From an uncultured Chlorobiaceae bacterium (GTDB lineage Bacteria > Bacteroidota > Chlorobiia > Chlorobiales > Chlorobiaceae), in the NCBI GenBank assembly GCA_903866255.1, contig CAIPMW010000071.1, forward strand, positions 1 through 43,765: a stretch of DNA of 43,765 nucleotides, in the 5' to 3' direction. Below, one piece after another: positions 1 to 43,765 of this stretch. Made by a program: the position numbers and the translations under genes. The notes under the pieces were generated by a model. It searched no databases. It was not told the origin of the DNA and was given only the letters and a program-made list of their open reading frames with translations. Within the stretch, counting starts at the first letter, position 1. Every line of letters begins with the position of its first letter.

Positions 1-3000
1 GAGCTGGGCGAAGAGTTGCAGGCCATACTGCGCCGATTCGTCGGAGCCGCGTCCGAAAGCCTCGTCGATGACCACAAAGCGGAAGGATCGGGAGCGCACG
101 GCACCCCATTCCAAACCGAACTGATAGGCAAGGCTGGCGGCAAGGACGGTGTAGGCGAGCTTCTCCTTCTGCCCTCCCGATTTGCCGCCTGAATCGGCGT
201 AGTGTTCATGTTCGCTGTCATCTTCGCGCCACCGTTCGCTGGCGGCAAAGACAAACCAGTTGCGCACATCGGTCACTTTGGCTGTCCAGCGCCGGTCGAG
301 GTCGGCATAAGCTTCACGGCCCTGGAAGCGGTCGATGATGCGCCGCACCTGGAGGAATTTGGCTTCTGAATATTGTGCGTCGTCAGAGCCGGTCAGCGAG
401 CCTTCGGTGCAGGCACGCAGCTCCGACTGAAAGTCACGGATGTCGGCATCGAGGTTCATCTGTGCTTCGAGGGTGATGTATCGGCCAGCATTGAAGTCGA
501 TCTGCGTGAGCGATTCATTGAGGCGGGTAATGCGCTCCTTGATGGTCTCCCGCTCGCGGGCAAGTTGCGACTGAAAATTGGCAACCTCACGAATGGTGTT
601 CTCGTTGAGCAGATCCTTGAACCGCCCCTCAAAGCGCGGCAGATCGTCGGCCCGGAGTTGCTCAAACATTGACCGATACTCCTTTCCTGCGGCAATGTTG
701 ACATCCACCTCGCGGGTCTCCAGTTTCCACTCCTCCTTGTACTCGGTCATCGCCCTGATGATCTTTTCGCCCAATCGGGAGAGTTTCCTGTCTTCGCTGT
801 CTATCTTAACCTGCAACCAGTCACGCATCTCCCGCTCGCGATTGTCGCACGATTCAACCGTCAGCGACTGATCGCCAAAAGCCTCCTGGCGCATGAGCTG
901 GAGTGCGGGGAAACGGGTGGTAAATTCCGCCCCCGCTTCAGTTAGCAGCGCTGCCGTCTGCTGCTGCAACTCCGTGATGACGCTGATTTTCTGCTCGATT
1001 TTTGACCGTTTATCCTTCCTTTCGTCAAGCTGCCGCTCCGTCTCATGCAGCTCCTGCTCCAGCACAGCAAGCTGCTCGGTCAGGGTTTGCAGGATATTGG
1101 AGGTGGCTTCAAGGTCGCGCTTTTCCGTCTCCAGCCTGGCGATGGCAACGGCGAGAGGTTGCCAGTCGAGATCGCTGAAATCGGGATACTCGTCAAGCTT
1201 GGAGAGGATGGTCAGCCGATCCTTGAGTGTTTTCTGCTCCTGCTGTAGCGAGCTGATGCGGCCAGCAAGTTTGGTCAGTTCGCTTTGCTGCTCTTTGGCC
1301 TTCTCTTCAAGGACGGCGATTTTTGCGGCATTGCTCCATCCGAGGACGTACCGGCTGCGGTCGTCGAGGCGGTGGCGGTCATCCTTTTCGTGCCGTTCAC
1401 CGGGCGACTTGATCTGTCCGGCCTGGGTGATCGCTTTTTTCTCCCTCCGAAACTCCTCCTGTGTTGTGCAGCAGACCAGATCGAAACGATGGGCCACCTC
1501 CCGTTCGAGCCAGTCGAAATAGGGAGAATCGCCTTTGATGGCGAGCTTGCGGCTGAGTGAGGCCGGATGGTCGGGCAACTGCTCGCTGCGAGAGAGCTGG
1601 CGCACCCGAAAATAGACAAGACGCCCTTTCAGATTGGTTCGCTCAACCCATTCGGCCACCTTCGGGTAGTGATGGTCAGGCACCAGCAGCGAGAGACCGA
1701 AGTTGCGGAGCACCCGTTCAATGGCTCCTTCCCAGAGCTGCTCTCCCTCCTGAACCTGAAGCAACTCGCCGGCAAAGGGCATCTCAACCTCCGCGAGATT
1801 TAGCGCCTTGCAGAGCGAGCGGCGCATGGCAATCTGTTTTTCATCAATATTGCTCATGCGGGCTTTCAGGCTCTTGATCTCGGCGCTCAACTGCTCATGC
1901 TCCTGACGCCCCTGGGTAAAGCGGACACCCTCCTCATTGAGTTCGTTTTGCACCCGCACTTCAGCCTCAGCAGTTACCTCGTGCATGGCTGCATGTCCGG
2001 CACGCTGCTGATAAAACTCCTCGGCGTTTGTTGCAGGATGCTCCCCAAGCTGGCCTGCCAGTTTTCCATATCGGGTTGCTTTCTGGTTGCGCCGTTCAAG
2101 CTCTTGCTGATGCTGCCGAATCTCCAAGGCGATACTCTCAATCCGGTCGCCGCCGTTTTCAGCGATGGTTCGGCGCAGCTCGCGATCACGTCCCTGCATG
2201 GTGCGCCGCTCTCCGTCCAGACGCTCAATAACGATCTGGTGACGGCTCAGCTCCTCATGCAGCGAGGCATGGCGTTTGTCGAGCAGTTCAAGTTTGAGGG
2301 AGGCGAACCAGGGGCGAAGGCAGTCGCGAGAGCCCCGCAGCTCTTCCGATCGGAGCGCCATAGCGTGGTGATTGTCGCAATCTGCCACCAGTGGGCCCAG
2401 CATCTCTATCTGCCGCTTTGCCTTGAGAACCGCTTCGTGCGCCCGGTTGAGATCTTCGAAATGCTGAATAAGGGCGGCAATGCGCGGTTCAACCGTGAAG
2501 GGCTCAAGCATGTGGAGGCGAACGAAATCGGTCAGGTTGCCCACCGACTTGAGCGAGACGGTTTGATGAAACAGCTCCAGCGCCTGCTCGTTCTCAATCC
2601 CGAAGCGTCGCCGGAACCAGGCTCCATAGGGTGGAAAGCTCTCAAACAGCTCAACACCAGCACCGCGAAGACGTTTGCGCAGGGTCGAAATCTCGGTGCC
2701 GAACGATGAAAAATCGCCAGCGATGGAGAGGTCGCCCTCATAGGCGGCATAAATGCGGGCAGGCTGTGCGGCATCCTTCATCCAGAAAATTTGTGCCAGA
2801 GTCACCGTTTTGTCGTACCCTTCGTTATGAAAGACACCGAGGATGACCGAATAACTGTTGGATTCGCGAAGGGCAACCGGCTTGGCACCGCCTCCGAGGT
2901 TCTCCTGCCGCTCCGACTTGAAGTAGCCCAGCACGTAGGAGCGCAGGGTGCGTTCACGGTTGTCGGCACCTGCCGCCTTGTTGTAGGCAATGCGCTGGCT

Positions 3001-3207
3001 TGGCACCAGCAGGGTAGTCACGGCATCGACCAGTGTCGATTTTCCGGAGCCGATATCTCCCGTGAGGAGGGCGTTTTTCCCGCCCAGTTTGAGCGTCCAG
3101 ACCCTGCCGTCGAAGGTGCCCCAGTTGAATATTTCAAGCCGTTGCAGGCGAAAACCGGCCAGACGGTCATCGGCAACAAATCCCATTTCCAGTGATTCAC
3201 TCATCAT
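1..3207 (-). CDS. jetC: Wadjet SMC-like ATPase JetC (3' end outside window)
   Basis: An open frame runs from the ATG at 3207 (a second ATG follows at 3204) to the window edge without a stop, giving at least 1069 residues. Near the N-terminus is the family-typical FNWGTF followed by Walker A GDIGSGKS (about residues 50-57). A long middle rich in charged and Gln residues fits coiled-coil arms. Near the window edge are the ABC signature SGGQKEK (about 1010-1016) and Walker [16 protein letters not shown] (about 1044-1058). In characterised Wadjet systems JetC is the SMC subunit that, with kleisin JetA and KITE protein JetB, extrudes plasmid DNA for cleavage by JetD. The start overlaps the stop of the upstream jetA-jetB chimera. 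Intact jetA and jetB lie 30 kb away on the same strand. jetD, if present, should lie beyond position 1. GC content is clearly higher than in the island interior. Confidence 0.93.
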
Positions 3208-3449
3208 CTTTCTCCATCGGTGGTATCGGTTGCTGCAAGGTATTTGTCAAGCTGGTTATCAAAATCGGCCAGCCATTGGGCAACGATAAATGCCTTGATC
3301 AGATCGGCCTGTGAGAGAATTCGCACATTGGGCACAATAAAGAGACTGCGCAGAAACCCGGCCACCAGCAGAGTATGCTGGGCGCACAGGACGCGCCAGG
3401 CAGGGTGGTTCTGACGGAGCAGGTTCAGGGTGGAGGAGTAGAGAGCCAA
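3204..3449 (-). pseudogene. jetA'-'jetB chimera left by an internal deletion
   Basis: This 81-codon frame starts at a TTG. Its first ~50 codons match the N-terminus of the intact JetA at 33901-35349 (STLNLLRQNHPAWR, VPNVRILSQADL). It then switches without a gap into the C-terminus of JetB (KAF..AQWLADFD..LD.YL). The whole middle of jetA and most of jetB are missing, and the join preserves the reading frame. The stop overlaps the jetC start (ATGATGA), as the normal jetB-jetC junction does, so the remnant may still couple translation into jetC. It cannot carry kleisin or KITE function. The direct evidence is the matching sequence in the intact genes; the regulatory role is inference. Confidence 0.85.
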
Positions 3450-3545
3450 AAGAGCAGCGTTGATATTTGGTGGAAAAAGTACCGCCTGAAGCGGGCTTCA
3501 TTTTGGGGTGAAGTTAAAGATTTTTCGGCGGTTTTCTTTCGGTTG
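3450..3545 (-). repeat. Duplicated leader region of jetA (left copy)
   Basis: The DNA upstream of the chimera matches the DNA upstream of intact jetA (about 35350-35445), including shared stretches such as GTGAAGTTAAAGATTTTT read on the plus strand. Similarity fades just beyond 3545, which marks the likely left boundary of the inserted island. If the jetA promoter lies here, it would now drive the chimera and jetC. I see no confident -10/-35 pair. Confidence 0.65.
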
Positions 3546-3876
3546 ACTTTATTTGTTATCCCGTCCTGGTCTGTAGGGAGTGAAAGCTGTTCTGGCTGAA
3601 GCTAAAAAAGTATTTTGTTGCAGCTTTGAGGTAATCATTGATTTCTCTATGAGCCGGTTGGATGATATATTTCTTTTCGGGAAGGAAGAAATATCAATAA
3701 ATTTCCTTCCTTTGAGGAGAGATATTGATAAAGAGGAGAGAGTGATTGACGAACCAAATGATTGCTGCCGGGTTATAGCGCGTAGTCATCTGTTTTGATG
3801 GACTGAAATTGTTTATTATACTCCAAAAAGTGGTTTTATTACAAAGCAAACCCTGTTCCAGAGGTCACTGGTAACG
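3546..3876. other. Intergenic, no convincing gene
   Basis: About 330 bases between the end of the jetA-leader similarity and the DUF4160 gene. A 72-codon plus-strand frame (3580-3798) exists but has no recognisable domain, no clear ribosome binding site and unusual composition, so I do not call it. Base composition changes here from GC-rich to AT-rich. Confidence 0.5.
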
Positions 3877-4134
3877 TTGTTCAAACAGCCGCGACTTTTT
3901 TGGTCGGGGGTTGTGTTTGTAGTTCTTGCTCACAGTCCGCCTCATTTTCATGCACAATATGGCGACAACAAAGTCACCGTTGAAATTCTGTCAGGAATAG
4001 TTGATGGTCGTTTTCCGAAGCGAGCCCTTCACTCCTTGATGGAATGGTATGAAATCTATAAGGACAATCTTCTTGATGACTGGAATCTGGCAGAAAGGCA
4101 TGAACCTTTAAACAAAATCCCGCCATTGGAGTAA
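3877..4134 (+). CDS. DUF4160 domain protein
   Basis: The core HSPPHFHAQYGD, followed by a segment with GRFPKRAL and ending in PLNKIPPLE, is typical of DUF4160 proteins, small (~80-90 residue) proteins found beside DUF2442 genes in toxin-antitoxin-like pairs. The N-terminus aligns in length with the family but its residues are degenerate (PRLFWSGVVFVV where the family has roughly SRFFG and aromatic residues). The only nearby start is TTG at 3877, so the start is uncertain and the gene may be decaying. It is followed after 5 nt by a DUF2442 gene, whose ribosome binding site GGAG lies within this gene's last codons. Biochemical function is unknown. Confidence 0.75.
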   Translation: MFKQPRLFWSGVVFVVLAHSPPHFHAQYGDNKVTVEILSGIVDGRFPKRALHSLMEWYEIYKDNLLDDWNLAERHEPLNKIPPLE

Positions 4135-4139
4135 AGATT

Positions 4140-4400
4140 ATGTTAGAAGTCATCAAGGCTGAATACATCGAAGGGTATCGGATACAGATTAGCTTTAACA
4201 ACGGTGCAAGCGGGGCGGTCGACCTGAAGGAGGCACTTTGGGGCACTATGTTTGAAAAACTGAAAGATTACAACACATTCAGGAAATTCGAAGTATCGGA
4301 CATCGTCCATACCATCAGGTGGGAAAATGATTCCGATCTGGCTCCTGAGTACCTTTATGAGAAAATGGTTGAGCAAGGCGCTGTAAACGGTCACGGCTGA
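4140..4400 (+). CDS. DUF2442 domain protein
   Basis: An 86-residue protein with the DUF2442 pattern: YRIQISFNNGASGAVDL, then LKDYNTFRKF, and near the end IRWENDSDLAPEYLYEK. Family members usually stop soon after this last motif. Here about ten extra residues (VEQGAVNGHG) run into the remnant of an oppositely oriented toxin gene, so the 3' end seems to have been created by a DNA join. The ATG at 4140 has a GGAG about 8 nt upstream. It forms a two-gene unit with the DUF4160 gene. The pair is toxin-antitoxin-like by genomic association in other bacteria; mechanism is not established from this sequence. Confidence 0.8.
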   Translation: MLEVIKAEYIEGYRIQISFNNGASGAVDLKEALWGTMFEKLKDYNTFRKFEVSDIVHTIRWENDSDLAPEYLYEKMVEQGAVNGHG

Positions 4401-4569
4401 ATTTATAGACAAAAACAGCAGCCGGATCACCTTTTTTTGGCTCACTCACAGTTGGATCTTTGATAATTTCAGCAATGGCATCATCAACATCAGCCTTCTC
4501 GTTGAGGTGCAGCCGCTTGTATGCTCGCCTGAAAAGAGTGCATTGATGAACCTGAATGTCGTTTTTCAT
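4315..4569 (-). pseudogene. RelE/ParE-like toxin, 3' truncated
   Basis: The frame starts at the ATG at 4569 (MKNDIQVHQCTLFRRAYKRL) and carries DPTVSEPKKGDPAAVFVYKF, a motif of RelE/ParE-superfamily toxins partnered with ParD-like antitoxins. Immediately after VYKF (about position 4400) the sequence stops resembling the family and continues as the antisense of the DUF2442 gene to a stop at 4315. The C-terminal third, which carries catalytic positions in RelE-fold toxins, is therefore missing. The start overlaps the antitoxin stop (ATGA), the usual arrangement of such pairs. It is probably inactive. Confidence 0.75.
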
Positions 4570-4796
4570 CAAGAACGATTTCCTTCCGGGACGAATGGTG
4601 TTGAGAGCGACTTTTCCTCTGCCCGTGCAACCAGGGTATCCCGAACAAAATCGATTGGCAAATCTGGATTGTCGAGAGCCGTCCGTCCGATCATCGCCCA
4701 AAACTCAATCTGCCCGGCAATGGTGCGATGCTCAGCCTTGGCCTGTGCTCTTGCCTGACCATACAAGGTATCATCTATTCGTACTGGCATTCCCAT
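4569..4796 (-). CDS. ParD-like antitoxin
   Basis: A 75-residue protein beginning MGMPVRIDDTLYGQARAQAK, with AEHRTIAGQIEFWAMIGRTA. This is the pattern of the ParD-like antitoxin family (ribbon-helix-helix fold) found upstream of RelE/ParE-like toxins. The start may be the ATG at 4796 or at 4790. It overlaps its toxin partner by 4 nt. Because the toxin is truncated, this antitoxin appears orphaned; it could still repress its own promoter or neutralise related toxins, which is inference. Confidence 0.75.
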   Translation of the reverse strand: MGMPVRIDDTLYGQARAQAKAEHRTIAGQIEFWAMIGRTALDNPDLPIDFVRDTLVARAEEKSLSTPFVPEGNRS

Positions 4797-5137
4797 AATT
4801 TATAACATTGCTACAAGTGTAGTGAAAAGTGACGCATCAAACAAATACACCACAAAATTTGATCTCTTCCTTCGAATGATTTCCGATACTCATAAAGTCT
4901 CTATATCATAAAAAAGAAATAAGTTAATGATTTTTTTAAATGGCTGACAATATTTTTTTTGTAATAAAGAGTTATTATTCTGTTGTATATTACCCGTATA
5001 TCTGATGGGTCGATATGCAAAGGAAGATTTCTGAGAGGGAGTACCGCTGGTTCAGGAGGTTGTGTGCTAAACATCAAACTCAGGATAAACTGTATTGAGC
5101 GACTGCGTGGATAGCCATCATAAAATAAACTTATAGA
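4797..5137. other. AT-rich intergenic region
   Basis: About 340 bases between divergently read toxin-antitoxin genes. It is very AT-rich and should contain the promoters of the ParD-like antitoxin (leftward) and the toxin-like gene (rightward). A 27-codon frame at 5015-5098 has no recognisable content. No RNA gene or repeat is evident. Confidence 0.4.
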
Positions 5138-5710
5138 TTGATTGTGATAAAGCTTGTTCGTATATTTCCGCACGAAGGTTCAGGTTTGTTTGCCGTTCAT
5201 TTTCCAGAAAAGCCGTGTGACGAATTTCGAGCGTTGTTTGATTTTTGGAGTGATCCCGAGTTGCTTGAGAAATTTTTTGAGGCTAATACAAGTGATTTAC
5301 AACAATCGCGATATCGCTATCCTTCGATTGAAGATGCTGTATTATGGACAATAGAGGAGGCTCAATTCCTCCTGAAAGTTTTGTATAAAAGAGCTCAACA
5401 AGGACAGAGAGATCCATCCGGTGCTTTACAAACCCTGTTCAGGCCGCTTGGGCCATCAGATGCCCGCTCTCTTTCCTGGCAACGTAGTAAGGTGTATGGT
5501 CGTCACCACAAAGGTTGGCTCAGGGTGTATGCTGTTCGTTTGAATGCAAATACCTTTATTGTGACCGGAGGTGCCATTAAGTTGACTCAAAGGATGGAGG
5601 AACGAAGTCATACCGAGTGTGAGCTTGTCAAACTTGAAAAGGTTAAAGAGTTTTTAAGAAGAAACGGTATTCATGAAGGCGATTTTGAGGTGTTAAAGAT
5701 CAATCAATAA
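5138..5710 (+). CDS. Putative toxin partner of an XRE antitoxin
   Basis: About 190 residues, starting at TTG 5138 or GTG 5144; no ATG fits. The N-terminal part (GSGLFAVHFPEKPCDEF followed by FDFWSDPELLEKFF) and the C-terminal part (FIVTGGAIKLTQRM) resemble a family of ~190-residue proteins seen directly upstream of HTH antitoxin-like genes, especially in Bacteroidetes and Chlorobi. I recognise it from this pattern and from context, not from a known active site. The 8-nt spacing to the XRE gene implies co-transcription. It could equally be a non-toxic partner. Confidence 0.6.
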   Translation: MIVIKLVRIFPHEGSGLFAVHFPEKPCDEFRALFDFWSDPELLEKFFEANTSDLQQSRYRYPSIEDAVLWTIEEAQFLLKVLYKRAQQGQRDPSGALQTLFRPLGPSDARSLSWQRSKVYGRHHKGWLRVYAVRLNANTFIVTGGAIKLTQRMEERSHTECELVKLEKVKEFLRRNGIHEGDFEVLKINQ

Positions 5711-5718
5711 AAACAGAA

Positions 5719-6126
5719 ATGAAAATGGCCGTTGATACTCTGGAAGAGAAACTTGCAGCCATAACTGCAAAAGAGTGCTCGGGATGGTTAGATGATGCGA
5801 AATACAGAATAGAGAATGAGAGATGGTTGAAACATTCACAGTTCATCGCGTTGCGAATTCTGCGGACGTTACGAGCAAAAAATATTTCACAGAAAGAGCT
5901 TGCTGAAAAAATTGGTGTGTCACCCCAGCACGTTAATAAAATTGTCAAAGGGAGGGAAAACCTGACCCTCGAAACAATTTCAAAACTTGAAGCTGCCCTT
6001 GAAATTGCGCTCTTGATGGCTCCTTCACTGGCGATCGATACAGAAACAGAAATTGGGCAACCTTATATGCCGAATCACAAAACCATGTTGGCAACAGCAA
6101 AAAAACAGCACTCAACACCGACATAA
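5719..6126 (+). CDS. XRE-family helix-turn-helix antitoxin-like protein
   Basis: A 135-residue protein with a clear HTH around residues 55-80: NISQKELAEKIGVSPQHVNK followed by IVKGRENLTLETISKLE. The N-terminal ~45 residues (AITAKECSGWLDDAKYRIEN) are typical of longer antitoxin-type XRE proteins. ATG at 5719 or 5725 are both possible. It lies 8 nt downstream of the putative toxin gene and would be expected to bind the shared promoter and repress it. The C-terminal tail after the HTH is polar and probably flexible. Confidence 0.75.
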   Translation: MKMAVDTLEEKLAAITAKECSGWLDDAKYRIENERWLKHSQFIALRILRTLRAKNISQKELAEKIGVSPQHVNKIVKGRENLTLETISKLEAALEIALLMAPSLAIDTETEIGQPYMPNHKTMLATAKKQHSTPT

Positions 6127-6232
6127 TGGCAGAAAATATCTCCTGTGCAAGCTAACGTGTTGCCAGCAGCACAACTGACAAAAATAAAAAGCTTTATTTT
6201 GAGTAACCACGAAGAATTAATGGCAACGTGGA

Positions 6233-6493
6233 ATGAACTCACTACTTGAAACACCATGGGTACAGGTTGTGGAGGTGATGCCACTTTCAGGACAAAGATT
6301 GAAAGTCCGGCTCACCAATAACAAGGAGCTGACCCTGAATCTCGAACCATTGATACAGAGTCGCGATGCCTACTGGCACCTGCGTCAGGAGAGGTATTTT
6401 CTGCAGGTTAGTATTGATCCAATTGGCGGTATCTGCTGGCTCAGGCCAGAAGGTAAAGACCTTGCTCCTGACGGGCTGGAACGTTACCTATAG
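6233..6493 (+). CDS. DUF2442 domain protein (second copy)
   Basis: An 86-residue protein ending DPIGGICWLRPEGKDLAPDG, the classic C-terminal signature of DUF2442; QRLKVRLTNNKELTLNLEPL is the matching N-terminal strand region. It differs from the DUF2442 gene at 4140 and belongs to another subgroup. No DUF4160 partner is adjacent; the region 6127-6232 between it and the XRE gene holds nothing recognisable. It converges with the DUF4143 ATPase, whose stop is 14 nt away. Function unknown, toxin-antitoxin-like by association. Confidence 0.75.
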   Translation: MNSLLETPWVQVVEVMPLSGQRLKVRLTNNKELTLNLEPLIQSRDAYWHLRQERYFLQVSIDPIGGICWLRPEGKDLAPDGLERYL

Positions 6494-6506
6494 CAATACG
6501 AGCGGC

Positions 6507-7793
6507 TTACTTTAGCAACAGCCACCGGTAGAGCGGCATGACCGTAACGGCTATTCCATGATGCTCAAACTCTTCCGATCCGCTGAGTGTGATAATCAGG
6601 CCACGGCGCAAACCGAACTTGTTGCAGCACTCCGTCAGACCGCGAAGCTCCCGGTGACGCGTTTTTGCATCGCTGAGGGTTGCTGAAACCTGAATAGCCT
6701 CCGTCACATCAAAACCTGTTTTGACAATAAAATCACACTCCGATTTATCCTTGAAAAAGTAGATCTCCCTTTCCCGCCGCTTGAGTTCCAGAAAAACTAC
6801 CTGTTCCAGAGCTTTGCCGGTATCGTCCGAAAATTTGAAATCAAGGGCATTCAGCAGCCCGGTGTCTATCACATAGACCTTTCTTTCGCCAAGTTCCCGA
6901 TCAACAAGCGAGCTGGAATATTTTCTCAGTATTTGTGCCAGAGAGATGTTTACAGCAGCTTCGAGGTAATCGTACAACTGGTTCTTGCCGATCTTGAACC
7001 CGGACGACTTCAATTCGTTGTAGATATTGTTGACCGAAATCTGCTTTGTGGCCGATGAGATGATACGCTTCAGAAAGAATTTTAGCGCAGGGAGGTTTTT
7101 GATTTCGTACCGCTCAACCAGGTCACGGTAAATCATGACATTGAAATACTCCTGCAACACCCGGTTACGCAACGCATCATCATAGCCGATCACCTCCGGA
7201 AAACCACCATGCTTGAGGTAGTCTTCCAGATGATGATTGATGAGAGCGATGGAGCGTGTGCTGTTCAGGTCTGGCGTAACACCCTTGAAGGTCAGGTACT
7301 CACTGAAAGAGAGGGGAAACACCTCATAACTGATGGTTCTGCCTCGCAGGCTGGTGGCGATGTCGCTGCTCAGGAATCTGGCGTTTGAACCGGTAAGAAA
7401 GATGTTTTTCGTGCCACAGTCATAGATACGCCGCACAAATTTGTCCCAACCCGAAATATTCTGGATTTCATCGAAGAAAAAATAACAACCATCAAGGAGC
7501 ATCTCAGGGTAGAGCTCCTGGTAAGCCTGCAAAAGAAGATCCAGCTCCTCTGTTTTCAATTCAAGCCGCTCATCTTCAAAGTTGACATAGAGGATTGAGG
7601 TTATCGGCACTCCCTTTTGCAAGAGGTCACTGATGATGTTGAAAAGCAAAGAGGTCTTGCCGCTACGCCGCACTCCCACAAGGGTAATGATCTTGCCAGT
7701 ATCCAGAGGCACCTGCAACGAGCGCCTTTTCAGGGCTGGCAGCGCAGTGACATGGAAGTCTCTGATGATCTGCTTTATCGTTTCTTTCTTCAT
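6507..7793 (-). CDS. AAA ATPase with DUF4143 C-terminal domain
   Basis: A 428-residue protein with Walker A GVRRSGKT (residues 40-47), Walker B CYFFFDEIQ (Asp108, Glu109) and sensor-like FLTGSNARFLS. The C-terminal half has ELKRREREIYFFKDKSECDF, a PD-(D/E)xK-like segment found in DUF4143 proteins. These AAA_14/DUF4143 proteins are abundant in bacteria with many toxin-antitoxin loci; their function is poorly defined, and a nuclease-like role is suggested by the fold only. It is intact. Two degraded copies of its 3' portion lie at 8777-9064 and 10048-10244 on the same strand, so this locus has been copied or rearranged repeatedly. Confidence 0.88.
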   Translation of the reverse strand: MKKETIKQIIRDFHVTALPALKRRSLQVPLDTGKIITLVGVRRSGKTSLLFNIISDLLQKGVPITSILYVNFEDERLELKTEELDLLLQAYQELYPEMLLDGCYFFFDEIQNISGWDKFVRRIYDCGTKNIFLTGSNARFLSSDIATSLRGRTISYEVFPLSFSEYLTFKGVTPDLNSTRSIALINHHLEDYLKHGGFPEVIGYDDALRNRVLQEYFNVMIYRDLVERYEIKNLPALKFFLKRIISSATKQISVNNIYNELKSSGFKIGKNQLYDYLEAAVNISLAQILRKYSSSLVDRELGERKVYVIDTGLLNALDFKFSDDTGKALEQVVFLELKRREREIYFFKDKSECDFIVKTGFDVTEAIQVSATLSDAKTRHRELRGLTECCNKFGLRRGLIITLSGSEEFEHHGIAVTVMPLYRWLLLK

Positions 7794-7965
7794 GATAAAG
7801 ACAATATAGGGGATTCTTTCTTTATTCTAAGGAAGAAGTTGCGAAAAAGAGGGAGTGCATCGGGCATACAATAATTCTTGATTGGCGAGAGCCAGTAAAA
7901 CAACAGGAGCAGTGTCCCTCTCAACAAAACCACCATGAAAAGGCGCGTCCCGCATAAGCGCCATG

Positions 7966-8139
7966 TCAGGCTTTGGGTGTAACTTGGAGTTTTCGTGGTG
8001 GTAGAGAGACAAGCTTTTTATCAGGTTGGTTCTGACGTTTAAAAATATCATCAAAGATAGCCTCGGGGTCATGGTTAAATTTCTCCGCGAATTCTTCTTG
8101 AAGCTCACGAGTTTCTTTTACTATCGGGTCTTGCCACAT
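7966..8139 (-). CDS. Small VapC-associated protein, 57 residues
   Basis: This short frame (ATG at 8139) encodes MWQDPIVKETRELQEEFAEK followed by FNHDPEAIFDDIFKR and ends with VSLPPRK. It aligns with the 50-residue protein at 9325-9477 (shared pattern MW-D-IV-E-R, A-KF--D--AI--D), and both sit directly behind the 3' end of a vapC-like gene. A ribosome binding site GGAGG precedes the start by about 8 nt. Proteins of this type follow PIN-domain genes in other genomes and may be antitoxins, but that is inference from position. Between 7794 and 7965 nothing recognisable is seen. Confidence 0.65.
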   Translation of the reverse strand: MWQDPIVKETRELQEEFAEKFNHDPEAIFDDIFKRQNQPDKKLVSLPPRKLQVTPKA

Positions 8140-8143
8140 AAAA

Positions 8144-8200
8144 TTAGCCCTCCATAAGTTTTTGTGGCGTAAAAATTATTTGTGGTTCATAGCCGAATTC
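8144..8200 (-). pseudogene. vapC-like 3' tail
   Basis: Only the last 18 codons remain, reading EFGYEPQIIFTPQKLMEG and then a stop. This is typical of the C-terminus of PIN-domain VapC toxins (GYEP-II-TP-ELM). An in-frame stop lies just upstream and the rest of the PIN domain, including the catalytic acidic residues, is gone. The 57-residue partner begins 4 nt after the stop. It joins directly to an antitoxin remnant upstream, marking a deletion endpoint. Confidence 0.6.
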
Positions 8201-8417
8201 TCAACACTGAGATTCGATTTTGGGTGCATGAACGTGTACCAAAAAATGCAGCGTGACTTTCGAAAGCCCGTCGCAAAGCGGGATTGGGCTCTGGCGGATT
8301 AAGCAAAGCCTCGGCAAAGGCAAGCTGGCCTTCGAGTGATAACTGGATAACGGAATTTCCCTCAATTGCGTTTTCGGCTCGTTTTTTTACATCTTTTCGC
8401 TTGAGATCTCTGCTCAT
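8187..8417 (-). pseudogene. DUF1778 antitoxin remnant lacking its DNA-binding part
   Basis: The segment VIQLSLEGQLAFAEALLNPP followed by NPALRRAFESHAAFFG matches the C-terminal neutralising tail of DUF1778 (TacA-type) antitoxins. The N-terminus here (MSRDLKRKDVKKRAENAIEG) is too short to contain the ribbon-helix-helix domain that usually precedes this tail. The frame then runs into the vapC tail in another frame. No GNAT acetyltransferase toxin follows, so it is an orphan relic. Confidence 0.55.
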
Positions 8418-8451
8418 GAGAAGCTTGTTGTTAATGTTGTGCGGTAGATTG

Positions 8452-8658
8452 CTATAATGTATGCGCTTGCTCAAAAATGCTCTTTTCCTGAAAAAGCTTT
8501 TTGAGCCTTGGCAACTCTCGTGGTGGGGCATCAAGCGCAGCAACAAATGCTCTCCATTGTTTGCCGTCAAGGGTAAAAGAACGGTGATCGGCCAGAGTCT
8601 TTTCGGCACGAGCAAGAGCGATCTCAAGTTTTTCGGTTTTGGCGGTTTGTGCAGTCAT
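8452..8658 (-). pseudogene. DUF1778 antitoxin with internal deletion
   Basis: A 68-codon frame beginning MTAQTAKTEKLE and continuing ALARAEKTLADHRSFTLDGK, QWRAFVAALDAPPRELPRL. This matches TacA-type antitoxins, which normally have about 25 more residues between these two parts, forming the ribbon-helix-helix. That section is missing without loss of frame. The toxin-binding tail remains. It might still neutralise a GNAT toxin elsewhere but should not bind DNA. No cognate toxin gene is adjacent. Confidence 0.6.
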
Positions 8659-8776
8659 GAAAAATTCTGTTTTGTTCCTGTCAGCATGAGAATATAAAAA
8701 ATGCCAGACTTTGTCATGACGAATAGAGTGATTATCAAATGTGTTATAGATGGTGCCGATGTATAAATGAGCAGCT

Positions 8777-9064
8777 TATTGCAGTAACAACCACCGGTAG
8801 AGCGGCATGACCATAACGGCTGTTTCATGATGCTCAAACTTTTCTGCTCCGTTATGCCTGATCATCAGGCATGGCGCAATCCGAACTTGTTGCAGCACTC
8901 CGTCAGGCCGCGAAGCTCCCATTGCCCTGTTGTTGCATCGCTGAGGGTTGCTGAAACCTGAATGGCCTCCGTCACTTCTAAACCTGTTTTGACAATGAAG
9001 TCACTCTCCGATTTATCCTTGAAATAGTAGATTTTCTTTTCCCGCCGCTTGAGTTCCAGAAAAA
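8777..9064 (-). pseudogene. DUF4143 ATPase 3' fragment (copy 2)
   Basis: About 290 bases match the 3' end of the intact ATPase gene (6509-6800), including the segments encoding ELKRREKKIYYFKDKSESDF and VTEAIQVSATLSDA. A changed stretch near 8860-8880 introduces a premature stop, and the match ends abruptly at about 9064, where a vapC remnant in the opposite direction begins. It is a broken copy. Confidence 0.8.
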
Positions 9065-9079
9065 TGTGCCCTTGATCTT

Positions 9080-9306
9080 GATAACCGAGCAAGCACTCGA
9101 TATTGCCAATTCGCTGATAGCGAAGGGGATTATTCCAGCCAAGGCGGCTGGAAGATGCGCACCACATTGCAATTGCCACAGTCAATGGAGTTGATTATCT
9201 TGTGACGTGGAACTGTCGCCACATTGCAAACCCGGAGATACAAAGAGGTATCGCTGCTCACCTCGAAGATATTGGCTTATCGCTGTCATTTATTTGCCCC
9301 CCGTAG
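9080..9306 (+). pseudogene. vapC-like PIN toxin, 3' half, frameshifted
   Basis: The plus strand reads ITEQALDIANSLIAKGIIPA then KAA, shifts frame near 9140, and continues EDAHHIAIATVNGVDYLVTW, NCRHIANP and a stop. This is the second half of a VapC/PIN-domain toxin (DA-HIA-A and DYL-TWN-RH are family signatures). The 5' half is replaced by the DUF4143 fragment. The missing N-terminal aspartate region and the frameshift make it inactive. It is followed 18 nt later by the small partner gene. Confidence 0.75.
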
Positions 9307-9324
9307 AATTAATTGGAGAAGAAG

Positions 9325-9477
9325 ATGTGGAATGACGGTATCGTTGATGAAGTGAGAGCTGTTCGTGATGCCCACGCCGCCAAGTTTGGCTATGACTTGC
9401 AGGCAATATATGCTGATCTGAAAAAGTCAGAAGCTGAACTTATGGCTGGTGGTCATTCATTTATTCCCTGCGCCTGA
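9325..9477 (+). CDS. Small VapC-associated protein, 50 residues
   Basis: The frame starts at ATG 9325, preceded by GGAGAAGAAG, and encodes MWNDGIVDEVRAVRDAHAAK followed by FGYDLQAIYADLKKSE. It is homologous to the 57-residue protein at 7966-8139, which also follows a vapC 3' end. The repeated linkage suggests a real third gene of this toxin-antitoxin type or a carried-along small regulator. No domain with known function is recognised. Confidence 0.65.
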   Translation: MWNDGIVDEVRAVRDAHAAKFGYDLQAIYADLKKSEAELMAGGHSFIPCA

Positions 9478-9559
9478 GCATCAGTTGCCTGACACTGCAT
9501 TGCAGCAGACTCGCTTCGCTCAGCGCTGAATTCAGACGTTTGGCGAAGTTGGAGAATAA

Positions 9560-9850
9560 ATGAGAATTCAATACCGTTCATGGTTTGACTTATTATTATA
9601 TAAATCAACGAATGATCATTGAAACTCAAGCTTTGAGAATTTAGTTGAAAAATATTATAAAATAATGGGCTTAATAAGAGAACCGGCAGGCGTTGATTTT
9701 ATAATACAAAGTCCGTCGTTGACTGACATAGAAAGAAAAGAGATAAGCGAATTTATACGGATCAGAAAACTACAAAATAAGACCAAGCTTAAACAGAAAA
9801 GCTCGAAAAAGAGGATGAGCCATAATATGAAAGAAATGCTGAACCCATAA
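9560..9850 (+). pseudogene. Small hypothetical protein gene with in-frame TGA
   Basis: From ATG 9560 (GGAG 6 nt upstream) the frame reads MRIQYRSWFDLLLYKSTNDH, then TGA at 9620-9622, then SSFENLVEKYYKIMGLIREP and PSLTDIERKEISEFI in the same frame to 9850. The part from the ATG at 9665 could be read alone (61 codons), but the coding look of both sides and the proper ribosome binding site upstream suggest one ~96-codon gene broken by a nonsense mutation. I see no selenocysteine-type context. Function unknown. Confidence 0.5.
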
Positions 9851-10047
9851 CAAACGCTATGGCCAATAAGGGGTTAGGTGGTTTTCGTAGCATAATTCTC
9901 ACACCAACTTGTTGGTTTTAACGCTCAAGGAAAAATTTTTCAGCGACAATTTTGGATGATGGACAGCTGATTGTGCATGGAGAGTTATAAGAATCCTTGT
10001 CAATGCCCAGTTTTCAATTTGATTTGACACGATATGAACTGAGTAGA

Positions 10048-10244
10048 TTATTGCAGCAACGACCAGCGATAGAGCGGCATGACTGTAACGGATATTCCAT
10101 GATGCTCAAACTCTTCCGATCACACAATGAAGTCACACTCCGATTTATCCTTGAAAAAGTAGATCTCTTTTTTTCGATGTTTGAGTTTCAGAAAAACAGT
10201 CGGTTCCAGAGCTTTGCCCGTATCGTCTGAAAATTTGGAGTCAA
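10048..10244 (-). pseudogene. DUF4143 ATPase 3' fragment (copy 3)
   Basis: About 200 bases match the 3' end of the intact ATPase (6509-6855) with an internal deletion: the sequence jumps from the equivalent of about 6595 to about 6727. It begins with the same TTATTGCAG-type end as copy 2. No long frame survives. The flanking stretches 9851-10047 and 10245-10324 contain no gene I can support. Confidence 0.75.
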
Positions 10245-10330
10245 GCCCATCAACATCTAAATCCTATTTGTGACAAAATAGTAAAGTGGTTTTTGCTTGT
10301 ACAGAAAGTAGATCTCGTTATTAATTGGTT

Positions 10331-11182
10331 ATGGAAAAAATAAAAGTTTTAATCGATGAACATCGCCTTGGTTATGCACTTGGAAAAACAGTGAGTGGTG
10401 AAATAGTTTTTTTAATGAATGGTGATTTAATTGATGATAAACAAACCAATGCTTTTGTGTTGACCAAAGAAATAGATTGTGTAATTGCTGAAATAGAAGA
10501 AACTTTTAATAATGAGAGTTTATTGCAAAACTTGGTTGATAAGGATAAATTAATAGAGACATCATTTGTCAATACTGTATTGAGGTCTAATATTATCGAT
10601 ATCGAGGGCAAGTGGTTTTTTCCAGATCATCGGATTAAAAAAATGGTCAAATATATATGGTTTGACTGCCCTGAATTATGGAATGATTCAAAAATTTCTC
10701 TTATAACAGAAAGAGTTCAATCATCAAGAGCTGTTCATTTTGGCGTAACTTTTCAAAGTGCAATTGAGAAGGTAAAAAAAGAAAAATTTCATAAAGCAAG
10801 ACTTTACTGTGAAAATATAAAAGATTTTTCTGAATATGGAGTCGTAGCTGAAATGTTAGTTAATATTTCTACTGATAAAAATAAACTTATTAATCTTAAG
10901 GTTTGGCAAGGTGTAAAAGAGGAACATGAAGTCTTCTATGCTCATGGAATATTAAATGATGATGGGAATATCTTTTTTCATTTTGATTGTGCTGTCATTG
11001 ATTATAGTATCACAGATAAAGAAATTCTGTTCAATAACAACACGGAAATTAAAAGAGGTGGTTATAAGAAATTATTTAGAATAGATGGAAATGTTGATAA
11101 GCATCATATATTTGATTTGGCTAATCGCTTTTTTCCTTTAGATGATTTAGTTGATGAATATTTTAAGGTTGAACGTGTATGA
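10331..11182 (+). CDS. Hypothetical protein, first gene of the phospho-signalling operon
   Basis: 283 residues from ATG 10331 (a TTG at 10325 is a less likely start). AT-rich, predicted soluble, no signal peptide or membrane segment. I recognise no domain. The N-terminal ~90 residues (LIDEHRLGYALGKTVSGEIV) and the C-terminal part (GGYKKLFRIDGNVDKHHIFD) look like two mixed alpha/beta units. It lies 87 nt before the putative ADP-ribosyltransferase, on the same strand, and could be its immunity protein, a cofactor or an unrelated gene. No ribosome binding site of note is seen. Confidence 0.7.
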   Translation: MEKIKVLIDEHRLGYALGKTVSGEIVFLMNGDLIDDKQTNAFVLTKEIDCVIAEIEETFNNESLLQNLVDKDKLIETSFVNTVLRSNIIDIEGKWFFPDHRIKKMVKYIWFDCPELWNDSKISLITERVQSSRAVHFGVTFQSAIEKVKKEKFHKARLYCENIKDFSEYGVVAEMLVNISTDKNKLINLKVWQGVKEEHEVFYAHGILNDDGNIFFHFDCAVIDYSITDKEILFNNNTEIKRGGYKKLFRIDGNVDKHHIFDLANRFFPLDDLVDEYFKVERV

Positions 11183-11269
11183 TTTTCTGCTTATAAAGAA
11201 ATAGGCTGATCCAGCTAACTCATTTAAAAGTATAATGTACCAAGCTCGCTTAATCTAAATAAAGAAAAG

Positions 11270-12256
11270 ATGACAACCGAAAATCATTTAGAGGAATTGC
11301 TTACTCTTAATCTTGAAACTGTTCAGCCATCAACTTTTCTTGAGCCGTTGACAACAGATCAGAGTACGATGTTCAGCAATATTATTTCGAAGTTGGTAGT
11401 TCATACAGGCAATACATCAACCCGCAAGGCAAACCTTGTTTTTCGAGGTGAAAGTTTGGAAAACCTTTCATCAAAGCTTTCAAGCAAACCAGTGGAGGAT
11501 AAAAAAATTCCTGAGCTGCTATTTTACTTTGGTGATAAGGCGAAAGATTACTACGAGAATCAAGATGCTAACACCAAGTCTCTTCGTCTGCTTCAAAACA
11601 TTGAAGACACTAATGAAATAACTTGCAAAGTTATATTTGAAAAGATAAAGGAAGTGCTAAATAGTTCAAAAAAGTTTCGCCGATCAAATAAGAGCTTCTC
11701 AACTTTTTTTGAAACTGATAATCTGTCAACATTCATTGCGCAATTAGCAGGTGATCAAACCATTCGTGACTACTACTTATACTTATTGCATGCTAAAGGG
11801 GTCAGCTCCGTTCTTGTTTCTACATCACTATCATACGATTCTGCCCTTAATTACGGTGCGAAATCTAATAAACAATGTGTAATCTATTATGTGGTACCAG
11901 AACCGATCAAAATTTTTGCTGTATCCCATTTGTTAATGGAGGAATATGAGAAAGAGCTTAGTTCTCGTGGCATGCCCACCTATAAATATAAAGCCTTGTA
12001 TCCTGAAGAGTACGAAGTAGCAATAAGAGGTGCTCTTTTTTCTTGTTTTATTTTAGGATTGAGGGTGGATAATTGGAATCAATTTATAGTAAACCCACAT
12101 CTATTCAGCAAAAAAAATACTAAATACGATTCAATAATCGCAGGACTTGATATTGACCAAAATGACATTGCTACGCGTCTGGTCGATACTGGTTATATGC
12201 ATGGTGTGTGTACACATCTTGATGGTAGTTTCAACACGCTCAAAACTACTAACTAA
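11270..12256 (+). CDS. Putative ADP-ribosyltransferase-fold protein
   Basis: A 328-residue protein of no obvious annotated family. I see an ordered set of motifs like the R-S-E class of ADP-ribosyltransferases: Arg59 in ANLVFRGE, Ser-Thr-Ser at 184-186 in VLVSTSLSYDSALNYG, and a Glu-x-Glu (Glu247, Glu249) in YPEEYEVAIRG. Spacing and surrounding hydrophobic strands are plausible for the NAD-binding fold, but no alignment was run. If correct, the protein transfers ADP-ribose to a protein or nucleic acid. No signal peptide is present, so it would act in the cytoplasm. It lies 11 nt before the VWA-FHA gene, implying co-expression with the kinases and phosphatase. Confidence 0.55.
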   Translation: MTTENHLEELLTLNLETVQPSTFLEPLTTDQSTMFSNIISKLVVHTGNTSTRKANLVFRGESLENLSSKLSSKPVEDKKIPELLFYFGDKAKDYYENQDANTKSLRLLQNIEDTNEITCKVIFEKIKEVLNSSKKFRRSNKSFSTFFETDNLSTFIAQLAGDQTIRDYYLYLLHAKGVSSVLVSTSLSYDSALNYGAKSNKQCVIYYVVPEPIKIFAVSHLLMEEYEKELSSRGMPTYKYKALYPEEYEVAIRGALFSCFILGLRVDNWNQFIVNPHLFSKKNTKYDSIIAGLDIDQNDIATRLVDTGYMHGVCTHLDGSFNTLKTTN

Positions 12257-12267
12257 ATCTATTTACG

Positions 12268-13719
12268 TTGAAAAGAATGCACAAGCTTTTTGCTGTACTC
12301 ATTATTCTGATATTATTTGTTACACAGAATCTTTTTGCCAAAACCACTCAAACAGATATTCTCTTTGTTCTTGACAACTCAGGCTCGATGAGAAAGAACG
12401 ATCCTGAATTGATGACAGGAAAATCTGTTTTAAATCTTATTCAAGCGTTAACCAACGATGCAAGAGTCGGTGTTATTATTTTTGATGTTAAGCCTGTATT
12501 TGCCATGCCTCTTACCTCTGTAGCAAATCAAACATTCAATCTTAATGTTGAAAAGACATTGCGAAAGCTCAGTTATACCGCAAAATATACAAATGCTCCA
12601 ATAGCTATGGAAAAAGCTCTGTATGATCTTAAGCAAAATGGAAGAGCGGATTCTGAAAAGTTGATCATTTTTATGACGGATGGATTTATTGATACTGGTG
12701 ATAGAAAACGAGATAGTGAATTGGGAAAGTGGTTAAAAGAGGAGCTTACCGTAGATGCCAAAAATTCAGGGATCAGAATATTCAGCCTTGCATTTACTGA
12801 AGAGGCTGATTTTGAACTTATTCAGACTTTGGCAGTAAAGACCGGGGGTGGTTACTTCCGTGCGGGAAAAATGGAGGAGCTGGAAAATGTTTTCAGTAAG
12901 ATTCAGCATGCAATACTTTCGCCACAGGGTATGGAAGGAATAAACGGAGGAAGTGAAAGTTTGCCAATGATATGGGTTGTTATTCCAATTGCTGGTTTTG
13001 TTATTCTGGGAATAGTTGTGGTCATAGTGCGATCAAAAAATGATAAGCAAGATAACCATACACCTAAAGCTAACTCGCTGGACGTTGGTGGTAATATATC
13101 GTTTCTATTTCCTGATACCATGCTTGAGGATATGGATAATGTGACCGGTATGAAAGAGATTGTTTTATCGAAATCAGAGATGACCATTGGTCGAGCCGGT
13201 GAGGAGGGTAAGGCATCAGTTGATATCTCTATTCCTCAAAAGACGATATCTGCACTTCATGCAATTATCGAATACAGGGAGAACAGTTTTTTTGTTACTG
13301 ATCGCAGAAGCACGAACAAGACCTATTTGAATAACCAGCTTTTGCCTTCAGATATTGCCCAGAGACTCAAGTCAGGAGATATTATCACTGTTGACAAGTA
13401 TAAATTCCGTTTTATTGTCAAAGAGCAGATAGGTAAAAGTGGGACGGTGTTTCGTCCTGCTTCTGCTGGCGGTACCGTTATGCGCCCCCAAGGCAGATCG
13501 CAGGAGCAGAATGTGCAACAAGGCATAGCGATGGTTGATAACGATGAGACACGGTTGAAACCCGGCGTATGTGCAATACATCCAAGCTATAAAGCAACAG
13601 AAGTGTGCCCCATCTGTAAAAAAGGTTTCTGTGCTGAATGTATGGTTGAAAAGAATGGTGTGAGGGTGTGTCGGCAATGTGCTGATGATCTCCCTACCAG
13701 TTCATCCCTCTATGATTAA
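12268..13719 (+). CDS. Membrane VWA-FHA-zinc finger protein
   Basis: A 483-residue protein from TTG 12268; ATG 12277 is the alternative. Order: signal peptide or anchor (KLFAVLIILILFVTQNLFA); VWA domain with MIDAS DNSGSM (Asp36), a threonine in YTNAPIAM and MTDGF; a transmembrane helix (about 232-253); an FHA domain (about 299-375) with IGRAGEEG, ISALHAII and STNKTYLNN; and a C-terminal B-box-like zinc site with CAIH, CPIC, CAEC and CRQC (about 435-475). The predicted topology puts VWA outside the cytoplasmic membrane and FHA inside. FHA domains bind phosphothreonine peptides, so this looks like a membrane sensor feeding the kinases encoded next. Its stop overlaps the start of the kinase-WD40 gene. 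Confidence 0.88.
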   Translation: MKRMHKLFAVLIILILFVTQNLFAKTTQTDILFVLDNSGSMRKNDPELMTGKSVLNLIQALTNDARVGVIIFDVKPVFAMPLTSVANQTFNLNVEKTLRKLSYTAKYTNAPIAMEKALYDLKQNGRADSEKLIIFMTDGFIDTGDRKRDSELGKWLKEELTVDAKNSGIRIFSLAFTEEADFELIQTLAVKTGGGYFRAGKMEELENVFSKIQHAILSPQGMEGINGGSESLPMIWVVIPIAGFVILGIVVVIVRSKNDKQDNHTPKANSLDVGGNISFLFPDTMLEDMDNVTGMKEIVLSKSEMTIGRAGEEGKASVDISIPQKTISALHAIIEYRENSFFVTDRRSTNKTYLNNQLLPSDIAQRLKSGDIITVDKYKFRFIVKEQIGKSGTVFRPASAGGTVMRPQGRSQEQNVQQGIAMVDNDETRLKPGVCAIHPSYKATEVCPICKKGFCAECMVEKNGVRVCRQCADDLPTSSSLYD

Positions 13720-16700
13720 ACGTATTAGTGTAATGTCGCTCTTCAAGGATTTACAAAACTTCTTTCACAAAGAGAAACAGCTTCCGGTGACAACGGTTGA
13801 GCCGCAAGCGAAGGCTCAGAATTATCCCGATGCACAACCAAAGAAGGTAGTTCCACAAGAAGAAAAAAAAGAGACTCCTGTTGGTGCTACTGTGCTCCGA
13901 CAGGAGAGTGAGCCACAAATACCTGATTCTCATGCTTTGCCGCAGGAAGAAACCAACGTTAAAAACTCCTCAGGGTACAACATCGGGGAGCTGATCGACA
14001 ATCGTTACAAGATAGAGTCCATTATGTCGGGGAGTATGGGCTATGTCTATATCAGCAAGGATACCAGGCAACGGATCACCTTTGCCATCAAGCAGCCAAA
14101 AAACGCACTTCTTGGTGATCATGAGCTGTTTGCCCGTGTTGTTCAGGAAGCTGATGCCTGGACTCGACTGGGGATGCATCCGAACATTGCATACTGCTAT
14201 TTTGTGAAAGCAATAGCGGGAGTTCCTCATATTTTTATTGAATATGTTGATGGTGGCAGCCTTGAGGAGTGGATTAGTGACCGGCGATGTGCTGACTATC
14301 AGGTTGGTCTTGATATGGCAGTTCAATTTTGTCATGGAATGGAGCGTGCTCATGAGCGTGGTATGATTCACCGCGATATAAAACCAACCAATATTCTGGT
14401 AACACAAGGCGGTCTGGTTAAAGTCACCGATTTTGGTCTTGTCGGAGGAGTTAAAACAAGCGGAAGTGCTGGTGCAGCAGGTGATTTGCATGGCACTCGG
14501 ATGGGCGACACGATGGGAACCCCCGCATACATGCCACCAGAACAGTGGAATGATCCAAGGCAGAAAAGTTCAGAAGCTCCTGACGGAGTATGGCAGGAAT
14601 CGGATGTTTATAGTTTTGGAGTATGTCTTTGGGAGATGTTTTGCGGCAGACGTCCTTATGAACTCTCAATAGGAGTGATGGGTAAACCGCCGGAACCGCG
14701 TGAGTTAAGAAGGGATATTCCCGACACCCTGCGAGAGCTGCTTCTGAAAAGTGTAGAGCTTGACAGAAAAAAGAGACAGAAGAATTTTAGGGAGTTGACA
14801 GAAGAGTTGAATAAGGTTTATCAGGAATTATACGGTAGTGAGGCCCCGAGTTATCAGCTTGAGTTGCATGATACTACGGCTGATGAGTTGAACAATCAGG
14901 GTTATTCCTATTATGAGTTGGGAAATATGGAAGAGGCTCGCAGGTGTTTTGAAGAGGCTATAAAAGCAAATAGCACAAATCCTGAAGCTGTTTTTAACCT
15001 GTCACTGATTCAGTGGCGTGCTGGTGAAATTGATGATATAGAGGTATTAAGGAGAGTTAATAACTGTTTAAGTAACCCAACTAACCGCAAAGACAAAATA
15101 GTTGAATTGCTGTCACTGGTCCATGCTGAACGTTGTGATCCCGCATTAGCAAAAAATATCCTCTTGGAATATCCGGGGAGGTTTGATGAGATTTTTGGCG
15201 ACACTACTTTGGGTTCAATCGACTTGAAATGGTCTTTAATGCGTCAATTTTGTTGTGTAAATAGTGCCACTTTAACTCCTGATGGCAGATACGCATTACT
15301 CGCTGGTGGTGAAGATGATTTCATAGGTAGGGGGATAGGAGGATTGGAACTATGGGACATGAAATCGGGAAAGCATCTCCGCACTATTGATAGCGGTATC
15401 AGAGATATCATCACTTTATTAGCTTTAAGTGCTGACGGGCGATATGCTTTATGTAGTGGAGGATGTTCACTCAGTCTTTTGGACATAGAGAGTGGAAAAT
15501 GTCTTCGAATATTCAAGCATGAAAGTAGTCCTGGTTGCTTTTTGTCAGGGTGCTTTAGTGCAGATGGTCGATATGTTCTTTCAGCTGGTGGTAGTATGCT
15601 GAAAGCGTGGGATATAGAAAGTGGAAATTGCATCTTTACTACTGAGCTTGAAAGAAATTTCCATGAAGCAGAGATATCTGTGAGTCTGAGTTCAGAAGGT
15701 CGATACGCTTTGTCGAAAGAGAAAGACCATGAACAAAGTGGTGGTGGTGTGATGCTGAAACTGTGGGATATAGAGACAGGTATATGTCTTCATACTTTTG
15801 CTCACTATGTGTCAGTTTGCTTTAGTGCTGATGGTCGGTATGCCTTTGGGAGGCGGTATTTCGGAAGATATGCCTTTGAGGCACCATCTAAAAGGCCTGA
15901 GCTATGGGATATAGAGACTGGTAAGCTTCTGCGTACTTTCGACGGAGATGATACGTTTTCGGAGTGTATTCATGTTGATGCTCAATATGCCTTGTCGATG
16001 ACTTCAGAAAAGACACTTCAAATCTGGGATGTCGAGACTGGTAAATGCTTGCGAACCTTAAAAGGGGTTGGAGTGCCCATTTGTTTTAGCCCCAATAACA
16101 GATATGCTGTATTAAAAAAAAATACTCAGACTCTGATGCTCTTTGAGATAAAGACAGGGCAGAGTCTCCATTCTTTTGATGGATCTGACAATAAAGTTAC
16201 ATCCTTAAGCTTTAGTGCTGATGGCAAATTTGTTTTTGGAATAGTGCGGCAAGATTTGGAAGTAAGGCTTAAGCTATGGGATGTTGAGACAGGGGCATGT
16301 GTGCGTACTATCAAAAGAAATGGACATAGTAGTATTTCTAAAGTATGCTTTGACACCAATGGCCGATATGCTTTATCAGCCGGTGGCGGTTATGGTGATG
16401 GGTCTATAAAATTATGGGATATCGCGAATGGAAATTGTCTCCGTACTCTTTGGGGACATAAAGATCATAATAGTATTCATTCGGTGATCCTAAGCAATAA
16501 AGGTGAATATGCCTTATCGGCAAGCGAAGATAACACCTTGAAGTGCTGGGATATAGAGACCGGCAATTGTCTCCATACTCTTGATATAGAACACTTACGC
16601 GCGGTAAGCTTTAGTGCCGATGGGAAACTTGCATTGTCAGGTGGTAGTTATGGTGACAATGTATTCAAATTATGGGAGATAGAGTCAGGTCAGTGTCTTA

Positions 16701-18391
16701 GAACTTTTGAGGGATATGGTAATGCGTGCTTGAGCCATGATGGCAAATTTATCGTATTATGTACTGACCAGACCCTCGTGCTCCTAAAGATTGAATCAGG
16801 AGATTGTCTCTACACTCTTGATATAGAGGACATACGCTCTGTGAACTTTAGTGTAGATGGTCAATATATTTTGTCAATTAGCTATTGCAATAGCCACATA
16901 TTAAAAGTGTTGGATACCGCAACTGGTGGTTGTATTCGTACTATTGTGAGGGCTGATTATTTGAGAACTGGATTGAGCTTTTGTACAGGTGGTAGATATG
17001 CTTTATCATCAGGTGCAGAAATAAATATTACAGAGGATAGCGGTTTTAAATTATGGGATATAAAAACAGGAAAGTGCCACCGTACAGTTTATGGTTGGTT
17101 TGATGCCTGTTTAAGCAAGGACGGTAGATACGTTTTAACATGGAATCCTTTTGAAGGGACGATTGGTCTTTGGGAAATACCAAAAAGAAATTTTTTTTAT
17201 CACGCCAAATTACAATTATCCGATTTAAATACTTTTGAGGAGATAAAAAAAAGACAAGATTATCTACGCTTATCAATGCAGGAAGTCACACAGATGATCC
17301 AAGTGAGAAAGTACTCTGTTGCTTTTGCATTACTTTATAGTAAATGGGAGAAGGCTGATTTCTATGAGAATAACGATTTGTTAAAAAAATATCAAGAGCT
17401 TTATTCTCTATCAAATAATAGGATCCTGTCATTTTATTATGAAAAGAATGTTTTCACTGATAATAAATACTACATGTTTTATCCCTGTTTTACTGTTGAT
17501 GGCAAATATGTTTTGACCGGGATCCAAGGTGGTATGGTTAAGCTGTGGAATGTAGAGAGCGGAGAATGTTTTCGTAGTTTTGACGGTCATAATATGACAG
17601 TCACCTCTGTGTGTATTAGTGTTGACAATAGATATATTTTGTCAGGTGATGATGAGGGCATGCTTAAGCTGTGGAGTGTAGAAACTGGTGAGTGTTTACG
17701 TTATTTTTCTGGACACAGTAATACCGTTTCCTCTATGTGTTTCAGTGCGGACGGTAAATATATCTCAACGGGGAGTGATGACGGAACACTAAAGCTATGG
17801 GATGTAGAGACTGGTGAGTGTTTATCTGATTTTGATGGGCATAGTGAGAGGATCACTTGTGTGATTTTTAGTTCTGATTGCCGTTATGTTTTGTCGGGAA
17901 GTTATGATCAGACACTCAAACTTTGGGATAGAGAGTCCGGTCAATTTCTTCGCGTCTTTGAGGGGCATAGTATAGAAAATCGCTGGTGGCGTGGTGTTCT
18001 CTCAGTAAGCTTTAGTGCCAACGGCCAATATGTTTTGTCAGGGAGTGATGACGGAACACTCAAGTTTTGGGATAGAGAAACGGGAGAATGTTTACGCAGC
18101 ATATCCATAAAACATACTATTTCAAAATCTTCTGGCTCTCCGACTACGGCATTATGTTTTAGTGCTGATGGTGCTTATGCCTTATCAGGAAGTGCTGATG
18201 ATACACATAAACTGTGGGATGTAAATAAAGGGACTTGTCTAAAAATTGCTGAGGGTGTAGGTTTTACTGATGGCAACCATAATGTTTCATTCGTGAGTTT
18301 AAGTAGAGATGGTCGATATGCTTTATCAATAGGTTACAGTTGCAAAATTAGGCTATTTCGACTTATATGGAAATTGGAGTTTGACGAGTAG
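13712..18391 (+). CDS. Ser/Thr protein kinase with TPR and ~22 WD40 repeats
   Basis: About 1559 residues from ATG 13712, which overlaps the previous stop; ATG 13733 (MSLFKDL) is also possible. After a ~90-residue polar linker comes a Hanks-type kinase with Lys127 in FAIKQP, HRDIKPTN (about 220) and DFGLVGG (about 240), then TPR-like helices (NNQGYSYYELGNMEEARRCF). The rest is WD40: I count about 15 blades with motifs such as LKLWDIETGICLHTF, a ~100-residue charged helical linker, then about 7 blades ending near the C-terminus. This fits three propellers or so. No membrane segment is seen. The kinase appears catalytically competent. The WD40 part probably senses or scaffolds a partner. Confidence 0.92.
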   Translation: MIKRISVMSLFKDLQNFFHKEKQLPVTTVEPQAKAQNYPDAQPKKVVPQEEKKETPVGATVLRQESEPQIPDSHALPQEETNVKNSSGYNIGELIDNRYKIESIMSGSMGYVYISKDTRQRITFAIKQPKNALLGDHELFARVVQEADAWTRLGMHPNIAYCYFVKAIAGVPHIFIEYVDGGSLEEWISDRRCADYQVGLDMAVQFCHGMERAHERGMIHRDIKPTNILVTQGGLVKVTDFGLVGGVKTSGSAGAAGDLHGTRMGDTMGTPAYMPPEQWNDPRQKSSEAPDGVWQESDVYSFGVCLWEMFCGRRPYELSIGVMGKPPEPRELRRDIPDTLRELLLKSVELDRKKRQKNFRELTEELNKVYQELYGSEAPSYQLELHDTTADELNNQGYSYYELGNMEEARRCFEEAIKANSTNPEAVFNLSLIQWRAGEIDDIEVLRRVNNCLSNPTNRKDKIVELLSLVHAERCDPALAKNILLEYPGRFDEIFGDTTLGSIDLKWSLMRQFCCVNSATLTPDGRYALLAGGEDDFIGRGIGGLELWDMKSGKHLRTIDSGIRDIITLLALSADGRYALCSGGCSLSLLDIESGKCLRIFKHESSPGCFLSGCFSADGRYVLSAGGSMLKAWDIESGNCIFTTELERNFHEAEISVSLSSEGRYALSKEKDHEQSGGGVMLKLWDIETGICLHTFAHYVSVCFSADGRYAFGRRYFGRYAFEAPSKRPELWDIETGKLLRTFDGDDTFSECIHVDAQYALSMTSEKTLQIWDVETGKCLRTLKGVGVPICFSPNNRYAVLKKNTQTLMLFEIKTGQSLHSFDGSDNKVTSLSFSADGKFVFGIVRQDLEVRLKLWDVETGACVRTIKRNGHSSISKVCFDTNGRYALSAGGGYGDGSIKLWDIANGNCLRTLWGHKDHNSIHSVILSNKGEYALSASEDNTLKCWDIETGNCLHTLDIEHLRAVSFSADGKLALSGGSYGDNVFKLWEIESGQCLRTFEGYGNACLSHDGKFIVLCTDQTLVLLKIESGDCLYTLDIEDIRSVNFSVDGQYILSISYCNSHILKVLDTATGGCIRTIVRADYLRTGLSFCTGGRYALSSGAEINITEDSGFKLWDIKTGKCHRTVYGWFDACLSKDGRYVLTWNPFEGTIGLWEIPKRNFFYHAKLQLSDLNTFEEIKKRQDYLRLSMQEVTQMIQVRKYSVAFALLYSKWEKADFYENNDLLKKYQELYSLSNNRILSFYYEKNVFTDNKYYMFYPCFTVDGKYVLTGIQGGMVKLWNVESGECFRSFDGHNMTVTSVCISVDNRYILSGDDEGMLKLWSVETGECLRYFSGHSNTVSSMCFSADGKYISTGSDDGTLKLWDVETGECLSDFDGHSERITCVIFSSDCRYVLSGSYDQTLKLWDRESGQFLRVFEGHSIENRWWRGVLSVSFSANGQYVLSGSDDGTLKFWDRETGECLRSISIKHTISKSSGSPTTALCFSADGAYALSGSADDTHKLWDVNKGTCLKIAEGVGFTDGNHNVSFVSLSRDGRYALSIGYSCKIRLFRLIWKLEFDE

Positions 18392-18444
18392 AGTGCTGTG
18401 TATCTTATTGTTATGATGAAGTTTCCGAGTACAATAAATATTTT

Positions 18445-19209
18445 ATGAATTTTTTCCATAGAAAAAAAACAAGCGGTGGCAACTCCGTTTACGGCATGAC
18501 GGATGTCGGCAAGAAACGAGCTGGCAATGAAGATGCCTATCTGATATTCCCTGAAAAACCATTCTATATCGTTTCAGACGGCATGGGTGGGCATAATGCT
18601 GGTGAAGTTGCCAGCAAAACAGCCCTCAAAGCAATAGAGAATTTTTTTGCCAACATTGACATATCTGCAATTCCTGAAAACTTGATTCGCGACACCATGG
18701 CAGATGCTGTTTTTGCTGCCAACAAAGAGGTTTGGGAGAAAAGCAGATCAATGCCAGAATATTCAGGCATGGGATGCACTTTGGCTATGGTATTCCTCGA
18801 TAAAAATACTCTTCATGTATGCCATATCGGAGATTCGAGAGTTTATGTGATTGATCATAAAGAGATTATTCAGATAACAACGGATCATTCTGTCGTTATG
18901 GAGCTGGTAAAAGCCGGACAAATATCCAAAGAGGAGGCACGAAAAAGTACTCTCAAAAACCAGCTTACTCGTGCTCTTGGCATCTCCTCTGAGGCTAATC
19001 TTGAGTACACCAAGCAACAGGTTAAAATGGGTGATACCATTCTTCTCTGCACCGATGGTCTTTGGGATATGTTGACCGATGATGAAATATATACGGTTGT
19101 CAAAAAAGGTGGCACACCTGAACAATGTTGTTCGAGGCTGATTCGTATGGCAAACGATACAGGAGGTGATGATAACATAACGGTTATAGTTGCTCGAATA
19201 ACCGATTAA
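18445..19209 (+). CDS. PP2C-family Ser/Thr phosphatase
   Basis: A 254-residue PPM/PP2C phosphatase with the metal-binding motifs in order: GKKRAGNEDAYLI, SDGMGGHNAGE, MGCTLAMVFL, HIGDSRVYVI, LLCTDGLWDML and GGDDNITVIVARI. All the aspartates that hold the two metal ions are present. Length and motif order match the bacterial PrpC/Stp type that reverses Hanks-type kinase phosphorylation. It lies 53 nt after the kinase-WD40 gene. The last part of the gene is duplicated at 26384-26424, on the other side of an inserted 7-kb module, before the FHA-kinase gene with which it was probably once contiguous. Confidence 0.94.
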   Translation: MNFFHRKKTSGGNSVYGMTDVGKKRAGNEDAYLIFPEKPFYIVSDGMGGHNAGEVASKTALKAIENFFANIDISAIPENLIRDTMADAVFAANKEVWEKSRSMPEYSGMGCTLAMVFLDKNTLHVCHIGDSRVYVIDHKEIIQITTDHSVVMELVKAGQISKEEARKSTLKNQLTRALGISSEANLEYTKQQVKMGDTILLCTDGLWDMLTDDEIYTVVKKGGTPEQCCSRLIRMANDTGGDDNITVIVARITD

Positions 19210-19276
19210 CGACAGTGCTCCATGAAACTGATTCTTGAAGTCATCAAGGGATCGGAAAGTGGCAAACAGTTTGAAT
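19169..19276 (+). repeat. 108-bp direct repeat, left copy
   Basis: It spans the end of the PP2C gene and the first ~18 codons of an FHA-kinase gene. It matches 26384-26491 over 108 bases with about 8 differences and no gaps by eye. Together the two copies bracket the 7.1-kb inserted module. Confidence 0.9.
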
Positions 19277-19329
19277 CAGTCGTTGCGATTGCCGAGAGGA
19301 GGTTGGAAATAGTGTTGGCAATCCAGTAG
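19222..19329 (+). pseudogene. 5' remnant of the FHA-kinase gene
   Basis: The start MKLILEVIKGSESGKQFE is nearly the same as the N-terminus of the intact FHA-kinase at 26437. After codon 18 the sequence diverges and stops at 19327-19329. The PP2C-to-start spacing (12 nt) is preserved. The remnant shows that the FHA-kinase gene originally followed the phosphatase here. From 19330 to 19451 no gene is seen. Confidence 0.8.
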
Positions 19330-19451
19330 TATTTGTTGTAACTCGTTTTCGTCTTAAAACAGCTCTATTCTTTTGAATGTTAAGGTTTTGGCGTTTTAAT
19401 TATGGATATTTATTGAGGCAACTTTTAAAATAACAGCGGAATTTTTTACGA

Positions 19452-19877
19452 ATGAACCTTGATTTTTTTGATGCTCATGAACGCCATTGGGAGGACGCTC
19501 AACTCTTGGAGCGTAACGGTCGACTTCCCAATGCGGATCAATTGTATGGTGTGTCTGCCGAGTGTGGGCTCAAGCGTTTGATGATTTATTTTGGCATGAA
19601 ACTTGTCCCCGATTCGTTAACGGGTATAGACAAGCCGGCTGATAAAAACGACAAGGTTCATGCTAACAAGATCTGGAGTCAATATCAGTCACATTTATCA
19701 GGTGCCTTAGCCTCTCGCTATACTCTTCCAAAACTGAATCCCTTTTCTGACTGGAATGTCGATCAGCGATATGCGCATAGAAATAATTTTGACAGTACTC
19801 GACTTGCAAATCATCGGACAGGTACAGAGCTTGTTCGGGTATTGATCGCTAACGCCAAACTGGATGGTCTCCTATGA
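19452..19877 (+). CDS. Small alpha-helical protein, possibly HEPN-like
   Basis: 141 residues. The N-terminal half (HERHWEDAQLLERNGRLPNA, then DQLYGVSAECGLKRLMIYFG) has the helix pattern of HEPN-like proteins, but I do not find a clean R-x4-6-H RNase motif; DQRYAHRNN is the nearest. The assignment is therefore tentative and an inactive or unrelated helical protein is possible. The stop overlaps the start of the ParA-like ATPase (ATGA), so the genes are translationally coupled. It is the first gene of the inserted module. Confidence 0.6.
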   Translation: MNLDFFDAHERHWEDAQLLERNGRLPNADQLYGVSAECGLKRLMIYFGMKLVPDSLTGIDKPADKNDKVHANKIWSQYQSHLSGALASRYTLPKLNPFSDWNVDQRYAHRNNFDSTRLANHRTGTELVRVLIANAKLDGLL

Positions 19878-21181
19878 GCACATTTGATGAAATTCTTCCT
19901 GACCTGACAAAAATATTTAACCCTTTTCAGGAGGATGTTACCAAAATGAAACCCGTTCTCGTCAATCGTGACCTGAATGGCAGGGTACGTCTTATCGTGG
20001 ACGAGAAATGGGAAGAGAATGAGCATCAGCACATTGTTCTTGATGAAATGGCCTCAAAAATTAACGAAGAACTTGGTTCCCATGCTTATCCCGCAAAGCA
20101 GGCCGTGTTGTTTGAACCCGATATTGATGATTTCTTGAAGAGAGAGAGCTGCTTCCAGCTTGAAGGTATCAGCGATGTTTTTGTTATTGATCGTCTGGCG
20201 GTAGAGGGAAATTGGTCTCGCATTTCCGATTTGACAGCATCTGTACCACGCACGGTTTTTTTCTCAATCAAGGGTGGTGTCGGGCGATCAACTGCACTTG
20301 CCGCAACGGCATGGGCATTGGCTGAGCAAGGCAAAAAAGTATTGGTTCTTGATCTGGATTTAGAATCACCGGGACTCTCTTCGGCGTTACTTCCCGAAGA
20401 TCGGCGCCCCTTTTATGGTATTACTGATTGGCTTGTCGAAGATTTGGTCAACAATGGTGATGTGGTGTTTGAAAACATGGTTGCCACAAGTGCCTTATCG
20501 CATAATGGAGAAATATTGGTGGTTCCAGCGCATGGGGCAAATCCTGGTGAGTATATCGCCAAACTTGGCCGTGTCTGGATGCCCAAAATTGATTCAGATG
20601 GAAAGCGTCATTCCTGGTCAGATCGTCTGCGCCGATTGCTGGATGCCCTTGAAGCGCGGTGGCAACCTGATGTGACCTTGATCGACTCTCGTGCAGGCAT
20701 TGACGAAGTTGCATCAGCGTGTATCACCGAACTCTCGGCATCCACAATCCTCCTTTTTGCAATTGATGGAGACCAGACTTGGTCAGGTTATCGTGTGTTA
20801 TTTCAACACTGGAACAGAACGGGCGTTGTGCGTGACATTCGTGAGCGGCTCCAGATTGTTGGTGCAATGATTCCTGAAGTTGGAACGGAGGAGTATGTTG
20901 ATGGTTTGCTGGAACGGGCCTGGGATATTTTTTCGGAAGAACTCTACGATGAAGTGCCTGCGGGGAAAATTTCAGGTGAAGATAGCGTGTGGAGCTACGA
21001 TCAGTTTGACCAGAGCGCACCACACTACCCATGGGAGGTGAAATGGCATAGAAGCTTTGCTGTTTTGAAAAGTTTACATGGTCGTTTGAAAGATATTGAT
21101 CCTGAAATGGTGAAAGTGCTTTTTGGCCCTTTGATTGCTGGCGTGGAACTTTCAATTGAAATTGATGGAGGTTCACAATGA
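19874..21181 (+). CDS. ParA/MinD-like deviant Walker ATPase
   Basis: 435 residues. The deviant Walker A is SIKGGVGRSTALAA (Lys133), followed by VLVLDLDLESPGLSS and, for Walker B, DVTLIDSRAGIDEVA. These mark the SIMIBI class ATPases that usually dimerise with ATP. An N-terminal ~115-residue extension (MSTFDEILPDLTKIFNPFQE) precedes the ATPase domain and has no recognisable family. No ParB partner is present, so partition is unlikely. Location between the helical protein and the P-loop ATPase, with 4-nt overlaps on both sides, indicates a complex or a shared pathway. Confidence 0.82.
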   Translation: MSTFDEILPDLTKIFNPFQEDVTKMKPVLVNRDLNGRVRLIVDEKWEENEHQHIVLDEMASKINEELGSHAYPAKQAVLFEPDIDDFLKRESCFQLEGISDVFVIDRLAVEGNWSRISDLTASVPRTVFFSIKGGVGRSTALAATAWALAEQGKKVLVLDLDLESPGLSSALLPEDRRPFYGITDWLVEDLVNNGDVVFENMVATSALSHNGEILVVPAHGANPGEYIAKLGRVWMPKIDSDGKRHSWSDRLRRLLDALEARWQPDVTLIDSRAGIDEVASACITELSASTILLFAIDGDQTWSGYRVLFQHWNRTGVVRDIRERLQIVGAMIPEVGTEEYVDGLLERAWDIFSEELYDEVPAGKISGEDSVWSYDQFDQSAPHYPWEVKWHRSFAVLKSLHGRLKDIDPEMVKVLFGPLIAGVELSIEIDGGSQ

Positions 21182-22617
21182 CTCCGTCCAACAATCAAAT
21201 GATCCGACAAGCGATTATTGAAACTCTGCCAAATGATAGAGTACCCGATAAACGATCGCTCTATATTCCCCCTTCTCACCTCAAGGCTCTGCGTCTGGAA
21301 TGTAGCCTGGTAATCGGGGCTCGGGGTGTGGGTAAAACATTCTGGAATGCGGCGCTTAATTCCACGGAAATAAGGAAGATGCTGGGAGAATTGGTACCTG
21401 ATCTTTCCCGGGTGGAAGTATGGACAGGATTTGGTGAGCGCTCCGACCTTGATGCTTATCCGGATCCAGATGTTTTTGATGCTCTTCTGTCAAAAAAATT
21501 TTCAGCTTATCATATTTGGCGTGCCGTGCTTGGTCGCTGGGCAGCAAATATTGTTTCAGAAAATATACCATGCAACTCTTGGGACGAATCGGTCGCGTGG
21601 GTTATAAATGACCCCGAATGTTTTGGCAGGTTACTCGAACGTGTCAACGATTTTTTTAGTATACAGAAGAAGCATGGGTTGATTGTTTTTGATGCTCTTG
21701 ATCGTTCACGTGCCGAGTGGCAAACGATGGATACGATTGTAAGGGATTTATTACGTGTGGTGTTATCTCTTAAGCGGTACCCATTTTTACATGGCAAAAT
21801 ATTTTTACGTGAGGATCAGTTTGCTCGACGCCAGATTGCCGACTTTCCTGATGCATCGAAATTGCTTTCAACAAGGGGTGATTTGACTTGGGCACTGCAC
21901 GATCTGCATGGATTGCTCTGGCAATTATTCTGTAACGGAACAGATATTCATGGTCAGATATTGCGAAAAATTTACGAGGATGGAGTTGGATCTCCACCTG
22001 ATGTTAATGTAGATGTATGGTCGATCAGCGATAGTGTGAAAAAGGATGAACAAGTTCAACGCTCCCTTTTTGCAAAAATTGCTGGCGAATGGATGGGTCG
22101 AGATCGTCGGCGTGGTGTGCCATATTTATGGTCAGTCGGGCATCTCGCTGATGGGCAAGGTCGTACTTCACCACGCTCTTTTCTTGCTGCTATCCGCGTT
22201 GCAGCAGAAGAGACCGAGGCTTGTTATCCATATCATCTCTTGCCATTGCATTATGAGAGTATTAAATGCGGAGTACAAAACGCATCAGGTATCAGGGTGG
22301 CGGAAATGGCAGAGGATTATCCTTGGGTAAAAAGGCTAATGCCGAAATTGCAGGGTTTGACCGTACCTTGTACATTTGATGTTATTCAGGAACGCTGGTG
22401 TGATGCCTTCGGAAGCGATCCGAAAACAATATCATTTACAGGATTACCACCAGAGCACGTCGATGCGGAGTGGTATGGTATTCGTCAAGACCTTGAGGCC
22501 CTCGGTATTTTTGAATCGATGAAAGATGGCCGAGTCAATATGCCTGATCTGTACCGCGTTGGTTTTGGCTTGGGCCGTCGGGGAGGAGTTAAGCCCGCAG
22601 CAAAAACAAGGTATTAG
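21178..22617 (+). CDS. P-loop ATPase of the inserted module
   Basis: 479 residues. Walker A is GARGVGKT (47-54) and a Walker B-like strand reads GLIVFDALDRS. The rest resembles STAND/AAA-type ATP-binding proteins in general layout (ALHDLHGLLWQLFCNG, SPRSFLAAIRVAAEETEACY, then a helical C-terminus), but I do not recognise a named family. The start overlaps the ParA-like stop. The C-terminal ~80 residues look like a winged-helix (DVIQERWCDAFGSDPKTISF, LEALGIFE). It is probably the partner of the two preceding genes. Confidence 0.75.
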   Translation: MTPSNNQMIRQAIIETLPNDRVPDKRSLYIPPSHLKALRLECSLVIGARGVGKTFWNAALNSTEIRKMLGELVPDLSRVEVWTGFGERSDLDAYPDPDVFDALLSKKFSAYHIWRAVLGRWAANIVSENIPCNSWDESVAWVINDPECFGRLLERVNDFFSIQKKHGLIVFDALDRSRAEWQTMDTIVRDLLRVVLSLKRYPFLHGKIFLREDQFARRQIADFPDASKLLSTRGDLTWALHDLHGLLWQLFCNGTDIHGQILRKIYEDGVGSPPDVNVDVWSISDSVKKDEQVQRSLFAKIAGEWMGRDRRRGVPYLWSVGHLADGQGRTSPRSFLAAIRVAAEETEACYPYHLLPLHYESIKCGVQNASGIRVAEMAEDYPWVKRLMPKLQGLTVPCTFDVIQERWCDAFGSDPKTISFTGLPPEHVDAEWYGIRQDLEALGIFESMKDGRVNMPDLYRVGFGLGRRGGVKPAAKTRY

Positions 22618-22688
22618 ATGCGGGTCGTGCTGTTTTCTCTTTGCGACAAGGTGAATGTACCTCCAACGTTGAAAAACTCCAAACCTTT

Positions 22689-22766
22689 ATGGCACACGAG
22701 TAAGCCAATGCCCGCATCAAAATCAACAGGCTGCTTGAAGAGGTTGGCTGCTTTTTTCAGATTTAA
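22689..22766 (+). pseudogene. Possible type I restriction R-subunit N-terminal remnant
   Basis: Between the P-loop ATPase and the HD/Hsp90 gene, one frame reads MAHE, a stop codon, ANARIKINRLLEEVGCFFQI and a second stop. The pattern ARIKIN-LLEE-G resembles the start of HsdR-like helicase subunits. It is short and broken, so the call rests on weak similarity alone. The surrounding gap (22618-22786) otherwise holds a 7-bp inverted repeat (ATGCGGG near 22619, CCCGCAT near 22712). Confidence 0.3.
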
Positions 22767-22786
22767 CGACTCAGTTCAAGAAAATC

Positions 22787-25700
22787 ATGGCTAAAATTGA
22801 ATTTCCGAAATTACTGAAGCAGTTACTGGAAGAGAGCAATCTTCAGGCACCACTACGCGCACTTGCTGACCAGATTGGAATTATACTTTCGGACAATAAA
22901 CTCCCTTTTTTTCCCGATTACACCGATCATGGTATTGAACATGTTAATCGTGTATTACAGTTCGAGATTGATGAACTTGTGCCGTCAGATGTTTGGTCTC
23001 GGCCCCGTTTGCTCTGCGATGCCGATGCCGCAGTAATTATCGGTGCCACTCTTTTGCATGACATCGCCATGCACATGCGTGAGGATGGATTCAGGGAACT
23101 CGTCCGTTCAGATTCCCGGTTTAAACCGCTCCGTTGGTTCAAAAATGCTCAAGAAGGTCATGCTGCCGATCGCCCTTGGCATGAACTGTGGGAGGAGTAT
23201 ACTCTTGAAGCAAAGCGATTTAGCGAACGTGAGTTAGCCAAAATTATTGGTGAGAAGGAGGCGGGTATCTGGAAATTCCATCAGCTTCCAGATGAAATTG
23301 ACCAATGGGTGGGAAACCATTACCTGATTATTGGAGAGTTTATCCGCCGTCATCATGCACGGATAGCTCATGAAATAGCGATCTATGGCTTTCCCGGTCT
23401 GCCAGTTGGCTCAGGTGAGCATCAGTTTCCGGAAATGGGTACGGAAAAAGGTCACCATTTGGGACGGCTTGCGGATTTGATTGGACTCACGGCACGATCA
23501 CATGGCATGAATCTCCGAACGTGCAAATCTTATTTGGACTGGAAATATAACGGAACGCCAAGACCGATGGGCACCGCAGTACTCTATCCCATGGCATTAT
23601 TGCGTGTTGCCGATTACTTTCAGATTGACAGGCAGCGTGCTCCAGCTCTTCTTCTCCAACTCAGGAATCCCCAAAGTCCAGTTTCGGTGCAGGAATGGGA
23701 AAAGCACCTTGCCGTGCTGGACATCTGCCCAGCGACTGACCCTCGTGGCAAGATGGTTATGGTTCGCGAAGATATCTGCCTTTCATTGTACCTCCAGCTT
23801 CAGGAACTTCTGAAAAAAATGCAGGTTGAGCTGGATCATTCCACCGCTGTTTTGGATGAGGCTTATGGCACGAGGAATGACCTTGGGCTTGATCAGCTTA
23901 ACCTTTCTATTCGGAGGGTTTACTCGAATTTGCACGATACGGTCTTTCGTGACAACCTGCCTTATGTACCGGAGCAAACGGGATTTCGAGTAGACCCGAA
24001 TCTGCTTACCCTGCTTGTTGAACCGCTGTATGGGAAACATCCTGGTGTGGGAGTGCGTGAGTTGATGCAGAATGCTGTTGATGCCGTCTGCGAACTTGAG
24101 GTATGGTCTAAAGCTCACGATGTTGACATCAAGTTGCTTGATCTGCCCGAACAAGATGGTGATGTACTGATTGAGTTCATCGAACGGGAAGACAGTACAT
24201 GGGTTCTTCGTGTTTGTGACAGAGGCATTGGTATGACAAGCGATACGATCAAGAACTACTTTTTGCGTGCTGGTGCATCGTTCCGTAACAGTGAGGAGTG
24301 GATGAAAGAGTTTGTTGGTGACGATGGTAAGCCGCGTTTAGCGCGTGCCGGAAGGTTCGGAATTGGGGCTTTTGCCGTTTTTCTCCTCGGAGACTCTTTT
24401 CGCTTGTGGACACGACATTCTGGTGCGGACAAGTCTGAAGGATACATGATAGCTGCTTTGGCTGACAGTCAGCTTATCGAGATACAGCGAAATCCTAACT
24501 TGCCTGTGGGGACAACGGTTGAAGTGGATATGAACGATGAAACTGTGAATGTGTTTCTTCTGGCAAATGAAATAGAGTTATATAAAATATTCGATAGAGA
24601 AATTGCAGATGAGTCAGACTGGTTTTGCTGGAGTTGGCCCAACGTTGTAAGACGTGTTGTTTTCATGGATAACACAAAACTATTGAAACAAAAATATGTT
24701 TTACCTGATTTCAGAGACAATTTACCATCGGAATGGTCAGAAATTCACCCACCAGGATTCGACGCGGTCTATTGGACATTTGAAAATGCACCATCGCTTT
24801 CGTGCAATGGCTTAAGGATTGCGGAGCCTATTTCTGAACCTTATATTATGTTCAGCGATGGTATGTTGGAATGGTCTCAAGAAACGCAACTAAGGATTCC
24901 AAGCATTGCTGTCCGCGACAGTGAGGCCAATTTACCTTTGACTATCCAGCGTTATGCGCTCTCACAGAGAACCGTTTCATTCATTGATGCGTTGGCCCGT
25001 GACATTACACTCTCCTTTATCGCATACGCACTTGTTTGTGGGCCAACATCTTGCGTCGAAGCGATGTCATTATTGGTACGAAGACATCCTCTTGTAATGG
25101 AGCCGATTATAAAGCAGTCTAACCATAACGATTACTATCCTGTATTTGCTATGAGTTTTTTGAAATGGTGTGCGACGTCCAATGAAATGGTACCCGCAGA
25201 CGCATACCTCTATTCTCTTTTAAAAAAGGAGTCATGTTTAGTTTTTGGTGCTTTGTTTTTTCATCCACGAGTAATCCACCCTTTCACTTCTCAGCATGTT
25301 AGTGAATCTGTGATTGGACAGATGTCTGAAACAGGGTGTACCATGCTTCACTGGTCTTGCGCAATACAAGCTGACGATGACAATGATCGAGAAAAAGTTA
25401 TCGGATGGGGAGCGGAGCTTTTTGAAGATTTTACTTGTGAGGGCTTGGCCGTCTTGGGTCATGAGCTACAGGCATCCCGAGTTCTGGTCTCAGCAGGCAA
25501 TGGATTTGAATTGGACAGTACTTCATCTGATGAAGATTGTGCTGTTTGGCGGACAATAGGCGGTACTGCCTCTTGGCCTTGGTTTGAATCTGGGAAGGGA
25601 GTCCTTGAACCAAGTATTTCTTTGGAAACCGTGCTTAAGGAGTTGGAATCGAAAAATGAATCAAACCCTGATATTATTTGTGCTTACGTGGCAGAAATCA

Positions 25701-25894
25701 AAACTCAACGTGTTGAGCGGCAACCAGAGTCATTGATTGCCAAGATCTGGAAGGAATGCCTTGGTGCAAGGGCAATTCCGTTTAATCCCGATGCACGTGA
25801 AGCACTGATTACTGATGGATGCAAACATTCTGAATTGAAACGCCACATTGAGGCGTGGCAGGAGATGAAACGAACGGGCTCCAAATGGGTGTAG
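22787..25894 (+). CDS. HD domain plus Hsp90-type (GHKL) ATPase protein
   Basis: 1035 residues. The N-terminal region has HD-phosphohydrolase-like motifs: FPDYTDHGIEHVNRV, then ATLLHDIAMH (His91-Asp92), RRHHARIAHEIA and GRLADLIGL. From about residue 390 the GHKL ATPase signatures of Hsp90 follow: N-box VRELMQNAVDAV (Glu425), CDRGIGMTSDTIKNYF (Asp478) and GRFGIGAFAVFLLGD (about 522). The C-terminal ~400 residues are unrecognised. HD proteins act on nucleotides or phosphoesters and GHKL domains clamp on ATP binding; a sensor-effector fusion is possible. It is separated by 169 nt from the ATPase upstream. No membrane segments. Confidence 0.82.
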   Translation: MAKIEFPKLLKQLLEESNLQAPLRALADQIGIILSDNKLPFFPDYTDHGIEHVNRVLQFEIDELVPSDVWSRPRLLCDADAAVIIGATLLHDIAMHMREDGFRELVRSDSRFKPLRWFKNAQEGHAADRPWHELWEEYTLEAKRFSERELAKIIGEKEAGIWKFHQLPDEIDQWVGNHYLIIGEFIRRHHARIAHEIAIYGFPGLPVGSGEHQFPEMGTEKGHHLGRLADLIGLTARSHGMNLRTCKSYLDWKYNGTPRPMGTAVLYPMALLRVADYFQIDRQRAPALLLQLRNPQSPVSVQEWEKHLAVLDICPATDPRGKMVMVREDICLSLYLQLQELLKKMQVELDHSTAVLDEAYGTRNDLGLDQLNLSIRRVYSNLHDTVFRDNLPYVPEQTGFRVDPNLLTLLVEPLYGKHPGVGVRELMQNAVDAVCELEVWSKAHDVDIKLLDLPEQDGDVLIEFIEREDSTWVLRVCDRGIGMTSDTIKNYFLRAGASFRNSEEWMKEFVGDDGKPRLARAGRFGIGAFAVFLLGDSFRLWTRHSGADKSEGYMIAALADSQLIEIQRNPNLPVGTTVEVDMNDETVNVFLLANEIELYKIFDREIADESDWFCWSWPNVVRRVVFMDNTKLLKQKYVLPDFRDNLPSEWSEIHPPGFDAVYWTFENAPSLSCNGLRIAEPISEPYIMFSDGMLEWSQETQLRIPSIAVRDSEANLPLTIQRYALSQRTVSFIDALARDITLSFIAYALVCGPTSCVEAMSLLVRRHPLVMEPIIKQSNHNDYYPVFAMSFLKWCATSNEMVPADAYLYSLLKKESCLVFGALFFHPRVIHPFTSQHVSESVIGQMSETGCTMLHWSCAIQADDDNDREKVIGWGAELFEDFTCEGLAVLGHELQASRVLVSAGNGFELDSTSSDEDCAVWRTIGGTASWPWFESGKGVLEPSISLETVLKELESKNESNPDIICAYVAEIKTQRVERQPESLIAKIWKECLGARAIPFNPDAREALITDGCKHSELKRHIEAWQEMKRTGSKWV

Positions 25895-26181
25895 AGATTG
25901 ATTTTTCCAGAAAAAAAGCTCGATGTGTATTTATGCGGAATTGCAAGTCTGAAAAACGTGAAAGAAAAAAGAAAAAATATTTTTGGAGGTATTTAGACAT
26001 AACGCCTATTAAGGTAGGTAATTATGGATAAAATATCTTGACACACTGGTGCCCAACTGTTGAAAATAAATATCCTTATAACTTATAATAATAAAATAGA
26101 ATATGGAGTTTTTTTAGCGTCGCCGACTTGAAAGTATCTGTTATCTTTGATCATTTCTAATTTTTCAACAAGGAATGATCT
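25895..26181. other. AT-rich spacer between the inserted module and the IS fragment
   Basis: About 290 bases without a supported gene, very A-rich on the plus strand around 25950-25990. It probably includes the 5' non-coding end of the IS4-type element that begins coding at 26182. No terminal inverted repeat could be fixed by eye. Confidence 0.4.
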
Positions 26182-26383
26182 ATGTATACAGGAAAAACGG
26201 CCTTTGCGCAGTTGCTTGAACACTTGCCACTTTATCAATTTCGCCTTTGTGTTAAGCGATACAATGGCAATTATAAGGTTCAATCGTTCAGTTGTCTTGA
26301 TCAATATCTTTGCCTGTTCTTTGTACAACTGACCTATCGGGAAAGTCTTCGTGATATAACGACATGCCTGCTCGGAATGCAGA
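26182..26383 (+). mobile_element. IS4-family transposase N-terminal fragment
   Basis: The frame reads MYTGKTAFAQLLEHLPLYQF, then VKRYNGNYKVQSFSCLDQYL and FVQLTYRESLRDITTCLLGM. This is the DUF4372-type N-terminus of IS4-family transposases. After about 66 codons it fuses to the duplicated 3' end of the PP2C gene (DNITVIVARITG) and stops at 26424. The DDE catalytic domain is absent. It lies exactly at the right edge of the inserted module, so it may record how the module arrived or a later decay. Confidence 0.85.
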
Positions 26384-26491
26384 ATGATAACATAACGGTC
26401 ATAGTTGCTCGAATAACCGGTTAACGACAGTGCTCAATGAAACTGATTCTTGAAATCATAAAAGGGCCGGAAAGTGGCAAACAGTTTGAAT
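26384..26491 (+). repeat. 108-bp direct repeat, right copy
   Basis: It contains the last ~13 codons of the PP2C gene, the 12-nt spacer and the first ~18 codons of the intact FHA-kinase gene. It matches 19169-19276 without gaps. The PP2C part is a non-functional tail joined to the IS fragment; the FHA part belongs to the working gene. Confidence 0.9.
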
Positions 26492-27948
26492 TTACTCAGC
26501 CAGACACCTTTATTGTCGGTCGGGGAGGGAAAGATAGGCCCGTGCACTTTAAGCTATCTGATGATGATCCCTATGTTTCACGACAGCATTTTCTCCTTGA
26601 AATAGCACCGCCACGCATTTATTTCACCGATTTCAGGAGTACCAATCCACCATCGATCAACGGGATAGAGGTCAAAGAGGCGGAACTCAACGATGGCGAT
26701 GTGATTGAGGTGGGTTTTACGCAGCTCAAGGTTAGGGTTGTCAATGAAATACAACTCAAAAATACGTTCTGTTATTGTGAAACTTGTAAAAAAACAATGC
26801 TTTTTGAGCTGATGGAGGGGGAGATACCTCCAACAATTTGCGAGGCGTGTGACGCGGAGAGAGAAGAAAATATCCACAGAAAATCATCACTCATTTCCTT
26901 TTTTGCTCTCTGCACCTGTGGCAAAGATCTCTCTTCAATTGCCAACAGTGATGGCAGGGCAGATGAACTCTCAGGTTTTGTGACCTATGCTTGCGACGAA
27001 TGTGCTCAGGGAATGATGACCGGTAGCTTTGCTGGCAAGCATATTGACGGCTACACCGTTATTAAGGATTTGGGGGAAGGAGGCATGGGAAAGGTCTATC
27101 TTGTCTGGCAGAAAGCAACTGGCAGGATAATGGCTTTGAAACAGATGCTTGACCTGAACAATGATGGGGTGATGAAACGTTTTTGCAGGGAAACCAAGTA
27201 TCTGAAAACCATTTCTCATCCAAACATCATAAAATTTATAGAGAGTGGTACCACAGCGGAAGCTCCTTATTTTGTTATGGAAGCGCTTGTTCGCGGGAAT
27301 CTTGATAAAGCAATTGACCGGTCAACAGGTTTAATGAACCCTGATCTGGCCGTACAGTACATTATTGAGACGCTCAAGGGGCTTGAATGTATTCATGCTC
27401 ATAATATTGTGCATCGCGATTTAAAACCAGCAAATATTCTTCTGAAGGAAGAGGTAAATGGAAAGCTGATACCCATCATCACCGATTTCGGTCTTGCTAA
27501 AAAATATTCCGATGCTGGAGGCTCTTTAATGACTCAGGCAAATGTTGGTATGGGTACAATCATGTACATGTCCCCAGAGCAGATTAACGATGCGAGAAGT
27601 GTCAGAGAGCCTGCTGATATCTATTCTATGGGGGTCATTCTTTATTATCTCCTTACCGGTAAATATCCCTATCATTTTCCCACCCAACGGGAAATTGAAA
27701 GATTTCTGAGCCAAAACAGGTCAATGGCAAAAAACAAGAGAGAGGCGCTGGATTTGCTGCTGCTTCAGGAAGGAGTGAAAAGCCCCTATGTAATTATTTT
27801 GACGCAGGAGCAGATACCAATACGGAAACGTAATCCTGCCATTTCGAGTACACTGGCCACAGTGGTGCATAAGGCTATAACGAAAGAGATTTCTGAACGG
27901 TATCAGTCAGCAAAAGAGTTCAGATGTGCTTTGGAAAATGTCGTGTAG
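26437..27948 (+). CDS. FHA-domain Ser/Thr protein kinase
   Basis: 503 residues. An N-terminal FHA domain (about 1-105) has FIVGRGGKDRP, DPYVSRQHFLLEI and FRSTNPPSING. A cysteine-rich section follows (FCYCETCKKTM, PTICEACDAE, CTCGKDL, CDECAQG; about 108-190), probably zinc ribbons. Then a Hanks kinase: DLGEGGMGKVYLV, Lys235 in MALKQM, VHRDLKPANI (His326-Asp328) and ITDFGLAKKY. No transmembrane helix is seen. It could phosphorylate and dock onto the other kinase or the membrane FHA protein. The start at 26437 is supported by the same start in the duplicated fragment. It was separated from the PP2C gene by the inserted module. Confidence 0.93.
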   Translation: MKLILEIIKGPESGKQFEFTQPDTFIVGRGGKDRPVHFKLSDDDPYVSRQHFLLEIAPPRIYFTDFRSTNPPSINGIEVKEAELNDGDVIEVGFTQLKVRVVNEIQLKNTFCYCETCKKTMLFELMEGEIPPTICEACDAEREENIHRKSSLISFFALCTCGKDLSSIANSDGRADELSGFVTYACDECAQGMMTGSFAGKHIDGYTVIKDLGEGGMGKVYLVWQKATGRIMALKQMLDLNNDGVMKRFCRETKYLKTISHPNIIKFIESGTTAEAPYFVMEALVRGNLDKAIDRSTGLMNPDLAVQYIIETLKGLECIHAHNIVHRDLKPANILLKEEVNGKLIPIITDFGLAKKYSDAGGSLMTQANVGMGTIMYMSPEQINDARSVREPADIYSMGVILYYLLTGKYPYHFPTQREIERFLSQNRSMAKNKREALDLLLLQEGVKSPYVIILTQEQIPIRKRNPAISSTLATVVHKAITKEISERYQSAKEFRCALENVV

Positions 27949-28049
27949 AGGTGTTTATACATCTATTTTATATCGAAAATGCTATAACTATATTTTATTA
28001 TTATCAGTTAACGGCAACATCTTCAATAACGTGAATAAGAGATTATACT

Positions 28050-28424
28050 ATGACAAGCCTGCATGAAAAACCGTTTATCTTCTCACAAGATTCATTTCTT
28101 GAATCACAGCCATTTGGACTTGATCAAATACCTTTTAAAATAATAATTCAGCTCCATAAACTTTCTGATCAAACAAGCAACGAGTACTTTGTCTCTTTAA
28201 GTCACTTTTTAAAAACACCTTTGCGGTCGATAGCACCCCCGGTCAATCAGTTTGGTCAAACGATTGTATATCGTGCAGTAGATAATGAGAAAGCATTTGA
28301 AACGATAAAAGAATCATTTAAGTATGCATTCAATAATGCAAAGAAAGGAGGCTTGATGCCAGATAACAGTTGGCTTATTCCTAATAGTGAGTTTGTGGCG
28401 TTCAACAAGAAAAAGGTGCAGTGA
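28050..28424 (+). CDS. Hypothetical protein, 124 residues
   Basis: A small protein starting MTSLHEKPFIFSQDSFLESQ, with YFVSLSHFLKTPLRSIAP and KAFETIKESFKYAFNNAKKG. No known domain is recognised, and it has no signal peptide or membrane helix. It begins 101 nt after the FHA-kinase and ends 7 nt before the Clp-like gene, so it is probably co-transcribed and may be an adaptor or substrate for the unfoldase. That role is inference from position only. Confidence 0.65.
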   Translation: MTSLHEKPFIFSQDSFLESQPFGLDQIPFKIIIQLHKLSDQTSNEYFVSLSHFLKTPLRSIAPPVNQFGQTIVYRAVDNEKAFETIKESFKYAFNNAKKGGLMPDNSWLIPNSEFVAFNKKKVQ

Positions 28425-28431
28425 GCTGCTT

Positions 28432-30816
28432 ATGCCGGATTTATCTGTTTCAGCCAAAATAGCATTTCGCCTTGCTGCCGCTGAGGCGAAGGCGCTTCAA
28501 AAAGAAAATATTGATAGTGAGCATTTGTTTCTCGGACTGTGCAAGCTTGAAGCGATTCTGCAAATAGAACGTCATGCGATAACTGGTCTTGATGACCATC
28601 AGTGGGGTATGGCTCTGGAAGAGATTGCGGCATTCAGAGATTTTCTGGCCTCGGTTGCTTTTGATCCACAACAAGCTCGTCGTCGGCTGCGAAAAATATT
28701 GCATGAATCAGCATCAGGTACCGAAAATTTTTCCGGGCATCGCACGCAACGTTGCAGAGATCTTTTCGCACTTGCAGAGACAAGGTGCAGGGAATCGTCT
28801 ACCAAAGCTATGTTGCCGCAACATCTCTGGTCGGCTCTTGTAGAACAGCCCTCATTATCGCTGGATCGGCTGTTTTCTGAAATGGCAGTGAAAAGGTCGG
28901 ATTTGCAGTTCACGCCGATCGAAGAGTTAAAAAATGACGAAGAGCATGAGCTGCCTCTGTCAAATGAAAAAAGCAATACGCCTATTCTGGATCAATTTGG
29001 CAGAGATCTGACACAATTGGCCCGGGATGGAAAACTTGAACCTGTTCTTGGTCGCAGCACTGAGATAAAGAAGATTGCGCAGGTTTTGATGCAGAAAAAA
29101 AAGAACAACCCAATTCTTATAGGGGAAGCCGGGGTTGGAAAAACAGCGGTTGTGGAGGGCTTTGCTCTGAAAGTTGTGGAAGAGAGTGCACCAAAGCAAA
29201 TCAGGAATTTCAGGGTTATTGAGTTATCGATGGCCGCACTGGTTGCTGGCACCAAATATCGTGGAGAATTTGAAGAGCGGTTGGATGGATTGATCAAGGA
29301 GGCCTCTGCTGATCCGAATACAGTTTTGTTCATTGATGAAATACACACGGTTGTTGGGGCTGGGGCTGGCCGTGGTTCAATGGATGCTGGCAATATCATG
29401 AAGCCTGCTCTTGCAAGAGGTACCATAAAATGTATCGGGGCAACGACTACTGCGGAATATCGCAAGTCAATTGAAAAAGATCCAGCATTGGAAAGAAGGT
29501 TTCAGGTCATCTGGGTGGATGAGCCGACGAAAGAGGAGGCGATACTCATGTTGAGAGGCATCCGAAAAAAATTAGAAGAGCATCATGGCGTTGTCATTAA
29601 CGATGACGTGATTGCAACGGCTGTAGAACTTTCCATGCGATACATCACTGATTTCAGACTGCCGGATAAAGCGATAGACATTCTTGATCAGGCATGTGCA
29701 AGAATGATGTTAAAAACATTTACTCCAGAGATAGTTGCCGCCACTGCAAATGCGACACTGACAGTCGGTGATATTGTGCGAGTGGTGGCAGAGCGATGCA
29801 AAATTCCAGTCGGGACCCTGACTATTGAAGAGCAGGAACGGTTTCTGAGCATTGATGATGCTTTGAAACAAAGAGTTATGGGGCAAGATCATGCCATCAG
29901 GGAGGTCGGCAAAGCGATCAGGAGTGCCAAAGCTGGACTCAATGACCCGAATAAACCAATTGTCTTTCTATTTGCCGGTTCTACAGGTACTGGCAAAACT
30001 GAACTTGCCAAGGCTCTTGCGGAGTTTTTATTTCATGATGCGAACAGTTTGATATCTTTTGATATGTCAGAATATCAGGAGAAACATTCCGTTGCAAAGT
30101 TGATCGGTTCACCTCCAGGATATATCGGTTATGAAGAGGATGGACAATTGACCGGCAAAATGAGGTCAAATCCCTATTCGGTGCTCCTTTTCGATGAAAT
30201 AGAAAAAGCACATTCAAGCATTTTCGATATTTTCCTTCAAATTTTTGATGAAGGACGATTGACTGACGGTCACGGACGACGTGTTAACTTTTCAGAGTCG
30301 GTTATTATTCTGACCACAAACCTTGGAAGCGATATTGGGCAACAGCAAAGCAGAGACAGAAACCCTTTTGGGTTCCAGAGAGAGCTTGCATCGTCAGCTT
30401 TGACACCTTCCAACAGGGATGGAATCAGCGATACATTGAAAGAGTATGAACTGCACATCAGAAAAGCGATTGTTAGTGCGTTCAGACCTGAATTTTTGAA
30501 CAGAGTGCAGAAACAAATCAACTTTTATCCGCTTGTACCAGAAACAGTAAAACAAATTATTACACAGAAAATTTTGCCCGCCCTTAATAACCGCCTGCTC
30601 CCAAGAGGGATACAGGTACTCTTGACTGAAGATGCGGTCAATTACCTGGTGAACATTGGCTATAAAGAGGCTTTTGGAGCCAGAGAGATGCAGCGCGTTT
30701 TCGATCAAAATATTTCAGAGCAGTTATCTCACATGATACTGAAAGGAGAAGTGAGTGCCGGGCAGATTGTTAGAGTAACAGCAAAGAGTCAGGGGCTTCA
30801 GCTTATGGTCGATTGA
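28432..30816 (+). CDS. ClpC/ClpA-like AAA+ unfoldase
   Basis: 794 residues from ATG 28432. An N-terminal Clp_N-like double repeat (about 1-160; SAKIAFRLAAAEAKALQKEN, DSEHLFLGL) is followed by two AAA+ modules with Walker A GEAGVGKT (about 231) and GSTGTGKT (about 516), and FIDEIHTVVGAG and LLFDEIEKAH as Walker B regions. There is no long coiled-coil middle domain, so it is not ClpB. In the second module NPFGFQRE (Phe646-Gly647-Phe648) occupies the place of the ClpP-docking loop of ClpC. It may therefore feed a ClpP protease. It sits at the end of the phospho-signalling operon. ClpV of type VI secretion is the main alternative, but no secretion genes are nearby. Confidence 0.88.
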   Translation: MPDLSVSAKIAFRLAAAEAKALQKENIDSEHLFLGLCKLEAILQIERHAITGLDDHQWGMALEEIAAFRDFLASVAFDPQQARRRLRKILHESASGTENFSGHRTQRCRDLFALAETRCRESSTKAMLPQHLWSALVEQPSLSLDRLFSEMAVKRSDLQFTPIEELKNDEEHELPLSNEKSNTPILDQFGRDLTQLARDGKLEPVLGRSTEIKKIAQVLMQKKKNNPILIGEAGVGKTAVVEGFALKVVEESAPKQIRNFRVIELSMAALVAGTKYRGEFEERLDGLIKEASADPNTVLFIDEIHTVVGAGAGRGSMDAGNIMKPALARGTIKCIGATTTAEYRKSIEKDPALERRFQVIWVDEPTKEEAILMLRGIRKKLEEHHGVVINDDVIATAVELSMRYITDFRLPDKAIDILDQACARMMLKTFTPEIVAATANATLTVGDIVRVVAERCKIPVGTLTIEEQERFLSIDDALKQRVMGQDHAIREVGKAIRSAKAGLNDPNKPIVFLFAGSTGTGKTELAKALAEFLFHDANSLISFDMSEYQEKHSVAKLIGSPPGYIGYEEDGQLTGKMRSNPYSVLLFDEIEKAHSSIFDIFLQIFDEGRLTDGHGRRVNFSESVIILTTNLGSDIGQQQSRDRNPFGFQRELASSALTPSNRDGISDTLKEYELHIRKAIVSAFRPEFLNRVQKQINFYPLVPETVKQIITQKILPALNNRLLPRGIQVLLTEDAVNYLVNIGYKEAFGAREMQRVFDQNISEQLSHMILKGEVSAGQIVRVTAKSQGLQLMVD

Positions 30817-30929
30817 GTTTTCAGAGTTGTTACTACAGGTCAAGCGGAAAAAATCCTTGAAATAAAGGGTACCAAAATGTATAACTGGTTTATTTTTATT
30901 CAACAGGCGATACACTATCCATTCATCCC

Positions 30930-31055
30930 ATGAAAATACTTGCACTCCATACCAGTGAAGCCGGGCCGCTTGGCTCACAGGTCTTCCGATTTCAAGACGA
31001 TTGGAGCGGAACGATAGCGACCAATATTCTCACCCATCCTCAATACATTGAATGA
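30930..31055 (+). pseudogene. Short frame, possible 5' stub of an ATPase gene
   Basis: 41 codons reading MKILALHTSEAGPLGSQVFR, then FQDDWSGTIATNIL and a few more residues. The pattern up to NIL resembles the N-terminus of SMC/RecF-like ATPases just before their Walker A, which is absent here. The stop overlaps the ATG at 31052 of the next gene. It may be a truncated gene cut by arrival of the ATPase-DUF4276 pair, or a leader peptide. Confidence 0.35.
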
Positions 31056-32209
31056 AAAGTGACCAAACTAATAAAATAATCAATAAAGCATTGAATATGA
31101 GAAAATTAGAAATACAAAATATAACTATTAAAGGATTCAAAAGCATACAAGCAATGCCCACTTTTGCTCCTCGTTCAATTAATGTTTTTATTGGGCAAAA
31201 TGGAGCTGGTAAATCTAACTTCATTGGTTTCTTCAAGTTCCTTTCCAATATGTTGAGTGGCACAGGAAACCTTGCTGATTATACCGGAATGTATGGAGGC
31301 GCATCTGCATTTTTATTTGATGGTCCTGAAACGACTCCACAAATAACGGGATCAGTGAGTCTTAAAACAATAACTGGGCTCAATGAATATAAGTTCAGAT
31401 TATCACATGCATCTGCTGATACATTTGTTTACACAGAAGAACAGTTTAGATATACGCCAAATGATTTTAAAGGCGAAAGGACTTGGTACGACCTGGGGTC
31501 AGGTCAGAAAGAATCAGCATTGATAAACGCAGAATCTTCAGGAAAGACTCAAGGCACAGTAAAGCGAATGTTGCAACAATTAATTACTTACCAATTTCAC
31601 AACACAACATTCAGTTCCCCAATTAGAAACACCAAGTCAGATTTAGAAAATAATTGGTTTATAGAAGAAGATGGACGGAATTTATCATCCGTATTGTATG
31701 AATTAAGCTATAATAATCCTTCTATTTATCAAAAGATTATAACAATAATTCAACAAATAATTCCATTTTTTGATGATTTTGTTTTGATTGACCAATACGG
31801 AAAAACATATTTAAGATGGAAAGAAAAAGGCTCGCCAGTTACTTTTGTAGCTACTCAGGCAAGTGATGGAATGTTGAGAGCAATGGTATTAATTACCTTA
31901 CTTTGTTTACCACCAGAACGTTTGCCGTCTGTAATGTTTTTAGATGAACCGGAACTTGGCCTGCATCCTTCAGCAGTAAAGACTATTTGCGAATTGATCC
32001 AAGGGGCATCGGAGCATTGCCAAATTTTTATTGCAACACAAGATGCAGATATGTTGAATGAATTTGAACCAGAAGATGTCGTCATTGTTACCAGAGAAGG
32101 TAGAAAATCCGTTTTCAAGCGATTGGTAAACGATGATTTAACAGAATGGATTGGCATTTACAGTTTATCCGATTTGTGGCACCAAAACATTATAGGAGGT
32201 AAGCCATGA
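31052..32209 (+). CDS. AAA_21-type ATPase (OLD/RecF-like)
   Basis: 385 residues from ATG 31052; ATG 31097 (MRKLEIQNITIKGFKSIQ) is a tighter start for the family. Walker A is FIGQNGAGKS, the signature region ATQASDGMLRAM, Walker B VMFLDEPELGLHPSA and the switch region IFIATQDADML. This is an ABC-type ATPase of the kind paired with TOPRIM-like or DUF4276 proteins in phage-defence pairs such as those related to AbiL or PARIS. The stop overlaps the start of the DUF4276 gene (ATGA). AT-rich like the rest of the island. Confidence 0.88.
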   Translation: MKSDQTNKIINKALNMRKLEIQNITIKGFKSIQAMPTFAPRSINVFIGQNGAGKSNFIGFFKFLSNMLSGTGNLADYTGMYGGASAFLFDGPETTPQITGSVSLKTITGLNEYKFRLSHASADTFVYTEEQFRYTPNDFKGERTWYDLGSGQKESALINAESSGKTQGTVKRMLQQLITYQFHNTTFSSPIRNTKSDLENNWFIEEDGRNLSSVLYELSYNNPSIYQKIITIIQQIIPFFDDFVLIDQYGKTYLRWKEKGSPVTFVATQASDGMLRAMVLITLLCLPPERLPSVMFLDEPELGLHPSAVKTICELIQGASEHCQIFIATQDADMLNEFEPEDVVIVTREGRKSVFKRLVNDDLTEWIGIYSLSDLWHQNIIGGKP

Positions 32210-32877
32210 AGAAATTGTTTATTATAGTTGAGGGAGAAACAGAAGAACGATTTTTACGAAAAGTTCTCTACAATGATTTTATTACACAAGGCATTCACAT
32301 TGAAGCACAACAATGGTTAACAAATAGAAAATTGGGCATTGGTGGTGGTGGAAATAATTTTGACTTGATAGAAAATCATTTACAAAGACTTATGGCAAGA
32401 TACAAACATGACAATAATATATTTATTTCTGTAATGATTGATCTATACGCATTCCCAAAACAGGGCAATTCAATATATGATGCTGATGTTGAAAGGCTAA
32501 AAAGTGGAATAAATAAGGTTATATTGTTGGAAAAGAAAATGGAAGAAAGAATGGGTTATAGGAATTTCATTCCTTATGTTCAGTTACATGAGTACGAAGC
32601 CTTGTTGCTTTCAAAGCCTAATGCTTTATCAATATTTTACACAGATAAAGCAAAAGAAATTGAAGCACTAAAGACGGAAATTAATGGCATGCATCCCGAA
32701 GAAATTAATGAAACTCCTCAAGGTGCACCATCAAAAAGGATTATCAAATATATTCCGCGATACGAAAAGCAAAAAACAAGTGCAGGTGTGGCAACAGCAG
32801 AAGCAATTGGCTTACCTTATCTAAGGACAGCATGTACTCATTTTAATGATTGGGTTTCAAAACTTGAAAGTATCTAA
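32206..32877 (+). CDS. DUF4276 protein (TOPRIM-like), partner of the ATPase
   Basis: 223 residues starting MKKLFIIVEGETEERFL, the DUF4276 N-terminus with the acidic VEGETEE motif. FISVMIDLYAFPKQG supplies the second acidic position, and YVQLHEYEALLLS is a further family motif. The TOPRIM-like fold suggests nuclease activity using the conserved acidic residues. It overlaps the ATPase gene by 4 nt. AAA_21-DUF4276 pairs are known or suspected abortive-infection modules; which one this is cannot be settled here. Confidence 0.85.
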   Translation: MKKLFIIVEGETEERFLRKVLYNDFITQGIHIEAQQWLTNRKLGIGGGGNNFDLIENHLQRLMARYKHDNNIFISVMIDLYAFPKQGNSIYDADVERLKSGINKVILLEKKMEERMGYRNFIPYVQLHEYEALLLSKPNALSIFYTDKAKEIEALKTEINGMHPEEINETPQGAPSKRIIKYIPRYEKQKTSAGVATAEAIGLPYLRTACTHFNDWVSKLESI

Positions 32878-32998
32878 TAACATAACATATATAATCTGGC
32901 TCTTTGAATAAATAATATTTCAAATTGATAAACCACCACCATGCATACCAATGTCTCAGTGTGGCGACACCGATGCCTCCATCAACGATTCCGGCTTA

Positions 32999-33241
32999 TC
33001 ACAATTTTAAATCCCGCATCCACCCCGGGAAAGCCGAGCTCCAGTTCGGCATAAAACGAGGATACAGCTCAAACCGCTGCGGATAGGTCACTACCACATT
33101 CGCTGCATCATAATCCACCTTCTCCCAGCGGCAAAAAATCCTGAACAACTGATTCTCCGTCAATGCAAGCTGAGCCGCCTTCTCCGCCAGGAGCGTAATC
33201 AAAATCTGAAACTCCGTATCAATCGTCACACCAGCCAGCAA
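32999..33241 (-). pseudogene. 3' fragment of an unrecognised GC-rich gene
   Basis: An 80-codon frame (QLALTENQLFRIFCRWEKVD, then TYPQRFELYPRFMPNWSSAF, PGWMRDLKL). Its composition is GC-rich, like the Wadjet genes and unlike the island. It begins right where the jetC stub ends, with no proper start or ribosome binding site, so it looks like the tail of a larger gene joined to the stub. I do not recognise the family. The gap 32878-32998 holds nothing supported. Confidence 0.45.
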
Positions 33242-33276
33242 ACGGCAACAAATCCCGTTTCAACCGCCTCACTCAT
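33242..33276 (-). pseudogene. jetC 5' stub
   Basis: Directly after jetB, an ATG at 33276 opens a frame reading MSEAVETGFVA, matching the start of the intact JetC ([11 protein letters not shown]). The DNA stays similar up to GGATTTGTTGCCG and then changes to unrelated sequence; a stop follows a few codons later. It overlaps the jetB stop by 8 nt, which shows the ancestral jetB-jetC arrangement. This is the right-hand breakpoint of the split. Confidence 0.85.
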
Positions 33277-33904
33277 CCTTTCCTTCCATCCCTTTTACCG
33301 GTCGTTGCAAGTATTCGTCAAGCCGTTTGTCAAAATCGGCCAGCCATTGGGCATCGATAAATGCCTTGATAATCCGGCGCACCTCGATCATCTGCCTCTC
33401 TCCGCGCAACCGGCGGATAAAACCAAGATCGGCGATTTTATTCAGCGTCGAATCAACCTGGTCGATCAACTTGACCTCATTGCTGGCGGCGGGCAGGAAA
33501 ATCCTGATCAGCTCAACCACCTCATCCCGCGAAAGAATCAGACGGGTGTCGCCAGCGCCCGCATCAAATTCGGCCAGTTTTTTGCGCAAGAGCGCCAGAA
33601 GCAGGCTGACTGGGTAGGAGAGCTGCCTGCGTGCCATCAGTCGGGGCGTGCTGTTCGCTCCCTCCGTTTCGCCTTCGGAATTTGATCGCAAAAAAGCGTA
33701 CCCTTCCGACTCATCGAGAATCAACTCCAGACCAAGCACCGCGACGTAATCGCGAACGGCAGCCATCAGGTTGAGTAATGAGCCCCATAATGCAGGGTTA
33801 TCCTCCTGGTAGATCACCCCTTTCAACAGGGGAACCACGATTGACGCGAGCTCCTGACCATGAAAAGGGGCTCCGCTGTTTTCACTCACTGTATGATTCA
33901 TCAT
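33269..33904 (-). CDS. jetB: Wadjet KITE subunit JetB (DUF4194)
   Basis: 211 residues with the DUF4194/MksE-like pattern: VVPLLKGVIYQEDNPALWGS, then LIDQVDSTLNKIADLGFIRR and IIKAFIDAQWLADFDKRLDE. KITE proteins are winged-helix dimers that bind the kleisin in SMC complexes. The start (ATGATGA) overlaps the jetA stop. A second copy of its C-terminal codons is found in the chimera at 3204-3449. Its normal downstream neighbour jetC survives here only as a stub; the complete jetC is 30 kb away. Confidence 0.9.
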   Translation of the reverse strand: MMNHTVSENSGAPFHGQELASIVVPLLKGVIYQEDNPALWGSLLNLMAAVRDYVAVLGLELILDESEGYAFLRSNSEGETEGANSTPRLMARRQLSYPVSLLLALLRKKLAEFDAGAGDTRLILSRDEVVELIRIFLPAASNEVKLIDQVDSTLNKIADLGFIRRLRGERQMIEVRRIIKAFIDAQWLADFDKRLDEYLQRPVKGMEGKDE

Positions 33905-35349
33905 CCGTTTCTTAATAAGATAATACGCGGCAGGGTGGCCTCACGGGTTATGCCCGTCGAACTCTGCCATTGCACCTGCTCCTCTACCCCTTCATCCACC
34001 GTCGTCCGTGGCCACTCTCCGGCAAGCTGCAGATAGGCCACCAGCTCGGCCAGCCCGTTACGCAGAGGGTGACGCACAACCACCTCCCCAAGGGTGACCT
34101 GACTGCGCATCTGAAGTTCCAGACGGATATTTCGCAACAGCTCCGCCCGGTCGACCACCACCTGGGCGTAGAGCACGGCGGTATCAATCTCCGCATCGCC
34201 TTCATCGAGGGCCACTCCTGCAATCAATGGCTTGAAGGGAGGGCGATAGAGCGTTCTTTCGAGAGGCAGTTCGATGGCCGCAGAGGATCCGTCAAGAGGC
34301 ATGAAGCCGCCTGACGGGAGATCAACGCGTAAATCAAGAGCCTGTGTTTCGATGTTGTGCAGGATATCCATGATGCGCCGATTTTCAAGCCACGCCTTGT
34401 CATCAAGAAAGCGGCGCAACTGCTCGGAGAGTCGGGCCACCGTGCGCTGGGTATGCTCTCCGGCTTCAAGCCAGTCGTAGTGAACACGCCTCAGACGGTT
34501 GTCGGGGCGCATGGAGAGAATCGGCGGCAGGGCCAGCACCTCCTCCAGAAGCAGGCTCAGCTCCTCCTGGCGTGACTGCGACATGATAAAGTCCCAGAAT
34601 GCCCGGAAACTTTTCCCCTGATCCGAATCGGCAATGGCATCACGTTCGCCCATGATCTGCTCCAGCAGCGCCCCTTTGGCCCCCTCCCAAAGGGCAATGC
34701 GCTCACGCACGCGGCGGTCGAGGGTGCGAAAGTTATGCTCCACCTCGCGAAAATCGGTCAACAACTCACGGGCCAGTTGCAGAAACTGCTGGAAGCGATC
34801 CTTCAGGCCGGTATCATCAAGCAGCGATATCTCACCGGCACGGATGCGGGCAATTTCGGCATCAATATCGTCACGCCGCTTTTGCAGCTCGGCAATCCGC
34901 ACCTCCGGGTCAGCCTGGCTTCCCGTGCTCATCTGCCGCAACAGTTCAAAGAGGGTAAGCAGTCGAGACTCGGTGCCCACAAAAGCACGCTCAGTCAAAC
35001 TCTCCAGCCAGGCCAGCGCCTTTTCCGTGGAGGCCGTCAGGTCAAAGTGAGGCTCATCCGTGCCGTCCGGATAGAATTTGCGCAGCCACCCCTTGTCGTT
35101 CTCGGCCCACTCATTCAGGTAGCTTTGCGCCGTACCGGGAAACTGGTCGGCACCGAGCTGCTGGCGCAAGGCAAAAAGCTCATCCTCCAGTGCCTCAACC
35201 AGATCGGCCTGCGAGAGAATCCGCACATTGGGCACAATAAAGACCCGGTGAAGAAACCCGGCCACCAGCGGCGCATGCTGGGCGCACAGGAGGCGCCATG
35301 CGGGGTGGTTCTGACGGAGCAGGTTCAGGGTTGAGTAGTCGAGAGCCAA
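33901..35349 (-). CDS. jetA: Wadjet kleisin JetA (DUF3375)
   Basis: 482 residues if TTG 35349 (MALDYSTLNLLRQNHPAWR) is used. The frame extends to 35493, but the extra 48 residues are absent from the family, so I take the TTG, which is also the start conserved in the chimera. Features are the DUF3375 N-terminus, VFIVPNVRILSQADLVEALE, and helical middle sections (REVEHNFRTLDRRVRERIAL). JetA is the kleisin/MksF-like subunit that bridges JetC heads. It is coupled to jetB by a 4-nt overlap. No strong ribosome binding site is seen before the TTG. Confidence 0.9.
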   Translation of the reverse strand: MALDYSTLNLLRQNHPAWRLLCAQHAPLVAGFLHRVFIVPNVRILSQADLVEALEDELFALRQQLGADQFPGTAQSYLNEWAENDKGWLRKFYPDGTDEPHFDLTASTEKALAWLESLTERAFVGTESRLLTLFELLRQMSTGSQADPEVRIAELQKRRDDIDAEIARIRAGEISLLDDTGLKDRFQQFLQLARELLTDFREVEHNFRTLDRRVRERIALWEGAKGALLEQIMGERDAIADSDQGKSFRAFWDFIMSQSRQEELSLLLEEVLALPPILSMRPDNRLRRVHYDWLEAGEHTQRTVARLSEQLRRFLDDKAWLENRRIMDILHNIETQALDLRVDLPSGGFMPLDGSSAAIELPLERTLYRPPFKPLIAGVALDEGDAEIDTAVLYAQVVVDRAELLRNIRLELQMRSQVTLGEVVVRHPLRNGLAELVAYLQLAGEWPRTTVDEGVEEQVQWQSSTGITREATLPRIILLRNG

Positions 35350-35724
35350 AGGGGTGCAGCGTTGATTGTGGTGGAAAGAGCGCCGACGGAAGCGGGCTGG
35401 TTTTGGGGGTGAAGTTAAAGATTTTTTGGCGGTTTTCTTTTGCCGGAGATCAAAAAACTCTCCTTCACAAGCGGAGGCTCTGGCCAGTTGCATTGATAAT
35501 AATGTGATGCTATCTCTTGTCAGTGCACCTCAAGCTATTCTTGCCCATTGGTGTCAATAATCCGTAGTCGATATCTGAAGCAGCCCCAATAATAAGTGAA
35601 TCATAACCCTATGACATCAATAATGTGCATATTGGGCTCTCAACAAAAATAGTATACATTGCCGCAAGGAGCGATAACGGCAATCGGTATAATGAAATAC
35701 TGACAACTGACAACCAAAATATAA
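35350..35724. other. Intergenic region between jetA and the P-type ATPase
   Basis: About 375 bases. The part nearest jetA (35350-35445) is the right copy of the leader repeated at 3450-3545. The remainder is AT-rich and must contain the divergent promoters of jetA and the P-type ATPase. No RNA gene or repeat is evident. Confidence 0.5.
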
Positions 35725-38601
35725 ATGGAATATAAAAAGCATCACACCGGCCTGTCCAATGAAGAAGTTCTCGAAAGCCGACAAAAATATGGTAATAATG
35801 TAATATCTCCGCCTGAAAAAGAGTCTCTATGGAAACTGTTTTCTAAAAAATTTGAAGACCCAATCGTCAGGATTTTGCTCGTAGCCGCTTTTCTTTCGTT
35901 GGGTATCTCCTTTGTTCATCAGGAATTTGCTGAAACAATCGGCATTTTTTGTGCTATTTTTTTAGCTACCGGGGTAGGTTTTTGGTTTGAAACTGATGCA
36001 AACAAGAAGTTTGATGTCTTGAATAAAGTAAATGATGATACCCTTTATAAAGTTATCAGAAATGGTAATATCTGTGAAATAGTAAAAAAAGATATTGTTG
36101 TTCGAGATATTGTCGTCTTAGGGACTGGAGAAGAGGTACCTGCAGATGGGGAACTTATCGAATCAGTTTCATTGCAGATAGATGAATCTTGCTTGACTGG
36201 CGAACCAGTTATTGACAAGACTACTGATTCGATGAATTTCCATTCCGATTCGACCTATCCATCAAATTGTTGCATGAGAGGCACAAAAGTAATGGATGGT
36301 CATGGAATTATTGAAGTTAAAGCAGTTGGAGATGCTACGGAATTTGGGAAAGTAGCAACAAAGGCTACTGAAATGAGTGGAGAGGAGACACCTCTTAACA
36401 AGCAACTTGATAAACTTGCAAAGTTCATTGGTATCGTTGGTTTTGCTCTTGCCGCATTAACATTTGTTGCACTTTTTATAAAAGATTTGTTTTTGGGTAA
36501 TGCGCAGTATACCATACATCAATTATGTACTCTTGGTATTGTAATTATCTCAGCAACGATCGCTTTAACTAAAGTGTGGTTACCAATAATCTATGATTTT
36601 TATGAATTATCAGGCAAAGAAAATAAAGTTCCTGAAAGCGTAGAAGATGGTAGTTGGTTCCGATGGATAGTTTATGGGATATGTTCATTTATAGCGCTTT
36701 CTGTTACGCTCTATTTGTCTGGGGTTAATCCATTACATGCGGATTCATGGGTCACTCTGGATGTTGCTGGTCGTCTTCTTCAGTATTTTATGGTTGCCGT
36801 TACCTTAATTGTGGTAGCTGTTCCTGAAGGCCTGCCCATGAGTGTTACATTGAGTCTTGCGCTGAGTATGCGTCGTATGTTACTGAACAATAATTTGGTA
36901 AGAAAAATGCATGCATGCGAAACAATGGGCGCAACAACTGTTATATGTACAGATAAGACAGGGACGTTAACACAAAATCAAATGCAGGTACATAAAACTG
37001 AATTTATTGCATTATCTGGGCAGATATTAACAGATAATGAAATCAGTAATATAATTAAAGAGAGTATTTCTGTTAATTCAACAGCTTATCTGGATTATTC
37101 GGATCTATCAAAGGTAAAAACACTTGGGAATCCAACAGAAGCAGCACTTCTGCTTTGGTTACACCATCAGAATATTAATTATTTGTCTCTTAGAGAAGAT
37201 GTTGAAATTATTGAACAACTTACCTTTTCTACAGAAAGAAAATATATGGCAACGTTAATCTCATCTTCTTTATTGCATAAAAAAATTCTTTACGTTAAAG
37301 GTGCTCCAGAAATTGTTCTTTCTCATTGTACCAATGTTTTATCTGTTGATGGCTTGAAACCTGTTTCTGAATTTAACACCTCAATTGAGAATTCACTAAC
37401 GCATTATCAAAATCAGGCAATGCGTACATTGGGTTTTGCCTATGAGTTTGTTGAGGATGACAAAGAGAGGTTTGAATCCGGAAGGTTGATCAATGCACAT
37501 TTGACCTATATGGGAATGGCTGCAATATCAGATCCGGTTCGTGTGGATGTTCCAGCAGCCGTCAATCAATGTATTGAGGCTGGCATAGAGGTTAAAATTG
37601 TTACTGGAGATACTCCTGGTACTGCAAGAGAAATTGGTCGTCAAATCGGAATATGGAAAGATGGTGATAATGTACAGCATATAATTACAGGTATTGAATT
37701 CGAGAAATTGACGGATGAAGAGGCTTTAACAAGAGTCAAACATCTTAAAATTATGTGCAGGGCAAGGCCGACTGATAAACAACGGCTTGTTCAATTGTTG
37801 CAAAAAAATGGTTCGATTGTTGCTGTGACCGGTGATGGCACCAATGACGCTCCTGCTCTGAATTATGCACATGTTGGCTTGTCAATGGGCTCAGGTACCT
37901 CTGTTGCAAAGGAGGCGAGTGATATCACGTTATTGGATGACTCTTTTAGCAGTATTACAACGGCAGTCATGTGGGGTCGGTCATTATACCAAAACATCCA
38001 GCGATTTATTCTTTTCCAGCTTACCATAAATGTTGCAGCTCTTATCATTGTTTTATTGGGTTCAATATTTGGCAATGAACTCCCTTTAACGGTTACTCAA
38101 ATGCTTTGGGTGAATCTCATTATGGACACTTTTGCAGCAGGCGCACTGGCATCATTGCCTCCCAATGTGAGCGTCATGGAGAATAAGCCAAGAAAAAATG
38201 ATGATTTCATTATTACGCCTTCAATGAGATTTAACATATTATTTGTTGGTTTATCGTTTGTTGTCATCTTATCAGGACTGTTGTTTTTCTTTAGTGAAAA
38301 TGGCTCAATAAACCCTTATAACTTAACACGTTTCTTTACTGTTTTTGTTATGTTGCAATTCTGGAATTTGTTTAATGCAAAAGCCTGGGCAACAGGTACA
38401 TCGGCTTTTCATGGGTTAAGCAAGAATATCGGCTTTTTGATTGTTGCCTTTTTGATTGTAACAGGACAATATATAATTGTTGAATTTGGGGGCGACGTGT
38501 TCAGAACAGTGCCACTAACATTGAAAGACTGGGTTGTTATTATCGGCTCAACCTCATCTGTTTTATGGATTGGCGAGTTAACAAGAGCAGTTAGGCGTTA
38601 A
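35725..38601 (+). CDS. Calcium-translocating P-type ATPase (PMCA/SERCA-like)
   Basis: 958 residues in the cytoplasmic membrane. Order: N-terminal cation-ATPase domain (LSNEEVLESRQKYGNNVI), actuator with DESCLTGEPV, membrane segment 4 motif VVAVPEGLPMSVTLS, phosphorylation site CTDKTGTLTQNQ (Asp410), nucleotide-binding domain with VKGAPEIVL, hinge TGDGTNDAPAL and the C-terminal membrane helices (VTQMLWVNLIMDTFAAGALA). These fit type IIB calcium pumps, which export Ca2+ using ATP. The region between membrane helices 3 and 4 is longer than usual. AT-rich and alone in its unit; its composition differs from nrdJ next door, so it may have been acquired. Confidence 0.9.
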   Translation: MEYKKHHTGLSNEEVLESRQKYGNNVISPPEKESLWKLFSKKFEDPIVRILLVAAFLSLGISFVHQEFAETIGIFCAIFLATGVGFWFETDANKKFDVLNKVNDDTLYKVIRNGNICEIVKKDIVVRDIVVLGTGEEVPADGELIESVSLQIDESCLTGEPVIDKTTDSMNFHSDSTYPSNCCMRGTKVMDGHGIIEVKAVGDATEFGKVATKATEMSGEETPLNKQLDKLAKFIGIVGFALAALTFVALFIKDLFLGNAQYTIHQLCTLGIVIISATIALTKVWLPIIYDFYELSGKENKVPESVEDGSWFRWIVYGICSFIALSVTLYLSGVNPLHADSWVTLDVAGRLLQYFMVAVTLIVVAVPEGLPMSVTLSLALSMRRMLLNNNLVRKMHACETMGATTVICTDKTGTLTQNQMQVHKTEFIALSGQILTDNEISNIIKESISVNSTAYLDYSDLSKVKTLGNPTEAALLLWLHHQNINYLSLREDVEIIEQLTFSTERKYMATLISSSLLHKKILYVKGAPEIVLSHCTNVLSVDGLKPVSEFNTSIENSLTHYQNQAMRTLGFAYEFVEDDKERFESGRLINAHLTYMGMAAISDPVRVDVPAAVNQCIEAGIEVKIVTGDTPGTAREIGRQIGIWKDGDNVQHIITGIEFEKLTDEEALTRVKHLKIMCRARPTDKQRLVQLLQKNGSIVAVTGDGTNDAPALNYAHVGLSMGSGTSVAKEASDITLLDDSFSSITTAVMWGRSLYQNIQRFILFQLTINVAALIIVLLGSIFGNELPLTVTQMLWVNLIMDTFAAGALASLPPNVSVMENKPRKNDDFIITPSMRFNILFVGLSFVVILSGLLFFFSENGSINPYNLTRFFTVFVMLQFWNLFNAKAWATGTSAFHGLSKNIGFLIVAFLIVTGQYIIVEFGGDVFRTVPLTLKDWVVIIGSTSSVLWIGELTRAVRR

Positions 38602-38974
38602 CTCACCTTTTTGAAAGGATAGGGAAACTCTGAGAGTCTGTTAATATTGCTGTAATCTGTAATGCCCCAAGGAGTAAGGCCTGTTTGAGTGCAATAGTTG
38701 GCATTATGGCATGAGACAAGGCTCCGAAAACGGACAACGTTATTGTCTATAAAGCGTATAAATCCTGTATGAACGCCAATATCCCTGATGGGTGACTCAT
38801 TATAACTGGAATTTTTTTTATTAATTTTTCCGTTTTCAACAGGAAAATTTCATATTGAGGTGCCTCAGCAACGCATGCTTCACATGTGAGCATCTGTTGT
38901 TTTCCCTTTGTTCTAACTGATTATTATAAAACACTCTGTACTTCAGTCCATCCAATTTCTACCTCTGAGACCTC
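38602..38974. other. Intergenic region upstream of nrdJ
   Basis: About 370 bases. Near the ATPase end, CCTTTTTGAAAGG could form a very small hairpin. At about 38825-38850 TTTTCC and GGAAAA can pair around a ~10-nt loop, a weak terminator candidate. I looked for a cobalamin riboswitch (expected before a B12-dependent enzyme) and for NrdR boxes and found neither in convincing form. Confidence 0.4.
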
Positions 38975-41900
38975 ATGAAAATATCCCGCCTGTTCACCCA
39001 ACCCGGCCAGAATGTCTATGACCGGTTCGAATATACAACAAGGACATCTGTACTGCGCAATCCCGATGGCTCCAAGGTTTTCGAAATGAACAATGTAGAG
39101 GTGCCGCAGCAGTGGTCGCAGGTTGCCGCAGATATTCTGGCACAGAAATATTTCCGTAAAACAGGTATTCCCCAGCGTGATGCGGAGGGGAACGTGATCA
39201 CCGACAGCGAGGGCAAGCCGGTGACGGGCAGCGAGCATTCGATCAAACAGGTGGTGCATCGTATGGCGGGCTGCTGGAAGGAGTGGGGCGAAAAGAACGG
39301 TTATTTTGATACGCCCGATGACGCCCAGGCCTTTTATGATGAGGTTGCCTTCATGATTCTGGGGCAGATGGGCGCACCAAATTCACCGCAGTGGTTCAAT
39401 ACCGGGCTTAATTTTGCTTATGGAACGACCGGGCCAGCCCAGGGTCATTATTACGTTGATCCTGCGAGTGGCGAGGTGAAGGAGTCGGAGGATGCCTATT
39501 CCCGTCCACAGGCCCACGCCTGTTTTATCCAGTCGGTCAATGATGACCTGGTCAACGATGGCGGGATTTTCGATCTGGCCATGCGTGAGGCAAGGGTCTT
39601 CAAGTTCGGCAGCGGCTCTGGCACCAACTACTCGAACCTTCGTTCGGGCGGGGAAAAGCTGAGCGGTGGGGGAAGTTCTTCCGGGTTGATGAGCTTTCTG
39701 AAAATTTTTGATTCAGCGGCAGGCGCCATAAAGTCAGGCGGCACCACACGCCGTGCGGCCAAGATGGTGATTGTTGATATTGATCATCCTGATGTCGAAA
39801 AATTCATTGAGTGGAAGGCGAAGGAGGAGGACAAGGTTGCCTCACTGGTGGCCGGTTCGAGAATCTGCTCCCGTTTTCTCCAGGCGATTGTTGAAGAGGC
39901 GCTTGCCAATGGTGTTGACCGCACGACCAACCCGCGACTGCATCAGTTGATCCAGAATGCGCTGAGCCGTGCCGTACCGATGAGCTACATTATTCGTGTC
40001 CTTGCGCTCGTTGAACAGGGGTACACCTCACTTGATTTTGCCGAGCACGATGCCAATTATGAATCGGAAGCTTACGCGACGGTTGGCGGGCAGAACTCCA
40101 ACAATACGGTGCGGGTGACCAACGAGTTCATGAAGGCGGTTGAAAATGATGATGTCTGGCATCTTCGCCAGCGCACAACAGGCAAGACCGCAAAAGTTGT
40201 CAAGGCGCGTGACCTGTGGGAAAAAATTCTTCTCAGTGCATGGAAGTGTGCCGATCCAGGTTTACAGTTCGATACCACCATCAACGAATGGCACACCTGC
40301 CCGAAGAGCGGCCGCATCAATGCCAGCAACCCCTGTTCGGAGTACATGTTTCTTGACGATACTGCCTGCAACCTTGCCAGTCTCAACCTGATCCATTTTG
40401 TGGATGAGGCATCGGGCACCATGAAGGTGAAGGAGCTGCAGCACGCCTCGGCGTTATGGACGGTGGTGCTGGAAATTTCGGTGCTGATGGCCCATTTTCC
40501 ATCAAGGGATATTGCCCGCCTGAGCTATGAGTTCAGAACACTTGGTCTCGGTTTTGCCAATCTCGGCACGGTGCTGATGGTGCTCGGGATTCCTTACGAT
40601 TCACCGAAGGCGCTGGCCCTTGCCGGTGCAATCTCCGCCTTGATGACCGGTCAGGCTTATGTCACCTCGGCTGATATGGCCCACGATCTTGGCACGTTCA
40701 GCGGTTATTCGGCAAATGCCAATGAGATGCTTCGCGTCATCCGCAACCATCGCCGGGCCGCACGGAACCTCTCGGAAGAGGAGTATGAAGGGTTGACGGT
40801 CAAGCCGCGCGGCATTGATTCGGAGTACTGCCCCAAAGAGCTTTTTGAGGCGGCAGGAACGGTGTGGGATAAAGCGTTACAGAAGGGCGAAAAGTATGGC
40901 TTCCGAAATGCCCAGGTCAGCGTTATTGCGCCAACCGGCACCATCGGGCTGGTGATGGATTGCGACACCACCGGAATCGAACCGGAGTTTGCGATTGTCA
41001 AATTCAAGAAGCTTGCCGGGGGCGGCTATTTCAAGATTGTCAATCAGTCGGTGCATAAAGCCCTTGAACGGCTTGGTTATACCAGTGTGCAGATTGATGC
41101 CATTGAACACTATTGCAAGGGTCATGGCACGCTTGCCGGTTCGCCCTCAATCAATCGGCAGTGGCTGAAGAGCAAAGGGTTTACGGACGAAAAGATTGAG
41201 GTGGTGGAGTCGCAGCTTGCAGCGGTTTTTGATATCCGTTTCGCCTTCAACAAGTGGATTTTGGGCGAGGATTTCTGCATCGCACTTGGCTTTACCAAAG
41301 AGCAGCTCGAGGATTCTGATTTTGACATGCTTCAGGCTCTTGGCGCTACTGCTGCGGATGCCGAGGCCGCCAATGACTACGTTTGTGGCACCATGACCAT
41401 CGAGGGGGCTCCTCACCTGAAGCTTGAGCATTTAGCGGTATTCGACTGTGCCAGCAAGTGCGGCAGAAAAGGGCTCCGCTACATCAGGCATAATGCCCAT
41501 GTGTCTATGATGTCGGCTGTTCAGCCCTTTATTTCAGGCGCGATTTCCAAAACGGTCAATATGCCCGGCACCGCCACGACCGCTGAAATTGGCGAGGTGT
41601 ACCAGTCGGCCTGGCTGCTTATGGTTAAGGCGGTCGCCATCTATCGTGACGGCTCAAAACTTTCCCAGCCGCTCAATATTTCAAGCTATCAGGACCTCGA
41701 CGAGGTTATCATGCTTGGTACGGAGGAGAACCTTGATGAAACCAAAGGACCGAAAGAGGTTCAGGAGCGGATTGTCGAGAAGGTCTATCATCGTTCCGAG
41801 CGCCGGATGCTGCCGAAACGGAGAAAAGGCTATATCCGCGAAGCCTATGTTGGCGGCCACAAGGTGTTTCTCAGAACAGGGGAGTACGATGATGGCTCTC

Positions 41901-42403
41901 TCGGTGAAGTCTTTATTGATATGTACAAGGAGGGCGCTTCTTTCAAGGGGCTGCTGAACTGTTTTGCTGTGCTTGCCTCCAAGGCGCTGCAATATGGCAT
42001 GCCGCTCGAAGAGCTGGTTGACAGCTTCACCTTTACCCGGTTTGAACCTGCGGGTGCCGTGCAGGGGCACAATGTTATCAAGAATTCGACCTCCATTCTC
42101 GACTACGTCTTCCGCTCAATCGGCTACGACTATCTCGGGCGCAAGGATTTTGTCCACGTGAAGGCGGTTGACGAGTTGCTGGAAAGCAATGGAGAGAATG
42201 GTCATGCTTCTGTCGTTGAGCCCTCACTGGCCGTGCATGTTGAGCAGCCTGCGCACACGGCAACACGCCAAAGCCAGGTTTATCAGGCTAAAGTGCAGGG
42301 CTATACCGGAGAGCAGTGCGAAAACTGCGGCTCCATGCGCGTCAAGCAGAATGGCACCTGCAAAGTGTGCGACGATTGCGGCATGACGACCGGGTGTTCT
42401 TGA
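38975..42403 (+). CDS. nrdJ: Adenosylcobalamin-dependent (class II) ribonucleotide reductase
   Basis: 1142 residues. It reduces ribonucleotides to deoxyribonucleotides using coenzyme B12 and needs no oxygen, fitting an anaerobe. Seen: the N-terminal YDRFEYTTRTSVLRNPDGSK, the substrate site with NPCSEYMFLDDTACNLASLN (about 452-471), GGTTRRAAKMVIVDIDHPDV, the phosphate-binding QVSVIAPTGTIGLVMDCDTT, and a C-terminal cysteine-rich tail (CENCGSMRVKQNGTCKVCDD, then CGMTTGCS) that re-reduces the active site. Length matches the long bacterial NrdJ form. Codon use is GC-rich, like the Wadjet genes, so it looks like core genome. Confidence 0.95.
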   Translation: MKISRLFTQPGQNVYDRFEYTTRTSVLRNPDGSKVFEMNNVEVPQQWSQVAADILAQKYFRKTGIPQRDAEGNVITDSEGKPVTGSEHSIKQVVHRMAGCWKEWGEKNGYFDTPDDAQAFYDEVAFMILGQMGAPNSPQWFNTGLNFAYGTTGPAQGHYYVDPASGEVKESEDAYSRPQAHACFIQSVNDDLVNDGGIFDLAMREARVFKFGSGSGTNYSNLRSGGEKLSGGGSSSGLMSFLKIFDSAAGAIKSGGTTRRAAKMVIVDIDHPDVEKFIEWKAKEEDKVASLVAGSRICSRFLQAIVEEALANGVDRTTNPRLHQLIQNALSRAVPMSYIIRVLALVEQGYTSLDFAEHDANYESEAYATVGGQNSNNTVRVTNEFMKAVENDDVWHLRQRTTGKTAKVVKARDLWEKILLSAWKCADPGLQFDTTINEWHTCPKSGRINASNPCSEYMFLDDTACNLASLNLIHFVDEASGTMKVKELQHASALWTVVLEISVLMAHFPSRDIARLSYEFRTLGLGFANLGTVLMVLGIPYDSPKALALAGAISALMTGQAYVTSADMAHDLGTFSGYSANANEMLRVIRNHRRAARNLSEEEYEGLTVKPRGIDSEYCPKELFEAAGTVWDKALQKGEKYGFRNAQVSVIAPTGTIGLVMDCDTTGIEPEFAIVKFKKLAGGGYFKIVNQSVHKALERLGYTSVQIDAIEHYCKGHGTLAGSPSINRQWLKSKGFTDEKIEVVESQLAAVFDIRFAFNKWILGEDFCIALGFTKEQLEDSDFDMLQALGATAADAEAANDYVCGTMTIEGAPHLKLEHLAVFDCASKCGRKGLRYIRHNAHVSMMSAVQPFISGAISKTVNMPGTATTAEIGEVYQSAWLLMVKAVAIYRDGSKLSQPLNISSYQDLDEVIMLGTEENLDETKGPKEVQERIVEKVYHRSERRMLPKRRKGYIREAYVGGHKVFLRTGEYDDGSLGEVFIDMYKEGASFKGLLNCFAVLASKALQYGMPLEELVDSFTFTRFEPAGAVQGHNVIKNSTSILDYVFRSIGYDYLGRKDFVHVKAVDELLESNGENGHASVVEPSLAVHVEQPAHTATRQSQVYQAKVQGYTGEQCENCGSMRVKQNGTCKVCDDCGMTTGCS

Positions 42404-42740
42404 TGAAGTTCAAAGTTCAAGGTTTAAGGTGTCTGTCTGAACCTTGATTCGCTTGATTGCAGGATTGGCTTGATTATTTTGCGGTTGCCGGGTTTGGTGT
42501 CAAATTTTATCGCTTCGATATGGCTTTTGGTTTGCTCAGCGACCGGGAGAGGTGGTGTTGTGCTGGTCCGGCGGCAATCAAGAAATCAAGCAAATCAGGC
42601 GAATCAAGGTTCAAGATGATGTCAGTACCTTTGTCGTTTCTTGCTCTTCACCCCTTTTCTGGTATTGTGGCTTGAAAGAAGGCGGTGATTTCTTATACTT
42701 GTTCTGAATATGAACTTCTTGAGAATCAGCCGACAAGTAG
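42404..42740. other. Non-coding stretch with inverted repeat
   Basis: About 340 bases after nrdJ. The short GTTCAA-rich start (GTTCAAAGTTCAAGGTT) leads into the inverted repeat described separately. A 72-codon frame at 42457-42675 crosses the repeat and is not believable as a gene. Confidence 0.5.
42438..42613. repeat. Long imperfect inverted repeat, MITE-like
   Basis: The left arm (from 42438, TGAACCTTGATTCGCTTGAT and on) pairs with the right arm (42575-42613, ending GCGAATCAAGGTTCA) over ~40 bases with some mismatches, enclosing about 100 bases. The arms are made of repeated (A)TCAAG-like units. The structure would fold into a long hairpin in RNA and resembles a miniature inverted-repeat element or an end-repeat of a small mobile element. 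It could also terminate nrdJ transcription. Confidence 0.65.
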
Positions 42741-42998
42741 GTGCACGACAAGCAGGGAAAACCGTTTAGCGGTCGGGAGGTGATGCGCCAGATTGTTTTG
42801 GGGGTGTTTTACTCCGAGCGTCCAGAGCCTGACAAGCAGAAATCGCTTGAGAGTGTTTCGGAAGCGCTGCGTCTTGCGTTGCCTTTGGTTGAGACACTTC
42901 CCTATACACAAGAATATATTGACACAGCGTTAAACGTTGTCACTGCGTGGGGCATTGACCCTGATGAGTTCGTCAAGCAGTTGGCAATGAACGAATAA
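42741..42998 (+). CDS. Hypothetical protein, 85 residues
   Basis: Starts at GTG 42741 (MHDKQGKPFSGREVMRQIVL) and continues RLALPLVETLPYTQEYIDTA and GIDPDEFVKQLAMNE. It is alpha-helical and polar, with no recognised domain. It lies 12 nt before the methyltransferase pseudogene start, so it may have been the first gene of that unit. No ATG alternative is available; the start is uncertain. Confidence 0.5.
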   Translation: MHDKQGKPFSGREVMRQIVLGVFYSERPEPDKQKSLESVSEALRLALPLVETLPYTQEYIDTALNVVTAWGIDPDEFVKQLAMNE

Positions 42999-43010
42999 CA
43001 ATATCCTTCT

Positions 43011-43629
43011 ATGCCATTAAGCCCGAAAGAGATACGTGACAATGCCCTGCTGTTTTCCTGTTCGTGGGCGGGTGTTGTTCGATAGTGTGCTGAGGCGCAG
43101 TCGTTCTGGAATGAGTTTTTCATGATTTTCGGGATTTCGCGGCGGCGGGTGGCGTCGTTTGAGGAGCCGGTGAAAAAGTTAGGTAGCAAACGTGGTTCGA
43201 TTGATCTGTTCTGGAAGGGGACGCTGGTGGTTGAGCAGAAGTCGCGAGGGCGCGATCTTGATATGGCGTACAGTCAGGCGGTTGACTATTTTCATGGACT
43301 GAAGGAAGAGGAGCTGCTGAAGTATGTGCTGGTGTCGGATTTTGCGCGGTTCCGGTTGTATGACCTCGACGAACAGACGACGCATGAGTTCAAGCTCGAA
43401 GAGTTGCCTCAACATGTTGATTGCTTTGGCTTTATCTCCGGCTACCAGAAGCGCACCTACAAGGATGAGGATGAGGTCAATATCCGTGTGGCGGAGAAGA
43501 TGGGGCAGCTTCACGATGCGCTGCTGAACTCCGGTTACGATGGTCACGATCTGGAGGTTTTTCTTGTTCGGCTGGTCTATTGCCTTTTTGCGGATGATAC
43601 CGGTATTTTTGATGCTAAAGGTGATTTCG
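43011..43629 (+). pseudogene. MmeI-like class I DNA methyltransferase, N-terminal part, broken
   Basis: From ATG 43011 (MPLSPKEIRDNALLFSCSWA) the frame meets a TAG at 43083 and continues in the same frame with AEAQSFWNEFFMIFGISRRR, VASFEEPVKKLG, IDLFWKGTLVVEQKSRGRDL, YVLVSDFARFRLYDLDE and LFADDTGIFDAKGDF. These are N-terminal motifs of the MmeI/type IIG-like restriction-modification methyltransferases; EQKSRG is the nuclease-like motif. The coding sequence is then cut at about 43629, where a group II intron begins. The nonsense codon means the protein is not made even if the intron splices, unless translation restarts at 43122. Confidence 0.8.
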
Positions 43630-43765
43630 GTGCGCCGGGAGACCGGCAGGAGGTCAAGAGGTGAAAGTCCTTTACAGTGAAAGAGTAGCGATCTACACTG
43701 GCCCCGAGTCATGCGCGGGTGGCCGTGAGGCCATACGTGAAGCGTTGACAGGGGTGCGTATAGGC
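43630..43765 (+). mobile_element. Group II intron, 5' end (continues outside window)
   Basis: The methyltransferase reading frame is interrupted by GTGCGCC, the group II 5' splice-site pattern (GUGYG), and by typical domain I sequence: AGGTGAAAGTCC, AGTAGCGAT, CCCCGAGTCATGCG, GGTGGCCGTGAGGCCA, TACGTGAAGCG and ACAGGGG. These match bacterial group II introns in order. The intron body, reverse transcriptase and 3' end lie beyond the window. Confidence 0.75.

Follow-up and report, generated by a model that had tools for sequence, protein, structure and literature searches.

The 81-codon open reading frame in front of jetC in the stretch of DNA analysed here (the window, 43,765 nt, contig C71 of the uncultured Chlorobiaceae genome G000) is a fusion of the beginning of jetA to the end of jetB, two genes of Wadjet, a defence system directed against plasmids. 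The fusion is shared among species of the genus, several genomes of which carry their Wadjet genes in a split layout, and jetA, jetB, jetC and jetD are all under purifying selection between the split genomes. We interpret this mini-ORF as the long-lived scar of an in-place deletion of ~1.8 kb, which would now be merely a passive 5′ leader of jetCD; we give this reading a probability of about 0.52.

The jetA–jetB fusion and its intact counterpart

The window genome is a 2.8-Mb draft of 117 contigs and contains several jet copies. The relevant features of the window are as follows:

1..3204, minus strand: jetC (type I JetC, DUF3584/MukB-like; PADLOC E=0), 3′ end cut at the contig end
3204..3299, minus strand: jetB part of the mini-ORF, 20 codons in the jetB frame (from codon 179), then 11 shifted codons
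3212..3215, minus strand: GGAG, Shine-Dalgarno-like, 7 nt before the conserved jetC start
3300..3449, minus strand: jetA part of the mini-ORF, codons 1–50, counted from the TTG at 3449
3450..3545, minus strand: jetA-type leader before the chimera (~95 nt), a conserved block whose reading frame is not conserved
33226..33276, minus strand: jetC stub after intact jetB, ~11 jetC-like codons with a stop at codon 17, read from the sequence
33269..33904, minus strand: intact jetB, 211 aa (PADLOC JetB1 8e-88)
33901..35349, minus strand: intact jetA, 482 aa, TTG start assigned by comparison (PADLOC JetA1 7.5e-224)

The mini-ORF runs from 3449 to 3204 on the minus strand, begins with the TTG that is also the jetA start and ends with a TGA at 3206–3204. 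Fifty jetA codons are joined directly and in frame to jetB codon 179. Both halves match intact genes of the window: positions 3291–3539 align with 35191–35440 in jetA (86% over 251 nt, E 8e-72) and positions 3171–3299 with 33243–33370 at the jetB end and jetC start (82% over 131 nt, E 1e-24). PADLOC still scored the 81-aa product both as JetA (2.9e-11, residues 6–53) and as JetB (9e-7, residues 30–76). Measured against the intact window genes, the deletion is estimated at ~1.8 kb. An earlier note on this DNA had proposed a deletion-made fusion of the two genes, which the matches of both halves and the presence of the fusion in six of 65 genomes bear out. It had also described jetA codon ~50 as fused to the last ~30 codons of jetB without a change of frame. 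The join is indeed in frame, but a +1 insertion near TACC-TTGCAG moves the last 11 codons of the mini-ORF into frame +1 relative to jetB, so that only 20 codons are read in the jetB frame. An ATG-started ORF at 3501–3259 uses a different frame and proved to be unrelated to the mini-ORF. Microhomology was considered as a factor that could have imposed the in-frame junction and was rejected: five-mers shared between the jetA start and the jetB end occur in phase no more often than out of phase (27 versus 30 for the window genes and 17 versus 26 for G021), and no homology was seen by eye at the break itself.

The contig ends within jetC, at base 1, which leaves the last jetC codons and the link of this gene to jetD outside the window. 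We compared the jetC start in 27 loci, selected for a long open jetC; this set leaves aside broken copies and a number of intact copies from other genomes (e.g. G008 and G062). The conserved start is the second ATG (3204–3202), kept in all 27 loci, while the first codon varies. The stop of intact jetB overlaps this conserved start by 8 nt (ATGAGTGA), whereas the TGA of the chimera overlaps it by 1 nt, forming TGATG at 3206–3202; the stop–start overlap that the earlier note had described as kept is thus present in an altered form. It is the kind of overlap expected of a translationally coupled leader ORF. Stops at the jetC start are found at offsets 1 or 4, and 8, so that in two of the three frames the sequence by itself yields an overlap. 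The GGAG is retained in 16 of 17 loci (AGAG in G003), and since this site precedes the conserved ATG, JetC could start without coupling. A masked jetC start that requires coupling found no support among 17 loci, in which the predicted start accessibility of split and contiguous copies overlapped widely.

The intact jetA and jetB genes lie ~30 kb from the chimera and jetC on the same strand. Like the copy in the window, other jetAB-only loci have jetC stubs after jetB, of varied length. All four Wadjet genes are present in the window genome: jetA, jetB and the 3′-cut jetC in the window and jetD on contig C33, where it is unlinked to the window jetC. The best PADLOC matches are JetA1, JetB1, JetC1 and JetD1, all of type I, and the Pfam domains are DUF3375, DUF4194/MksE, AAA_29 with SbcC_Walker_B, and JetD_C. 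We also observed that the segments 3171–3299 and 33243–33370, each composed of a jetB tail and a jetC head, are direct repeats at the two ends of the 30-kb interval, and the operon would be rejoined if they recombined. Contig C33 contains three full-length jetD genes, a frameshifted jetC and several jetC fragments within ~21 kb (L009, L010), including a fused jetC/jetD fragment at L009:13560–14249.

Split loci and ancestry of the fusion

Eight of the 65 genomes of the genus (G000, G003, G012, G014, G018, G031, G080 and G088) carry jetAB apart from jetC: jetA and jetB, both full length, occupy one site, and a jetC of full or nearly full length occupies another. The distance between the two parts is 30 kb in G000, 12 kb in G003, 7 kb in G012 and ~2 kb in G080, the jetC of which has a frame break near its end; in G014, G018, G031 and G088 the parts lie on different contigs. 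Full-length adjacent jetA, jetB, jetC and jetD were found in 19 of the 65 genomes, one of which (G005) has a TGA flagged in jetA. Other operons, e.g. those of G081, G077, G073 and G010, are contiguous but broken or cut by a contig end. Between split genomes, jetA had a mean omega of 0.039, jetB of 0.110 (15 pairs each) and jetD of 0.168 (10 pairs, which exclude G000, as the window has no linked jetD). For jetC, omega ranged from 0.064 to 0.107 among five genomes with the chimera (10 pairs, G006 and G072 included). When a simple adjacency check for jetA and jetB was applied to the best 80 of 122 JetC loci in named genomes of the genome_contigs collection, 19 failed. Nine of these were the Chlorobiaceae cases treated here; the other ten were mostly contig ends, one of them likewise in Chlorobiaceae, with a few insertions or undetected jetA genes. 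Two loci are possible splits outside Chlorobiaceae: L147 (Azonexus), with jetB and jetC ~3 kb apart, and L125 (Accumulibacter), with jetA and jetB ~4.5 kb apart.

The jetA–jetB fusion is contiguous in G000, G031, G088 and G072 and has suffered further deletions in G006, which lost another 66 bp in frame (22 codons), and in G003, where a combined deletion and insertion left the ORF open with ~34 codons missing. The junction CTG/ATC (the slash marks the join) is identical in G000, G031, G088 and G006, and in G072 GTT replaces ATC. The C-terminal frames of the chimera differ between genomes; in G031 and G006 an apparent compensating −1 returns the tail to the jetB frame. No intact jetA or jetB was detected in G006 and G072, so the partner half does not always accompany the chimera. 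On a tree of the leader and jetA start (30 loci) the chimeras require 2 label changes compared with 5.6 in shuffles, none of 500 being as low, and the AU test did not reject a single chimera clade (p 0.29). The jetC tree (27 loci) calls for 4 changes compared with a shuffle mean of 5.6 (31 of 500 as low), and in it the contiguous operons of G076 and G081 fall among the split ones. The shared junction and the patterns of the two trees fit one old fusion that was followed by exchange or re-fusion.

The leader before the chimera is 86% identical to the intact jetA leader (within the 3291–3539 match) and can be aligned with the leaders of other jetA loci (35 sequences), in agreement with the earlier statement that the jetA leader was retained. 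That it was copied, as also proposed, is doubtful. We compared the flanks of 22 loci and report matches for pairs that include a chimera: G000, G088 and G003 have chimera flanks homologous to those of jetA in G080 and G012, the G072 flank matches the jetA flank of G021 (90% over 735 nt) and that of G031 the jetA flank of G077 (87% over 402 nt), while the flank of G006 had no match among the 21 other loci compared. G003 and the window have ~2 kb upstream of the chimera in common, in three pieces (window 3824–6102, 81–92%). Because the upstream flanks are homologous to the intact jetA flanks of relatives, the fusion probably arose by deletion within the operon at its own site, and the leader looks original rather than copied. 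Several origins from three flank contexts were also considered, but the shared junction and the tree favour one origin; the fusion in G072, with its GTT, could be a separate event.

Of 37 loci, with the chimeras counted in, 32 start jetA with TTG and 5 with ATG; loci with a leader running off the contig had been dropped from this set, 35 of the 37 were aligned and 30 entered the tree. An upstream coding extension of jetA was rejected as an explanation of the leader: the frame is unconserved and contains stops in many species, and the TTG/ATG start is preferred. A conserved RNA element was rejected as well, for although single-sequence folds suggested a short hairpin with a run of T's after it in many leaders, RNAalifold found no consensus pair in the 35 aligned leaders. 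A scan of 3190–4000 revealed no sigma-70-like promoter inside the leader. The sole match on the strand of the chimera lies at 3844–3815, ~370 nt upstream of the mini-ORF start, and the two matches found on both strands of the scanned region compare with 0.9 expected. A 54-nt segment resembling the jetA leader was observed at G000:C33:8844–8897, upstream of the ORF L009:8302–8790 (PIN-domain-like by eye), and comparable matches are present in G006 and G018.

Possible roles of the mini-ORF

According to the reading that we favour, a type I Wadjet operon would have lost the greater part of jetA and jetB through an in-frame deletion in place, and a second jetAB copy would have survived elsewhere and lost its jetCD. 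The leader and the stub would act solely as the 5′ leader of jetCD, with transcription entering via the old jetA leader or from further upstream, and the GGAG inside the jetB tail would initiate JetC at the conserved second ATG. Ribosomes that end at the overlapping stop would aid JetC at most slightly, the fused peptide would have no function of its own, and JetAB from one locus would assemble with JetCD from the other. The fused peptide is barely constrained: omega of the chimera was 0.26–0.90 (mean 0.55) in the same 10 pairs that gave the jetC values above; G003 was omitted since few codons are left after its extra deletion. Third codon positions were the most changed in only 3 of the 10 pairs, and the pairs with G088 showed an excess of third-position change in 2 of 4 cases. 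The divergence of the leader (16–23%) and of the mini-ORF (12–21%) is about equal. Several observations weigh against the passive reading: the frame is open in all six chimeras and was spared by the extra changes in G006 and G003, the tail of G031 and G006 is back in the jetB frame, the mean omega of the chimera lies below 1, two of the G088 pairs have the third-position excess, the chimeras cluster little on the jetC tree, the flank of G006 has no match, the leader showed no promoter, and the partner half was not detected in G006 and G072.

The main alternative, which we regard as possible but distinctly less probable, is that the mini-ORF is translated from the old jetA TTG and brings ribosomes to the overlapping jetC start; frame and overlap would then be selected while the amino acids are free to change. 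The earlier note had likewise suggested that selection kept the mini-ORF as a coupling leader. Such selection would be consistent with the chimera frame being open in all six genomes. In a neutral simulation along the jetC topology, in which G003 was retained and indels as well as any change predating the fusion were ignored, all six frames stayed open in 2.7%, 3.0% and 4.0% of 3000 runs with three root sequences. However, when G072 was left out five open frames were obtained in 6.8%, and the divergence may partly predate the fusion; we consider this result suggestive, not decisive. All chimera ORFs have their stops at offsets 1, 4 or 8 relative to the jetC start, but two of the three frames would end there by sequence alone, and jetC has its own GGAG. 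The split jetCD loci of G018, G014, G012 and G080 contain the jetB tail alone, without the jetA part. In two of them a new upstream ORF extends into the jetB tail and has its stop at the jetC start, an arrangement in favour of coupling: in G018 it is a toxin-like ORF fragment (by eye; L044, L046, L041 set), and in G012 a 61-codon ORF that shares an ATGA overlap with an acetyltransferase-like gene (by eye; L049:7155–7533). In contrast, the toxin-like ORF upstream in G014 is frameshifted and stops early, although a different ORF of 39 codons at that locus has its stop at offset 1. That translational coupling is selected for is possible but unproven. A toxin-like join similar to that of G018 was also seen ahead of a jetC remnant in G006 (same locus set).

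A more elaborate version of the split, which appears improbable to us, is that it is reversible: Wadjet would alternate between contiguous jetABCD and separate jetAB and jetCD, with cargo between the jetB-tail/jetC-head direct repeats, and the stub would be selected as a coupling leader that keeps the dosage of JetC in step. If this were true, repeat recombination could restore the whole operon, perhaps as in G076 and G081.

Also improbable is a dead locus, in which the surrounding jet genes are decaying, jetCD and its leader are irrelevant and the frame is open by chance. The many broken jetC/jetD pieces on contig C33 and the lack of a detected intact jetA in G006 and G072 would agree with decay, but omega of all four genes lies far below 1 between split genomes, and jetC is open and stop-free over 800 codons in all 27 loci that were chosen. 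A function of the 81-aa peptide as a small protein in its own right, such as a JetA–JetB mimic regulating the complex, is very unlikely: PADLOC still scores it as both proteins and omega is below 1 in 10 of 10 pairs, yet the third positions lack a consistent excess of changes, the C-terminal frames vary, and G006 and G003 have dispensed with 22 and ~34 codons, respectively. An assembly artefact uniting two jet copies, as might be feared in a 117-contig draft with several such copies and a window ending inside jetC, can be practically dismissed, as independently assembled genomes of other species share the junction and differ from one another by substitutions.

Relation to known systems and neighbouring genes

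According to PMC10586767, Wadjet types are set by similarity together with operon organisation, and restriction of circular plasmids needs all four Wadjet proteins; a further Wadjet study, PMC12287153, deals with clustered genes. JetA, JetB, JetC and JetD of the window genome are best matched by the models of type I (JetABCD/MksFEBG/EptABCD), but the standard single operon of this type is absent: jetAB and jetC are apart, a jetA–jetB fusion stub precedes jetC and a jetC stub follows jetB. Within the collection of papers that was searched, none turned up on Wadjet in Chlorobium, in green sulfur bacteria or as a split operon. Evidently, a defence complex with subunits that are usually encoded side by side can be divided and still be maintained. 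Some detection tools demand clustered genes, and such tools would miss a split Wadjet or label it incomplete.

Translationally coupled gene pairs are characterized by TGATG or ATGA overlaps and by leader ORFs. The TGATG shared by the mini-ORF and jetC resembles these pairs; here, however, the leader ORF is a deletion product that encodes a barely constrained protein, and jetC keeps its Shine-Dalgarno-like GGAG. Duplication followed by complementary loss is known as subfunctionalisation, and the two jet loci, each of which retains the half that the other lost, are comparable to it. They differ in that an operon for the subunits of one complex was affected and that stubs were left at both breakpoints. 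Scar and stubs at the two breakpoints record how the split arose, and the scar represents a natural test of whether translation of a leader matters for JetC.

Between the two jet loci, the region 10325–32877 of the window consists mostly of same-strand genes with FHA, VWA, HD-CE/HSP90-like ATPase and AAA_21 domains, to which protein kinases, a PP2C phosphatase and a ClpB-like ATPase can be added by eye; it is possibly a stress or defence island. The segments 6500–6796, 8769–9064 and 10033–10245 are partial repeats (83–91%) of an ATPase-like gene, the long ORF at 6507–7793.
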